Part shown: positions 1 to 64,000 of the stretch, piece by piece
Numbering within the stretch: the first letter of the stretch is position 1
Layout: each line of letters begins with the position of its first letter
DNA from: Rhodobacteraceae bacterium IMCC1335
GTDB lineage: Bacteria; Pseudomonadota; Alphaproteobacteria; Rhodobacterales; Rhodobacteraceae
Assembly (NCBI GenBank): GCA_039640495.1
Contig: CP046864.1
Span: 1-64,000, forward strand
DNA: 64,000 nt
Reading direction: 5' to 3'
The notes under the pieces: model-generated
What the model was told of the DNA's origin: nothing
Seen by the model: only the letters and a program-made list of their open reading frames with translations
Database searches by the model: none
Made by a program: the position numbers and the translations under genes

Positions 1-211
1 TTGTGAGTGGAACCATTTGGTTTCATGCTGGGGTGATATGCTGTGTGAACAGTACACCACCAAAATATGGCAGCCTAGCTCTGCCTCAAAATATAGCGAA
101 GTGACTTCGCAATATTCTGTCTTTGAAAGGGCAGATGTGGTGAATTTTTAGTCGTAGGCCCACGGTTTAGTTGGTGGCGAGCGGCGCTTGGGAATGTGGG
201 AAGCAAATTAA
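1..211. other. Region upstream of dnaA
   Basis: Non-coding leader before dnaA. I looked for DnaA boxes of the TTATNCACA type on both strands and see no clean copy, only weak partial matches such as TGTGAACAG near position 52. The outstanding element is a long inverted repeat at 90-116, listed separately. The window probably starts here because the genome was numbered from dnaA; in many Rhodobacterales the replication origin is not next to dnaA, so origin function is not claimed. Confidence 0.5.
90..116. repeat. Near-perfect palindrome upstream of dnaA
   Basis: Inverted repeat with outer arms AATAT/ATATT, one A-A mismatch, inner arms GCGAAG/CTTCGC and a 3-base centre TGA, giving 11 paired positions per arm. 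It lies about 95 bases before the dnaA start. As DNA it could be an operator for a dimeric regulator of dnaA; as RNA it would be a stable hairpin in a dnaA leader. It lacks a T-run, so it is not an obvious intrinsic terminator. Confidence 0.6.
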
Positions 212-1585
212 ATGACTCCGGAAAAATGGCGCGACTTACAATCCTCAATCAAACTGACAATTGGTAATAATAATTATCGAACCTGGATTGACCCGCTGAA
301 TTTTTCACATGTGGAAGATGACGTTGCTGTGTTCGATGTGCCCACGACGTTTTTGGGAAATTATGTCGAACAAAATTTTGGCGATGTGATTCTACATAAG
401 CTCAGCGAAGCGCAGGCGCAGATCCGCCGCATTCGGTTTCAAGTTGCCGCGCGCCAAACCGATATCAAAAAGCCGCTGGACACACCGACACGCCAAGACA
501 CGCCAAAATCCAGCGCTACAAAGAATGGCGGTTTCTCGTCAGAGTTTACAAGCGCGCCAATTGATGCGCGCTTCACGTTTGACACATTTATCGTTGGAAA
601 ACCAAATGAGCTGGCATATGCGGCGTCAAAACGCGTTGCAGAAGGTGGAGAGGTTACGTTTAACCCTCTGTTTTTATATGGAGGTGTGGGCTTGGGCAAA
701 ACGCACCTGATGCATGCCACAGCCTGGGAATTGCAAGCCCGGCGCCCGGATCTAAACGTGCTTTATCTTTCGGCAGAACAATTCATGTATCGTTTCGTGC
801 AAGCGCTGCGCGAACGCAAAATGATGGATTTCAAACAATTGTTCCGATCGGTGGATGTTTTGATGGTGGATGATGTACAATTCATAGCCGGAAAAGACAG
901 CACCCAAGAAGAATTTTTTCACACGTTCAATGCTTTGGTCGATCAAAATAAGCAAATTATCATTTCGGCGGATCGCGCCCCGGGCGAAATTAAAGATCTG
1001 GAAGATCGTATCAAAAGCAGGATGCAATGCGGCTTGGTGGTGGATTTGCACCCAACCGATTATGAATTGCGTTTAGGGATCCTTCAATCGAAGGTAGAAC
1101 GGCATCAAAGTCATTATCCCGATCTGGTGATTGAGCCCAACGTATTAGAATTTCTGGCGTTGCGCATATCAACAAATGTACGCGTCTTGGAAGGCGCGCT
1201 TACCCGGTTATTTGCTTTTGCCTCTTTGGTTGGACGGCCAATCAATCTGGATCTGACTCAAGATTGCTTGGCAGATGTATTGCGCGCTTCCGAGCGCAAG
1301 ATCACGGTGGAAGAAATCCAACGCAAAGTCTCTGAGCATTATAACATTCGTCTGTCAGATATCATTGGTCCCAAACGCGTGCGCACCTATGCCCGCCCGC
1401 GTCAGGTGGCAATGTATTTGGCCAAACAAATGACCAGCCGCAGCCTTCCCGAGATCGGCCGCCGGTTTGGGGGCCGCGACCACACAACCGTTATGCATGG
1501 CGTGAAGCGCATCGAAGAGCTCAAGATACAGGATGGGCAAGTGGCGGAAGATCTTGAAATGCTGCGCAGAACTTTAGAAGCCTAA
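212..1585 (+). CDS. dnaA: Chromosomal replication initiator DnaA
   Basis: AAA+ ATPase that binds origin DNA, melts it and loads the replicative helicase; it also acts as a transcription factor. At 457 residues it has the usual length. Visible landmarks are an N-terminal helicase-interaction domain, a variable linker around residues 80-115, Walker A GGVGLGKTHL near 155, Walker B VLMVDDVQF near 218, and the C-terminal DNA-binding domain with the family signature GRDHTTVMHGVKRI near 425. dnaN and recF follow, the classic dnaA-dnaN-recF arrangement. The start gives the conserved short N-terminus beginning MTPEKWRDLQ. Confidence 0.98.
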   Translation: MTPEKWRDLQSSIKLTIGNNNYRTWIDPLNFSHVEDDVAVFDVPTTFLGNYVEQNFGDVILHKLSEAQAQIRRIRFQVAARQTDIKKPLDTPTRQDTPKSSATKNGGFSSEFTSAPIDARFTFDTFIVGKPNELAYAASKRVAEGGEVTFNPLFLYGGVGLGKTHLMHATAWELQARRPDLNVLYLSAEQFMYRFVQALRERKMMDFKQLFRSVDVLMVDDVQFIAGKDSTQEEFFHTFNALVDQNKQIIISADRAPGEIKDLEDRIKSRMQCGLVVDLHPTDYELRLGILQSKVERHQSHYPDLVIEPNVLEFLALRISTNVRVLEGALTRLFAFASLVGRPINLDLTQDCLADVLRASERKITVEEIQRKVSEHYNIRLSDIIGPKRVRTYARPRQVAMYLAKQMTSRSLPEIGRRFGGRDHTTVMHGVKRIEELKIQDGQVAEDLEMLRRTLEA

Positions 1586-1742
1586 ACCATCACAGGCGCC
1601 TACCCCGGTTTATCGCCTGGCCGCGGCAAAGATCACAGGGTTGCACTTGACGGGTTTGGCTTTAGCATCAATAAGTAAGTAATCATTGGGCACGGCCCTG
1701 CCTTGGGCAGCTGAACGGTTCGAAAAAACAGGAGCAATTGAT
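1586..1742 (+). promoter_or_regulatory. dnaA-dnaN intergenic region with probable dnaN promoter
   Basis: A TTGACG -35-like element at 1647-1652 is followed after about 17-18 bases by AATAAG/ATAAGT near 1670-1676, a reasonable sigma-70-type promoter for dnaN. A Shine-Dalgarno AGGAG at about 1730 precedes the dnaN ATG at normal spacing. Just after dnaA, CAGGCG and CGCCTG form weak arms with a long loop and no T-run, so termination there is doubtful. Confidence 0.4.
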
Positions 1743-2861
1743 ATGAAATTGAGCATTGAACGCAGCATATTGCTCAGAGCGCTGTCGCAAGCTCAGTCGG
1801 TTGTTGAACGCCGCAACACCATTCCTATTTTGGCAAATGTGCTGATCGAATGCGATGAAAGCACCGTCCATTTCCGAGCAACCGATTTGGATATCGAGGT
1901 GATTGACAAAGCGCCTGCGCAAGTCGAGCGCCCGGGCGCCACAACCGTCTCTGCGGTGACCCTGCATGAGATCGTGCGGAAACTTCCAGATGGCGCGTTG
2001 GTCACGCTAGCCGATGATGCCACCAAGGGGCGTTTATACGTAGAGGCTGGCCGGTCAAACTTTTCCTTGGCCACATTGCCCAAAGAAGATTTTCCGATCA
2101 TGGCGAGTTCGGAATATACGGCGAATTTTTCAGCCCCGGCCGCGATGCTGCGCCGTTTGTTTGATAAATCTAAATTTGCCATTTCTACTGAAGAAACAAG
2201 ATATTACCTTAATGGAGTCTACTTGCATGTGGCCGATGGCGAGGGCGGGCAAACGCTGCGCTGCGTGGCAACCGATGGGCACCGTCTGGCGCGCATTGAT
2301 GCGGCTTTGCCAGAGGGCGCAAGCGATCTTCCCGGCGTGATAGTGCCGCGTAAAACCGTGGGTGAATTGCGCAAATTGCTTGACGATGATGATATGCAAA
2401 TCGCGGTCTCAGTTTCAGAAACCAAAATCCGCTTTGCCACACCCGAAATCACCATGACCTCAAAGGTGATTGACGGAACATTTCCAGATTACACCCGGGT
2501 TATACCGCAAAATAACACGCGGCGGCTTGAAGTGGATGCTTCTGAATTCGCAAAGGCCGTGGATCGGGTGGCAACCGTATCTTCCGAACGCTCGCGCGCC
2601 GTTAAACTATCGCTGGATGAAGATCGCTTGGTGCTCTCGGTGAACGCGCCAGATAGCGGCGCTGCCGAAGAAGAGCTTGCGGTGGCCTATTCGGATGAGA
2701 TGCTTGAAATTGGCTTTAACGCCAAATACTTGCTCGAAATCGCCAGCCAAGTTGATCGTGAGAATGCAGTTTTCATGTTCAATTCCTCTGGAGATCCAAC
2801 GCTGATGCGCGAGGGCGATGATGCCAGCGCGGTCTATGTTGTTATGCCCATGCGCGTTTAA
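1743..2861 (+). CDS. dnaN: DNA polymerase III sliding clamp (beta subunit)
   Basis: Ring-shaped homodimeric clamp that tethers DNA polymerase III to the template and serves as docking platform for repair proteins. The 372-residue product has the standard length and triple-domain clamp pattern, beginning MKLSIERSILLRALSQAQSV and ending with the typical VMPMRV tail that forms part of the protein-binding pocket. An upstream in-frame ATG at 1686 would add 19 residues unlike the family; the ATG at 1743 is preceded by AGGAG, so I use that. It lies between dnaA and recF. Confidence 0.97.
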   Translation: MKLSIERSILLRALSQAQSVVERRNTIPILANVLIECDESTVHFRATDLDIEVIDKAPAQVERPGATTVSAVTLHEIVRKLPDGALVTLADDATKGRLYVEAGRSNFSLATLPKEDFPIMASSEYTANFSAPAAMLRRLFDKSKFAISTEETRYYLNGVYLHVADGEGGQTLRCVATDGHRLARIDAALPEGASDLPGVIVPRKTVGELRKLLDDDDMQIAVSVSETKIRFATPEITMTSKVIDGTFPDYTRVIPQNNTRRLEVDASEFAKAVDRVATVSSERSRAVKLSLDEDRLVLSVNAPDSGAAEEELAVAYSDEMLEIGFNAKYLLEIASQVDRENAVFMFNSSGDPTLMREGDDASAVYVVMPMRV

Positions 2862-2933
2862 GGCCAAGATGATCCGCATCTGCCCATGCCCCGCGGCAAC
2901 GCATAACATCGCCATTGAAATCATGCGCGGGCA

Positions 2934-4034
2934 ATGCTGTATCTAACCAGTCTCCATCTGTCGCATTTTCGATCGCATAAATCGTTAGAATTGGAATGTG
3001 ATGCGCGGCCGGTCGCCCTGTTTGGCGCCAATGGATCTGGCAAAACAAATATTTTGGAAGCTGTATCGCTGTTTTCGCCGGGGCGCGGCTTGCGCCGCGC
3101 CAGCGCCGAAGATATGGCCCGACGCCCTGAACAAATCGGATGGAAGCTGCGCGGCGCGCTAACCGCGCAAGGGCGTCAACATGAGATCGAGCTAAGTTTG
3201 CGAAACGGCGCGGCGCGCAGCACCAAGATTGACGGGAAAATCGCCTCGCAAACCGCGCTGGGCGGCGTCACACGCGTGCTCTGGCTGGTCCCGGCGATGG
3301 ATAGGTTGTGGATCGAAGGTGCAGAAGGGCGACGGCGCTTTTGGGATCGCATTGCGCTGAGCTTTTTTCCAAGCCATGCCGAGCACAGCCTGAGCTATGA
3401 AAAAGCCATGCGTGAAAGAAACCGTTTGTTAAAAGATCAAGTGACAGATGATCATTGGTATCGGGCGCTCGAACATCAAATGGCCCTTTCAGGGGTGGCC
3501 ATTATGCAAGCGCGCCAAGCGGCGCTTGCGTATATTCATGACGCGCAAATCGCGGCGAGCACCCAGTTTCCAAAAGCGAAATTAACATTGCTGCAATCCG
3601 AGAACGGCCCGCTTCCAGATAGGGTTGAAGATCTATCCGCCGCATTCGCCAGCGCGCGGGCGCGCGACCTGGCCGCCGGTCGCAGCTTGCTGGGCCCGCA
3701 TCGCACAGACCTCTCTGCGCTTTATCTCAGCAAGGGCATGCCTGCCAAAGAATGTTCAACCGGAGAACAAAAAGCCCTTTTAATTTCAATTATTTTGGCC
3801 AATGCGCGCGCCTTAGCAGAGCAGATCGGCGCCCCGCCAATCTTATTATTGGATGAAGTGGCCGCGCATCTTGACGCCCAGCGCCGAGCTGCGCTTTATA
3901 CTGAAATTAACACCCTAAAAGCACAAGCTTGGATGACCGGTACGGGGCCCGAATTGTTCGAAGATCTGGGCGAGGCCGCGTTGATGTTGGAGCTTGGCGA
4001 TAGCGGTTCAGGCTCATTTATAAAACCCGCCTAA
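2934..4034 (+). CDS. recF: DNA replication and repair protein RecF
   Basis: SMC/ABC-type ATPase that helps RecO and RecR load RecA onto gapped DNA at stalled forks. The sequence shows the N-terminal LHLSHFRSHKSL motif, Walker A GANGSGKT near residue 31, an ABC signature around STGEQKALLIS near 280 and Walker B ILLLDEVAAHLD near 303. At 366 residues it is full length. It sits 72 bases after dnaN in the conserved dnaA-dnaN-recF-gyrB order, interrupted here by one exporter gene. Confidence 0.96.
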   Translation: MLYLTSLHLSHFRSHKSLELECDARPVALFGANGSGKTNILEAVSLFSPGRGLRRASAEDMARRPEQIGWKLRGALTAQGRQHEIELSLRNGAARSTKIDGKIASQTALGGVTRVLWLVPAMDRLWIEGAEGRRRFWDRIALSFFPSHAEHSLSYEKAMRERNRLLKDQVTDDHWYRALEHQMALSGVAIMQARQAALAYIHDAQIAASTQFPKAKLTLLQSENGPLPDRVEDLSAAFASARARDLAAGRSLLGPHRTDLSALYLSKGMPAKECSTGEQKALLISIILANARALAEQIGAPPILLLDEVAAHLDAQRRAALYTEINTLKAQAWMTGTGPELFEDLGEAALMLELGDSGSGSFIKPA

Positions 4035-4064
4035 AAGAGCCGAGCATCAAAGGAAGGCCAGCCT

Positions 4065-4685
4065 ATGTCTGTGAATGCCATTGACTTGCTGCTCTATACT
4101 GGCGGGCTTTTGGTACTGTTCCTCACCCCAGGCCCGGTTTGGGTGGCCCTGATTGCCCGCACGCTGGGCGGCGGTTTGGCGGCGGCTGTGCCTTTGGCAT
4201 TTGGCGTGATGGTGGGGGATTTGCTGTGGCCAACCATAGCGATTTTGGGCCTCAGCTGGCTGGTAACACAATTTTCGATGATTTTGATCCTTCTCAAAGC
4301 CGTGGCTGTGGTGGTTTTTTGGGGTATGGGACTGGCCTTGCTGCGCAGCACAGATCAAGCGATTGCGCAGGAATCGCGCCTGATAAAACCCGGCGCTTGG
4401 GCCGGCTTTATCGCCGGTGCAGCCGTGATCATTGGCAACCCGAAAGCAATGTTATTCTACATCGCTATTCTGCCGGGGTTTTTCGATTTTAACACGCTCA
4501 CGGCGCTGGATATGGCGCTTATCGCTCTGCTATCTGCCAGCATTCCCTTCACGGGAAATCTCTGCGTTGCCCTGCTTGTAAACCGCAGCCGGCAGTTTTT
4601 CACATCGCCGAAATCGCGGCAACGGATCGCGCAAATTTCCGGTGGCTTGCTGATCCTGGTAGGAACGGTGATTCCCTTCACTTAA
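4065..4685 (+). CDS. LysE/RhtB-family amino-acid exporter
   Basis: Inner-membrane efflux protein of the LysE superfamily, which exports amino acids or their derivatives; the substrate cannot be read from sequence. The 206-residue protein has about six hydrophobic segments and the family hallmark FLTPGPVWVALIARTLGGG at residues 18-36. It starts 30 bases after recF and could be co-transcribed with it. Its insertion between recF and gyrB is an ordinary lineage-level variation; codon use looks like its neighbours. Confidence 0.85.
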   Translation: MSVNAIDLLLYTGGLLVLFLTPGPVWVALIARTLGGGLAAAVPLAFGVMVGDLLWPTIAILGLSWLVTQFSMILILLKAVAVVVFWGMGLALLRSTDQAIAQESRLIKPGAWAGFIAGAAVIIGNPKAMLFYIAILPGFFDFNTLTALDMALIALLSASIPFTGNLCVALLVNRSRQFFTSPKSRQRIAQISGGLLILVGTVIPFT

Positions 4686-4708
4686 GCCACAAAATATAGT
4701 CTATAGGC

Positions 4709-4737
4709 GTGACATTCTCTACCAGACCTCGTATATT
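4709..4737 (+). promoter_or_regulatory. Probable gyrB promoter
   Basis: GTGACA at 4709-4714 and TATATT at 4732-4737 are separated by exactly 17 bases, a good match to a housekeeping sigma-70 promoter, lying about 25 bases before the gyrB leader. This suggests gyrB has its own promoter rather than relying on read-through from recF. Confidence 0.6.
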
Positions 4738-4752
4738 GTGATTGTAATTTAA

Positions 4753-7182
<2,430 letters not shown>

Positions 7183-7213
7183 CCGGCGGTCTGCTGCGCA
7201 AACAGCCACAGCA

Positions 7214-8263
7214 TCAGGCGGGTGCGATCAACCGCAGAAACTGGTCGATTTGAGATGTTTCAAGCGACCAGTCACAGACCAGGCGGGTAACCAGCTCTTC
7301 CTCTGCAGGGCCATGCGCAATATCGCCAGACCATACTGAAAAAACTGCGCCACCCTGACGCGCGCGTTGCACCACAGCCCGCGGCATATAGGCGAAAATC
7401 ATATTGGCGGCGGGTTCATACTGAAACCGAACCGCGTCTGATTTGCGCAGGCCCTGCGCCAGATAAGCGCTGTTATCATTTGCTTTTTGCGCCAAGTCGC
7501 GCCAAAGATCCTGTTCAAGATAGGCCTGCATTTGCGCGGCAAGAAAGCGGTTTTTTGAAAATAAATGCGCGCCGCGTTTGCGCCGCAACTCAAATTCCCA
7601 AGCGTATTTGGGATCAAAAAAGATCACCGCCTCTACACCCATCAAGCCGTTTTTAGTTCCACCAAACGTCAAGGCATCGATCCCGCATCGCCACGTCATT
7701 TCAGCCGCGCTGCACCCCAAGGCGACAATCGCATTGGCAAAACGGGCCCCATCCATATGAACCGGAAGATCGTAGGCTTTGGCCACCGAACATAGCTCTG
7801 AAAGCTCTGAAAGCGTATAAATCCTGCCTTTTTCGGTGATTTGGGTCAATGAAACGGGCCCGCGCTGCGGACCGTGGACATCCCCTTGCGCGGTTCCCAA
7901 AATAGCCTGTTCAAGCGCATCAGGCGTCAGCTTATCATCGCTGCCAACGAGGTTTAATTTCGCCCCGCCGGTGAAAAACTCGGGCGCATTGCATTCATCT
8001 TCTTGGATATGCGCAACGGGGCTGCAATAAATTGTTGCCCAGGGCGGGCATAAACAGGCCAAGGCCAATGTATTGGCCGCGGTGCCAGTGGCGGCCAAAT
8101 ATACCGCCGCATCCGGGGCCTCAAACAGAGTTTGAATTTTTGATACAACATCCAAGGTGATCGCATCAGCGCCATAAGAGGCGGCATAGCCTTGATTTGC
8201 AACGCGCAAAGCCTCTAAAACGGCCTCGGGCACCGGCCCTTGATTATCTGACGCAAAAAACAT
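7214..8263 (-). CDS. Low-specificity threonine aldolase / beta-eliminating lyase family, PLP enzyme
   Basis: Fold-type I pyridoxal-phosphate enzyme of the threonine aldolase family, expected to cleave L-threonine or L-allo-threonine to glycine and acetaldehyde. The 349-residue sequence has the N-terminal MFFASDNQGP typical of the family, a glycine-rich cofactor-phosphate region ATGTAANTLAL near 60, the aspartate-containing VHMDGARFANA near 170 and the probable Schiff-base lysine in FGGTKNGLMG near 202. The gene directly abuts the downstream end of the YcgN-like gene, suggesting one minus-strand unit. Tail-to-tail with gyrB, separated by about 30 bases. Confidence 0.85.
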   Translation of the reverse strand: MFFASDNQGPVPEAVLEALRVANQGYAASYGADAITLDVVSKIQTLFEAPDAAVYLAATGTAANTLALACLCPPWATIYCSPVAHIQEDECNAPEFFTGGAKLNLVGSDDKLTPDALEQAILGTAQGDVHGPQRGPVSLTQITEKGRIYTLSELSELCSVAKAYDLPVHMDGARFANAIVALGCSAAEMTWRCGIDALTFGGTKNGLMGVEAVIFFDPKYAWEFELRRKRGAHLFSKNRFLAAQMQAYLEQDLWRDLAQKANDNSAYLAQGLRKSDAVRFQYEPAANMIFAYMPRAVVQRARQGGAVFSVWSGDIAHGPAEEELVTRLVCDWSLETSQIDQFLRLIAPA

Positions 8264-8740
8264 TCACGCGCGCTCCTCAAACAAATGATCTTCCCAAAAC
8301 TCTTCATCCACTTCAAATTCAGGAAGGGTTTTTCCACGCACCGACACGCCGGCCGCATGCACCGTCTCGGGGTCTCCGGATATCAAAGGATGCCAATCAT
8401 ATAAGGGTTTGCCCTGCCACAATAAAAGATAAGCACAGCTGCGCGGTAACCAATAGGCATGAGCAGCCAAGTTATCAGGGCGCAAGACGATGCATTCGGG
8501 CACAAATTGATGGCGAATTTTATATTGTCCGCAGCCACAGCTTTCATCATCCAGCAAACGGCAGGCCACCCGCGTGAGCGCAACCTCACCAGTGTCTTCA
8601 TCTTCTAATTTATTTAAGCAACATTTTCCGCATCCATCGCAAAGCGCTTCCCATTCTGCCTGAGATAATTTTGACAGCGGTTTTTCCTCCCAAAACTTGG
8701 GGGCAAGACCGCTGCGCTTGATGCCTTCCGCTGCGCTCAT
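8264..8740 (-). CDS. YcgN-family (UPF0260) cysteine-cluster protein
   Basis: Conserved bacterial protein family of unknown biochemical role, named for a zinc- or iron-binding type cysteine cluster. The 158-residue product shows the cluster CDGCGKCCLNKL at residues 35-46 and a further CGCGQYKIR near 68. Its start codon overlaps the end of ribF by four bases (ATGA), so it is translationally coupled to the flavin-kinase gene, and the aldolase gene follows immediately. A link to flavin biology is suggested only by context. Confidence 0.85.
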   Translation of the reverse strand: MSAAEGIKRSGLAPKFWEEKPLSKLSQAEWEALCDGCGKCCLNKLEDEDTGEVALTRVACRLLDDESCGCGQYKIRHQFVPECIVLRPDNLAAHAYWLPRSCAYLLLWQGKPLYDWHPLISGDPETVHAAGVSVRGKTLPEFEVDEEFWEDHLFEERA

Positions 8741-9675
8741 AATGCGGCCAAGATTTTTCGGGCCTGATCACAATCACGCTGCATTTGTTCGATCAACGCC
8801 TCCAGCCCGTCAAATTTCAATTCGGGGCGCAAGAAATCAACCAAGGCCACAGAAAGGTTTGAACCGTAAAGATCGCCGAAAAAATCGAATATAAATGTTT
8901 CTAAATTAGGGGTGTTTTCGCCAAACATCGGTCGCACACCCAGCGAGGCTGCCCCGTGATAGCTACCTTGAAAAGGCCCATCCAGAACATCAACCAAAAC
9001 CGCATAAACGCCAAGTTTTGGCAGATGCAGACCCTCAAGTGACATATTTGCCGTTGGATAACCAAGTTCACGCCCACGCTGCTCGCCGCCGATCACAATC
9101 CCTTCAATCCGGTGCCAATGGCCCAGCTGGGTTGCGGCGTTGCACGGTCGCCCCTCGGCCAAGGCGCTGCGGATCGAGGTTGAAGACACTTGCCCTTCAC
9201 CAGCTTCAATCAATGGCGCGACGGTGACCCCAAAGCCCATTTCTGCACCAAAATGTTGCAAGTCATCAACCGTTCCCGCGCGACCTTTTCCAAAACAAAA
9301 ATCCGCCCCCACCACCAAATGGCGCAGCCCAAGACCATCCGCAATCACGTTTTGTGCAAATTCGCGCGGCGTCAGCGAAGAGAGGCTGGTGTTAAAATTC
9401 AGCTCATATAGCAGGTCAACGTTAAGCTTTGCCAGGCGCGTGGCGCGCGCCTCCGAGCTCATAAGGCGGAAAGCGGGGCTTTGGGGCGCAAAATAGCTGC
9501 GTGGATGTGGCTCAAAGGTTAAAATACCCAAAGGCGCTGATAGGGCTTCAGCAGTCTGACGGGCCAAATCAATCACAGATTGATGGCCCAAATGCACACC
9601 GTCAAAATTGCCAACCGCCACGCTGGCGCCTTTGTCTTCGGGGTCAACATAAATATAATCACGAATAATCTTCAT
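8737..9675 (-). CDS. ribF: Bifunctional riboflavin kinase / FAD synthetase
   Basis: Phosphorylates riboflavin to FMN and adenylates FMN to FAD. The 312-residue protein has the expected two-domain order: an N-terminal nucleotidyltransferase domain with NFDGVHLGHQSVIDLA at residues 23-38, and a C-terminal flavokinase domain with GRELGYPTANMSLEG near 200 and FLRPELKFDGLEALIEQM near the end. First gene of a tight minus-strand set ribF-ycgN-like-aldolase. Confidence 0.96.
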   Translation of the reverse strand: MKIIRDYIYVDPEDKGASVAVGNFDGVHLGHQSVIDLARQTAEALSAPLGILTFEPHPRSYFAPQSPAFRLMSSEARATRLAKLNVDLLYELNFNTSLSSLTPREFAQNVIADGLGLRHLVVGADFCFGKGRAGTVDDLQHFGAEMGFGVTVAPLIEAGEGQVSSTSIRSALAEGRPCNAATQLGHWHRIEGIVIGGEQRGRELGYPTANMSLEGLHLPKLGVYAVLVDVLDGPFQGSYHGAASLGVRPMFGENTPNLETFIFDFFGDLYGSNLSVALVDFLRPELKFDGLEALIEQMQRDCDQARKILAAL

Positions 9676-9723
9676 ACCCGTCAGGTAGCGTTCAAAACGA
9701 TCAGAAGCAAGCCACTGCGCGTG

Positions 9724-10167
9724 TTAGTCAAACTTGCGGCTTGGCGCAAGCACTGTTGCCTCGCCCACCAAGACCCGCCTGCCATCTACTTCACATTGGC
9801 AATCAAGAGTCACGCGGCGCCTTGGAAGGTCAATATCTGACACAGTCACTTCGGCGTAAACCAAATCTCCTGGCCGCACGGGCGCTAAAAATTTCAGGCT
9901 TTGGCCCAAATAAACGCTACCATGACCGGGCAGCTGTTCGCCAATGACCGCCGAAATCAAACCCGCGGTCAGCATCCCATGCGCAATTCGACCCTGAAAA
10001 ATTGTATCCCGCGCATAGCTCTCATCCAGATGAACAGGGTTATGATCCGCCGAGACTTGGGCAAATAAGGCGATATCTTCGTCGCTTATCACCTTATGCA
10101 GGTGGCGCGACATGCCCATTTCGATATCTTCGATACAAATCGTACCCCTGGGAAGGTTATCCAACAT
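9724..10167 (-). CDS. MaoC-like (R)-specific enoyl-CoA hydratase family protein
   Basis: Hot-dog-fold protein of the MaoC/PhaJ group, which hydrates enoyl-CoA thioesters. The catalytic hydratase motif is visible as FAQVSADHNPVHLDESYA near residues 33-50 (Asp and His), followed by GRIAHGMLTAGLISAVIG. The product is 147 residues with the ATG at 10167, which has GAGG upstream; an ATG four codons earlier has no ribosome site. The true acyl-CoA substrate is unknown; fatty acid or polyhydroxyalkanoate metabolism is plausible. Confidence 0.85.
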   Translation of the reverse strand: MLDNLPRGTICIEDIEMGMSRHLHKVISDEDIALFAQVSADHNPVHLDESYARDTIFQGRIAHGMLTAGLISAVIGEQLPGHGSVYLGQSLKFLAPVRPGDLVYAEVTVSDIDLPRRRVTLDCQCEVDGRRVLVGEATVLAPSRKFD

Positions 10168-10261
10168 CCGCCGCCTCATAATTGCAAAGTAATATTAAAC
10201 TGAAAAATTCAGCAATTGAGTAACTTTATTACTCAATGAGGCAGATATGCAACCCTTTATA

Positions 10262-11134
10262 TCAGCGCAAAAACCCTATTGTGTATTTTGCGCTTTGCTT
10301 TTCGGCTTGCAAAAACTGCGCTAGAGCAGCTGGATCAGGATCGTGCCTGGTTTTTGTTTCGCGCGCCGCAAGCCCGCCTGAGATGAACAGCGCATCCAAC
10401 CCTGCATCTGAGGCGCCTTTGGTATCGGTTTGCACGCCATCGCCAATCGCCAACACAGAGGCGGGGGAAATATCCGTTGCCAGCGCCTTTAAGCGGCGAA
10501 ACGCCAAATCGTAAATCGGCGCAAACGGTTTGCCAAAATACAGACTTTCCCCTCCAATTTGCGTATAAAGCTGCGCCAATGCGCCCGCGCACCATTCGCG
10601 ATGCGCGCCGCGATCCACCACAATATCCGGATTGGCGCATAAAAACTTTAGGCCTTTGTCACGCGCGATCTCAAGCTGCGGCAATATCACTTCAGGATCT
10701 GCGTTCGAATCAAAGGGCCCTGTACAAACGATGCCACTGGCCTGATCTAGCGCGACACAGGTGATCTGCATCGGGTTTTCAAGCAGTTTGAGCGGCTCAA
10801 AAAAGGCTTTATCGCGCGGCTCTCCAATGAAATAAACCGCCTCGCCCACCACGCCCTGAAACATCGCGGCGCGGGCGCTATCCCCAGAGGTGGCAATGCT
10901 ATCCCACGCGTGATCCGACACGCCAAATTCTTTGATTTGCTTCGCCACCGAGCTGCGCGGGCGCGGTGAATTTGTGACCAAAATAACCTTTCCACCGCGT
11001 TGCCGATAAGCGATCAGCGCTTCATTGGCTGCAGGATAAGCTTCAACCCCATTATGAACGCAACCCCAAAGGTCGACAAATAACGCCTCATATTGATCAG
11101 AAATTTCGCTGAGGTTTTGAATAATCTGAGACAT
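10262..11134 (-). CDS. HAD-superfamily hydrolase, class IIA (TIGR01459-like)
   Basis: Predicted phosphatase of the HAD superfamily, NagD-like class IIA, common in alphaproteobacteria with unassigned substrate. Motif I is a DxD variant, VDLWGCVHNG near residue 20, in which the second aspartate of DxD is not obvious; motif II is VTNSPRPRS near 54; motif III/IV is AIGDGVQTDTKGASDAG near 230. Full length at 290 residues. The gap to the MaoC gene (about 95 bases) contains nothing clear. Confidence 0.85.
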   Translation of the reverse strand: MSQIIQNLSEISDQYEALFVDLWGCVHNGVEAYPAANEALIAYRQRGGKVILVTNSPRPRSSVAKQIKEFGVSDHAWDSIATSGDSARAAMFQGVVGEAVYFIGEPRDKAFFEPLKLLENPMQITCVALDQASGIVCTGPFDSNADPEVILPQLEIARDKGLKFLCANPDIVVDRGAHREWCAGALAQLYTQIGGESLYFGKPFAPIYDLAFRRLKALATDISPASVLAIGDGVQTDTKGASDAGLDALFISGGLAARETKTRHDPDPAALAQFLQAEKQSAKYTIGFLR

Positions 11135-11183
11135 TTTTGCGCTCTTTCATTTTAAGCGGGGCGTAAAAACGCCAGAATCAATC

Positions 11184-12104
11184 TTATAAAGTTAATTGGG
11201 GAACGATCTGTTTTTTGCGGCTCATCACACCGGGCAACACCACGCTATCCCCATCGACGCAAACGTCAAAAGACTTTTCCGCAACAGATTTAATAGCTTC
11301 ATTCGGCACCAAAAGCGTGGCCTCTTCGGCCAAGATATCGACAACGAACAACAACACCTGATCCACATTATCTTCTTGCGCCACCCGGCCCATCGCCTCC
11401 ATCAAGGCCGCTTTGCGCGCCAGCACCACATGCGGTGCAGTGGTTTCCAACACCGAGATGCGAAAGGTCTGATCGCCCACCGGAAAGGATTTGCTATCCA
11501 TGCGCAGCAATTCAGCATCTGAAAAAGCCGACACATCCGATTTTGCTGCAAACATTTGACCAGCATAATCGCTTAGATTGACAGAAAGCTCTTTGGCCAA
11601 AGCCTCGGCTAAGGCGCGATCATGATCGGTGGTTGTTGGGCTGCGAAACGCCAGCGTATCAGAGAGAATGCACGACAGCATCGCGCCTTTGACAGCGCGC
11701 GGCATTTTTGCAGCATCAGCGCCCATCAAATCATACATGATCGTGGCTGTGCAGGCCAAAGGGCGGATGGTAATATCGATCGGCGCTTTGGTTTCAAGGC
11801 CACCCACCAGTTTATGATGGTCAATCACAGCGCGAATATCGGCTTGATTGATTGCATCGGGCAATTCTGCAGGGTTATTGGTATCGACGATTATCACAGG
11901 CGCTGCGGGTGCAATCTCTGAGATAATTTTAGGTTTCTCAAGCTGCCAATGCTCGAGCATAAAAAGCGCCTCATTATTGGGCTCTCCCAACAGGTTTGCT
12001 TGCGCCGGAATACCCTGAATCTCATTGAGATACCAAGCCCATATGATCGGCGATCCCGTGCTATCTGTGTCGGGCGATTTATGGCCGAAAACCTGCAAAA
12101 CCAT
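11184..12104 (-). CDS. ppaC: Manganese-dependent inorganic pyrophosphatase (family II)
   Basis: Hydrolyses pyrophosphate, pulling biosynthetic reactions forward. It belongs to the DHH superfamily rather than the usual family I enzyme. Metal-binding motifs are GHKSPDTDSTG at residues 7-17, VDTNNP near 73 and the DHH motif VIDHHKLVGG near 93; the C-terminal substrate-binding SRKKQIVPQL is present at the very end. 306 residues, standard length. Confidence 0.95.
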   Translation of the reverse strand: MVLQVFGHKSPDTDSTGSPIIWAWYLNEIQGIPAQANLLGEPNNEALFMLEHWQLEKPKIISEIAPAAPVIIVDTNNPAELPDAINQADIRAVIDHHKLVGGLETKAPIDITIRPLACTATIMYDLMGADAAKMPRAVKGAMLSCILSDTLAFRSPTTTDHDRALAEALAKELSVNLSDYAGQMFAAKSDVSAFSDAELLRMDSKSFPVGDQTFRISVLETTAPHVVLARKAALMEAMGRVAQEDNVDQVLLFVVDILAEEATLLVPNEAIKSVAEKSFDVCVDGDSVVLPGVMSRKKQIVPQLTL

Positions 12105-12187
12105 AGTGTATTTCCTTCGCGAAAAGACCGATTCGCGCGGTTATACGCGCCCAAGCTGCGCTTGTCACCTTGCCGATCTTTGCGCGT

Positions 12188-12940
12188 TCACCCGCGCAGA
12201 AACACGGGTTTTTCTGGGCTGGAAAGCTGCGCTTGATAGGCATAGCCGCCCAGATCAAAATCACGCAGGCTTTCCGGCGCGCTCAGGCGGCGGGTGATAA
12301 TGAACCGCGCCATCGCACCGCGGGCTTTTTTGGCATAAAAGCTTACGATTTTGGGCCCCTTATCCGTAGATTCCATAAAAACCGGCGTCACAACATCCAA
12401 AGTCAACGCCGTCTGATCAACAGCATTAAAATATTCTTGCGAGGCGCAATTCACCAAAACCGAGGCGTTGGTTTTTTCGGCCTGCGCGTTCAGCGCCAGC
12501 GAAATACGATCGCCCCAATACTCATACAATGATTTTCCGCGCGGCGTTTTCAGACGGCTGCCCATTTCTAGGCGGTAGGGCTCGATGGCATCCAAAGGGC
12601 GCAAAAGACCATAAAGGCCGGATAAAATCCGAAGATGCGCTTGCGCCCAGCGTAGCTCCTCCGCATCAAGGCTCATGGCTTCAAGGCCTTGATAGGTGTC
12701 GCCGGCGAATGCAAACGCCGCAGCACTGCGCGCCTGCCGGCCAAAATTGGCAAAGCGCTCTTGATTAAGCTGCGCCAGTTTTTCACTGATGCCCATCAGT
12801 TTTTGCAATTGAGCTTGCGATAAAGCGCCGGCAACCTGTGCCAAATCTGCCGCTTGTTCGGGGAATATCGGTTGCGACTGCTCCAAATCCTCGCGCGGGG
12901 TCATATCAAGTTTTTTAGCAGGGGAAACAACGATCAACAT
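12188..12940 (-). CDS. yaaA: Peroxide stress protein YaaA (DUF328)
   Basis: Family shown in E. coli to limit intracellular free iron and protect DNA and proteins during hydrogen peroxide stress. The 250-residue protein starts with the family-typical MLIVVSPAKKLDM and contains GLYGLLRPLDAIEPYRLEMG near 107 and the C-terminal FYAKKARGAMARFIITRRL. It lies 30 bases after recQ on the same strand. Confidence 0.93.
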   Translation of the reverse strand: MLIVVSPAKKLDMTPREDLEQSQPIFPEQAADLAQVAGALSQAQLQKLMGISEKLAQLNQERFANFGRQARSAAAFAFAGDTYQGLEAMSLDAEELRWAQAHLRILSGLYGLLRPLDAIEPYRLEMGSRLKTPRGKSLYEYWGDRISLALNAQAEKTNASVLVNCASQEYFNAVDQTALTLDVVTPVFMESTDKGPKIVSFYAKKARGAMARFIITRRLSAPESLRDFDLGGYAYQAQLSSPEKPVFLRG

Positions 12941-12970
12941 GGCAGGCCTCCAATTTCTCTTATTCTCTAT

Positions 12971-15010
12971 TTAGGGGCTTTCTAGCAAAACTTCCAGAAA
13001 AGCCTCGCCAAATCGTTGATAACGCTTTTCTCCCAAGAGCTGTTTGAGCGCCTCTGGATTAGACCCCGGCAGCTTGGCCACCTTCGCCAATAATCCGGCA
13101 GAACAACTGAGCGGTTTCTCAATCCCGCTTTCGCCACGCGCCAGATTGGCTTGCACTGCCAAAAGGCGATCAAACACAACGCCATTCTGCCGCCCCGCCA
13201 ATTTACGCCTCTGAGGGTGCATATGCGCCGCCTCTCCGGCAATGACCTGCAAGAAATCTTGCCCAAAACGATCCAGTTTTTTGGTGCCAATGCCACTAAT
13301 CCGCGCCATATCATCCAGCGAAGCGGGGCGGGTTTCCGCCATTTCAATCAGCGTTTTATCGTTGAAAATAATATAGGCGGGTACATTCGCAGCCTCGGCC
13401 AAAGCGCGGCGTTTGGCCTTTAAGGCCGAGAGCAAAGGTGCATCATCTTCGCTGACCAAAGCTTTGACGCGCCGGGCGGGCGGCGCCGATTTCACCGTAT
13501 CCGCCCGCAAGGTTAGGCTGGCCGCGCCGCGCAACAGCGGCAAAGCAGCATCGGTCATCCGTAAAGCGCCATGGCGGCTGCTATCGGGGCGGATCAAATC
13601 ATGGCCCATCATCTGGCGAAATATGGCTTGCCATTGGGATTTTGAAAACTCTTTGCCCACGCCAAACGTGCTTAGGAAGTCATGCCCATGGGCGCATATT
13701 TTATCTGTCTTATTACCCAATAAAATATCTATAACATGGCCTCCCCCGAAGCGCTCATCGCTGCGCAATATTGCTGATAGCGCTTTGCGCACCGCTTCGG
13801 TGGCCTCAAAACGATCCGGGGGTGCATCACAAAGATCGCAATGACCGCAAGGCGGCGTGGTCTCATCAAAATATGCCAGCAATGTTTGGCGGCGGCAGAT
13901 CAAAGCCTCTGCCAGGCCCAATAGCGCGTTCAATCGGCCATGATCGGCGGCGCGGCGCTCAACCGGGGCCAGCCCCTCATCTATCTGCGCGCGACGCAGA
14001 CGGATATCTTCAGGGCCATAGAGCGTCAGCGTTTCGGCCGGTCCGCCATCGCGGCCGGCGCGGCCAATTTCTTGATAATAACTTTCGATTGATTTGGGCA
14101 AATCCGCATGCGCCACCCAGCGGATATCTGGTTTATCCACGCCCATGCCAAACGCCACCGTCGCCACCACGATCAACCCGTCTTCATTTGCAAAGCGTCC
14201 CTCAACAATGCGCCGATCTTCTGCCTCCATTGCGCCATGATAGTAACACGCCCGATGCCCTGCCTCATTTAATGCTGCAGATAACGCTTGGGTTTTGGCC
14301 CGTGTACCGCAATAGACGATACCCGATTGGCCTTTGCGAGGGGCTACGAAATCTAAAATTTGCCGCCGCGGGCTGTCTTTTGCTGTAAAGGCCAAATGAA
14401 TATTCGGCCGGTCGAACCCGCGCAGGAACACTTGCGGTTGCGATCCGGCAAATAATCGTTCGATAATTTCTTGCTGCGTGTCACGATCCGCGGTTGCGGT
14501 AAAGGCCGCAACGGGCACGTTCAACACCCGTCGCAATTCACCAATTCGCAAGTAATCGGGGCGAAAATCATGCCCCCATTGGCTTACACAATGCGCTTCA
14601 TCTACCGCGATCAGCGCGATATTAGAGCGCTTTAAAGCCGCTTGCATCGCCGTGGACGCCAAACGTTCGGGGGCCAGATAAAGCAGCTTTAGCTGACCCG
14701 CAGCCAAAGCTTGAAATACGCTATCGGTTTCCTCTTGCGTGTGCCCCGATGTTAACGCGCCAGCAGCCACGCCGGCCGCCTGCAATCCGCGCACTTGGTC
14801 GCGCATTAAAGCGATCAACGGCGAGACCACCAAGGTAACGCCCTCACGCAGCAAAGCGGGAATTTGAAAGCATAAGGATTTACCGCCACCCGTGGGCATG
14901 ATGGCCAACACATTATGCCCCTCAACAACCGCCTCAACCACGTCTTCCTGCCCGGGGCGGAACGCATCGAATCCAAACACATCGCGTAAAAGCGTTTGAG
15001 GGTTGACCAT
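12971..15010 (-). CDS. recQ: ATP-dependent DNA helicase RecQ
   Basis: 3'-5' superfamily 2 helicase acting in recombinational repair. The 679-residue protein shows Walker A MPTGGGKSLCFQ near 39, the DEAH box VDEAHCVSQWGHDFR near 138, helicase C motifs (AFGMGVDKPDIRWVAH near 285; QEIGRAGRDG near 312), the zinc-binding cysteines CGHCDLCD near 385, a winged-helix RQC region and a C-terminal HRDC domain around 530-600. Complete domain set for a long proteobacterial RecQ. Confidence 0.96.
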   Translation of the reverse strand: MVNPQTLLRDVFGFDAFRPGQEDVVEAVVEGHNVLAIMPTGGGKSLCFQIPALLREGVTLVVSPLIALMRDQVRGLQAAGVAAGALTSGHTQEETDSVFQALAAGQLKLLYLAPERLASTAMQAALKRSNIALIAVDEAHCVSQWGHDFRPDYLRIGELRRVLNVPVAAFTATADRDTQQEIIERLFAGSQPQVFLRGFDRPNIHLAFTAKDSPRRQILDFVAPRKGQSGIVYCGTRAKTQALSAALNEAGHRACYYHGAMEAEDRRIVEGRFANEDGLIVVATVAFGMGVDKPDIRWVAHADLPKSIESYYQEIGRAGRDGGPAETLTLYGPEDIRLRRAQIDEGLAPVERRAADHGRLNALLGLAEALICRRQTLLAYFDETTPPCGHCDLCDAPPDRFEATEAVRKALSAILRSDERFGGGHVIDILLGNKTDKICAHGHDFLSTFGVGKEFSKSQWQAIFRQMMGHDLIRPDSSRHGALRMTDAALPLLRGAASLTLRADTVKSAPPARRVKALVSEDDAPLLSALKAKRRALAEAANVPAYIIFNDKTLIEMAETRPASLDDMARISGIGTKKLDRFGQDFLQVIAGEAAHMHPQRRKLAGRQNGVVFDRLLAVQANLARGESGIEKPLSCSAGLLAKVAKLPGSNPEALKQLLGEKRYQRFGEAFLEVLLESP

Positions 15011-15081
15011 TCATCACCTGAAATTTGGGGCGGAGCTGCGCGCTTGAAGCGCTGCCAGAGCGCCGGTTTAAAAGGCAGCCA

Positions 15082-15366
15082 TTAGCGCAGTAAAAGCTCA
15101 GGAAGAATGTAATCACGTAAAGAAATGATGATTACAAAGGCCACCAAAGGCGCCAGATCCAACGGGTTGGTATTGGGTAAAACCCGGCGCAAAGGCTGAT
15201 AAATTGGCTCTAATAGGCGGTTTATCCCCTGCCAGATCTGCGCCACCATTGGCTGGTGCAAATTCAAAACCTGAAAATTGATCAACCAGCTCATGATAAT
15301 ATGCACAATCATGATGAAAAACGCGATATCCAAGATCAGCCGCAGCGGTCCATATATTGCCATCAT
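15082..15366 (-). CDS. YggT-family integral membrane protein
   Basis: Small inner-membrane protein of the YggT family; relatives have been connected with cell shape, division or osmotic tolerance but the activity is unknown. The 94-residue sequence has two hydrophobic segments (about 10-35 and 68-88) and the family-typical PIYQPLRRVLPNTNPLDLAPL motif split between loop and second helix. It lies between recQ and arfB on the same strand. Confidence 0.88.
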   Translation of the reverse strand: MMAIYGPLRLILDIAFFIMIVHIIMSWLINFQVLNLHQPMVAQIWQGINRLLEPIYQPLRRVLPNTNPLDLAPLVAFVIIISLRDYILPELLLR

Positions 15367-15449
15367 TATTTTGAGTTCCCGTTATTTTTAGTAAACTACC
15401 TAGTGAAGCGGATGCCAAAGAACAAGGTGGGCCAGAAGTTTCTGACAAA

Positions 15450-15884
15450 TTAATCCCCGTCAAATTCGGCTTTTGAGGGCCGTCCACGATTGCTTTTCAC
15501 CGCGCCTCGAATTTTTTTAGCCGCCAAACGCCGACGTTGGCTGCCCAAAGTGGGTTTGGTGGCCACGCGCGGCTTGGGGCGCTGCAAAGCTTGCTGCAGC
15601 AAAGTCACCAACCGGTTGCGCACAATTTCTCTATTCCGGGCCTGATGGCGTGTTTCATCACATTGCAAGATAAGCGCACCATCTTTGGTCCAGCGCCGCC
15701 CAGCCAATCGCTGCAAGCGCGCTTTAATCGGATCGCTCAGGGCTGGAGAACGCGCCGCTTCAAAGCGCAATTCAACCGCCGAGCTCACCTTATTCACATT
15801 TTGACCACCCGGGCCAGAGGCGCGCATGAACTGCTCGCTTAGCTCCCATTCCTCGATGATAATTTTATCCGATACGCGCAGCAT
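15450..15884 (-). CDS. arfB: Alternative ribosome-rescue factor ArfB (YaeJ-type peptidyl-tRNA hydrolase)
   Basis: Releases the nascent chain from ribosomes stalled without a stop codon. The catalytic GGQ motif lies in ASGPGGQNVNKVSS near residue 20, and the C-terminal tail is basic (RRRLAAKKIRGAVKSNRGR), as needed to enter the empty mRNA channel. With the ATG at 15884 it has 144 residues; a longer in-frame start at 15932 would run into the terminator hairpin of the upstream small gene, so the shorter start is preferred. Confidence 0.93.
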   Translation of the reverse strand: MLRVSDKIIIEEWELSEQFMRASGPGGQNVNKVSSAVELRFEAARSPALSDPIKARLQRLAGRRWTKDGALILQCDETRHQARNREIVRNRLVTLLQQALQRPKPRVATKPTLGSQRRRLAAKKIRGAVKSNRGRPSKAEFDGD

Positions 15885-15925
15885 GATTTGCCTTTTGAAG
15901 TGAAGTGAACCGCAATCCCTTTTTA

Positions 15926-15959
15926 AGAACAAAAAGGGCCGCTTGAACCAAGCGACCCT
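15926..15959 (-). terminator. Intrinsic terminator of the small unit
   Basis: On the minus strand GGGTCGCTTG and CAAGCGGCCC form a 10-pair stem (one G-U type pair) around a GTT loop, followed by TTTTTGTTCTT. This is a textbook intrinsic terminator. It lies between the small unit and arfB, so arfB is probably transcribed separately or only by read-through. Confidence 0.85.
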
Positions 15960-16028
15960 TCGAGACTTACGGAGGTGGGCCGGTTAGGCAGCCACCAATT
16001 CAGTTGATCCTGCGACCAAGGGTTGCCT

Positions 16029-16085
16029 TCAGACGCGGCTCTCCTGAACTGTTCCGACACCTCTCTCCAATACCTCTCTAGACAC
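16029..16085 (-). CDS. Candidate 18-residue small ORF with maximal Shine-Dalgarno
   Basis: GTG-initiated frame of 18 codons ending in TGA. The ribosome site upstream matches the anti-Shine-Dalgarno over its whole length with ideal spacing, so initiation should be very strong. The peptide is hydrophilic, with no membrane segment. At the TGA the message reads GTC TGA A, and a +1 shift there would continue into the overlapping open frame to 15923. Unknown function; short length makes the coding call tentative. Confidence 0.4.
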   Translation of the reverse strand: MSREVLERGVGTVQESRV

Positions 16086-16120
16086 TGGATCACCTCCTTT
16101 CACATTGTTGAACTCATCTC

Positions 16121-16149
16121 TACCGTGGCAGAGTTTACAGCTTTGTCAA
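16121..16149 (-). promoter_or_regulatory. Promoter of the small unit
   Basis: A perfect TTGACA -35 hexamer (minus strand, 16149-16144) is followed after 17 bases by ACGGTA (16126-16121), a weak -10 sequence of the kind often tolerated in Rhodobacteraceae. Predicted transcription would begin near 16114, about 28 bases before the GTG start, giving an RNA of roughly 190 bases. Confidence 0.5.
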
Positions 16150-16222
16150 ACAAATCTTTGCAGAGGAAATAAGCTTTTCGAGGGCTCGGTCAAAAATCCA
16201 GCAGATAGGCCGACACCGCACA

Positions 16223-17143
16223 TTACTTTGCGTTCAACACAGTGCGGCATTGGCCGGGCAAATCAGCCAATTGCAACGCCCGCTTCAGCTTTGGACGGGC
16301 CTTTGGGCGCGGCGGGCCGGGCGGCTTTGGCTTGACCTTGGGGGGATTGAGAATTCGAGCCACCCATTTCTCTGCCTCTTTACAACCATCGCCTTTCGGG
16401 GGTGGCGGCTGGTTCACGCAGTCCTGCAAGCCCGCCGGGCATTTCAGACGCACATGAAAATGGGAATGATGGCCCCACCAAGGGCGGATTTTACGCAACC
16501 AAGCGCGATCCCCGCTTGCCTGTTTGCACATTTTAACCTTAGCGCCGGGAAATATAAAAATCCGTGTAACGCGCGGGTCTTGCGCGGCATATTTCAAAAG
16601 CTGTGAATGCTGGCCGGTCCATTTGTCATTGATATAGGCACCTTGCGCGCGGCGCAGCGATGTTGACAAGATTTCTTCTCGTTGCGCAGGACTAAGCGAT
16701 AAATCATCCGCACGGCGCAACCATATATCCACATCCAGACCATTTTGATGGCTGGCATGCCCGCTTAGCATTGGTCCGCCGCGCGGTTGCGATATATCGC
16801 CAATATAAAGACCGTTCCAACCGCGCAGATTACTGGCGCGCTGCGACAGTTTTTGAATGTAATCAATCGTCTCAGGGTGCCCCCAATTGCGATTTCGAGA
16901 CAACCGCATCGCTTGCCAAGTGGGTCCAGATTCTGCCAATTGTTCGGCGCCCGCCAAACAGCCTTTGGCATAGCTGCCAAACGCCGACGGGGTTTGATCT
17001 GATCCGGTTTGCGCGCTTCCAAATAGGTTTTTTGCGGCTTTCGCCCCGACCTGAAGCGCTGATCCGGTTAAAATACCGCAAAACAATAACAAGAAAAGCG
17101 ATGCACTATGCCAGAAACGGATCACCGATACCCCCTTTTTCAA
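16223..17143 (-). CDS. mepA: Penicillin-insensitive murein endopeptidase (MepA family, M74)
   Basis: Periplasmic zinc (LAS-type) endopeptidase that cuts peptide cross-links in peptidoglycan. The 306-residue precursor begins with a hydrophobic signal sequence (about residues 8-34). Metal and catalytic motifs are SGHASHQNGLDVDIWL near 128-143 and the C-terminal WGHHSHFHVRLKCP near 225. A proline- and lysine-rich stretch KVKPKPPGPPRPKARPK precedes the C-terminus. Located just upstream of the small unit on the same strand. Confidence 0.93.
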   Translation of the reverse strand: MKKGVSVIRFWHSASLFLLLFCGILTGSALQVGAKAAKNLFGSAQTGSDQTPSAFGSYAKGCLAGAEQLAESGPTWQAMRLSRNRNWGHPETIDYIQKLSQRASNLRGWNGLYIGDISQPRGGPMLSGHASHQNGLDVDIWLRRADDLSLSPAQREEILSTSLRRAQGAYINDKWTGQHSQLLKYAAQDPRVTRIFIFPGAKVKMCKQASGDRAWLRKIRPWWGHHSHFHVRLKCPAGLQDCVNQPPPPKGDGCKEAEKWVARILNPPKVKPKPPGPPRPKARPKLKRALQLADLPGQCRTVLNAK

Positions 17144-17155
17144 GTTCGCAGCTGG

Positions 17156-18532
17156 TTAGGCCATCTCACCGCTTTCTTGATCGCCATCCTTATTCACCCA
17201 TCGTAGCAAAATAAGACCAATGATGAAAAGAAAAATCAATGGCGAAACCCCCAGCCGAGGGCTTTCGGTCAACCAAGTGACCAAGCCAATCAACGCGGGC
17301 GCCAAAAAAGCGGTGGCCCGCCCCATCAACCCATAAAGCCCAAATCCTTCGGTGGCGCGTTCCGGGCTTGTGTGGCGTACCATCATCGTGCGGCTGGCCG
17401 ATTGCAAAACCCCGCCAATGCCGCCAATCACCACGCCGCAGCTCATAAACACCAAATCGGGCAGCGCAGATCCAGCCGCCAGCGGCACCCCAAAAAACAT
17501 CTCACGGCTCATATTAACCACGGTGATACAGACTAAAATCAAAATTAAAATTGCCAGCGTAATTACCGGCTTGGGCCCGTATTTGCGATCTACGAAACCG
17601 CCCAGCCAGCAAAAAACGGCCGCGGAAAGGCCTGCAACAATACCAAAGGCACCCAAACTGCTAATGCCCCAATCCAAAACCAACACCGCGTAAATACCCC
17701 CGAAGCTGTAAAGCCCGTTCAACGCATCGCGATAAAACATCGAAGAGAGTAAATAGAACGAAAAGCTTTTGCGGGTCTTCAAACTGAGAATAGAGTGCCA
17801 CAAACGGCTTAAGCCAGCACGAATGCGCATGGGCGATTTTTCACCCGGATCCTCTTTCACCCACAAAAAATATGGAATGATGAAGATCAGAAACCAAAGC
17901 GTAACGAAGGGTCCAACGCTGCGTGTGCCTTCTTTTTGCGCCGCATCCAACCCAAATAAAGGGTCTAATTCCAAGAAAATCGTTTTGCCATTCTCTTGCT
18001 CGACAAAGAGCAACAACATGATCATCAACGACACAATGCCCCCGAAATATCCAAAGGCAAACCCATCCCCAGAAATCTTACCGATCTCATCGCGGTTGCC
18101 CAAGGAGGGCAATTGCGCATTGGTGAAAATATAGGCGAATTCGGCGCCTATGAAACCGATCCCAAACGCCCCCAACATCCAAAGCATGTTCGAGCCATCA
18201 GGCAGCGTCCACCAAAGGCTATAAGAGCCCAAAACATAGAGAAGCGCAAAGCCAACGATCCAGATGATGCGCCGGCCAGAGGTATCGGCAATCGCCCCTA
18301 AAACGGGTGCCCCGAAGCCAATGATTAAACCCGCTATGGTCAAACACAGGGACCAGAGGCTTTGCGCTTGCGCATCTGCCTGCGTTCCGGAAACCCCCAT
18401 AGAAAGGTAATATTCCGCCGCAACCGAAGCGAAATACGGCCCAAAAATAAAGGTTAGCAGCAACGTATTATAAGGTTGGGTGGCCAAATCGAAAAAATAC
18501 CAGCCCCATATCCGTTTGCGCGCGCTCATCAT
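17156..18532 (-). CDS. MFS transporter, UMF1 (Atg22-like) family
   Basis: Integral inner-membrane carrier of the major facilitator superfamily, most like the UMF1/Atg22 family. The 458-residue protein has about 11-12 hydrophobic segments, the N-terminal WGWYFFDLATQPYNTLLLTF characteristic of this group, and a family-typical RTMMVRHTSPERATEGFGLYG near 385. Substrate unknown; amino-acid efflux has been suggested for eukaryotic relatives only. It ends 12 bases before mepA, so co-transcription is likely. Confidence 0.85.
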   Translation of the reverse strand: MMSARKRIWGWYFFDLATQPYNTLLLTFIFGPYFASVAAEYYLSMGVSGTQADAQAQSLWSLCLTIAGLIIGFGAPVLGAIADTSGRRIIWIVGFALLYVLGSYSLWWTLPDGSNMLWMLGAFGIGFIGAEFAYIFTNAQLPSLGNRDEIGKISGDGFAFGYFGGIVSLMIMLLLFVEQENGKTIFLELDPLFGLDAAQKEGTRSVGPFVTLWFLIFIIPYFLWVKEDPGEKSPMRIRAGLSRLWHSILSLKTRKSFSFYLLSSMFYRDALNGLYSFGGIYAVLVLDWGISSLGAFGIVAGLSAAVFCWLGGFVDRKYGPKPVITLAILILILVCITVVNMSREMFFGVPLAAGSALPDLVFMSCGVVIGGIGGVLQSASRTMMVRHTSPERATEGFGLYGLMGRATAFLAPALIGLVTWLTESPRLGVSPLIFLFIIGLILLRWVNKDGDQESGEMA

Positions 18533-18649
18533 TCCTCCCCAGGCTTCATCCCCATAAGGCAGGCAAACGCAATGAACATCAAGCAGACTTTTTAAAAACG
18601 CATATGTTTCGCGCCTTTAAAGGCAAATCGTTCCATTGCGCGCAACGTC

Positions 18650-19942
18650 CTAAACCAACACCTCAATCGGATTCTGGGCGCCCACGCCAAACACACGTTT
18701 GTAGCGCTTAATCTCGCTTTGAGGGCCCATCGCTTTGCGTGGATTGTCTGATAATTTGACCGTCGGCTTGCCGTCGGCTGAAACAGCTTTGCACACCAAA
18801 GAAAATGAATCCAACCCTTCAGAAGGCACCAAACCTCTGAAGTCATTTGTAAAATGAGTGCCCCATCCGAAGGACACTTTCACCCGGCCGCTAAACTGGT
18901 GATGCAGTTTCTGGATCATCCCAGTATCCAGCCCATCCGAAAAAATAACCAGCTTTTGTCTGGGGTCTTCGCCGCGCTCTTGCCACCATTTGATCGCAAT
19001 TTCTGCACCGCTTGCCGGATCACCACTATCGATACGTATGCCCGTCCACCCCGCCAAATAATCAGGCGCGTTGCGCAAAAACCCTTCTGTGCCATAGGTA
19101 TCGGGCAAGATAATTCTCAAATTCCCATCATGCTCATCCTGCCAATCCGACAGAACCTGATAGGGGGCCTGCGCCAAATCTGCATCATTATGCGCCAAGG
19201 CCGAATAGATCATCGGCAATTCATGGGCATTGGTGCCGATCGCCTCAATATCACGGCGCATGGCGATCAAACAGTTTGAGGTGCCGACGAATTTCTCACC
19301 CAAACCTTCCTGCATGGCTTGCACGCACCAATCCTGCCATAAAAAAGAATGCCGGCGGCGGGTGCCAAAATCTGCAATCCGCAAGCTGTCAATCTCGCGC
19401 AAAGTTTCGATTTTTTCCCATAATTTTGTTTTGGCGCGCGCGTAGAGCACCTCCAACTCGAACCGACCCATTTTTTTCAACATGGCGCGGCCACGCAATT
19501 CCATCAGCGTCGCCAAAGCGGGTATTTCCCACAGCATAACTTCTGGCCAGCTGCCTTCAAATGTCAGCTCATATTGGCCATCGCGTTTTTCCAAATGATA
19601 CGGGGGCAAACGCAGCCCCTCGAACCACTCCATAAAACCTGATCGAAACATATAGCGTTTGCCATAAAACGTATTGCCGCGCAGCCAAGTGCTTTCACCA
19701 CGCGTCAGGCAGAGCCCGCGAATATGGTCCAACTGCTCGCGCAATTCACCCTCATCGATCAAATCAGCAAGGCGCACCTGCGATGAACGGTTGATCAAGC
19801 TGAACACCACCGTGGTTTGAGGTTTGTTGCGCAGCACGGATTGGCACATCAGAAGTTTATAAAAATCAGTATCGATCAATGAGCGTACGATCGGGTCGAT
19901 TTTCCACTTGTGATTCCAAACGCGGGTGGCGATATCAACCAA
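18650..19942 (-). CDS. pncB: Nicotinate phosphoribosyltransferase
   Basis: Converts nicotinate and PRPP to nicotinate mononucleotide in the Preiss-Handler NAD salvage route. The sequence contains DTDFYKLLMCQ near 20, RIDSGDPASGAEIA near 310 and SFGWGTHFTNDFRGL near 358. I place the start at a TTG at 19942 (about 430 residues, beginning MVDIATRVWNHKWKIDPIVR), preceded by GGAGG at suitable spacing and overlapping the pncA stop; the longer ATG start at 20005 would lie deep inside pncA. Functional and translational partner of pncA. Confidence 0.92.
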   Translation of the reverse strand: MVDIATRVWNHKWKIDPIVRSLIDTDFYKLLMCQSVLRNKPQTTVVFSLINRSSQVRLADLIDEGELREQLDHIRGLCLTRGESTWLRGNTFYGKRYMFRSGFMEWFEGLRLPPYHLEKRDGQYELTFEGSWPEVMLWEIPALATLMELRGRAMLKKMGRFELEVLYARAKTKLWEKIETLREIDSLRIADFGTRRRHSFLWQDWCVQAMQEGLGEKFVGTSNCLIAMRRDIEAIGTNAHELPMIYSALAHNDADLAQAPYQVLSDWQDEHDGNLRIILPDTYGTEGFLRNAPDYLAGWTGIRIDSGDPASGAEIAIKWWQERGEDPRQKLVIFSDGLDTGMIQKLHHQFSGRVKVSFGWGTHFTNDFRGLVPSEGLDSFSLVCKAVSADGKPTVKLSDNPRKAMGPQSEIKRYKRVFGVGAQNPIEVLV

Positions 19943-20543
19943 AATCAGCCTCCAATCGCACGCCGGCATCGCGCATATCGCGTTGCGCTGCTGCCAATGA
20001 GCCATTTACATCAATCTCGCGGCAGGCCCCCAATAAGACCCGCACGGAATATCCCAATTTTGCAGCATCAACGGCCGAATAATTCACACAAAAATCGGTC
20101 GCCAGCCCAACCATGTCCAAATCGCTAACACCGCAATTTTGCAAATAACCATGCAAGCCAGTGGCGGTTACATGGTCGTTTTCAAAAAAGGCTGAATAGC
20201 TATCGATCAAAGGATTACCGCCTTTGCGCAGAATAAGCGCCGCCGCATCCTGATAGATATCCGCGTGAAACTGCGCGCCAAAGCTGCCTTGGATACAATG
20301 ATCTGGCCACAGCACTTGCGGGCCATATGGCATTTCAACCATATCCAGAGGCGCCTTACTATTATGGCTGCTGGCAAAGCTGGAATGCCCCTTTGGGTGC
20401 CAATCTTGCGTCAAAATCACCCGATCATATCCGACCATTAAACGATTGATTGCAGGGATGATCTGATCACCTTCCGACACGGCCAAAGCGCCACCGGGGC
20501 AAAAATCATTCTGGACATCAATCACCAAAAGCGTTTTTGACAT
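19935..20543 (-). CDS. pncA: Nicotinamidase
   Basis: Deamidates nicotinamide to nicotinate, the substrate of the overlapping pncB product. The 202-residue protein shows the catalytic Asp in VIDVQNDFCPGGALAV at residues 7-22, metal-ligand region QDWHPKGHSSF near 46, the catalytic Lys in LRKGGNP near 106 and the nucleophilic Cys in GLATDFCVNYSA near 145. Complete NAD-recycling pair with pncB. Confidence 0.95.
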   Translation of the reverse strand: MSKTLLVIDVQNDFCPGGALAVSEGDQIIPAINRLMVGYDRVILTQDWHPKGHSSFASSHNSKAPLDMVEMPYGPQVLWPDHCIQGSFGAQFHADIYQDAAALILRKGGNPLIDSYSAFFENDHVTATGLHGYLQNCGVSDLDMVGLATDFCVNYSAVDAAKLGYSVRVLLGACREIDVNGSLAAAQRDMRDAGVRLEADFG

Positions 20544-20661
20544 GCTTTAGGCCCTTTCGTCGCGTCACATTACTGCTACAGGGTTATAACAGCAGCGACA
20601 GGTTTTCTACCCAACATCGGCAAGTTTTGCATCCTAAAGCCCTAATAAAGCGCGTTTGACG

Positions 20662-21615
20662 TTAAGATCGGCGTTTGAGCAACAGGCTGATCCGTGGCGT
20701 GATACCAATATCCATCCGGCTGCGCGTGCTTAAAACTGGCTTTTGCGAGCTGTCTTTTCGGCGCCGCTCGCGCAGCAAAAGATATAGACCACTCAGCACA
20801 ATCACGGCTGAACCAAGCATCGTCATCCGGTCGGGAAATTCTTGAAAAAAAACAATTCCATAGAGCGCCGCCCAAAGCATTTGCGAATAATGCATCGGGG
20901 CCACCACCGCGGCCTCTCCAATGCGATAGGCTTTAATAATGCAAAGCATCGCCAAGAAACCCAGCACCGCCATACAGCCCAACAAGCCAATATCTTCCAA
21001 AGCAATTGGCGTATAGGAATAGGCCGCCAATGGACCCAGAACAATCAAATTGGCAAACATCGGATAAAGCATCAAAACAATCGTGCGTTCCTCATTGCCG
21101 ATTTTACGCACGATCAAAGATGAAAGCGCACCGCATAAGGCGGCGGTTAAGGCTGCAACATGGCCAAGGGTCAGCGCGGTGCTTGCCGGACGCAACACGA
21201 TCAACACCCCAACAAACCCCAAGATAACGGCTGCCCAGCGATGGGCACCAACTTGCTCTCCCAAAATCGGAATCGCCAAAACGGTGATCAGCAAGGGCAT
21301 ACAAAACATCAATGCATAGGTTTGCGCCAGCGGCAAAACGGAAAAAGCATAAAACGCCGCCACCGCCGTAATCACCGTTGCACAGCTGCGCAGGAACACC
21401 CAGACCGGATGATGCGGCATTAGATTATCTTCATTGCGATCAGGCAGATGAAACAAAACCACAAGCGGAAAACTGAACAAAACCGAAAAGAAAATGATCT
21501 GGAACACCGAATACGTATCACCCAGCATCTTCACGATCACGTCATGGGCTGAGAAAAGCGCAAAGCCAAGCAAGGCGAACAGCGCTCCGGCGCGATTGGC
21601 GGATGTCTTTGACAT
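20662..21615 (-). CDS. DMT-superfamily (EamA) transporter
   Basis: Ten-helix drug/metabolite-type carrier in the inner membrane with two EamA repeats (roughly residues 8-140 and 150-285). Recognised from FALFSAHDVIVKMLGD near the N-terminus and VAPMHYSQMLWAALYGIVFFQEFPD near 240, a pattern common in roseobacter metabolite exporters. The C-terminal tail is basic and cytoplasmic. Substrate unknown. Monocistronic by position. Confidence 0.88.
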   Translation of the reverse strand: MSKTSANRAGALFALLGFALFSAHDVIVKMLGDTYSVFQIIFFSVLFSFPLVVLFHLPDRNEDNLMPHHPVWVFLRSCATVITAVAAFYAFSVLPLAQTYALMFCMPLLITVLAIPILGEQVGAHRWAAVILGFVGVLIVLRPASTALTLGHVAALTAALCGALSSLIVRKIGNEERTIVLMLYPMFANLIVLGPLAAYSYTPIALEDIGLLGCMAVLGFLAMLCIIKAYRIGEAAVVAPMHYSQMLWAALYGIVFFQEFPDRMTMLGSAVIVLSGLYLLLRERRRKDSSQKPVLSTRSRMDIGITPRISLLLKRRS

Positions 21616-21697
21616 GGCGCTCTCATTTCTGGTGGGCGATTGGGTAAAATCTCAGATGCGGGAAATAGGCAAGGCGCATCCGCCTTGCCAAGGTGCT

Positions 21698-22804
21698 TTA
21701 CAGGCTAGAGTCCAACGCTGCGATAATCGCATCACCCATTTCTGCGGTGGTGATCGGCGTGCCATCTTCGGGGCCCATCAGGTCTGGTGTGCGCGCGCCT
21801 TGCGCCAAAACGGTTTCAATCGCTTGTTCCAACCGCGTCGCCTCCCCGCCCTGATCAAAGCTATAGCGCAACGCCATCGCAAAGCTTAGAATGCAAGCGA
21901 TCGGATTGGCTTTGCCTTGACCGGCAATATCCGGCGCTGAGCCATGAACCGGCTCGTATAAAGCTTTTGGACGTCCATTCGCCATCGGCAGGCCAAGGCT
22001 GGCCGAGGGCAACATACCCAAACTGCCGGTCAGCATCGCCGCGGCATCCGACAGCAGATCCCCAAACAAGTTATCCGTGACAATCACGTCAAATTGTTTG
22101 GGCCAGCGGCACAGTTGCATCGCGCCAGCATCGGCATACATATGGCTAAGCTCCACATCCGGATAATCCTCATCATGCACTTTCTGAACCACCTCGCGCC
22201 ATAAAACGCCCGATTCCATGACATTGGCTTTTTCCATCGAACAGACTTTATTGCCGCGTTTTCGGGCCAATTCAAACGCACTGCGCGCCACCCGGTCAAT
22301 CTCGCTTTCGGTATAGCGCTGCGTGTTGATGCCCACGCGTTCATTGCCTTCTTCAAAAATGCCGCGCGGCTCGCCAAAATAAATCCCCGAGGTCAGCTCG
22401 CGGATGATCATAATATCAAGGCCTGCGACCACATCTTTCTTCAATGATGAAAAATCGGCCAAAGCATCAAAACATTGCGCGGGTCGCAAATTGGCAAAAA
22501 GATCCATCTCTTTGCGCAAACGCAACAAACCACGCTCGGGTTTCACGCTGAAATCCAGATCGTCATATTTCGGGCCGCCAACCGCCCCCAGCAAAACCGC
22601 ATCGACCTCTTGGGCTTTGGCCATCGTGTCATCATGCAGCGGCGTGCCATGCGCATCATATGCGCAGCCGCCCACCAAATCTTCAAACACGTCAAAAGGC
22701 AGGGCGCGCTTGGCCCCATACCAATCGATCACTTTGCGCACTTCGGTCATCACTTCTGGGCCAATACCATCGCCGGCCAAAATAAGAAGGGAGGGGTTTG
22801 TCAT
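21698..22804 (-). CDS. leuB: 3-isopropylmalate dehydrogenase
   Basis: Oxidatively decarboxylates 3-isopropylmalate to 2-oxoisocaproate in leucine synthesis, using NAD and a divalent metal. About 368 residues. Landmarks are [13 protein letters not shown] near the N-terminus, the substrate-binding [14 protein letters not shown] near 97, and [21 protein letters not shown] near 242 (metal-binding aspartates). An ATG two codons upstream is possible. It follows leuD at about 110 bases. Confidence 0.97.
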
Positions 22805-22912
22805 TCTCAAAGACTCCTTCGGAATATGTCATTTTGCAAAAACGGGTGCGTTGGAAAGAGGAGCACCCCCAGCTGCCACGCCCATTTGGTTTATGAAATC
22901 AAAGCCGCCCGC

Positions 22913-23518
22913 TTACACCCAAGGGTGGCTTACTTGTAATTTGCTTTCATAGGCATCGATGGACGCAGCTTTTTCCATCGTCAGGCCGATATCGTCCAAA
23001 CCGTTCAGCAGGCAATGCTTTTTGAACGCATCCACCTCGAAAGAAAAGGTTTCCCCATCCGAGGTTGTGACGGTCTGCGCCTCAAGATCAACCTCGATGC
23101 GCGCGTTTGAGCCTTTTTCGGCGTCTTTCATCAACACATCCACCTGCGCTTTTGGCAGCACAATCGGCAGAATGCCATTTTTGAAGCAATTGTTGAAAAA
23201 GATATCGGCATAGCTTGTGGAAATCACGCAGCGGATCCCGAAATCTTTAATCGCCCATGGGGCATGTTCGCGGCTCGAGCCGCAGCCAAAATTATCGCCC
23301 GCCACCAAGATCTCAGCTTCACGATATTGCGGCTTATTCAGCACAAAATCGGGGTTTTCGCTGCCATCATCCAGATAGCGCATTTCGTCAAACAGGTTCA
23401 CACCCAAGCCCGAGCGCTTGATGGTTTTCAAAAAGACTTTTGGGATGATCATATCCGTATCGATATTGATCAAAGGCATGGGCGCGGCAATACCACTGAG
23501 TTTTTCAAATTTATCCAT
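22913..23518 (-). CDS. leuD: 3-isopropylmalate dehydratase small subunit
   Basis: Forms with LeuC the isomerase that interconverts 2- and 3-isopropylmalate. The 201-residue swivelling-domain protein has the signature [16 protein letters not shown] near 73-88 and [19 protein letters not shown] near 98. It starts at the last base of the leuC stop, so the two subunits are translationally coupled. Confidence 0.97.
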
Positions 23519-24924
23519 TACATAATCTCCCGTACATCTGTCAGCTTACCCGTGATCGCCGCCGCGGCTGCCATCGCCGGAGACATCAAATGCGTGCGTC
23601 CACCGCGGCCCTGACGGCCCTCAAAATTGCGATTTGATGTGGCCGCGCAGCGCTCGCCCGGCGCCAGCTGGTCTGGATTCATAGCCAAACACATCGAACA
23701 TCCGGCCAGCCGCCATTCAAACCCCGCCTCTTTAAAGATATCGGCCAAACCTTCTTCTTCGGCTTGCGCGCGCACCAAACCTGAGCCGGGAACCACCATC
23801 GCACGGATACCGTCTTTGATTTTCTTTCCCTTTAGAATTTCGGCCGCCGCGCGCAAATCTTCAATCCGCCCATTCGTGCATGAGCCGATGAACACAGTGT
23901 CGATGGCGATCTCGGTAAGGGGTGTGCCTGACGTCAGCCCCATATAATCAAGAGAGCGGGCCGCAGCATCAACTTTGCCGCCCTCAAAATCACTCGATGC
24001 GGGCACGGAAGCCGTGATCGGCAACACATCTTCGGGCGAAGTGCCCCAGGTAACCACCGGGGCGATATCTTCGGCTTTCAGCGTCACAACTTTGTCAAAA
24101 TGCGCGCCCTCATCCGTAAATAGCGATTTCCAATAGGCCAGTGCAGTTTCCCAACTGGCCCCTTTGGGCGCATGCGGGCGGCCCTGACAATACGCAAAGG
24201 TTTTTTCATCCGGCGCGATCAAACCAGCGCGGGCACCACCTTCGATCGCCATATTGCAGACGGTCATCCGGCCTTCAATCGACAAATCGCGAATAGCCTC
24301 ACCGCAATATTCGATCACATACCCTGTTCCACCAGCGGTTCCTGTTGCGCCGATAACCGACAGGGTGATGTCTTTCGCCGTCACGCCAGGGCGCAATTTC
24401 CCGGTGATTTCCACTTTCATATTTTTTGATTTCTTCTGGATGAGCGTCTGCGTGGCGAGAACATGCTCAACCTCAGAGGTGCCAATGCCATGCGCCAAGG
24501 CACCAAAAGCGCCATGGGTCGCGGTATGGCTATCACCGCACACAACGGTCATCCCGGGTAAAGTCCAACCTTGCTCGGGGCCAACAATATGCACGATACC
24601 CTGGCGGACATCCGAAACAGGATAATAGTGAATGCCAAAATCAGCCGCGTTCTTATCCAGCGCTTCTACTTGAATGCGGCTTTCGGGATTGTCGATTCCT
24701 TTGGCACGATCCAGCGTGGTGGGCACATTGTGATCCGGCACGGCAATGGTTTTTTCCGGCGCGCGCACTTTGCGCCCGTTCATCCGAAGGCCTTCAAAAG
24801 CTTGCGGGCTGGTCACCTCATGAACAAGATGACGGTCAATATACAGCAAACAAGTGCCATCCTCGGCCTCATGCGCCACATGCGCATCCCAGATTTTATC
24901 GTATAGTGTTTTCGGGGCGGTCAT
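23518..24924 (-). CDS. leuC: 3-isopropylmalate dehydratase large subunit
   Basis: Aconitase-family iron-sulfur subunit of isopropylmalate isomerase. The 468-residue protein carries the first cluster cysteine in [16 protein letters not shown] near 348 and the pair in [18 protein letters not shown] near 408, plus [19 protein letters not shown] near 129. First gene of leuCDB. A ribosome site AGAGG lies about 8 bases before the ATG. Confidence 0.97.
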
Positions 24925-25361
24925 TTTTAATCCTCTCCCGTAGGGTATGAAAAGATAGGGCGAACGTGTTTTGACGGGCCTAGGAAGGCGCGCGAACCGA
25001 TTTCATCGCTCCAAAAAACCGCCAAGGCAGACGGGCGCGATCATCCATGTCAAAAATACGAGTCATTGTCATAAACCGTTCATACGCCCAAATTTATGGC
25101 GCTTCAAGCCACCCGGGCACGCCAAAAACGTTATGTCAAAACCAGCGCCCTAAGATCCAAACTAGTGCCAGTGCGCCGCGTTAAAAAGCGTGTCAAACGC
25201 GGCCAAGCCAGCAGCCGCCTGCGCAAAGCGATGATATGCTCTGCGGCTTGCCTGTTGCCAGAAAACCTCAATCCGGGCGTGCGCAAAGGTTTGATTGAGA
25301 TTTCATATCAGCCATGTTACACTTTTCATATGCTCAGCGCTGGAGCTTTCGGCGTAACAAC
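24925..25361. other. Intergenic region between divergent leuC and rsfS
   Basis: About 440 bases that must hold promoters for both leuC (minus) and rsfS (plus). An Arg/Lys-rich frame of 94 codons on the plus strand (25096-25380) overlaps the rsfS start and has no ribosome site or recognisable family; I judge it spurious. I see no tRNA, strong hairpin or clear leucine attenuator peptide here. Confidence 0.5.
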
Positions 25362-25787
25362 ATGGAGGACACAGTCCTGACACTATCAGTTGATGCAGCA
25401 GGCGCTGCAGCTCAGCCCTCTTATTTAGAAGGGCATAAACCGGTCTCAAGTGAAACACTTCTTACCCGAATCCTTGACTCCCTCGCCGAAGACAAAGCCG
25501 AAGATATTGTAGATATAGACCTGCGCGGCAAAACCGCGATCGGGGATTATATGGTGATTGCCTCAGGGCGCTCTACGCGGCAAGTCGCGGCGCTGGCAGA
25601 AAAATTGACAGACCGGCTGAAGCAAGAATTTGGACGCCTGTCCAAAATCGAGGGCAAAAACACCGGTGATTGGATACTCGTCGATACGGGGGATATTATT
25701 ATACATCTCTTCCGCCCAGAAGTGCGCGAATTTTATCAGCTGGAAAAAATGTGGGTGCCGCTTGGCCAGCAGGCAAAGAACGCCTGA
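25362..25787 (+). CDS. rsfS: Ribosome silencing factor RsfS
   Basis: Binds ribosomal protein L14 and blocks subunit joining when nutrients are short. Recognised by DLRGKTAIGDYMVIASGRSTRQVAALAEKL split over residues 48-78 and the C-terminal GDIIIHLFRPEVREFYQLEKMW. The start at 25362 gives 141 residues; an upstream ATG at 25314 adds an unsupported extension. It is followed by rlmH after 12 bases, the usual pairing. Confidence 0.93.
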   Translation: MEDTVLTLSVDAAGAAAQPSYLEGHKPVSSETLLTRILDSLAEDKAEDIVDIDLRGKTAIGDYMVIASGRSTRQVAALAEKLTDRLKQEFGRLSKIEGKNTGDWILVDTGDIIIHLFRPEVREFYQLEKMWVPLGQQAKNA

Positions 25788-25799
25788 TATAGCCTGAAA

Positions 25800-26270
25800 A
25801 TGCGTCTTACCATTTGTGCTGTTGGCCGGTTGAAATCCGGCCCCGAACATCTTTTGATCACCGATTATGCGACCCGGTTCAATCGCATGGGCAGGTCGCT
25901 GGGATTGGGCCCTTTGAAAATTCAAGAAGTTGAAGATAAGAAAAATATTGGCATGTCAGCAGAAGCTGAATTGCTGCGCAAATCCATCCCCAATTCGGCC
26001 AGTATCTGCGCGCTTGATGAGCGCGGCCCGGTGATGAGCTCGCCACAATTCTCGCGCTATATGGCCGCGTTACGCGATCAGCGGGTCAGCGATTTGGCCT
26101 TCGTAATCGGCGGCGCCGATGGAATTGATCCAAGCTTGCGCGACGCTGCCCATGCGCAATTGTCTTTTGGCAAAATGGTCTGGCCGCATCTATTGGCGCG
26201 GGCGATGCTCTGCGAACAAATTTACCGCGCCGCCGCAATTCTTGCCGGCGCCCCCTATCACCGAATATAA
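25800..26270 (+). CDS. rlmH: 23S rRNA pseudouridine-1915 N3-methyltransferase RlmH
   Basis: SPOUT-class methyltransferase that methylates the pseudouridine at position 1915 of 23S rRNA. The 156-residue protein has the knotted cofactor region FVIGGADGIDPSLRDAA near 101 and the conserved C-terminus ARAMLCEQIYRAAAILAG. Coupled with rsfS, another ribosome-associated factor. Confidence 0.96.
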   Translation: MRLTICAVGRLKSGPEHLLITDYATRFNRMGRSLGLGPLKIQEVEDKKNIGMSAEAELLRKSIPNSASICALDERGPVMSSPQFSRYMAALRDQRVSDLAFVIGGADGIDPSLRDAAHAQLSFGKMVWPHLLARAMLCEQIYRAAAILAGAPYHRI

Positions 26271-26399
26271 AGCGCTAACCCTATAAGGTGACGCCCCGAG
26301 ATGAACAGCGATCGGCAAGCCTAAAAGCCACATTGCGCCAAGGCCAAGGCTTGCACCCCGATGCAGCGCAGCCTAAATCGGTTAAAAAAGGAAATCAGC

Positions 26400-27923
26400 A
26401 TGGCAGCAATACCTATAGTTCTGTGTATTTTAGACGGCTGGGGCTGTGGCACCAACGAGGTCGGCAATGCCCCAAAACTAGCAAAAACACCTTGCTTTGA
26501 TCACATTATGGAAAGCTGCCCGACAGCAGAATTAATCACATACGGGCCAGATGTCGGCCTGCCTTCGGGGCAAATGGGAAATTCAGAAGTTGGTCATATG
26601 AATATCGGCGCTGGGCGCGTGGTTGCTATGGATCTTGGCCAAATTGATCTAGCGATCGAAAATGGCTCTTTTGGCCAAAACGCAGCGCTTCAAGCGTTTA
26701 TCGGACAGCTTCAACGCAGCGGCGGGACTGCGCATGTGATGGCTCTTGTGTCCGATGGCGGGGTGCATGGCCATATCGCGCATCTGCTTGCAACGCTGCA
26801 AGTGCTGAGCGCGGCAGGCGTGCCCAGCTGTATCCATGCGATCACCGATGGCCGCGATGTGGCCCCGGGAAGTGCGCTTGGCTTTATCGAACAGCTCAGC
26901 GCCGCGCTGCCTGCGCAAGCGCAGATCGCCACCGTGACGGGCAGATATTTTGCGATGGATCGCGACAATCGCTGGGAGCGGGTTCAAACCGCTTATGATG
27001 CAATCGTGGCGGCGCAAAGCAGCCACACCGCCGCAACAGCCGCGCAAGCGATCACCGCGGCAGATCTGGCCGGCATCAGCGATGAATTCATCCCCGCAAC
27101 GGTTGTGACCGGCTATCAGGGCGTTTCGTCAGGCGATGGGCTCTTCTGTTTAAACTTTCGCGCCGATCGGGCGCGCGAAATCCTAAGCTCTCTGGCCGAT
27201 CCGCATTTTGATCATTTTCAAAGCCATGCCCAACCCGCCTGGGCGGGCGCATTGGGCATGGTGGATTATTCCGAAGCGCATGCCGGTTACATGCAAGCCT
27301 GCTTCCCCAAAACACCCGTGGTAAACACTTTGGGGGCGTGGGTGGCACGGCATGGCAAGCGCCAGTTTCGCGTTGCCGAAACCGAAAAATATCCCCATGT
27401 CACGTTTTTTCTGAATGGTGGCACAGAACAAGCAGAACCTTTGGAAGAGCGGTTCATGCCGCATTCTCCGAAAGTGGCAACCTATGATTTGCAGCCCGAA
27501 ATGGCCTCTGAGGCTGTTACAGATCATCTGATCGGCGCGATCACTGACGCCTATGATCTTATCATTGTGAACTATGCAAATCCCGATATGGTTGGCCATA
27601 CGGGGGATTTGAACGCCGCCATCAAAGCCTGCGAAGCTGTTGACCGTGGCCTTGCGCGGGTGTTGAATGCGTTAGAAGAAACCAATGGGCAAATGATCCT
27701 AACAGCGGATCATGGAAATTGTGAAATGATGGTAGATCCGGAAACGGGGCAACCCCATACCGCGCATACGCTTAATCCAGTGCCGGTGGCGCTGATCAAT
27801 GGCCCCGATGGCAGCGCGTTAAGGTCGGGGGGGCGGCTGGCAGATCTGGCGCCAACGCTCCTGCAGCTGATGGGGCTGGACTACCCCTCCGAAATGACAG
27901 GCCGCAGCCTGTTGCTGCCATGA
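26400..27923 (+). CDS. gpmI: 2,3-bisphosphoglycerate-independent phosphoglycerate mutase
   Basis: Manganese-dependent enzyme of glycolysis and gluconeogenesis interconverting 3- and 2-phosphoglycerate. The 507-residue sequence has CILDGWG at the N-terminus, the catalytic serine in GQMGNSEVGHMNIGAGR near 55-71, RFMPHSPKVATYDLQPEM near 355 and metal-binding YANPDMVGHTGDL and TADHGNCEMM in the C-terminal third. The start at 26400 has AAAAAAGGAA upstream; an earlier ATG at 26361 is less likely. The end overlaps the next gene by four bases. Confidence 0.96.
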   Translation: MAAIPIVLCILDGWGCGTNEVGNAPKLAKTPCFDHIMESCPTAELITYGPDVGLPSGQMGNSEVGHMNIGAGRVVAMDLGQIDLAIENGSFGQNAALQAFIGQLQRSGGTAHVMALVSDGGVHGHIAHLLATLQVLSAAGVPSCIHAITDGRDVAPGSALGFIEQLSAALPAQAQIATVTGRYFAMDRDNRWERVQTAYDAIVAAQSSHTAATAAQAITAADLAGISDEFIPATVVTGYQGVSSGDGLFCLNFRADRAREILSSLADPHFDHFQSHAQPAWAGALGMVDYSEAHAGYMQACFPKTPVVNTLGAWVARHGKRQFRVAETEKYPHVTFFLNGGTEQAEPLEERFMPHSPKVATYDLQPEMASEAVTDHLIGAITDAYDLIIVNYANPDMVGHTGDLNAAIKACEAVDRGLARVLNALEETNGQMILTADHGNCEMMVDPETGQPHTAHTLNPVPVALINGPDGSALRSGGRLADLAPTLLQLMGLDYPSEMTGRSLLLP

Positions 27924-29080
27924 AGCAGCTTTTCGCCCTTCTCGCTTTGCTGACCTTATTTGCGGGCCAAGGCAATGCCCGTGATTTGGCCCGCAGCCCT
28001 CACAACCTGGTAGAGGCCGCCCAAAAAGCTGCAAACACGCTGGATCAAGCCACCGCAAGTCTGGTGCGCGCAGAAACCGCATCAGATCGCGTGCGGGCCT
28101 TGACGCAATCAATCAGAAGCATCGAACACGCCTTAGCTTTAGTGCGCCAAGGCCTGCGCGAAATGGCGATGGAAACGGCAGCGATTGATGCCCATCTCAC
28201 CCGCCAAGAGGATGAAATCGGACGTTTGCTTGGAGTGCTGCACAGCATCGATAAAGACGCGGTTTACAGCAGCCTAATCCACCCCTCTGGCCCCTTGGCA
28301 ACGGCGCGGGCGGGCATGATGCTTTCAGATATCGTGCCGGCATTACAAAATCGGGTCACGGCGCTGCAACGCGAATTAGAGGATCAAAACGCGTTGATCG
28401 CATTTCAAACCGAAATCCGCGATGCGTTAAAGCTGGGGCTGGGCGAAGTGCAGCACGCTCGCGCTGCATTGGCCAGAGCGCTTGCCGATCGCAAAGACCT
28501 TCCCCGCCGCTTTACCGAAGATCCATCAAAAACCGAAATCTTACTGACCGCTGCCGATAGTTTAGACGCTTTCGCAGACGGCGTTGCGATCATCGCTGCC
28601 GATGAAGTGCCCGGATCGCTACCCTATATCGGGAATCGCAAAGGCGCGCTGCCCTTTCCCGTAGCGGGGCGGATCATCCGCCAATTCAATGAAACTGACG
28701 CGGCGGGGATCGTTCGCCCAGGTTTGGTTGTTGCAACGGCCTCACAAGCCATCGTTACAACGCCCACAGCCGCTACGATACGCTATCGCGGGCCCCTGCT
28801 CGATTATGGGCAAGTGTCGATTATCGAACCTCAGATAGGGGTGCTGATCATCGTTGCGGGCATGGAAACAGTCTATGGCAATATTGGCGAAGTGCTGCCG
28901 GCGGGCAGCCCGATCGGCATTATGGGCGGTCAATCACAAAGCTTTGAAAAAATAATTGAACAAACTGTGATTGGCAATGGTAGCGAGCGACCAGAAACGC
29001 TCTATATAGAGGTTCGAAACGACAATATTCCGCAGGACCCACTGCTTTGGTTCGGCCAAGGAAAGGATCTTAAGAAATGA
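27920..29080 (+). CDS. EnvC-like murein hydrolase activator (M23/LytM domain)
   Basis: Secreted coiled-coil protein thought to activate amidases for septal peptidoglycan splitting. The 386-residue precursor begins with a signal peptide (MKQLFALLALLTLFAGQGNA), followed by long heptad-rich helices (about 30-190) and a C-terminal LytM-like domain (about 235-380). The usual HxH zinc motif of active M23 peptidases is not visible, which fits a regulatory rather than catalytic role. Overlaps gpmI by ATGA and ctpA by ATGA. Confidence 0.85.
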   Translation: MKQLFALLALLTLFAGQGNARDLARSPHNLVEAAQKAANTLDQATASLVRAETASDRVRALTQSIRSIEHALALVRQGLREMAMETAAIDAHLTRQEDEIGRLLGVLHSIDKDAVYSSLIHPSGPLATARAGMMLSDIVPALQNRVTALQRELEDQNALIAFQTEIRDALKLGLGEVQHARAALARALADRKDLPRRFTEDPSKTEILLTAADSLDAFADGVAIIAADEVPGSLPYIGNRKGALPFPVAGRIIRQFNETDAAGIVRPGLVVATASQAIVTTPTAATIRYRGPLLDYGQVSIIEPQIGVLIIVAGMETVYGNIGEVLPAGSPIGIMGGQSQSFEKIIEQTVIGNGSERPETLYIEVRNDNIPQDPLLWFGQGKDLKK

Positions 29081-30414
29081 GTAGGTTGATTTTGGCCGCA
29101 GGGTTTGGCCTGAGCCTTGGGGTGATGACAGCGTTGCAATTTGCGGCACCGGTTTTGGCGCAATCCAGCAATGAGCGCAGCAGCGTCTATGAACAGCTTG
29201 ATCTTTTCGGTGATATTTTCGAACGCATCCGCTCGCAATATGTGGAAGAGGTGGACGAGGCTGAACTGATCGAAGCCGCAATCAATGGTATGCTGACCTC
29301 ACTGGATCCACATTCCAGCTATATGTCGCCAAAAGCCGCTGCGGATATGCGTGTGCAAACCCGTGGTGAATTTGGCGGGCTGGGCATCGAAGTTACCCAA
29401 CAAGATGGGTTTGTGAAAGTTGTCTCGCCCATTGATGGCACGCCCGCAGATGCTGCGGGCATTGAAGCGGGCGATTTTATCACCCATGTTGATGGCGAAA
29501 CGGTGCTTGGCTTAACGCTCAATCAAGCTGTGGAAATGATGCGCGGGCCGGTTGGCTCTGAAATTATCATCACGGTGGTGCGCGAGGGCGAAGATGAACC
29601 TTTCGATGTGTCAATCATCCGCGATACGATCAAGCTTACGGCAGTGAGATCGCGCGTTGAAGGCAGCTCGGTGGTGCTGCGCATCACCACGTTCAACGAT
29701 CAAACCTATCCCAACCTTTCTGACGGGATTGCCAAGCAAGTTGAAGAATTGGGCGGCATCGACAACGTAAACGGATTTGTGTTGGATTTGCGCAACAATC
29801 CGGGTGGCTTGCTCTCGCAAGCGATCCGCGTGTCCGACGCGTTTTTAGAGAAGGGCGAAATCGTCTCAACCCGCGGCCGCGATCCGCAGGACGGAGATCG
29901 CTATAATGCCTCGCCCGATGATCTGGCCGAGGGCAAACCCATTGTGGTGCTGATCAATGGTGGGTCTGCCTCGGCCTCGGAAATTGTGGCCGGCGCGCTG
30001 CAAGATCATCGCCGCGCCGTGGTTGTGGGCACGCGCAGCTTTGGCAAAGGCTCGGTACAAACGGTCATGCCCTTGGGCGGTGATGGTGCGATGCGACTGA
30101 CAACCGCCCGCTATTACACGCCATCAGGGCGCTCGATCCAGGCTTTGGGTGTCTCGCCTGATATTATCGTTGAGCAACCGCGCCGAGAAGATAACGAAGA
30201 GGCCGAAGATGAAGACGGTACAAGCCAGCGCCGTTCAGAAGCGGATCTGCGCGGATCCTTGCTGAATGACAGCCTCAGCGATGAAGAAATTGAGCAGATT
30301 GAAGCAGACCAAGCCGAAGCTGAAATGGCTGCTAAACTGCGCAATGACGATTTTCAACTGTCTTACGCGATTGATCTTCTCAAAGGCATGACGGCGCTGG
30401 CGGGGCAAGATTAA
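29077..30414 (+). CDS. ctpA: C-terminal processing protease CtpA (S41)
   Basis: Periplasmic serine protease with a Ser/Lys dyad that trims or degrades envelope proteins. The 445-residue precursor has a signal sequence (about residues 1-27), a PDZ domain (about 85-165) and the S41 catalytic domain with LRNNPGGLLSQA near 232, the serine in NGGSASASEIVAGAL near 293 and the lysine in GTRSFGKGSVQT near 320. The C-terminal tail is very acidic. Downstream of an EnvC-like gene, a recurrent alphaproteobacterial pair. Confidence 0.94.
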   Translation: MSRLILAAGFGLSLGVMTALQFAAPVLAQSSNERSSVYEQLDLFGDIFERIRSQYVEEVDEAELIEAAINGMLTSLDPHSSYMSPKAAADMRVQTRGEFGGLGIEVTQQDGFVKVVSPIDGTPADAAGIEAGDFITHVDGETVLGLTLNQAVEMMRGPVGSEIIITVVREGEDEPFDVSIIRDTIKLTAVRSRVEGSSVVLRITTFNDQTYPNLSDGIAKQVEELGGIDNVNGFVLDLRNNPGGLLSQAIRVSDAFLEKGEIVSTRGRDPQDGDRYNASPDDLAEGKPIVVLINGGSASASEIVAGALQDHRRAVVVGTRSFGKGSVQTVMPLGGDGAMRLTTARYYTPSGRSIQALGVSPDIIVEQPRREDNEEAEDEDGTSQRRSEADLRGSLLNDSLSDEEIEQIEADQAEAEMAAKLRNDDFQLSYAIDLLKGMTALAGQD

Positions 30415-30418
30415 GCCA

Positions 30419-30907
30419 ATGACGCCAGAGCAGATTGCCGCGCTACCTTATCGACGCAATGTCGGGATTATGCTGATCGACAAACGCGGATACGTATTTG
30501 TGGGACAGCGGCGCGATAACCATTCCGATGCTTGGCAAATGCCGCAAGGCGGAATAGATCCAGGAGAAACGCCAGAAGCGGCGGCTTGGCGGGAATTGGA
30601 AGAAGAAACCGGGGTTGCGCCTGCCTGCGCCACGTTAATTGCCGTGTCAAAGGGCTGGGTGAGCTATGACTTGCCTACCGATCTGGTACCCAAACTCTGG
30701 CAAGGCAAATATCGGGGGCAAGAGCAGAAATGGTATCTGATGCGATTTGAGGGCGCGAATCAGGATGTGAATATTCAAACAGAGCATCCCGAATTTTCCG
30801 CATGGGCTTGGATGCGCCCGGCAGATCTGATCGAGAATATTGTGCCGTTTAAACGCTCAGTTTATGACGCCGTTTTAAACGAATTCGCAAATTACTTGCC
30901 CGAATAA
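30419..30907 (+). CDS. rppH: RNA pyrophosphohydrolase RppH (Nudix)
   Basis: Removes pyrophosphate from 5' ends of transcripts, which starts RNase E decay; family members are also annotated as dinucleoside polyphosphate hydrolases. The 162-residue protein carries the complete Nudix box GGIDPGETPEAAAWRELEEE at 44-63. Last gene of the rsfS-rppH series. The 180-base gap to dxs, convergent, contains a weak stem GCCTGC/GCAGGC just after rppH with no T-run. Confidence 0.94.
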   Translation: MTPEQIAALPYRRNVGIMLIDKRGYVFVGQRRDNHSDAWQMPQGGIDPGETPEAAAWRELEEETGVAPACATLIAVSKGWVSYDLPTDLVPKLWQGKYRGQEQKWYLMRFEGANQDVNIQTEHPEFSAWAWMRPADLIENIVPFKRSVYDAVLNEFANYLPE

Positions 30908-31087
30908 GCCACGCCCAAACAGGCCTGCCTTACGGGCGCAGGCTTCATGGCCAAAACTGTAAATCCGGGCGCGCACTTGCTTTCAAATCCTACAAATGAC
31001 GCAGCCCAAATCGCGGGCTTACGCACGCAGCGCGGCGCATGATCCAACTGGGGCGCCGCAAAAATTTTGCCTTGAAAAGAGGTTTTA

Positions 31088-33007
31088 TCAGCTGGCGGAA
31101 AACTGGAGAATATTCTGGGATGGATGCACCAATTCAAAGATGGTTTTGTGAATATCCTGCGCGGTCAAACCAGCATCTTTGTACATTTCTTGCGGCGATC
31201 CGTGGTCAATAAAGCGATCTGGTAAGGTTAAGGTGCGCAATTTCACCCCCTGCTCCAACTGACCTGATTGCGCCAAATAATGCAGCACCATAGCCCCAAA
31301 CCCACCAACCGAGCCCTGCTCAACCGTTACCACCGCCTTATGGTGGCGCATCAATTGCGTGATTAAATCTGTATCAAGCGGCTTGGCAAAGCGCGCATCG
31401 GCAATCGTCACGCGAATACCCTGCTGCGCCAACGTGATTGAGGCTTGCTCAATTTCGTCCAAATGTGCCCCAAAAGAAAGGATGGCGACATCCTCGCCCT
31501 CTTGCACAATACGGCCTTTGCCGATCTCGAGCACGTCGCCGCGCGGGGGCATGGCAACCCCTGTGCCGTTTCCACGCGGATAGCGAAAGGCGATCGGGCC
31601 AGCATCATGCGCCGCTGCCGTGGCCACCATATGCATCAACTCCGCCTCATCCGAGGCAGCCATCACGGTAAACCCCGGCAGATTGCTCAGATAGGCGATA
31701 TCAAACGCCCCCGCATGCGTGGCCCCATCGGCCCCAACCAAACCCGCGCGGTCAATTGCAAAACGTACCGGCAAACCTTGCAGCGCCACATCATGAACCA
31801 CTTGATCATAGCCGCGCTGCAAAAAGGTTGAATAAATCGCACAAAAGGGTTTCAGGCCGCTGGCCGCCATTCCTGCGGCAAATGTCACCCCATGCTGCTC
31901 CGCAATCCCGACGTCAAACACGCGCTTTGGAAAGCGGTCCGCCAAAATATTGAGACCTGTGCCCGATGGCATCGCCGCGGTTACCGCAACAATATTGGGA
32001 TCGCGTGCCGCTTCATCGCACAGCGCTTGCCCGAATACTTTTGTATAAGCCGGCGCGTTGGGTTGCGATTTTGCCTGGGCGCCGGTTGCAACGTTGAATT
32101 TTGATACGCCGTGATATTTATCCGCAGCCTGTTCTGCAGGCGCGTAGCCTTTGCCTTTCACCGTGCATGCATGGATCAACACCGGGCCCGTTGCCCGCGT
32201 GCGCGCCGCGCGCAATATCGGCAACAACTGGTTCATATCATGGCCATCTATCGGGCCAATATACTCAAATCCCAATTCTTCGAACAAAGTGCCAGAGCCG
32301 TGCAAACCTGTTACCAATTGGCGCGCACGCTTAGCGCTGTCGCGCAAGGGTGAGGGCAGGGCCGATTCAAACCCTTCCGCCAGCGCCTTCATTTTCGCCA
32401 AAGGTTCGTTCGAATAAAGCTTAGACAGATAAGAGGACATCGCGCCCACCGGGGGTGCGATCGACATTTCATTATCGTTCAAAATAACAAATAAGCGCCG
32501 GCCTTCGCTGCCAGCGTTGTTTAAGGCTTCATAAGCCATACCCGCGCTGATCGAGCCATCGCCGATCACAGCGATTGCATCCCCCGTCGGGCGCCCCATA
32601 TCGCGCCCCACGGCAAAGCCCAGCGCCGCAGAAATAGAGGTTGAGCTATGCGCAGCGCCAAAGGGATCAAATTCGCTTTCGCTGCGTTTGGTAAAGCCGC
32701 TTAACCCATCTTTTTGCCGCAAACTGCGGATGCGGTCACGCCGGCCCGTAAGAATCTTATGCGGGTAACATTGGTGCCCAACATCCCAGATCAATTTATC
32801 ATGCGGCGTGTTAAACACTGCGTGGATCGCCACACTCAATTCGACAACCCCCAGCGAAGAGCCCAAATGCCCGCCAGTTTCGGACACGGCCGAAACAACC
32901 TCGCTGCGCAACTCATGCGCCAATTGGATAAGTTCTGAATCTTTTAGGCCTTTCAAATCTGCAGGGCCTGCAATTCGCTCGAGCATGGGAAGATCAGAAT
33001 GTTGCAT
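31088..33007 (-). CDS. dxs: 1-deoxy-D-xylulose-5-phosphate synthase
   Basis: Thiamine diphosphate enzyme making the first MEP-pathway intermediate from pyruvate and glyceraldehyde-3-phosphate, feeding both the phytyl/geranylgeranyl tail of bacteriochlorophyll and carotenoids. The 639-residue transketolase-like protein has [14 protein letters not shown] near 75, cofactor motif [18 protein letters not shown] near 150 and [18 protein letters not shown] near 425. It sits directly downstream of the puf operon, separated from pufC by a hairpin array; its ATG has AGGAGG at good spacing. Confidence 0.97.
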
Positions 33008-33030
33008 CAGACGCGCCTCCTAAGCGAGGG

Positions 33031-33068
33031 AAAAAGCGTCACATTCAAGGAGACCCTGAATGTGACGC
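33031..33068 (-). terminator. Intrinsic terminator between pufC and dxs
   Basis: On the minus strand a perfect 12-pair stem, GCGTCACATTCA with TGAATGTGACGC, closes a 9-base loop and is followed by TTTTT. It is the last of four stem-loops after pufC and the only one with a T-run, so it should end the puf transcript and leave dxs mainly to a separate or read-through supply. Confidence 0.85.
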
Positions 33069-33097
33069 CAGTCTCCTGTAGCCAACAGGATGGGAAC

Positions 33098-33175
33098 CGG
33101 GGTGTGGAGACCCCGTATTTGACCCACGGGAAAATGGGTCAAATCTGGCGGGGATCAGGGGCGGCATTACCGCCC
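33098..33175 (-). repeat. Three further stem-loops in the puf 3' region
   Basis: Next to pufC lie hairpins with perfect arms: GGGCGG/CCGCCC (33159-33175), ATTTGACCCA/TGGGTCAAAT (33117-33144) and CGGGG/CCCCG (33098-33115). Such structures protect puf mRNA from 3' exonucleases in Rhodobacter; here they would stabilise the LM-C part of the message upstream of the terminator. Confidence 0.7.
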
Positions 33176-33181
33176 GCAATC

Positions 33182-34297
33182 CTATTCGTAAACCGGCGTG
33201 CCCGTGGTCGCGAGCTCGGGCCAGTATTGGATCACATTGGTGCCCTGCAGCGGCTGTTGATAGCCTTTGTGACAGGTTTTACACGCCGCTTTTGGCGCAT
33301 CCCCATGCAAAGGACCAAGGCGGTTCTCAGGATAAGTATCACCCAATGGGATCAGATACTCGGTGTTCATTTCCTGAACCATTCCGATACCCAGCGATTC
33401 TGTGCCCCATTGAGGCGTCACTTGCTCGGGATCATAGAATGCCCGCGTATTGTGGCAGAAGACACAGTTCACACCCAAAGAATTGCTGACATAATTCATC
33501 AGCGCATAGGTGCGTTCTGCATTCTGAATGCCCGCCACATCCGGATCGGTGATGTCTTCATCGGTCCGGCTTTCCAAACTGTGCACCCCAATCACTTCAC
33601 CATCTACCAAATACTTCTCAAGCGCATCAGAGGGCAAAGAGCTGTATTGGCTGAGCGGCGTGACCCGGTTCTGGTTCGACGACCATCCCGCGGTAGACGC
33701 GTTGACCGGCGTCACTTTGAACCAAATGTCGCTGGGCACATTTTGTCCCCGGTGACAGGTCATGCAGGTCACCCCAACCTCTTTATTAGCGTTGACATGA
33801 CCATCCCAGTTTTCATTGATATTCTGGGTCATTTGGATCATCCGGCGGGCCACAACTTTGGTGTAGAGTGTATCTTCACCATAGGTTTCGACATCGCCAT
33901 CCCCGTGACAATAAGCGCAGCCTTCTTCGGGCGCTACCCAGCGGGTCATCGCCGCCATCACCCGGTTGAAGTTATCCTCCGTAACATCACCCAACACTTG
34001 CACGTTTTCATAGATGTCTTTGGCCAGCGCATCGCCAGCCTCGGGGATATAAGGCTCATCCTCGATCAGCTCAGCAATATCAGGATCCGGAATAGCCAGT
34101 TCGGCTTTAAATTCCGGCACTGACATACCCGTACCGCGCGGCCCGGTTTGCAGACTGTCCGTGGCATAGGGTTGCCCCCAGGCCACGATCATGATCGCCA
34201 CAAAAACAGCCCCGCCTACGACGCCAACCAGAATGCCAGGCCCGAACACATCTTTCGGGTTCTCGCGATTCCATTTGTTAAACCAATTCGGAAGCAT
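33182..34297 (-). CDS. pufC: Reaction-centre tetraheme cytochrome c subunit
   Basis: Periplasmic cytochrome that re-reduces the photo-oxidised special pair. The 371-residue protein has an N-terminal membrane anchor (about residues 18-40) and four CxxCH haem motifs: CAYCH near 137, CMTCH near 187, CVFCH near 289 and CKTCH near 345. Last gene of the puf operon, 4 bases after pufM, in the place where Rhodobacter species carry pufX. Together with the cycA cytochrome encoded in this window it completes cyclic electron return. Confidence 0.97.
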   Translation of the reverse strand: MLPNWFNKWNRENPKDVFGPGILVGVVGGAVFVAIMIVAWGQPYATDSLQTGPRGTGMSVPEFKAELAIPDPDIAELIEDEPYIPEAGDALAKDIYENVQVLGDVTEDNFNRVMAAMTRWVAPEEGCAYCHGDGDVETYGEDTLYTKVVARRMIQMTQNINENWDGHVNANKEVGVTCMTCHRGQNVPSDIWFKVTPVNASTAGWSSNQNRVTPLSQYSSLPSDALEKYLVDGEVIGVHSLESRTDEDITDPDVAGIQNAERTYALMNYVSNSLGVNCVFCHNTRAFYDPEQVTPQWGTESLGIGMVQEMNTEYLIPLGDTYPENRLGPLHGDAPKAACKTCHKGYQQPLQGTNVIQYWPELATTGTPVYE

Positions 34298-34301
34298 GCT
34301 A

Positions 34302-35288
34302 TCACTCCTTGCCTATAAAGGCTTCGTATGAGCCATAGCTGTCATAGCCATACGAGCCGTCATACATAGGCGCAAAGTTATGTTCTTGTGCCCAGATGAA
34401 CCAGTTATCGACAACCGTGCCGGTGAGAAGGATCCCAATACCACCCGTGATCGGGGTGAGCACTGCGAACCACCATGCCCAGCGGTGAATACCCTCCATA
34501 GTCGCGTTAAAGCCCATCGTCCAGCGCCAGAAAAGGGCTGCACGCTCAGAGGCGGTGCCGCGATCATAAATCTGCTCAAGTTCGCGATCACCGCCGAAAC
34601 GGGTCACCGCCAGAATGGTCGCCCCATGCATGGCGAACAGCAGAACCGAGCCATAGAGGAAGACAATCGACAGAGCATGGAAGGGGTTATAATAGAGGTT
34701 GCCATAACGAATTGAGAACGCGGTGGTCCAATCGAGATGCGGGAAAATGCCATAAGGCACAGCCTCAGACCAGCTGCCCATCAGGACGGGCCGGAACAAG
34801 CCGAGCACCAAGAACAACCAAATCGCGCTGGCGAAGGCCCAGGCCACATGTTTGCCCATCTTTTGCTCTTGCGCCAAAAGATAGGTCCGCAACCACCAAG
34901 TGCACACCGAGACCAGCAAGAAGAAAGAGGCGATGATATAAAGCCCTCCATCATTCAAGGGTGGCATGCTGAGCCCGTGCTCGGGGCCCGGAGGTTCTAG
35001 CGCCAGCCAGAAACCCTGCCGCAGGAACTCTGGCAAAGACCAGCCCACCTGCGCCAACATGCTGATGCCAACGATAAAGAACCAGGCCAAGCCGGTTGCC
35101 AGACCGATCATACCCGTCCAGCCCAAATAAACTGGGCCAAGCTGTGCGTTTCCGACCCAACCGGCCAGATTGGAAAACCAAGGGGTTCCCATCCGCTCGG
35201 CCGCCATCGTGCCCGCTTCATTATCCAAGCCCATCTCCGCAGGACCGCGAACTTGCACTTGGGTGAATATGTTCTGATATTCAATCAT
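34302..35288 (-). CDS. pufM: Photosynthetic reaction centre M subunit
   Basis: Integral membrane core subunit binding bacteriochlorophyll, bacteriopheophytin, the primary quinone and the non-haem iron. The 328-residue protein has five hydrophobic helices and ligand histidines in [17 protein letters not shown] and [19 protein letters not shown]. The start at 35288 gives the usual [15 protein letters not shown]; an in-frame ATG nine codons upstream would overlap pufL. The C-terminus carries a Tyr/Gly/Ser-rich tail ([20 protein letters not shown]). Confidence 0.97.
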
Positions 35289-35290
35289 GA

Positions 35291-36130
35291 TTACATCCCC
35301 ACCTGTGATGGCCAAATCGGCAATTCAAGCCACCAGTTCCACCATTCAGGCCAGCCTTTTGTCCAGACCGGGCCGGAAATAATGATACAAACGGCGGAAA
35401 AGAAAACCGCGTTAATCGCCAGTAAAAATCCAAGGCGGTGGATCCCCAACGTGCCGATCGAATACCCAATAAGATCGCGAAAGAACGTATCTTCGTGATC
35501 AGGGCCCATCGCTTCTTGGCCTTTTTCGGGATTGGCCGCGCTCAGGATCAAACCGCCATGCAATGCCAACGCCAGCGTGGTGGTAAAGAATAAGGTTACC
35601 GCCAGCATATGGGCTGGATTATAATGGAAGTGTAAATATGCATAACCCGTATTGCTGACCCAATCGAGGTGGCTGAAAATCCCATAGGGAAATCCATGCC
35701 CCCAGGCGCCCATTAATAAGGGCCGAAATACGACCAAAGTCATATAGGCAAGAATTGCAAAGCTAAACGCAAAGGGCACATGATACCCCATGCCGAGCTT
35801 TCGACAAATCTCGACCTCGCGCAGCGCCCAACTGATAAAGGCACAGACTGCACACATTGTGATAATCTGCCACAAGCCGCCCTCAAGCAGCGGGGCCAGA
35901 CCCAATCCATATTTCAAGTCAGGAGGTGCAATATTGATCAACCAAGGGTTAAACGTGCCTTGCTGTGAGGCCCCCCAGAAGATCAGCACGGTTCCCAACA
36001 GGGCAAAAAATGCTGTCGTGACTCCGAAGAAGCCTACATAAAAAGGCCCCACCCAAAAGTCGAACAGATCGCCCCCGATCAACGTCCCTCCTCGGACGCG
36101 ATACTTTCTTTCGAAGCTGAGCAATGCCAT
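35291..36130 (-). CDS. pufL: Photosynthetic reaction centre L subunit
   Basis: Partner of PufM in the reaction-centre core; binds half of the special pair and the secondary quinone. The 279-residue protein starts [20 protein letters not shown], has five membrane helices, and shows ligand histidines in [16 protein letters not shown] near 168-183 and [15 protein letters not shown] near 187-203. It follows pufA after a 150-base intercistronic region with mRNA-stabilising hairpins and precedes pufM by 2 bases. Confidence 0.98.
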
Positions 36131-36280
36131 CTAATATCTCCGCTCTTACCGGCCTTTCGCATCTGCGATGGCCGCCTTCTGTGAATGTGACTAGCCGCGG
36201 CCGATCCCAAAAGGGATCGCCCGCCACTGTCTTTTGTGAAAACTGTCCGATGGCCCTTTTAATAAAGAGCCATCAGCCAA
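36131..36280 (-). repeat. pufA-pufL intercistronic stem-loops
   Basis: Two strong hairpins on the minus-strand message: 36249-36274, with 11-pair arms GATGGCTCTTT/AAAGGGCCATC and a 4-base loop, and 36202-36219, with arms CGATCCC/GGGATCG around TTTT. In Rhodobacter the equivalent structures stop 3'-5' decay and make the pufBA segment far more abundant than pufLM, setting the antenna to reaction-centre ratio. The same role is inferred here. Confidence 0.75.
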
Positions 36281-36436
36281 TTAATTTGCAGCAGCTGCTA
36301 TTTCGAACCAGTTGAAGCCATCCGTGCTGAGCAGCACCAAATGGATCATCGCGGCCAGTAGGAACAGGAAAACACCCTGCGCTACAAAGACACGACGCGG
36401 ATCAAAAACGAGCCAGATTTTGTAAAACTTAGCCAT
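36281..36436 (-). CDS. pufA: Core light-harvesting (LH1) alpha polypeptide
   Basis: Single-helix antenna apoprotein of the LH1 ring. The 51-residue frame reads [20 protein letters not shown], then a hydrophobic helix (about 18-40) containing the bacteriochlorophyll-ligand histidine in [24 protein letters not shown] lies 9 bases before the ATG. It is 13 bases downstream of pufB and upstream of the intercistronic hairpins. Confidence 0.96.
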
Positions 36437-36449
36437 TATTCAATCCTCC

Positions 36450-36599
36450 TCAAAACCACGGAAACACGATGAACGTAGCAATGTGGGCAACCACAGCTAC
36501 GGCAACGAATAACCACATACCACTCAGATATACTGAGTGAAGCTCTTGAGCTTGCTCGTCTGTTAAACCTGTAAACGACAGGTCACTTCTATCAGCCAT
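36450..36599 (-). CDS. pufB: Core light-harvesting (LH1) beta polypeptide
   Basis: Partner of PufA in the LH1 ring. The 49-residue frame reads [20 protein letters not shown], then [20 protein letters not shown] with the ligand histidine just before the end of the helix, and closes with ATFIVFPWF. Hydrophilic cytoplasmic N-terminus and one membrane helix match LH1 beta exactly. Ribosome site GGAGG precedes the ATG. Confidence 0.96.
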
Positions 36600-36721
36600 G
36601 AACTTTCCTCCGGAATGTTAAGCCGACGCCGCAGTGCCCCTGCGGCCGGGTCCTTTGGGGCTTTCACCCCGCCGGGTCCTGCCCCCTCAAAAGAGGGGTC
36701 AGTTTCGTCTTCCCAACCCTT
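36600..36721 (-). repeat. pufQ-pufB intergenic region with hairpins
   Basis: A GC-rich leader of about 120 bases containing potential stems CCCCTC/GAGGGG around TTTT (near 36685-36700) and GCCGCAG/CTGCGGC around a 5-base loop (near 36622-36642). These lie 5' of pufB and may be processing or stability elements of the pufQ-pufBA transcript. Confidence 0.5.
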
Positions 36722-36943
36722 TCAGGCCGAGAAAATTAGTGGCGTGATCCGATCAGCCTCGGCCCAGGCGCGCGCAAGCGGCCCATGCAGCATCAATGTC
36801 TGTTTGCGGATCACATCCAGCACCCAAGCTGCCGTGGCAAAGGGGATTGCCAAAACAAAAATGAGGCTGAAGTAAATCATGAATTCCGAGCTGCGTCGCG
36901 TGGTGCTGCGCGCTTTGGGAACGTTTGAAGTAAAGTCCGTCAT
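36722..36943 (-). CDS. pufQ: PufQ, bacteriochlorophyll/antenna assembly factor
   Basis: Small membrane protein required for normal bacteriochlorophyll levels in Rhodobacter. The 73-residue sequence has a basic N-terminal region (KARSTTRRSSEF), one hydrophobic helix (about 21-45) and the family-typical ending GPLARAWAEADRITPLIFSA. It lies 13 bases after bchZ, linking the bchCXYZ genes with pufBALMC in one transcription unit. Confidence 0.92.
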   Translation of the reverse strand: MTDFTSNVPKARSTTRRSSEFMIYFSLIFVLAIPFATAAWVLDVIRKQTLMLHGPLARAWAEADRITPLIFSA

Positions 36944-36956
36944 CTGTCGGTCCTTT

Positions 36957-38420
36957 CTAAGTTACAGCCGACCCAGAGGGGTCGAGTGCCAAAACAGTTT
37001 CGATCACAACCCGCTCAGCGCCTTGCGCAAGTGCGGCTTTTTCGGCGGCATCTCGCAATGTTTTTGCCGCGGAAATACGGGTTAAAATCGGGTGTTGCTC
37101 AACGATGCGATCCAGCGCGTTCTGCGCATCTGCATCCCAAGGGAAATCGCGGCGTAAGGTGGTGGGGGTGGCCTCCGCGCTATCCATTTCACTGCCCAGA
37201 GGCAGAATATGAAACAGCGCGTCAAACAACCCGTTGCACACTTCTTGCAGCAAATAGGTCGCACCGGCATAGCCCATCATCGGCGTGCCGGTAGCGCGCC
37301 GGATCGCCGCGCCTGGAAAAGAGGCGGGAATAAAGGCCGGGCTGGGCCCATGGCCGCCTTTTAATTCTGCCAAATACATTTTTTCATTGATGCTGCCCAA
37401 AACAATCAAGGGGCGTTTTTGCGCCATCAACGCGCGCACCTCGTTATTATTGGTCTTGCTGCCCCGCGAGCGGGCCACGGCAAAGGCGCAGGGCAATCCT
37501 AAATCACCCTCTAAATAATTGCGAATTCCGCGTGCATAGGTTTCATTGGCCACGATTGCGAACCCAGCTGTGGCAAAGAAATCCTGCGTCACCGAGCGCC
37601 ATAAATCCCAAACCGGCTTGATCGTGGAATGCTTTTCCTGCTCGATAAACGGCTCGGGATCCAATTCCAAAAGCTCGCCCAATTTGCGCAGGAACAGCGT
37701 GGTGCTTTCTACCCCAATCGGCGCTTGCAAATAGGGCTTCCCAAGCACTTCGCATAAGCCGCGGCCAAATTCGCGATACATACAAATATTCACATCCGCA
37801 TTCACCAAATCGCGCATTTCAGCCACATGCGCGCCAAGCGGCATCACCATATTCACTTCGGCGCCGATACCCTCCGCCAAACGGCGGATCTCGGCCAAAT
37901 CACTTGGCATGTTAAACGTGCCATACATCGGGCCCAAAATATTGATCCGCGGCTTGGCGCCATCTTCGCGCTTTTTCTCACGCGGCATACGGCCTTTGGT
38001 CATGCCAAATTCGGTGAAAATCCATGTCATGGCTCGATCTGCCGCTTCCCATTGATCTTCATCAATTGTACGTGGCAAAAACCGCTGAATATTGGTGCCC
38101 ATTGGGGTGACACCACCGCCGATCATTTCGGCAATTGACCCTGTCACCACCACTGCGGGCAAAGCTGGATCAAGCGTTCCCCAAGCGCGCTTCATCGCAC
38201 CTTCCGTGCCATCGCGGCCCAGTTCTTCTTCGCCCAAACCCGTCACCACGATGGGCAATTCATGCGGCGGCAACGCATCTGTGTAATGCAGCACTGAGGT
38301 CACGGGCAGATTTTCACAGCCCACAGGCCCATCGATCACGCATTGCAGGCCTTTGACGGCGCAAAATGCATAGATTGCGCCCCAATATCCACCCGCTCTG
38401 TCATGATCTTGAATCAGCAT
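36957..38420 (-). CDS. bchZ: Chlorophyllide a reductase subunit BchZ
   Basis: One half of the catalytic, nitrogenase-like component of chlorophyllide a oxidoreductase, which reduces ring B to yield the bacteriochlorin. The 487-residue protein begins [20 protein letters not shown] and contains [18 protein letters not shown] near 35-52 with a cluster cysteine. Starts one base inside the bchY stop (TGATG), so the subunits are coupled. Confidence 0.96.
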
Positions 38421-39988
38421 CAGATCATCTCCTGCGCTTTGGCGGCGCGCGCCATTTTATCAAGCTTTTTCTGATGCGCGGCGCGAAAATCGGGGCGCAG
38501 ATTTGGGGCCCCTTCCCAAACGCCCGCGGTATCCCCCGCGCCAACGCCTTCAAAAAAGTCACGCATCTTATCCATACGCGCTTTTCCGGCGATCGCCGCG
38601 TTCACCACTTCTGCCAGCGATCCAGCCCCAGCAGGGCCCATCAAAGGGCGCGCAGAGATCAAATTGGTGAAGTAAAGCCCCGGGATAGCCAGCTCTTTGG
38701 CCTTTTGAACCACCGGGGTGGTGCCGATCGCCAAATTGGGTTGGAACGCCTCCATCGCCGCGCAATCATCTTCCAGCGATGCACGGAATTTTACCTGAAC
38801 CCCTTTTGCCTCAAGCCAAGCCGCATCTTCGGCCGACCACGGCGTTTTGGGGCAAGCGGTGCCGACATATGGAATTTCAGCGCCGCTTTCGATCAACAAG
38901 CGCGCGACCAGCAATTCGCTGCCCTCATAACCCGATAGGGTAATCCGTCCGGTGATTGGCTTGGCGGCAAGCGCGCCTTTGATCGCAGGCAGAAAGGCAT
39001 TTTGGGCCGCGGCCACTTGATCTGCCGCCAGACCAAAAATATCACCAATACCCGCCATCCAAGCCGCTGTGCCATCATAACCCACGGGGGCGCTGCCCAG
39101 AATAGGGCGGCCGGCAGCTTCAAATTCGCGTATCGCCGCGGTGTAAAACGGATGGATCGCCGCAACAGCGCCACAATCCAGCGCCGAATAGAGCTCGCGC
39201 CATTCACGGGTGGGCACCACGGGCCCGGCTGCAAGCCCCATCGGAGCCAGCATCGCACCAATCATCACCGGATCAGCGGGGAACATTTCTCCGAGCAAAC
39301 TCACCGTAGGGCGATCCGATTTGCCACCCAGCGGCGCCGCCACAGGCCCCGCTTCAATTTCTTTGCGCGCATAATTCAACATCGCACCGGCCAAAACGTC
39401 TTTCGCCTCGGCATGCGTTGGGATCCCAAAGCCGGGCACATCGATACCCACGATCCGCACGCCATTTATTTCATCGGGCAACAAGCGCAACGGCACGCCG
39501 CTGGCGGTCGGCACGCAAAGATTTGTGACAACGATTGCATCGTAAAGATCGGGGTCGGCCAATTCATGAACCGAATCGCGGATATCCTCAAACAGCTTGC
39601 CCGTAACCAAGGTTTCCGAATTAAACGGCACATAGCCAACCGAACGTCGCGCCCCATAGAAATGGCTAACAAAGGTCAAGCCATAGACGCAGCAAGCCGA
39701 ACCAGAGAGCACAGTGGCCACGCGGCGCATCCGCAGGCCAACGCGCAAGGAGCCAAAAGCCGGACACATGGATTGCGGTTTATCATGCGGACCTTGGGGA
39801 TAATCCTTGGCGAATTGCGCGAGCAATTCAGAATTCCCCGACAATTTAGCCGCCTTTTTCATTTCAGATCCAGAATGACATCCAAGACCATCAGCTGGCA
39901 TAACAGAGGCTTCAGCCGCCTCATCGCGCAGATGACCTTTGATCACTTCAACCTGTGAAGCCGCATCATATGTGACTTCGTCACTCAT
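38420..39988 (-). CDS. bchY: Chlorophyllide a reductase subunit BchY
   Basis: Second half of the catalytic component with BchZ. The 522-residue sequence shows the cysteine region [16 protein letters not shown] near 74-89 and [20 protein letters not shown] near 95, and the family-specific [20 protein letters not shown] near 208. Located 3 bases after bchX and coupled to bchZ. Confidence 0.96.
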
Positions 39989-39991
39989 CCA

Positions 39992-41005
39992 TCATGCCTC
40001 ATCATAGACAACTTCAAGCGATTCTTTAGGCTCGGCATTTTTACCGCGCATATCGATATCTGTGGCGGGCACCAGAACGTAATCGCCGCCCGTATCCTTG
40101 CTGTCGAACAAGTTCAAAAGCCCATCTTGATCCAACGGGGCAGGGCGTACCGGCGGCGCGATCGAGACGGCATCTGCCAATTCAGCAAACAAGGCGCCCC
40201 ACGGGCTTTGCGCCGTACCAACGATTTGGTAATTGGCGGATTTCTTGCGCAAATCATCATCTTGAGGAATCGCCGCAAGGACCGGAATATCGACTGATTT
40301 GGCAAAGGCAGCGGCTTCACCGGTGCCATCATCCTTGTTAATTACCAAACCGGCCACGCCAACATTACCGCCTAGCTTACGGAAATATTCCACTGCCGAG
40401 CAGACATTATTGGCCACATAAAGCGATTGTAGATCGTTGGATCCAACCAGAATAACTTTTTGTGCCATATCCCGCGCGATTGGCAGACCAAAGCCACCGC
40501 AGACCACATCGCCCAGAAAATCAAGCAGAACATAATCGAAATCCCAATCATGAAAGCCCAGCTTTTCCAGAAGCTCGAAGCCGTGGATAATCCCGCGTCC
40601 ACCGCAACCGCGCCCAACTTCGGGGCCGCCCAACTCCATCGCGAACACCCCGCCACGCTTGAAACAGACATCCCCAATCTGAACTTCTTCCCCGGCCAAT
40701 TTCTTTTTGGTCGATGTTTCAATAATCGTCGGGCAGGCTTTGCCCCCAAAAAGCAGGCTGGTTGTGTCTGATTTGGGATCACAGCCAATCAGCAAAACAC
40801 GTTTGCCCTGCTCGGCCATCATATGGCTGAGATTAGCTAGGGTGAAAGATTTGCCGATGCCACCTTTGCCATAGATCGCGATGATCTGGGTTTTTGATGT
40901 GGGTTCACCCTGCTCTTCAGCAGCTTGCAGATCAGCCAGATCCTCATGCGCCTCTTCACGCAAGCGGCGGTCGAAATCCTTCAGATTTGGTACGTCGTCT
41001 TTCAC
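39992..41005 (-). CDS. bchX: Chlorophyllide a reductase iron protein BchX
   Basis: Nitrogenase NifH-like ATPase that delivers electrons to BchYZ. Walker [16 protein letters not shown] lies near residue 47, and the cysteines that bridge the 4Fe-4S cluster are in [13 protein letters not shown] near 125 and [14 protein letters not shown] near 160. I prefer a GTG start at 41005, which overlaps the bchC stop as GTGA and has AAGGA 5 bases upstream; an ATG at 41020 would add five residues. Confidence 0.95.
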
Positions 41006-41943
41006 GCGATATCCTTCCAATCTAATATCATTTTTAAACAGCCGGGATCGTTAAAGGCTGTTGGATAGGCTTTATCGGCGCGTGCGGCGCCCGCGGTATG
41101 GGTGATAAGGCCGGCCAAAGACAGCGCGCCACCCTCCACCAAGGCCCGGGTGGCCAACATATCTTCTTTGGCCCATTCCGCGGCAATCCGCAGCCGGGCC
41201 TCTTTCATAAAGGCCGGCGGAAAGGCAAAGCTTAGCGGATCGGTGTAAAATCCGGCCAAAACAATCTCGCCGCCCCTTGCGATCCGGCTGACCAATTCAT
41301 TCAACAAGCCGCCATTGCCTGATGCATCATAAATCGCCTGATAATCGCGGCGCGAATCGTCTTCCGGCGCCAGAACCTGATAACCCTCTGCGCCAGATTG
41401 ACGTAACGGGTCTATTTCCCAAACCGTCGGGGCGGGGGCGCCAGCTGCGAGCGTCAGGCGGGCCAATAAACGGCCCAGAACGCCATGGCCAACGATCAAA
41501 TCCGGAACTTTTTTATCCAAACCCGCCATCGCGTGGCGCGCGGTGGCAGCAAGCGCCAATAAGGCGCCTTCGGCCCCAAACCCGGGATCAATCTTGGTGA
41601 GTCGATCTGCCGAAGTAACGACCCGCCGCGCCGATCCTCCAAAAAGCCCAAACGCCTCGTGATAACAATTGGCCCCTGGAACAAAGGCGAAATCGCCAAC
41701 CTTTAAACCCGATTCGGGGGTGGCCTCAACAATTTCACCCATTGCCTCATAACCGGGGACCAACGGGTAGCCCATGCCTGGAAAGGGCGGCATCTCACCC
41801 GACCAGAACAATTTCTCAGTTCCGGTTGAAATTCCAGAATGCGATATATCTACGACTACATCACCCGCAACAGGCGCTTTAAGCGCCAGCGCATCGAGCC
41901 CGATAGAGCGGGGGCCATCCATTATTACGGCAGAGGTTTCCAA
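41002..41943 (-). CDS. bchC: Bacteriochlorophyllide hydroxyethyl dehydrogenase BchC
   Basis: Oxidises the C-3 hydroxyethyl group to acetyl, a late step specific to bacteriochlorophyll a. The 313-residue protein resembles zinc-type medium-chain dehydrogenases with [17 protein letters not shown] near 58 and a nucleotide-binding [13 protein letters not shown] near 150. First gene of the bchCXYZ-pufQBALMC unit, with two PpsR-type boxes upstream at 42013-42056. Confidence 0.95.
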
Positions 41944-42012
41944 ACCGTTTCAATCCTTTTGTTTCAAGCCAGCATCTCAAGCAGAAATCATATCCGATAT
42001 AATATGCCTTTC

Positions 42013-42030
42013 TGTCATTTTAAACTTACA
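42013..42030. promoter_or_regulatory. PpsR/CrtJ box 1 upstream of bchC
   Basis: TGT-CATTTTAAACTT-ACA, a perfect TGT-N12-ACA palindrome of the kind bound by the redox-responsive repressor PpsR/CrtJ, about 70 bases before bchC. Paired with a second copy 26 bases away. Confidence 0.75.
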
Positions 42031-42038
42031 TTGTTTTG

Positions 42039-42056
42039 TGTCAACTAAAATAGACA
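42039..42056. promoter_or_regulatory. PpsR/CrtJ box 2 upstream of bchC
   Basis: TGT-CAACTAAAATAG-ACA, second perfect TGT-N12-ACA copy. Two boxes spaced by about two and a half helical turns suggest cooperative tetramer binding that would repress the bchC-puf unit when oxygen or light is high. The box ends 12 bases from the crtF stop. Confidence 0.75.
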
Positions 42057-42068
42057 GTTATTCACAAA

Positions 42069-43208
42069 TCACCCCGGCTTTCGCGCCGTTACTGCAGAGG
42101 TAATAAACGGACGTGGCGCTTTTGGAGCTTTGATATCCACAAACCCTGCTTCCTTACAAAGCGCCGATATTTGCGCGACCGAGCGCGCCTTGCCGGTATT
42201 CATAGCCAAGGTGTAAAAGGCGAAATACACATCACCCGGGCGGGTTGGAGCCGCGCCACCGGCCATCGGCTCTGAAATGATCAGCTGCCCGCCAACCGGC
42301 AAAGCCTCATACGTTTTTTTCAAAAGCGCCTGCACGGTCTCATCGGAATGATCGTACAAAACCCGAATTAAACTGATTACATCTGCCTCTAAAGGCAAAG
42401 GATCACTACGAAAAGAGCCTGCGTGAAATGAAATTCGATCGCTTAACCCTTGCTCCTCCAACCGGTTTTGCGCCACTGGTCCAACTTGTGTCAGATCAAA
42501 AATATTCAAGTTAAGCGTGGGATATTGATGCGCCACATGGACCAAGAACGCCCCCGTACCACCCCCGATATCAAGCAGTGTTTCCGCCCCCTTCAGCGGC
42601 ACCATTTTCAACGTATCCGCCGCCACCAATGCCTGCGACTGCTCCATCAAACGCGAATATTCATCCGTTACAGATTGCGGAGCAGCGCCAGTTGCGCCGA
42701 ACACATAGGGCCAAAATTGCGCCAGCTTTGTATCAACCTGATCGCGCAACAATGCGACGGGATCCGCCATATCTTGATAAAAATGATCATGGTGTAAGAT
42801 CATCTGCGCCAAGCCCGGCACCCCCAAAAGCGCCGCGCCGCGCCGCGCCAAACCATAGCGCCCGCGCCGATGGCGGCGCAGTAACTTCAACGCAACGCCT
42901 GCTTGCAATAAAATTTCCATACGCGCGACGGGCACGCGAGCTCGATCCGCCAGCGCTTCCAGCGACAACGGACCATCGAGCAAATGCTCTAAAGTGTTCA
43001 ACTTAACCAACGCATAAAGGGCCTGCGATTGAACAAACCCCATCACCAAATCAAAAAGGGCCTCTCCTTCTTGGCGTGCAACCCGCCGAAGAATCGGTAC
43101 CTTACTGATAAATCTTTGAAAATTCGGGCTTGCAAAGATCTTATTGGGCAGGCCCCCAAATACAATTCTACCGCTGGATTTTGCCAAAATCGGATCGGCC
43201 ACTGTCAT
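42069..43208 (-). CDS. crtF: Hydroxyneurosporene / demethylspheroidene O-methyltransferase
   Basis: SAM-dependent methyltransferase that adds the methoxy group of spheroidene-series carotenoids. The 379-residue protein has an N-terminal winged-helix dimerisation domain and a cofactor motif LLDIGGGTGAFLVHVAHQYP near 210, with a conserved VLYDHSDE near 285. It starts 3 bases after crtE on the same strand. Confidence 0.95.
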   Translation of the reverse strand: MTVADPILAKSSGRIVFGGLPNKIFASPNFQRFISKVPILRRVARQEGEALFDLVMGFVQSQALYALVKLNTLEHLLDGPLSLEALADRARVPVARMEILLQAGVALKLLRRHRRGRYGLARRGAALLGVPGLAQMILHHDHFYQDMADPVALLRDQVDTKLAQFWPYVFGATGAAPQSVTDEYSRLMEQSQALVAADTLKMVPLKGAETLLDIGGGTGAFLVHVAHQYPTLNLNIFDLTQVGPVAQNRLEEQGLSDRISFHAGSFRSDPLPLEADVISLIRVLYDHSDETVQALLKKTYEALPVGGQLIISEPMAGGAAPTRPGDVYFAFYTLAMNTGKARSVAQISALCKEAGFVDIKAPKAPRPFITSAVTARKPG

Positions 43209-43211
43209 CCG

Positions 43212-44081
43212 TTACACCGAAAAAGCTGACCGTGACGCAGGGATCAAGCGCTCAGCCTGCAGGCTGACCATCTGCGCCAATTGTGCCTCACCCGGACAAG
43301 AGGGTATCGACGAAATTGCCCCGCCCAATATGTCTTTCAGGCGTTTTGAAGCGCCCTCAACACCCAACTCTGCAACCGCGTTCGGGCGGCCATGCAGATC
43401 ATCTTGGCCTGCGGGTTTGCCCAATGCCTCGGTGTCGCAAAGCACATCGCGCAAATCATCGGCAACCTGGAAGGCTTCGCCAATCCGCGCGCCAAGCTCA
43501 TACCAAGGCTCGGCCTCTTGGCCCGCAGCCACTGCGCCCATTTGCGTCGCTGCAACGAATAATGCACCAGTTTTGCTTCGGTGATAAGCGGCCAGATCAA
43601 TCCGGCTTTCGCTTTCCCAGCCTTGCCCGGCACAAATGCCATTGGGCATGCCCGTTTGCTTGGCCAAAATTTCCACCAAATTGATCGCCCGCAGCGGATC
43701 GTTATGTTTTTGCCGGGCCAAAATTTCGAAGGCCAGTACGATCAAACTATCGCCGGCTAATACCGCTAAAGGCTCTGAAAACTCTTTATGAACCGTCGGC
43801 TTTCCACGACGCAAATCCGCATCATCAAAACAGGGCAGATCATCGTGGATCAAACTTGCACAATGGATCAATTCAAGCCCCGCAGCCGCGGCATCGCTTA
43901 TCTCGGGGCGATCATCTCCACAGGCCATAGCGACCGAAAGTAGGATCGTTGGCCTGATTCGAGCCCCCCCTGGGAATAACGCAAAATCAAGCGCATGCGC
44001 GAGCTTACGCGGGGCAGAGCTTGCCTGGCTAAGCTTCACCGCCGCCGTCAGTGCCGCCTCTATACGCGTTTTAGGGCCCAT
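43212..44081 (-). CDS. crtE: Geranylgeranyl diphosphate synthase
   Basis: Prenyltransferase making the C20 precursor for carotenoids and the bacteriochlorophyll tail. The 289-residue sequence has the first aspartate-rich motif SLIHDDLPCFDDADLRRGKP near 78 and the second FQVADDLRDVLCD near 208. The ATG at 44081 has AGGAA upstream; a longer frame to 44153 would run through the two PpsR boxes and is rejected. Confidence 0.95.
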   Translation of the reverse strand: MGPKTRIEAALTAAVKLSQASSAPRKLAHALDFALFPGGARIRPTILLSVAMACGDDRPEISDAAAAGLELIHCASLIHDDLPCFDDADLRRGKPTVHKEFSEPLAVLAGDSLIVLAFEILARQKHNDPLRAINLVEILAKQTGMPNGICAGQGWESESRIDLAAYHRSKTGALFVAATQMGAVAAGQEAEPWYELGARIGEAFQVADDLRDVLCDTEALGKPAGQDDLHGRPNAVAELGVEGASKRLKDILGGAISSIPSCPGEAQLAQMVSLQAERLIPASRSAFSV

Positions 44082-44102
44082 TATGGTTCCTTTTTGCCAT
44101 AT

Positions 44103-44120
44103 TGTCTCATTTAGTTGACA
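44103..44120. promoter_or_regulatory. PpsR/CrtJ box 1 in the crtE-crtD control region
   Basis: TGT-CTCATTTAGTTG-ACA, a perfect TGT-N12-ACA site between the divergent crtE and crtD genes. Confidence 0.75.
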
Positions 44121-44126
44121 TATTGG

Positions 44127-44144
44127 TGTAAATGATACTGGACA
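44127..44144. promoter_or_regulatory. PpsR/CrtJ box 2 in the crtE-crtD control region
   Basis: TGT-AAATGATACTGG-ACA, second perfect copy, 24 bases from the first. Together they can co-repress crtEF on one strand and crtDC on the other. Their presence also argues against a crtD start at 44132. Confidence 0.75.
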
Positions 44145-44173
44145 GTTTGGCATTCAGAGTCAACAATTGCTTT

Positions 44174-45766
44174 ATGAACCTGTCAGTGATTTCAAAACGG
44201 ACCAAAGGCGAAGTGATCGTAATTGGCGCTGGCATTGCCGGTTTGGCCGCTTCGCTGCGCTTGGCGCATCAGGGATTTTCGGTCACTGTCCTTGAACGCC
44301 ATGCGGGCCCGGGTGGTAAAATGCGTGGTTTATCAAGCGTGGCAGGGCCGATAGATGCCGGCCCTACCGTTTTGACCATGCGGCCAGTCTTCGAAGATCT
44401 GTTTCGCTCTGTCGGAGAGCAAATTGAAGATCATCTGACATTGGTTCGACAAAAAATTCTGGCGCGACATTGGTGGCCAGATGGCAGTTCGCTCGATTTA
44501 TTTGATGATTATGAAGCCTCTCAAGAGGCCATCTATGAATTTGCGGGGCTGAAAGCTTTTGGCGAATTTCAAGAATTTTTTAAGCGCACGCAACGGCTCT
44601 TTACGGCTTTTGACGCCCCAATGATGCGCGCGGCGCAGCCCAACCAAGCCGAAATTATAAAATCGGTTATGAAAAGGCCCTCTTTGATAAGCGATATGGC
44701 CCCTTGGCACAGCCTATCAAAAATGCTTGAGAAGCAATTCAGCGATCCGCGCTTGGCGCAATTATTTGGCCGCTATGCGACCTATGTTGGCGGATCGCCT
44801 TATGCCGCCCCCAGCTTGCTATCTTTGATTTGGCAGGCCGAAGCAAATGGCGTTTGGGCGGTTAAGGGCGGCATGCATAAACTGGCCAAGAAGCTGGTAG
44901 AGCTGAGCGAAAACCGCAGCGCCATTTTTCATTATAACAGCCATGTCAGCCGGATTTTGACAGAGAATGAAAAAGTGATCGGCGTGACGTTGGAGAATGG
45001 CGAAAACATCAGCGCGGATGCGGTTGTGTTTAATGGCGATCCCCGCGCATTGGCCACGGGCGCGATGGGCCCAGACTGCCAGAAAATTGCCCCTCAAACG
45101 CTGAAAGACAAGCGCAGCTTTTCGGCCCGCGTCTGGAGCTTTGCGGCGCAGGTAACCGGCCCTGATCTGATTCATCACAACGTATTCTTTGGGCAGAATT
45201 CAAAATCTGAATTTGACGATCTTGCCGAAGGTCAAATGCCCGTTGATCCAACGATCTACATCTGCGCCCAAGATCGTGGCCAAAACGCCCCCTATCCCAA
45301 AATAGAGCGCTTTGAGATCATTCTAAATGCGGCCCCTGTTTACGGGGCACAAACGCTGGAGAAGGAGTTTGAAACATGTCGGACACGCACTTTCGACACG
45401 CTGGGCAGGTTCGGGCTGGCCTTCTCGCCGCTTCCAAAAGAAGAGGCGCTGACAACACCAGCGGATTTCGCCAGCATGTTCCCAGCCTCGGACGGTTCGC
45501 TTTACGGGCAGAGCCCACATGGTCTGACGGCAGCCTTCCGGAGGCCAAGAGCACGAACGCAGATTCAGGGTCTGTATCTGGCCGGGGGCGGAGCCCATCC
45601 GGGGGCGGGGGTGCCGATGGCAACCCTCTCCGCGCGGCACGCGGCCGAGGCGATCATCAAAGACCTAACTTCAACATCATCGTCCCCCCAAACGGATATG
45701 CATGGTGGTATATCGACGGAGTCGATCGAACTGCGCAGCGCGCGGTTTCAGTCATCGGATTCATAG
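44174..45766 (+). CDS. crtD: Methoxyneurosporene / hydroxyneurosporene 3,4-desaturase
   Basis: FAD-dependent carotenoid 3,4-desaturase of the phytoene-desaturase family. The cofactor-binding motif VIVIGAGIAGLAASLRLA lies near residue 12, and the C-terminal family motif LYLAGGGAHPGAGVPMATLS near 475. The ATG at 44174 is used because the earlier in-frame ATG at 44132 falls inside a PpsR box. The last 90 or so bases overlap crtC in another frame, giving a tail (SSPQTDMHGGISTES) that reflects the overlap. Confidence 0.94.
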   Translation: MNLSVISKRTKGEVIVIGAGIAGLAASLRLAHQGFSVTVLERHAGPGGKMRGLSSVAGPIDAGPTVLTMRPVFEDLFRSVGEQIEDHLTLVRQKILARHWWPDGSSLDLFDDYEASQEAIYEFAGLKAFGEFQEFFKRTQRLFTAFDAPMMRAAQPNQAEIIKSVMKRPSLISDMAPWHSLSKMLEKQFSDPRLAQLFGRYATYVGGSPYAAPSLLSLIWQAEANGVWAVKGGMHKLAKKLVELSENRSAIFHYNSHVSRILTENEKVIGVTLENGENISADAVVFNGDPRALATGAMGPDCQKIAPQTLKDKRSFSARVWSFAAQVTGPDLIHHNVFFGQNSKSEFDDLAEGQMPVDPTIYICAQDRGQNAPYPKIERFEIILNAAPVYGAQTLEKEFETCRTRTFDTLGRFGLAFSPLPKEEALTTPADFASMFPASDGSLYGQSPHGLTAAFRRPRARTQIQGLYLAGGGAHPGAGVPMATLSARHAAEAIIKDLTSTSSSPQTDMHGGISTESIELRSARFQSSDS

Positions 45767-46592
45767 GCTCGGTTTTTTCGCCTTGGTATCGTTGGTCGGG
45801 TCGTAAAGACCCTGAAAACAACGTCTGCATCAATGTCGCGACCTATGGCCCAGGCGGGCGCTTCACGATGACCGACCGAGGGCGCAGTGCTTTGCGGCAA
45901 AGCGAAGATCGTTTCGAAGTGGGACCTTCAAGCCTGCGCTGGGAAGCGGGCAAATTAATCATCGAGATTGATGAAATCAGTGGTCCACCGATTATTTCAC
46001 GCGTGCGCGGACGCATCACGCTCACGCCCAGCGCGATCACCGATCAAGAATTGGCGCTCACACGCGATGGCGCGCATATATGGCGGCCATTTGCGCCCAC
46101 CGCGCATATTAAAGTCGACCTGAACGGAGAGGGTTGGCAATGGGATGGCCATGGATATTTCGATGCCAATTTCGGCACGCGCGCCTTGGAAGAAGATTTT
46201 TCATATTGGACATGGGGCCGGTTTCCAACCCAGCAAGGCAGCACCTGCTTTTACGATGCCACCCGTTTGGATGGCAGCGTGTTAGAGCAAGCGGTCACGT
46301 TTAACCGCGAGGGCGCGCTGGTCGACACGCCGATGCCCCCAAAGCGCGCTTGCCGCGCAGCCTTTGGGCGGTTGCCCGCGAAACCCGTGCAGATGCAGGA
46401 TACCAGCCCAAACAAGTCAAAAACATGCTGGATGCTCCATTTTACAGCCGCTCAGCGGTGAAAACCAAAATCAACGGCATGGAAACGGTGGGCGTGCATG
46501 AGGCTTTGGATTTGGTTCGCTTCCGAAGTCCGCTGATCAAACCTATGTTGGCGGTGCGGGTTCCCCGCCGCGCTAATTGGAAATTTGATTAA
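45676..46592 (+). CDS. crtC: Carotenoid 1,2-hydratase CrtC, broken by a one-base frame shift
   Basis: Hydrates the end of neurosporene in the spheroidene route. Family sequence is unmistakable: YAWWYIDG, FIGSVFSPWYRWSGR, GYFDANFGTRALEEDFSYWTW. The frame is open to about 46340, then the conserved C-terminus (LPRSLWAVARETRADAG to VRVPRRANWKFD) continues in the -1 frame to 46592. Adding one C to the C5 run at 46336-46340 restores a protein of about 305 residues. No ATG, GTG or TTG exists in frame at the expected N-terminus inside crtD; the start given is only a placeholder ATC. Deletion mutation, sequencing error or programmed shift are all possible. Confidence 0.8.
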
Positions 46593-47058
46593 GACTGATC
46601 GGGCGTTGCTTCGGATTCAGGTTTAAAACGCTTGCATTCAGCGCTCCAGCCACGCTAACCCAAAGCAAATAGGGAAGGAACAACAGCCCCGAGAGCGTAT
46701 CAACCTGCCAAAGTGATATCAAACAGGCCGCCACTGAAAGCCAAAGGCCGATCAACACGATCAACCCCAAGCGCAAATTCCTTAGACCAAAGAACACGGG
46801 CGTCCACAGCGCATTCAAGGCAATCTGCAAGCTCCAAAATGCCATGGCTAATCCGTTTTCTGGCAAGCCCGCAACGCGCGCACCGGCCATCGACATGCAT
46901 AAATACAAGCTCGTCCATGCCACCGGGAACAGCCAATTGGGGGGCGTCCAGCTGGGTTTGTTCAATTGTTGGTACCAAGCACCGGGGGGAAACAAGCCCC
47001 CGGTTGCGCCAGCCGCAAAACACGCGACCAAAAAGATTAAAAACATTATCCAATCCAT
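46573..47058 (-). CDS. tspO: Tryptophan-rich sensory protein TspO
   Basis: Five-helix outer-membrane or envelope protein (peripheral benzodiazepine receptor homologue) that binds porphyrins and, in Rhodobacter, dampens photosynthesis gene expression in oxygen. The 161-residue protein is tryptophan-rich with family motifs PGAWYQQLNKPSWTPPNWLF near 26-45 and SLQIALNALWTPVFFGLRN near 76. It lies downstream of crtB in the usual PGC position and its end overlaps the crtC end tail-to-tail by 20 bases. Confidence 0.93.
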   Translation of the reverse strand: MDWIMFLIFLVACFAAGATGGLFPPGAWYQQLNKPSWTPPNWLFPVAWTSLYLCMSMAGARVAGLPENGLAMAFWSLQIALNALWTPVFFGLRNLRLGLIVLIGLWLSVAACLISLWQVDTLSGLLFLPYLLWVSVAGALNASVLNLNPKQRPISLNQISN

Positions 47059-47082
47059 CTCTGGGTCTCTCGTGTAAAGGGT

Positions 47083-48105
47083 TTAACGGATCAAACTGCT
47101 GTTTTTGGCGATATCGCCTTCGCGCAATTGCTGCATTGCCAGCACGATTTTATCGCTCCAATCGCGCTTGCCAGACGCTTGCTCTGCCGCAGCATCGACC
47201 AAAAATTGCACTTCTGGTAAGGGTTTGGCGTAAAGCACCGCCGATTGCGGCATCGCAATGCTGACCCCAGTGCTTAAAATTGAACGCGCCAACCACCCCA
47301 GTTTCTGCAGCTTATTCGTATGCGCGCGCTGCGTGATTGTTTCATAGCCAAGCGCTTGAACTTCACTGCCAATTCCCGCGTAAATATAACGTGCAGCATA
47401 GATACCCGTCCGTGATCCCAAGGGTAATTTGCTGATGCCCGCCTCCGAACGGTAATAAAGCCGATTGCTTTCCATTAAAAGGCGCCGCACCATTTGCCGC
47501 ACCGCTTTGGTAGGGCGCGGATTGTCAAAAAACGCATCAACCTCAAGACCGGCCTCTTGCATCCAATCCAGCGGCAGGTAAATCCGCCGCTCTAACGCAT
47601 CTTCGCCCACGTCACGGGCGATGTTGGTCAGCTGCATGGCAACCCCCAGATCACACGCCCGCGCCAACGCGTTTGGTTCGCGTATTTTCATCAAAACGCA
47701 CATCATTGCGCCAACCGCTGACGCCACGCGGGCCGAATAAGAAATCACATCCGACAGACTGTGATAGCGCTTATCCATTGCATCCCAAGCCAACCCTTCC
47801 AGCAGGGCTTCGGGCAAGGCACGCGGCATGTTAAAATCTTCTACCATTTGGGCAAAAGCACGGTCCATTGGCGTGTTTCGGGGCCGCCCCGCATAGGCGG
47901 CATCCATCCGCTCTTCCAAAGCCAAAACCGCCGGTGCTTTATCGGCCTGCAAATCCACCTCATCATCAGCAAGGCGGCAAAACGCATAAAGCGCCAAAGC
48001 CGGGTCGCGGACCTTTTTGGGCAAAACTTTAGAGGCTGCGTGAAAGGATAACGAGCCATGCCGAATCGCTTCTTCGCAATATGCAAGATCTTTGGGATCA
48101 ATCAT
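47083..48105 (-). CDS. crtB: Phytoene synthase
   Basis: Condenses two geranylgeranyl diphosphates to phytoene, the committed carotenoid step. The 340-residue protein has the aspartate-rich motifs CRLADDEVDLQADKA near 43 and NIARDVGEDALERRIYLP near 157. Its start overlaps the crtI stop by 8 bases, so the two are coupled. Confidence 0.96.
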   Translation of the reverse strand: MIDPKDLAYCEEAIRHGSLSFHAASKVLPKKVRDPALALYAFCRLADDEVDLQADKAPAVLALEERMDAAYAGRPRNTPMDRAFAQMVEDFNMPRALPEALLEGLAWDAMDKRYHSLSDVISYSARVASAVGAMMCVLMKIREPNALARACDLGVAMQLTNIARDVGEDALERRIYLPLDWMQEAGLEVDAFFDNPRPTKAVRQMVRRLLMESNRLYYRSEAGISKLPLGSRTGIYAARYIYAGIGSEVQALGYETITQRAHTNKLQKLGWLARSILSTGVSIAMPQSAVLYAKPLPEVQFLVDAAAEQASGKRDWSDKIVLAMQQLREGDIAKNSSLIR

Positions 48106-49657
48106 GATAAGCCTTCCAATGCTGCGCCTCTGGAACCAAATGATTTAGTACTTCTGATGAGGTAACCACGCTGGGAAGCCCCGCACCCGGATGCGTGCCG
48201 GCCCCCACCAAAAACAATCCGTGGATTTCTTCGCTGATATTATGCGGTCGGAACCAAGCCGATTGAAAAATCCGCGGCTCTAGCGAAAACCCTGCGCCAT
48301 GCGGGCTGAGATAGCGGCTTTGAAAGGTTTCAGGGGTAAAAATTTCAGAAGCTGAGAGATCATCGGCAAAGCCTGGCAATAGCTGGCTATGCAACACATC
48401 TTCCACTTTCTGCCGATACGGCGCGCAGGCCTTTTGCCAATCCACCGGATCCGAGCCCACCAGATTGGGCACAGGCGATAAGGCGTAAAACGTATCATCA
48501 CCGGGCGGCGCAACGCTTGGATCTGTGACGGAGGGACGGTGCAAATAGATCGACATATCATCAGCCAAATGCCGCTTTTGAAAAATATCCTTCAGCAAAC
48601 CGCGATATCGAGGGCCATTTAATATCGTATGATGCCCCACATCAGCCCATTTATCCGCGGTGCCCTTGGTGCCGAAATACCAAACAAACAGCCCCATCGA
48701 CCAGCGCGCGCGGCGCAGCCGCACAGGCGTCCAGCGGCGCTTTTCTATGCCGCGCAACAAGTGATCATAAGTGTGGCCCGGATCCGCATTTGACACCACA
48801 ATATCCGCTGTGATGACATCGCCAGATTTGGTGCGCACAGCCCGCACAACCTTCTGCTTGCAAAGAATCTCTTCAATCTCTTCGCCCAGCCGAATACACC
48901 CACCCTGATCTTCAATCACTTGCCCCATCGCATCAGCGATCGCCTGCACCCCACCCATCGCGTAGTGAACCCCGAAGGCTTTTTCCAAATATGACACAAG
49001 AATATACATCGAGGTCACATTCACCGGATCACCGCCGATAAACAAAGGGTGGAAGGATAAGGCCATGCGCAATTTTGGATCCCGAACCCGCTTGGCGGCA
49101 TGGGCATAGACGGATTGATCGGCCCGAAGGGCGGCAAAGCCTGGCAATTCCTTGATCAAATCCCATAGCCGGTTCATCGGCTTGCGGCCCATCCCCTCAA
49201 AGCCAAAGTGATAGCGGGCTTCACTGTCTTTCAAAAACTTTTGATAGCCCTTCACTTCATTGGGAAATAACCGCGTAACTTCAGCCAGCATTTTAGCTTC
49301 ATCTTGACGCACTTGGAAGCTGCTGCCATCGGGCCAGCGTATCTCATAAAATGGGTCGACAGGGCGCAGATCGACCTCATCCTCAAAAACCCGCCCGCAA
49401 TCAGCCCAAAGATCACGAAACACATTTGGGACGGTCACGATGGTTGGCCCTAGATCAAAGCGATGGCCATTTTGCGCGATCGAAGATCCGCGCCCCCCCA
49501 GCCGATCCAGCCTGTCCAAAACGGTTACCCGATAGCCTTTGGCCCCCAGGCGCATAGCCGCGCTTAACCCGCCCAGCCCAGCGCCGATAACAACGGCGCG
49601 CGGGGCGGTGCTTTGATCGGCCGCAACCAGAAGCTTAGGATCAACAGTTGTCATCAT
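48098..49657 (-). CDS. crtI: Phytoene desaturase
   Basis: FAD-dependent enzyme carrying phytoene to neurosporene or lycopene. About 519 residues, with VVIGAGLGGLSAAMRLGAKG near 22 and the C-terminal LFLVGAGTHPGAGLPSV near 485. I start at the double ATG (49657/49654) because the longer frame to 49792 would cross the PpsR box and the opposing crtA leader. Confidence 0.95.
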   Translation of the reverse strand: MMTTVDPKLLVAADQSTAPRAVVIGAGLGGLSAAMRLGAKGYRVTVLDRLDRLGGRGSSIAQNGHRFDLGPTIVTVPNVFRDLWADCGRVFEDEVDLRPVDPFYEIRWPDGSSFQVRQDEAKMLAEVTRLFPNEVKGYQKFLKDSEARYHFGFEGMGRKPMNRLWDLIKELPGFAALRADQSVYAHAAKRVRDPKLRMALSFHPLFIGGDPVNVTSMYILVSYLEKAFGVHYAMGGVQAIADAMGQVIEDQGGCIRLGEEIEEILCKQKVVRAVRTKSGDVITADIVVSNADPGHTYDHLLRGIEKRRWTPVRLRRARWSMGLFVWYFGTKGTADKWADVGHHTILNGPRYRGLLKDIFQKRHLADDMSIYLHRPSVTDPSVAPPGDDTFYALSPVPNLVGSDPVDWQKACAPYRQKVEDVLHSQLLPGFADDLSASEIFTPETFQSRYLSPHGAGFSLEPRIFQSAWFRPHNISEEIHGLFLVGAGTHPGAGLPSVVTSSEVLNHLVPEAQHWKAYHD

Positions 49658-49673
49658 TTTCGTACAGTACAAC

Positions 49674-49691
49674 TGTCTAGTTTGATTTACA
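49674..49691. promoter_or_regulatory. PpsR/CrtJ box between crtI and crtA
   Basis: TGT-CTAGTTTGATTT-ACA, a perfect TGT-N12-ACA site 17 bases before the crtI start and about 65 before crtA. Only one clean copy is visible in this divergent control region, unlike the paired boxes at bchC and crtE/crtD. Confidence 0.7.
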
Positions 49692-49756
49692 ACTAAAGCT
49701 TGATATGATTTTATATCCGAATAAGCATTCTGACTTAGCCGCAGAAAGGGAAGAAC

Positions 49757-50461
49757 ATTCAAGCCGTTACGCTCAGCTTCTTCAGATTCCAATCAACGCC
49801 TGCGCGCCTCTGGGCGTTCGCGATGATGGGCCTCGCACGGCTATCGATGCGGCGCTTGCGCGATGCCAGTTTTTGGAAACTTTGCGGGTCGGGCACGGGC
49901 GAAGGGTTTACCCCGAAACCCAATACCGCGGTTTATGCGATTCTATGCGTTTGGCCCGATTTGCAAACGGCGCAAGCCAATATTGCGCGGGCCAGCATTT
50001 TTCAACGCTATCGCAAACGCTCTAGCGAAAGCTGGACGGTTTATCTGGGCCCGTCATCTGCGCGCGGCGCTTGGTCGGGCAAAACACCATTTTCCGCAGA
50101 TCATACCGGCCAAGACGGGCCTATAGCGGCCTTGACGCGCGCCACGATCAAACCCCGCGTTGCGCTGCAATTTTGGGATCGGGTGCCCGATATCAGCAAT
50201 GTCATCGGCCAAAATAACGATGTTTTGTTCAAAATTGGCATTGGTGAAGTGCCATTTTTGCATCAAATTACTTTTTCAATTTGGCCCTCAACGCAAAGCA
50301 TGGCGCAATTTGCGCGCCATGATGGCCCGCATGCCAAAGCGATCTCTGCAGTGCGCAAAGGGCTGTGGTTCAAAGAAGAGCTTTATGCCCGTTTCGCAAT
50401 TTTAGACAGCCAAGGCTGCTGGATGGGCCAAGACCCCCTTAGAATGAAAGACACACAATGA
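49757..50461 (+). CDS. crtA: Spheroidene monooxygenase CrtA
   Basis: Oxygen-dependent enzyme that introduces the keto group turning spheroidene into spheroidenone. Conserved sequence begins AVTLSFFRFQSTPARLWAFA, upstream of the first ATG (49823). In that frame there is a TAG at 49736-49738 and then no ATG, GTG or TTG; an ATT at 49757 preceded by AAAGGGAAG is the best start, giving 234 residues. Later conserved parts include FTPKPNTAVYAILCVWPD and VRKGLWFKEELYARFAI. The stop overlaps the bchI start (ATGA). Confidence 0.9.
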   Translation: MQAVTLSFFRFQSTPARLWAFAMMGLARLSMRRLRDASFWKLCGSGTGEGFTPKPNTAVYAILCVWPDLQTAQANIARASIFQRYRKRSSESWTVYLGPSSARGAWSGKTPFSADHTGQDGPIAALTRATIKPRVALQFWDRVPDISNVIGQNNDVLFKIGIGEVPFLHQITFSIWPSTQSMAQFARHDGPHAKAISAVRKGLWFKEELYARFAILDSQGCWMGQDPLRMKDTQ

Positions 50462-51462
50462 CTGACGCCTTCCCATTTGCCGCGATTGTCGGGCAGGACA
50501 ATATGAAACTGGCAATGATTCTGACCGCGGTCGATCCCAAAATCGGCGGCGTTCTGGTCTTTGGGGATCGTGGCACCGGAAAATCCACCGCCGTGCGCGC
50601 GCTAGCAGCCCTTTTGCCGCAAATCACCGCCATTAAGGGTTGCCCGATCAACGCAGAAACCAAAAAAGATGTCCCAGAATGGGCCGAATTAACCCGCTTT
50701 GAGCCGCATCAACGCGCAACCCCCGTGATCGATCTGCCGCTTGGCGTTTCAGAAGATCGGGTTACCGGCGCGCTGGATATCGAACGCGCTCTCACGCAGG
50801 GCGAAAAAGCCTTTCAACCCGGGCTTTTGGCGCAAGCCAACCGCGGGTATTTATATATTGATGAGGTTAATTTGCTGGAAGACCACATCGTCGATTTGTT
50901 GCTTGATGTCGCACAATCGGGCGAGAATCTGGTTGAGCGGGAAGGGCTTTCAATCCGGCATCCAGCGCGGTTCGTTCTGGTGGGATCGGGCAATCCAGAA
51001 GAGGGCGAATTGCGCCCACAACTGCTTGATCGCTTTGGCTTGTCGGTCGAAGTGACGTCGCCAAAAACCATCGAAGAACGCATTGCCGTAATCGAGCGCA
51101 GAGACGCGTTTGATCAAAATCAAAAACGCTTTCTCAGCAAATGGAAACCCCAAGAGCTGAACGTGCGCACAGCGATTATCGACGCGCGCGCCGCTTTGGC
51201 AAAAATCAAAAAAACCAAAGCTGTGCTGCGCGATTGTGCCGAATTATGTTTGGCGCTTGGTGCTGATGGCCTGCGCGGAGAATTAACCTTGCTGCGCGCC
51301 AGCCGTGCCTTGGCAGCTTATGAGGGGCAAACCAGCATCCAGCGCGCGCATTTAAAAGCCGTAGCGCCTTTGGCCCTAAGCCACCGCTTGCGCCGTGATC
51401 CGTTGGATGAAGCCGGTTCGAGCGCCCGCGTTGCGCGCGTTGTCGAGGATGTTCTGGGGTGA
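50458..51462 (+). CDS. bchI: Magnesium chelatase ATPase subunit BchI
   Basis: AAA+ motor subunit of the chelatase that inserts magnesium into protoporphyrin IX. The 334-residue protein has Walker A GDRGTGKSTAVRALAALLP near 36, Walker B GYLYIDEVNLLEDHIVDLLL near 136 and LVGSGNPEEGELRPQLLDRF near 176. Overlaps crtA at its start and bchD at its end (GTGA). Confidence 0.97.
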   Translation: MTDAFPFAAIVGQDNMKLAMILTAVDPKIGGVLVFGDRGTGKSTAVRALAALLPQITAIKGCPINAETKKDVPEWAELTRFEPHQRATPVIDLPLGVSEDRVTGALDIERALTQGEKAFQPGLLAQANRGYLYIDEVNLLEDHIVDLLLDVAQSGENLVEREGLSIRHPARFVLVGSGNPEEGELRPQLLDRFGLSVEVTSPKTIEERIAVIERRDAFDQNQKRFLSKWKPQELNVRTAIIDARAALAKIKKTKAVLRDCAELCLALGADGLRGELTLLRASRALAAYEGQTSIQRAHLKAVAPLALSHRLRRDPLDEAGSSARVARVVEDVLG

Positions 51463-53129
51463 CCCAGGGGTTTGATAGCTGGGTGAAAACCCTTTTGGCA
51501 TTGCGGCTTCTTAGCGCCAATCCAACCGGCTTGAAAGGCCTTGTTATTCGCGCCCGCAGCGGGCCCATACGCGACCGGCTGATCGAGATTATCCAAAATG
51601 CAGCCCCCGCATTATACAAAATCTATCCCAATATGAGCGATGAGCAATTGTTCGGCGGCTTGGATCTTGTGCAAACGCTACAGCAACAAAAATTGGTTTA
51701 TGCACAAGGGCTTTTGGCGCGGTCAGCTTGGGCGCAGCTCTGCATGGCCGAGCGCTGCGATGGCGCGTTAGCGGCAAAGCTTGGGCAAGCCTTGGATGAT
51801 GGCCGCATCGCTCCGCTGATCGTCTTCGATGAGGGTACAGATGAGGAAACCACCCCGCAAGGGCTGCAAGACCGGGTGGGGTTTTGGGTGGATCTGGAAG
51901 ATGTCTCGCTGGCTGATCTTGAGGTGGTCAAGTTTGAGCCCGCGCCAGAGGAGCAATTGGCCGTAGTGAGCGCCCGCCCCGAGGATATTGCCGCTTTGGT
52001 GGATTTGGCGGCACGGTTTGGAATTCATTCAGCCCGCGCTGCGCAATTTGCTTTGACATGCGCGCGCACCCATGCGGCGCTTGCTGGGCGCGGCGCGCTC
52101 AGCGCGGAAGATATCGAAATCGCTGCTACTTTGATCTATCCCAGCCGCGCAACACTGATGCCAGAAGCGCCAGAGACCCCGCCCGAACAGACCCCAGAGC
52201 CTGAGCAAGACAGCGCGCAAGAACAGGCCGAGAGCGCGCAGGATACCGACCTGTCCGAGCTGCCCCAAGAGCTTTTAATCGAGGCTGTCAAAGCCCTACT
52301 TCCTTCAGATTTTCTAAGCAGGCTTGCCTCCACGGGGGCGCAGCGCAGCGCAGCTGGCACCGGCGCTGGACAGAGCCGTAAATCAAAAGCCAGAGGGCGG
52401 CCCGCGCCCTCGCGACCAGGGCGCTTAGACGGACAAAGCCGCGTGGATGTAATCGCGACTTTGCGCAGCGCAGCCCCTTGGCAAAAGCTGCGCGCAGCGC
52501 GCAAACCGCGGCGATCGACAATCACGATATTTCCAAGTGATATTCACCTTAAGCGCTATGAACAACGTGCAGAGCGATTGGTTATTTTTATCGTGGATGC
52601 CTCTGGCTCTGCGGCGATGGCGCGCTTGGCAGAGGCCAAAGGCGCCGTTGAGCTGCTGCTGGCAGAAGCCTATGCGCGGCGCGATTACGTTGCCCTGATT
52701 GCTTTTCGCGGCGCCTCAGGGGATTTGATGTTGCCCCCGACTCGCTCGCTTGTGCAAACCAAACGGCGTTTATCAGCGCTGCCCGGTGGGGGGGGGACGC
52801 CATTGGCCGGCGGCTTGCAAGCTGCTGGTATTTTGGCGCAGAAATCACTCAGCCAAGGCAAAACACCCGTCTTGGCTCTGCTCACCGATGGCCGGGCAAA
52901 TATCAGCTTGGACGGTTCTGCAGACCGCAAGAAAGCGGCGGAAGATGCTGCCTTAATGGCCGGATGGATCTCTGGTTTGGGGATCAAATCAGTGGTGATG
53001 GATGTCGCGCGAAGCCCGAACCCAGCCCTTGCAGACCTGGCGCAAACCTTACGCGCCGAGTATTATCCCATGCCCCGCGCCGACGCCCATGGCCTAAGCC
53101 AGACTGTGCATCGGGTTTTGGACAATTGA
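51459..53129 (+). CDS. bchD: Magnesium chelatase subunit BchD
   Basis: Adaptor subunit that links BchI to BchH. The 556-residue protein has an inactive AAA-like N-terminal half, an acidic and glutamine/proline-rich linker around 225-265, and a C-terminal von Willebrand A domain with the MIDAS motif FIVDASGSAAMARL near 371. A run of nine G at 52788-52796 encodes four glycines in LPGGGGTPLAGG. GTG start overlapping bchI; the end overlaps bchO. Confidence 0.96.
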   Translation: MTQGFDSWVKTLLALRLLSANPTGLKGLVIRARSGPIRDRLIEIIQNAAPALYKIYPNMSDEQLFGGLDLVQTLQQQKLVYAQGLLARSAWAQLCMAERCDGALAAKLGQALDDGRIAPLIVFDEGTDEETTPQGLQDRVGFWVDLEDVSLADLEVVKFEPAPEEQLAVVSARPEDIAALVDLAARFGIHSARAAQFALTCARTHAALAGRGALSAEDIEIAATLIYPSRATLMPEAPETPPEQTPEPEQDSAQEQAESAQDTDLSELPQELLIEAVKALLPSDFLSRLASTGAQRSAAGTGAGQSRKSKARGRPAPSRPGRLDGQSRVDVIATLRSAAPWQKLRAARKPRRSTITIFPSDIHLKRYEQRAERLVIFIVDASGSAAMARLAEAKGAVELLLAEAYARRDYVALIAFRGASGDLMLPPTRSLVQTKRRLSALPGGGGTPLAGGLQAAGILAQKSLSQGKTPVLALLTDGRANISLDGSADRKKAAEDAALMAGWISGLGIKSVVMDVARSPNPALADLAQTLRAEYYPMPRADAHGLSQTVHRVLDN

Positions 53130-53998
53130 TCGAGGGGGGGCGCAACAAAGCAAACTGGCCTTTCGCCCAGGCCTCAGAGCAGCTGCGCGCAGGGCCGCAT
53201 CACTGGCATATCCAAAGGCTTGGAGCCAAAGGGCCAAAGGTGCTGTTTTTGCATGGCACCGGTGCCTCAACCCATAGTTGGGCGCCGTTAATGCCGCTTT
53301 TACAACATAATATCGCGGCAACATTGGTTGATCTACCTGGCCATGGCTTGACCAAGATCAGCACGGGCCAGCGCAGCAGCCTAACCTATATGGCGCAAGA
53401 CCTGCTGACACTCTGCCAAACCCTGCAGCTTCAGCCGGATTTTATCGTTGGGCATTCGGCGGGGGCGGCTTTGGCGCTCGAAATGTCAAAATCTCTTGCT
53501 CTCAAAGGCGTCGTGGGTCTGAACCCCGCCTTGAGCAAATTTCCCGGATTGGCCGGGGTGATGTTTCCAATGATGGCAAAAATGATGGCCTTAAACCCGC
53601 TTACGCCGCGCTATCTGGCAGGGTTGGCAAAAAGCAAATCGCGTGTACGACAGATTTTATCAGGTACCGGCTCTGATTTGACGGAAGATCAAATCAACCT
53701 GTATCAAAAGCTTTTTAGCGATAAGGCGCATGTGAAGGGCACTATTTTGATGATGTCACAATGGAATTTAGATCGGCTTTTGGCGCAGCTTAACGCGGTT
53801 GACGCGCCCTGCCTGTTGATCGCCAGTACGCGTGACCGCACGGTTGCCTGCGCCGATGTAAAAGCAACGGCCGAGCGAATGAACAACACCGCATATCATG
53901 AACTGAACGGTCTGGGGCATTTGGCGCATGAGGAAAATCCACAAAAGATCGCAGGGCTTTTAAGCGCTTTCTTCCAAGAAAAACGCGCTGCTCCATAA
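53126..53998 (+). CDS. bchO: BchO, alpha/beta-fold putative magnesium chelatase accessory protein
   Basis: PGC-associated alpha/beta hydrolase of uncertain biochemical role that accompanies bchID. The 290-residue sequence has an oxyanion region FLHGTGASTHSWAP near 37 and nucleophile elbow VGHSAGAALALEMS near 108, and a C-terminal histidine in GLGHLAHEENP. The start is a TTG at 53126 overlapping the bchD stop (TTGA); no ATG fits. A seven-G run follows directly after the start codon region. Confidence 0.88.
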   Translation: MIEGGRNKANWPFAQASEQLRAGPHHWHIQRLGAKGPKVLFLHGTGASTHSWAPLMPLLQHNIAATLVDLPGHGLTKISTGQRSSLTYMAQDLLTLCQTLQLQPDFIVGHSAGAALALEMSKSLALKGVVGLNPALSKFPGLAGVMFPMMAKMMALNPLTPRYLAGLAKSKSRVRQILSGTGSDLTEDQINLYQKLFSDKAHVKGTILMMSQWNLDRLLAQLNAVDAPCLLIASTRDRTVACADVKATAERMNNTAYHELNGLGHLAHEENPQKIAGLLSAFFQEKRAAP

Positions 53999-54011
53999 CA
54001 GACCAGCGCGT
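53978..54011 (-). terminator. Intrinsic terminator of cycA, overlapping the bchO end
   Basis: Arms ACGCGCTG/CAGCGCGT (53983-53990 and 54004-54011) with a 13-base loop; on the minus strand the stem is followed by TTTTT. The structure contains the bchO stop codon, so it can end the cycA transcript and possibly the converging bchO transcript. Confidence 0.65.
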
Positions 54012-54040
54012 AACAATATTTAATTATTTAGGTGTCTTTC

Positions 54041-54466
54041 TTAAGACGGTCCCACAGAAACCAGATAGGCCCATACATTGGCCGCGTCTTTATCTTTTTT
54101 CAATTTGAATGACATTTTTGATTTCGCTTTTTTGTCATCCAGCGTTTCTTGCAGCCATTTTTTTGGATCGGCCACGTAAGATACAAATTCTTCTTCGCTC
54201 CAAGCCAGGCCTGAATCAGCTACAGATTTCAGCGACTTGCCATAGCGAAACCCATCAAGGCTTCCTGCTACACGGCCAGAAATCCCATAAAGGTTGGGGC
54301 CGGTTTTACCACCCTTGACGATATTGTTACCCGCGTCATCCTGAATCATGTGGCAGGATTTGCATTTCGAAAAAACTTTTGCGCCCTTATCCGCATCCCC
54401 GCCTGCAAAAGCGGGTGCGGCAAGTGCCAATGATGCAATTGTTATCGCCTTGAAAACTCCGGTCAT
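54041..54466 (-). CDS. cycA: Cytochrome c2 type, class I soluble cytochrome c
   Basis: Periplasmic electron carrier returning electrons to the reaction centre (through PufC) or serving respiration. The 141-residue precursor has a signal peptide ending around PAFAGGD, a haem motif CKSCH near 35 and a methionine-ligand candidate in KSKMSFKLKKDKD near 117. A TTGACA element at 54515-54520 (minus strand) may be its own promoter. Terminal gene of the puh-side cluster, after hemA. Confidence 0.92.
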   Translation of the reverse strand: MTGVFKAITIASLALAAPAFAGGDADKGAKVFSKCKSCHMIQDDAGNNIVKGGKTGPNLYGISGRVAGSLDGFRYGKSLKSVADSGLAWSEEEFVSYVADPKKWLQETLDDKKAKSKMSFKLKKDKDAANVWAYLVSVGPS

Positions 54467-54534
54467 TTATGCCTCCTCTTTCCGTCGCCTGAACAGGTAG
54501 CACGGATTAAAAATTGTCAATACACGAAAGCTGT

Positions 54535-55749
54535 TCATGCAACGGCATGTGAGATTGCGCAACGCTTCCAAAGCACCGTTAACGCATGCACCAAATGCTC
54601 GATATCAGCGTCTGAATGCAATGGCGATGGCGTGAAGCGCAACCGCTCGGTGCCCTTGGGCACCGTTGGGTAATTGATCGGTTGCACGTAAATTCCAAAA
54701 TCCTGCATCAGAATATCCGCCAATTGCCGACATTTCACTGGATCTTTGATCATCACCGGAATGATATGGCTGGGATTTTCCAAATGCGGAATACCAGCCG
54801 CATCCAAGCCAGCGCGCAGCTTTGCCACTTGGTGCCGCTGCTGATCGCGCTCGCTTTGTGATCGCTTCAGATGCGCAATACTGGTGCGCGCGGCCGCAGC
54901 CACCGCCGGAGGAATCGCCGTGGTAAAGATAAAGCCGCTGGCAAATGAACGGATAAAATCACACAGCGCCACCGAGCCGGTTACATAACCGCCCATCACA
55001 CCATAAGCCTTACCCAAAGTGCCTTCAATCAAGGTAATCCGATCAGCCAACCCTTCTTGTTCGGAAACACCGCCACCGCGCGGGCCATAAAGCCCCACCG
55101 CGTGCACCTCGTCCAAATAGGTCATCGCGCCATGCTTTTCGGCCACTTCAACGATTTCACGCATGGGGCAGATATCACCATCCATGGAATAAACCGATTC
55201 AAAGGCAACGATCTTTGGCGCATTGGCCGGCAAGCTTGCCAGTTTGCGATCCAAATCTTCCGGATCATTATGCTTCCAGATCATCTTTTTGGCCCGCGAA
55301 TGGCGAATGCCCTCGATCATGCTGGCGTGATTAAGCTCATCCGACAGGATCACTGCATCCGGCAAACGCCCGCCCAATGTGCTGAGAGCCGCCCAGTTTG
55401 ACACATAGCCCGATGTGAAGAGCAGCGCGTTTTCTTTACCATGCAAATCCGCCAATTCACGCTCGAGTAAAAGATGCTCGTGGTTGGTTCCAGAGATATT
55501 GCGCGTGCCGCCCGCACCGCAGCCGCTATTGTCAATTGCGTTTTTCATCGCCTCTACCACCATAGGGTTTTGGCCCATGCCCAAATAATCATTCGAGCAC
55601 CAAACTGTAACTTCGTCTGGCGCATCAGAATCATGGCTTATGGCGCGTGGAAACTGACCGCGCTGGCGCTCAAGTTCCGCAAAAATGCGATAATTGCCCT
55701 CATCCTTTAATGTTTGCAATTGCGCGTTAAACAAGGCGTCAAAGTCCAT
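54535..55749 (-). CDS. hemA: 5-aminolevulinate synthase
   Basis: PLP enzyme of the Shemin (C4) route, condensing glycine with succinyl-CoA, the entry step for haem and bacteriochlorophyll. The 404-residue protein has [14 protein letters not shown] near 48, [17 protein letters not shown] near 214 and the cofactor lysine in [15 protein letters not shown] near 242. The ATG at 55749 is chosen since GGAGG is 6 bases upstream; the ATG at 55755 directly abuts it. Overlaps the puhE end. Confidence 0.97.
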
Positions 55750-56554
55750 GGGCATCCTCCGGTCTTAACTCAGGCGTTTTGTTATTGGGCGCCGGAAGCA
55801 TCCAGCGCCAGAGTTTTGCATCGGGCAGTGGTAAGACCATCAGCCAATGTTCAAGAAGGGCCAAAGCCGACAGGCTGGCCAAAAGCGAAAATCCAATCTG
55901 AGCGGTTAAATCACCCGTCGCATAAAGCCGCTCCAACCAGCAGGCAGTGGCAAAGCTAAGCGCGGTGATTGAGATTGGAAATACCCAGTTTAACTGGGCA
56001 ATCTTAAAATGGCTGGGCAAATGCCCAAGCGGCTTTGGCAAAAACTCAATATTGATTCTGGGAACCCCAAAGAACAAATTCAATTTCGCCGAAATTCGCG
56101 CAAAATACAAAATCACAAAGGTCCATAAACCGGTGGTGTTTTCAGCCCCCCAGCCAAAATACAGCACCGCCAGCAAGGCTGCCAAAAGCAACATTTCATG
56201 ATAGGCAATGGTGCCCCAGGCGCGGATAAACCGCTCCCATTCGGGAATGTCTTTGGGGGCATCATTGCGATTGGGCCCTGCGATCACACCAGTCAAAAAA
56301 GCCAGCTCGATCCAGCCCCATACCGCCAAAGCTGACAAAAACCCAAGATAAATCTGCGCTGGGCTGCTGCCCTCAAGCGTCATCCAAAACCCAAATGCAC
56401 CCAAGAGCAGGATTGGCAAAGCCAGCAGCGTCGCGATCCGATGCGCATTTGGGCCGCGCTGATCCGCCCCCCGCACAATCAACAGGATCGCGCCAGTGAA
56501 AAACCACCAGCTAAACAGCGCAACCAGCGCAGCTATGCCAACCGGGCCAATCAA
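55739..56554 (-). CDS. puhE: PuhE, photosynthetic complex assembly protein
   Basis: Polytopic membrane protein (about seven hydrophobic segments in 271 residues) encoded in the puh region; in Rhodobacter, loss of PuhE affects reaction-centre and bacteriochlorophyll levels. Typical elements are [20 protein letters not shown] near 105 and [20 protein letters not shown] near 160. ATGA overlap with acsF at the start. Confidence 0.9.
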
Positions 56555-57657
56555 TATGCCGGCTCAAGGCGCGTTGAAACTGGCACCGCATGCGATTTGC
56601 TGGGAATGGTGTAAAGCGATACAAAAGCCAGTGCGGCTTGCAACCTCGCGCCTGTGCGGGTGATCATACCGCCAAGGCCCTTTTGACCTGCGGCGTCGGC
56701 CAAGGTCACATTGGCGGCGCGCAACCGCTTTAAATTGGCCATCCAACGCGGGTGATCAATATCCAGCGTGATGGGGAAAATCTGTTTGCTCAATTCAGAT
56801 GTTTTGCGGAACACCTCTTGGCCATACCAATCCACATCCACCCCAAGCGCGGCATGAAAGGCCGGGCGCTGATGGTCGCGCACATACATCGTGGCATAGA
56901 CCGCCGTGAGGAAGAACTTGATCCAATAGACGTTGATACCACTGGTTAATTTAGGGTCGGTTTTCATCAGCAGCGCAAACGCCTCACCATGCGAAAACTC
57001 ATCATTGCACCATTCTCGGAACCATTTGAAAATCGGGTGAAAGCGCAGCTCTGGATGTTCTTCTAGATGCCGATAAATGGTAATATACCGCGCATAGCCG
57101 ATCTTTTCCGACAGGTACGTAGCATAATAAATGAATTTCGGGCGAAAATAGGTGTATTTCTTTTTCTGCGTTAAAAATCCCAAATTCACCGCCACGCCCG
57201 CCTCGCGCAACGCATCATTGATAAAGCCGGCATGGCGGGCCTCATCGCGCGCCATCAGTTGAAACAATTGCGTGATATCTTTATTGCTGCCCCGGCGCTT
57301 CATTTCCTTATAAAGAACGCAGCCCGAAAACTCAGAGGTGCATGAGGAAATCAGAAAATCGATAAATTCTTTTTTCAGTTCCGGCTCCATCCCCTCCCAA
57401 TCGACATCCTCCCAATCTTCATTCTTTTTGAAATGCCCCTTATTGGGATCACTGACCATCTGATCGATCAGTTTGTCCCAATCACCGCGTACGGGCGATA
57501 CGTCGATGGCATCCATTTCGTTAAAATCAGTCGTATAAAACCGCGGCGTCAGCAGCGTATCTTGCATGGCAACGGCCGTGGCCATTTCGCTGTCCAGTTT
57601 TTCTTGAACGGCCAGCGCTTCTTCTGCCGTGGTGGCGTCAGCGGAATGCATATTCAT
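56551..57657 (-). CDS. acsF: Aerobic Mg-protoporphyrin IX monomethyl ester cyclase
   Basis: Oxygen-dependent diiron enzyme that forms ring E of bacteriochlorophyll, the trademark of aerobic phototrophs. The 368-residue protein carries iron-ligand motifs: a glutamate in TSEFSGCVLYKEMKRRG near 113, EARHAGFINDAL near 140, and NDEFSHGEAFALLMKTDP near 218. Starts by ATGA overlap with the small orf98; GGAGG upstream is well placed. Confidence 0.96.
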   Translation of the reverse strand: MNMHSADATTAEEALAVQEKLDSEMATAVAMQDTLLTPRFYTTDFNEMDAIDVSPVRGDWDKLIDQMVSDPNKGHFKKNEDWEDVDWEGMEPELKKEFIDFLISSCTSEFSGCVLYKEMKRRGSNKDITQLFQLMARDEARHAGFINDALREAGVAVNLGFLTQKKKYTYFRPKFIYYATYLSEKIGYARYITIYRHLEEHPELRFHPIFKWFREWCNDEFSHGEAFALLMKTDPKLTSGINVYWIKFFLTAVYATMYVRDHQRPAFHAALGVDVDWYGQEVFRKTSELSKQIFPITLDIDHPRWMANLKRLRAANVTLADAAGQKGLGGMITRTGARLQAALAFVSLYTIPSKSHAVPVSTRLEPAY

Positions 57658-57950
57658 AGCTTCACCTCCTCAGAAAAAGAAAACTCGCACAGCTCCATCA
57701 CTTCCAGATCTCCGAAAAGACGCGTCCATAGCCGCTCGACGGCGCTGGCCCGCAAAATAATGGCTTCGCGATCCTCGCGCACGATCTCGCCAAATGGCGC
57801 CATGATTTCGGGGCCCTGAACCTGCACTTCATCTCCGGGTTGCACAACTGCCCCGTTGTTGAAACGCACATGCGCATGCAGGCTTTCAAATTTATGGCTG
57901 ATCTCGACGGTGCAGGGCGCCCGCTCGATTTCTTTTCTAAACAATCCCAT
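57654..57950 (-). CDS. Uncharacterised PGC protein between puhC and acsF
   Basis: 98-residue protein with no recognised domain, beginning MGLFRKEIERAPCTVEISHK. It is soluble, slightly acidic, with a beta-rich look (SLHAHVRFNNGAVVQPGDEV, a PGDEVQVQGPEI turn motif). A gene of similar size is commonly found in this slot in roseobacter PGCs, so I infer a role in cyclase or reaction-centre assembly, possibly a partner of AcsF. Coupled to acsF by ATGA and 2 bases from puhC. Confidence 0.75.
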   Translation of the reverse strand: MGLFRKEIERAPCTVEISHKFESLHAHVRFNNGAVVQPGDEVQVQGPEIMAPFGEIVREDREAIILRASAVERLWTRLFGDLEVMELCEFSFSEEVKL

Positions 57951-57952
57951 CT

Positions 57953-58429
57953 TCAGTTCCCTTTCGGATTTTGGGCCAAGAGCTTGGCGAAAGCCTTGGC
58001 ATTATCAGCGCCAAATCCCATAAGATCAGCGCTCCAGCCGGTGCTGGGGTCAGTGATTGACAGTCTTCCATTGGCCCCAAGGGTCACAATGACCGCCCCA
58101 TCCAGCGGTTTCTTATGTTTCGCGCGCTCACGGTCCAAAACACGGGCAACGCCGGCGATAAACCCACCCTCATCGGCCGAAAAATCCGCGATCAGATTGC
58201 CATTGGCATCCATCACCTTGGCGGCGCCGCTTAATTGCCCGGATAGAAACACCGTGCGGCTAAGCACCGCCTCACTTTCCGGCGGGATCGCGCTGAGCGG
58301 TTGATCCGTCAGGCGCGCCAAGCTGACAAGCAGCAAGATCACGGCAACCAAAGCAAACATCGCCCGCACCATCATCCGAGGAACGACAGCGGTGTCATAT
58401 TTTAATGCAGGTTGATCAACTTGTGCCAT
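57953..58429 (-). CDS. puhC: PuhC, photosynthetic complex assembly protein
   Basis: Single-anchor membrane protein needed for efficient LH1 and reaction-centre core formation in Rhodobacter. The 158-residue product has one hydrophobic segment (about residues 23-43) near the N-terminus and a periplasmic domain including DEGGFIAGVARVLDRERAKH near 90. Lies 17 bases after puhB. Confidence 0.9.
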   Translation of the reverse strand: MAQVDQPALKYDTAVVPRMMVRAMFALVAVILLLVSLARLTDQPLSAIPPESEAVLSRTVFLSGQLSGAAKVMDANGNLIADFSADEGGFIAGVARVLDRERAKHKKPLDGAVIVTLGANGRLSITDPSTGWSADLMGFGADNAKAFAKLLAQNPKGN

Positions 58430-58446
58430 GATGTTTCCGATCCCCT

Positions 58447-59082
58447 CTATTCAGCCGGCAGCGCGTTTGAGGCCAGCGAACGATCCTGCGATTGCACCGA
58501 GCTGACGCGCGATTTTGCAGCTTTGGCCAAAATATCTGCCACCTCCTGAGGATTGGAAATACACCGCAAACAGGGTTGCGGTTTGGCGATATACCAAGCG
58601 CGCACATGCGGCCAACACACCAGATAAGACAGCTTTGACTCGGCCATTAATTCCAAAGCAATGCTGCCAGCACCATCTTTGCGCTGCGCAAGCGTGGCAT
58701 TGGCGATTTGCGTATATGGCAAATTCAGCGTCACGGTTAATGCAGCGCCGATCCGCATCGCCACCCGTCGGTTTGTGACCGTGTAAACCGTGGCTTTTGC
58801 TTGAATAAAAGCGGTCAGCATAAGCAGACCTGCCACCAAAGCCCCTAGGAATAAAAAGGGCACCGAAGCCGCAAAGGCCCGCCCCAGCGGCATCAGATCG
58901 GACAGGCTGAGAAACCGCCAAGCCGCCAGTAAAACAAAATACCCCAAAACCCAATACAGGTTTAAAGACTCTTTGCTGAGGGCCCACCAATTGGGCCGCC
59001 CCTGCCACAGGATGACTTCACCCTCCGGAGGCATTTCCGGCAAACCTTTAATCGGTTCTACTGCAAAATCATCATGGGGCAT
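58447..59082 (-). CDS. puhB: PuhB, reaction-centre assembly protein (PH-like domain)
   Basis: Membrane protein assisting reaction-centre assembly. The 211-residue sequence starts with the family-typical EGEVILWQGRPNWWALSKES near 19-38, has two or three hydrophobic segments (about 43-60 and 70-92) and a bacterial PH-like stretch TVYTVTNRRVAMRIGAALTV near 98. Between puhA and puhC. Confidence 0.92.
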   Translation of the reverse strand: MPHDDFAVEPIKGLPEMPPEGEVILWQGRPNWWALSKESLNLYWVLGYFVLLAAWRFLSLSDLMPLGRAFAASVPFLFLGALVAGLLMLTAFIQAKATVYTVTNRRVAMRIGAALTVTLNLPYTQIANATLAQRKDGAGSIALELMAESKLSYLVCWPHVRAWYIAKPQPCLRCISNPQEVADILAKAAKSRVSSVQSQDRSLASNALPAE

Positions 59083-59102
59083 AAGGCGTTCCTTTTTCGG
59101 GT

Positions 59103-59870
59103 TTACAGCAGCGGTTCCTGCCGCTCTTTGCTGGCGTAAAGCAAACCCCCGGCGTAATAGGCCGAGATTTTTTCTTCTTCCAACATGGTGACTTGGCGCC
59201 CAGAGGCATTGCGCGGCACGCCGTTGAAATGAGTGCCGAAGATTGATCTTACCGCCACGCGGTCAGAATGAATGCGTGCCATGGTCATCGGCAGCAAACG
59301 CGTGCCTTCGCCATGTTGTGGATCCAGTTCAACCTCCAGATAACGCACCAATTGCTCGGGCTCATCAATCCACATATCGATGATTTTACCCACAATTGCT
59401 TCATCGCCAGCCATCACGGGCAAACCACGCGGATCGCGCCCTGCGGCCACGTGAAAATGCTCTGTGCCCGCCATTGGCACGATTTTAGGATGGCCTTTGC
59501 CATCTAATTCGGGCACATCGCGGCGCGGCGCCCAAGCGGCAGGGCCAACCCCATCCACCATCGGATCGCCTGTGGGCTCTAGCGGATAGCCATTAGCCAC
59601 ATTGGTTTGGCGCAACGCCACATCGCGCGCTTCGCGCGCACCATCGGGCAAACTCACCTCACCGCGGCCATGCGGCAATTTAAACGTTTTTGGCTCTGGC
59701 AAAGGAAAAGGCCCTTGATTGGCTGCTTCTGTGCCATCATCGTTTTCCATTGGATAGCCTTCGCGCATATTCTCGCGCTGGATATAAAAGATCAACAAAG
59801 CGAAAAACGCCCAGAAGAGCCATATTGCCAAGCTGGCCAGATCAAATTCTGCAAAGAATGTACCGGTCAT
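59103..59870 (-). CDS. puhA: Photosynthetic reaction centre H subunit
   Basis: Third reaction-centre subunit, with one membrane helix (about residues 12-32) and a cytoplasmic PRC-barrel domain that caps the quinone side. The 255-residue protein shows FYIQRENMREGYPMENDDG after the helix, GPAAWAPRRDVPELDGKGHP near 110 and VGKIIDMWIDEPEQLVRYLE near 165. First gene of puhABC. Confidence 0.97.
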   Translation of the reverse strand: MTGTFFAEFDLASLAIWLFWAFFALLIFYIQRENMREGYPMENDDGTEAANQGPFPLPEPKTFKLPHGRGEVSLPDGAREARDVALRQTNVANGYPLEPTGDPMVDGVGPAAWAPRRDVPELDGKGHPKIVPMAGTEHFHVAAGRDPRGLPVMAGDEAIVGKIIDMWIDEPEQLVRYLEVELDPQHGEGTRLLPMTMARIHSDRVAVRSIFGTHFNGVPRNASGRQVTMLEEEKISAYYAGGLLYASKERQEPLL

Positions 59871-59898
59871 TTCAGGTTCCTTTCAGTGGTACGGCGGA

Positions 59899-61337
59899 TC
59901 ATGTTGGGAAATCGGCAAGGCCGATACGTGCCGCTCCCTGTTGTGTGGGAGACGTTTGCCGCGCTGATCGGACCAATGGCCCCAGAATGGCAAGCGTCAC
60001 GAACAGCAAGAAAATCTCGCTGTGGTAAACGAACGAATATCCCGTCGCAGGCGTGGCGAGCGCCTCTCCCAAATTTCCGCTGAGCGCGTGACCATTTACA
60101 TAGTCCCGCAGCGTTCCACCGATGGCGATTGACACGCCGGCAGCGGTTGCTTGCGCGGCGCCCCAAGCGCCCAAGGCAAGCCCACGACCCGCCAAACCTT
60201 CGGCGGGCATAGTCATGGCGGAGGTCAGCGTTGAAACAGCGAACAAACCCCCTCCAAATCCGATCAAACCTGCGCCGGTAAAAAACAGCACAGCCGAGCC
60301 CATAGGGGCTGAAATAATAACAATGGCAAAGGCCAAAAGCCCGGCCAAAAGGCCAAGCGCGGCCAAACGATAAGGATCGCTCTGCAGGCGCAACCTCCAA
60401 GCGGCCAGCGCGAAGCCAAACAGCGCCCCTGCGGCCCAAATAGCGGTTAAGAGCGTGGTGGCCGACACCGATAGACCCAAGACTTCGCCGCCAAAGGGTT
60501 CAAGCAGAACATCTTGCATATTGAAGGCCATCGTGCCGATAAACACGACCACCAGCAAACGGCCCGCGCGCCCACCGGCCAGCAAATCAGCCCAAGCATC
60601 GCGGAACAAGGGCCGCGGCGCAGCGCGCTCTGCTTGCGACATCGGGCGCGGGCGCTCTTGCTGCCAAAGCGCGATTAAATTCAACAAAATACCAGCCAGC
60701 GCCGCCCCTTGCACCACACGGATCAACCGCAAGGGCGAGAAATCAACCAGCAACCAGCCGATGATCAATGCCGAGGCAGCCATCCCGATCAGAAACATCA
60801 CATAGAGCAACGCAACCACCCGCGGGCGGGTTTCATCATCCGCCAAATCGCTGGCCAACGCCAAACCAGCCGTTTGCGTCATATGCAAACCCAGCCCGGT
60901 CATCAAAAACGCCAAAGCGGCCAGCACCTCTCCCGCCCAACTGGGGCCAACCTGTTGCACCCCTGACAAGGCAATCAGCGCGAAAGGCATCACCGCCAAT
61001 CCCCCCATTTGCCACAAAGATCCAAACCAAAGATACGGCACGCGCTTCCAGCCAATCGCCGATTTATACGTGTCAGAGCGAAAGCCAAGCAAGGCGCGAA
61101 ACGGCGCGATCAACACCGGTAAGGCAATCATAAAGGCCACGATCATCGCCGGAACGCTTAATTCGACGATCATCACCCGGTTGAGCGTGCCCAAAAGCAT
61201 CACGCTGGCCATGCCAACCGAAACTTGAAACAACGACAAGCGCAGCAATTTGCCCAGCGGCAACCCCTCTGACGCAGCATCTGCGAAAGGCAGCATACGC
61301 GCCGTCAGCTGAGTAAGCGGATGGGGCTTTTTCTGGC

Positions 61338-61341
<4 letters not shown>
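59899..61341 (-). CDS. lhaA: LhaA, light-harvesting 1 assembly protein (PucC-like MFS)
   Basis: Twelve-helix major-facilitator relative (BCH family) that helps assemble LH1, probably delivering bacteriochlorophyll. The 480-residue sequence has GMASVMLLGTLNRVMIVELS near 38 and FRALLGFRSDTYKSAIGWKR near 80, both family-diagnostic. Overlaps bchM by ATGA and precedes puhA by about 30 bases. Confidence 0.94.

Positions 61342-64000
<2,659 letters not shown>

Follow-up and report, generated by a model that had tools for sequence, protein, structure and literature searches.

Does the break in the crtC reading frame of Rhodobacteraceae bacterium IMCC1335, which coincides with a −1 slippery heptamer, reflect regulated expression, a mutation or an error of the assembly? 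The genome consists of one contig of 3.74 Mb, and the window analysed here is the stretch from position 1 to 64,000 of that contig (64,000 nt; the crtC and crtD features given below with coordinates lie on the + strand). As it stands, crtC (45376..46461) is a 361-aa ORF with its ATG inside crtD, residues 1-323 being CrtC and residues 324-361 an alien tail, so that the upstream frame runs through 38 alien residues after the break to a stop at 46461. The break lies at a run of five C (46336..46340), the window letters at 46333-46347 being ATG CCC CCA AAG CGC, and the CrtC continuation occupies the −1 frame (46344..46592), which supplies the C-terminal 82 residues of the intact 405-aa form. The NCBIfam model NF045922 (278 positions) was covered from 1 to 204 by the upstream frame (368.3 bits) and from 201 to 278 by the −1 frame from 46350 (135.6 bits); neither piece reaches the curated cut-off of 400 bits, and the intact protein P0001 scores 516.9. 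The original prediction had placed CrtC homology up to the C5 run and then in the −1 frame, a truncated CrtC with an alien tail if the frame is left unshifted, and C CCA AAG in the upstream frame at 46338..46344; letters, coordinates and model matches agree with this throughout, and the position and phase of the heptamer were correct. Only one crtC match was found across the genome, and the setting is an ordinary photosynthesis cluster, with a prenyl diphosphate synthase in the crtE position, CrtD, TspO, CrtB, a CrtI-type desaturase, CrtA, BchI, BchD and BchO as neighbours.

The four closest genomes found (G061, locus L019; G062, L020; SB2, also reached as L004, L021 and G063; G002, L003) all have six C and an intact 405-aa frame at this site, with codons CCC CCC AAA, CCC AAA in phase and no shift required. 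This is the comparison by which the original prediction had proposed that its regulatory reading might fall, and it went against that reading. Run length did not vary among these four genomes, and C5 was seen in IMCC1335 only. The closest, MAG BS307-5m-G16 (G061), is 98.7% identical over the whole 64 kb with seven indels, an identity that by sequence comparison places the two in the same species. Two of the seven indels fall inside ORFs of at least 200 aa, namely the crtC loss and one at 62935, where G061 is one base short within a 347-aa ORF and both G002 and SB2 match the window. The single-base gains relative to G061 at 62935, 311348 and 338171 are common to G002 and SB2 and are therefore changes on the G061 side. 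This cluster, at ~95% identity over 20 kb, also stands on the L020 contig (PBJN01000002.1), whose Porticoccaceae label makes a mislabelled or contaminated bin probable.

A wider set of 96 family loci was assembled from genome matches and the best 80 of 117 from a wider search, some genomes being reached twice. One script covered 89 of them (85 full length, three running off a contig end and one, L088, short), and the other seven, in the opposite orientation, were all full length, giving a full-length frame at 92 of 93 evaluable loci. The exception, L088 (MAG REDSEA-S34_B6), is damaged in another way: a net deletion of ~127 nt takes out the place matching the window's break. Among the 85 full-length loci the longest C run at the site ranged from two to seven, never with a break.

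The slippery heptamer is a by-product of the base loss. Removal of any one C from CCC CCC AAA G yields CCC CCA AAG, and an in-frame heptamer always results. A −1 slip there would regain the intact protein, as had been predicted, and this too follows from the CCC CCC AAA G codons of the relatives; the heptamer, its position and the restored protein are thus one fact and not three, because all follow from the loss of a single C. Such motifs are also frequent: a 464-kb stretch of G002 held 1075 in-frame X XXY YYZ heptamers within 347 of 400 mechanical ORFs, CCCAAAG being in frame six times, and deleting one base would create a new in-frame heptamer at 55 of the 568 runs of at least six in this ORF set. 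Heptamers being common and arising from base loss, it says little for a programmed signal that the break falls on one. Breaks of this kind easily seem programmed because, where an in-frame YYY follows a longer run of X, dropping one X is enough to make the heptamer.

Of the features expected of a programmed −1 signal, a heptamer in frame at the break junction was found. Break and motif are not kept in the relatives, in which the evaluable family loci, with the single exception above, form one open frame; CCCAAAG was in frame at one of the 85 loci (L045, unbroken) and another heptamer at seven of the 85. The hairpin of the original prediction (46339..46367) exists as a stem, and the C6 relative L019 forms a hairpin too, but as a meaningful signal it fell away: its energy did not differ from that of shuffled sequences (z −0.20; 77 of 200 shuffles fold equally well), and the heptamer itself makes up its 5' arm. 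Stretches further downstream folded with z 0.04 and 0.91, and across these three folds no stimulatory structure starting 5-8 nt downstream of the heptamer was found. By eye there was no SD-like site 6-17 nt upstream of the heptamer, the nearest being GAGGG 24 nt upstream.

In the protein collection the best match of the 361-aa ORF was the intact cluster P0001 (405 aa, 305 members), and the window's own CrtC protein was absent among the 120 matches listed. The alien tail (residues 320-361) gave two candidates and no match at E<=10 in this collection, against 553 of 554 matching for the same stretch of P0001 used as a control; the collection is clustered at 90% and holds representatives only, and C5 members could hide inside clusters. 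The CrtC proteins tried had no match in Pfam, and a PDB search by sequence returned two matches at chance level. The P0001 model resembles AttH (2ich; Foldseek E 7.7e-10), and the CrtC fold is predicted to be common to AttH, the pericyclases Fsa2, Phm7 and CghA, and 25-phosphosteroid lyase. The short CrtC would be without 82 residues, which include 22 columns invariant among 42 homologues and the four final strands of the predicted fold, and it would likely be inactive. If C5 is real, the predicted carotenoid is neurosporene, which made up 100% of the carotenoid when crtC was deleted in Rhodobacter sphaeroides (PMC4331045).

The start of crtC proved of wider consequence than its break. The upstream gene crtD (1-hydroxycarotenoid 3,4-desaturase; 44132..45766) is an intact ORF whose final ~390 nt also hold, in a different frame, the beginning of crtC (45376-45766), and a predicted ribosome-binding site with the crtC start codon (AAGGAG, 8-nt spacer, ATG; 45362..45378) lies inside it. 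At 88 of 90 loci, the window included, a start codon (86 ATG, 2 GTG) stands 94-100 codons ahead of the conserved P of PNF, the remaining two loci running off a contig end, and an SD-like stretch of at least four bases lay within 22 nt before the start at 83 of the 88. Among the seven loci in the opposite orientation, L007 has TTG and L011 GTG at the same place, while L018 lacks a start there; at some loci a further start occurs closer to the core, for example an ATG at −38 in L077. The crtD codon that gives the first base of the crtC start ends in A at 79 loci and in G at 2 (81 loci), compared with 14.3% of upstream crtD codons ending in A and none of 388 columns reaching 90% A. The crtC frame had no stops in 7459 codons of the overlap, and the same frame upstream had 185-285 stops in each of four bins of ~7340-7455 codons. 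At fourfold columns of crtD the third-base entropy was 1.66 bits upstream (128 columns), falling to 1.34 where the genes overlap (44) and to 0.35 across the CrtC core (9). In these alignments the family conserves the crtD-internal start, the SD-like site and the stop-free frame, and within the overlap the synonymous sites of crtD are under constraint.

CrtC residues 1-82 were modelled with pLDDT under 50 and are likely disordered, and strands 108-117 and 123-131 are part of the predicted fold. NF045922 starts at residue 126 of the 405-aa CrtC, and seven database proteins (P0137, P0139, P0151, P0153, P0195, P0218, P0226) start between residues 116 and 165 of that form; on the model, all of these would be without one or more predicted strands. 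The overlap matters more than the break because the starting points of a curated CrtC model and of several database entries lie within the folded enzyme. No report of the overlap was found in the literature searched, which included the accessible parts of PMC4331045 and PMC10604819, older subscription papers lying outside the search.

To place the crtC loss in context, 464 kb of the genome were compared with G002 and SB2 (~94.5% identity; 344 and 329 kb aligned). At places where G002 and SB2 concur, IMCC1335 shows 10 isolated single-base losses and 2 gains in ORFs of at least 120 aa (about 330 kb), a set that excludes events less than 45 nt from an ORF end and clustered ones (16 losses and 22 gains in ORFs), as well as a 738-aa G002 ORF that has three losses here and is absent from the SB2 comparison. 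By our reading three of the ten losses were set aside (one ORF looks spurious, and two losses are close to the 5' end, upstream of where the gene probably starts); one of the two gains is part of a 22-base insertion and the other is close to the beginning of a 798-aa ORF. The seven remaining losses fall in well-formed genes, namely crtC and, at G000 positions 97970, 212973, 312667, 316255, 332225 and 339012 respectively, dnaQ, glpK, an alpha/beta hydrolase gene, a soxA-like gene, a sensor kinase gene and a LacI-type regulator gene. G061 has the missing base in all seven (104 kb unselected plus ~25 kb chosen around known breaks), with the frames of all seven open over the aligned length. At the sites of the seven losses G002 has a run of six or seven in four cases and a shorter run in three. 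Four of the losses fall in one stretch of 26.3 kb (P = 0.044, random points). Isolated non-coding losses (30) and gains (23) were nearer even than coding ones, and G002 and SB2 (0.56% divergence) differed by one private isolated coding event. Set against divergence, the loss count gave P = 0.0003 at an expectation of 1.25 and P = 0.09 at 3.75, both expectations being our own choice. Frame-broken ORFs numbered 23 of 302 for G002 and 19 of 292 for SB2 placed onto IMCC1335, 19 of 314 and 16 of 300 for IMCC1335 onto G002 and SB2, and 6 of 336 and 3 of 338 for G002 onto SB2 and the reverse.

The hydrolase gene also carries a nonsense substitution (TAT to TAA at codon 58), and on the branch of IMCC1335 it shows four replacement changes and the stop against two silent changes. 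The soxA-like gene shows ten replacement against nine silent changes, and both genes are raised over the background on this branch (112 replacement against 396 silent, 91 ORFs). No further sign of decay was seen in crtC, dnaQ, glpK, the LacI-type gene or the sensor kinase gene, changes being too few to judge in crtC (one replacement, no silent), dnaQ (0 and 2) and the kinase (1 and 1). At least one of the seven genes, the hydrolase, is by these substitutions truly decaying. The nonsense change, the raised replacements in the hydrolase and soxA-like genes and the clustering of losses indicate that the strain truly decays in places, and error as the cause of all seven losses was rejected on the same three observations. 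Both mutS (879-aa open frame) and mutL (649 aa) appear whole; if the loss in dnaQ, which encodes the proofreading subunit, is real, a raised mutation rate is possible despite these open frames.

For crtC itself we favour, with modest confidence, a residual homopolymer error of the assembly and not a programmed frameshift. One C would have been dropped from the homopolymer (C6 to C5) in this genome alone among the relatives examined, which would turn the in-frame CCC CCC AAA G into C CCA AAG and give the site its slippery look, and the living strain would have an intact crtC. In the accessible text of PMC12007338, false homopolymer deletions dominate the indel errors of a long-read assembly, and the intact C6 frames of the four closest relatives and of nearly all family loci, the unmatched tail, the further one-base losses, four of them at longer runs, and the five broken genes with no further sign of decay all point the same way. 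Error accords less well with the hydrolase and soxA-like substitutions, with clustering not expected of errors, with a loss count modestly over the divergence expectation (by one choice of expectation more than by the other), with the presence among the seven of dnaQ, whose real loss could raise the mutation rate, and with a protein collection of representatives in which C5 forms could be hidden. Because at least one of the seven genes is truly decaying, error is only narrowly ahead of fresh mutation for crtC. That C5 is real, a recent strain-specific one-base deletion through replication slippage that likely inactivates CrtC and would leave neurosporene-type carotenoids, has a chance somewhat short of even. 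Such a deletion would be young, since a 98.7% identical genome is without it; the rest of crtC is undecayed, and the deletion would fit a genome truly losing at least one other gene; the conserved columns and strands in the lost residues, the single copy of crtC and the Rhodobacter sphaeroides deletion (PMC4331045, as far as its accessible text goes) bear on its effect. The error-like pattern, five of seven losses in genes without other decay and four of seven at runs of six or seven, counts against it.

The original prediction had offered mutation, homopolymer error and regulated or phase-variable expression; the first two stand, and control of either kind is unsupported by C6 relatives with intact frames, no usual stimulator and no variation in run length. 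Programmed −1 ribosomal frameshifting at C CCA AAG, setting the ratio of short to full-length CrtC, would draw on the in-frame heptamer at the break and on the 54% efficiency with the IS3 pseudoknot that makes C_CC.A_AA.G the most efficient such motif in E. coli (accessible text of PMC4066793), but the relatives need no shift, the stem overlaps the heptamer and no upstream SD-like site was seen, and in Roseovarius gahaiensis (L045) CCCAAAG stands in frame in an unbroken crtC, the motif not being tied to a break; we regard it as very improbable. Equally hard to credit is phase-variable switching through the length of the C run, for which a homopolymer in a coding region is available: all four closest genomes have C6 and the C5 tail was unseen among cluster representatives. 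Six bases is also short for a contingency tract. An improbable variant, less so than these two, is that a real C5 rescues itself, the slip-built heptamer letting ribosomes regain the frame to give a leaky crtC and a mixed carotenoid pool; if so, genes with in-frame XXX-XXX-YYY would be buffered against their own commonest deletions. The analysis keeps an ordinary one-base loss from being taken for a recoding event and flags the assembly for checking. No report of carotenoid crtC breaks was found by title among the 15 of 114 matches listed for crtC and frameshift literature.

The gene dnaX is an example of programmed −1 frameshifting. Compared with frameshifting of the dnaX or IS911 type (PMC4066793, accessible part), crtC shares an X XXY YYZ heptamer of a proficient kind, but has no conserved break, conserved in-phase motif or detected stimulator. 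Compensatory ('corrective') frameshifting, as described in the accessible portion of a review (PMC5009743), is alike in that an indel leaves a motif allowing some recovery of the frame; it differs in that crtC offers no evidence of recovery happening or of the indel being real. From the long-read homopolymer deletion errors described in the available text of PMC12007338, the present set departs in that three of the seven losses lie in shorter G002 runs and at least one in a decaying gene, and it resembles them in consisting of single-base run losses that split genes intact in relatives.
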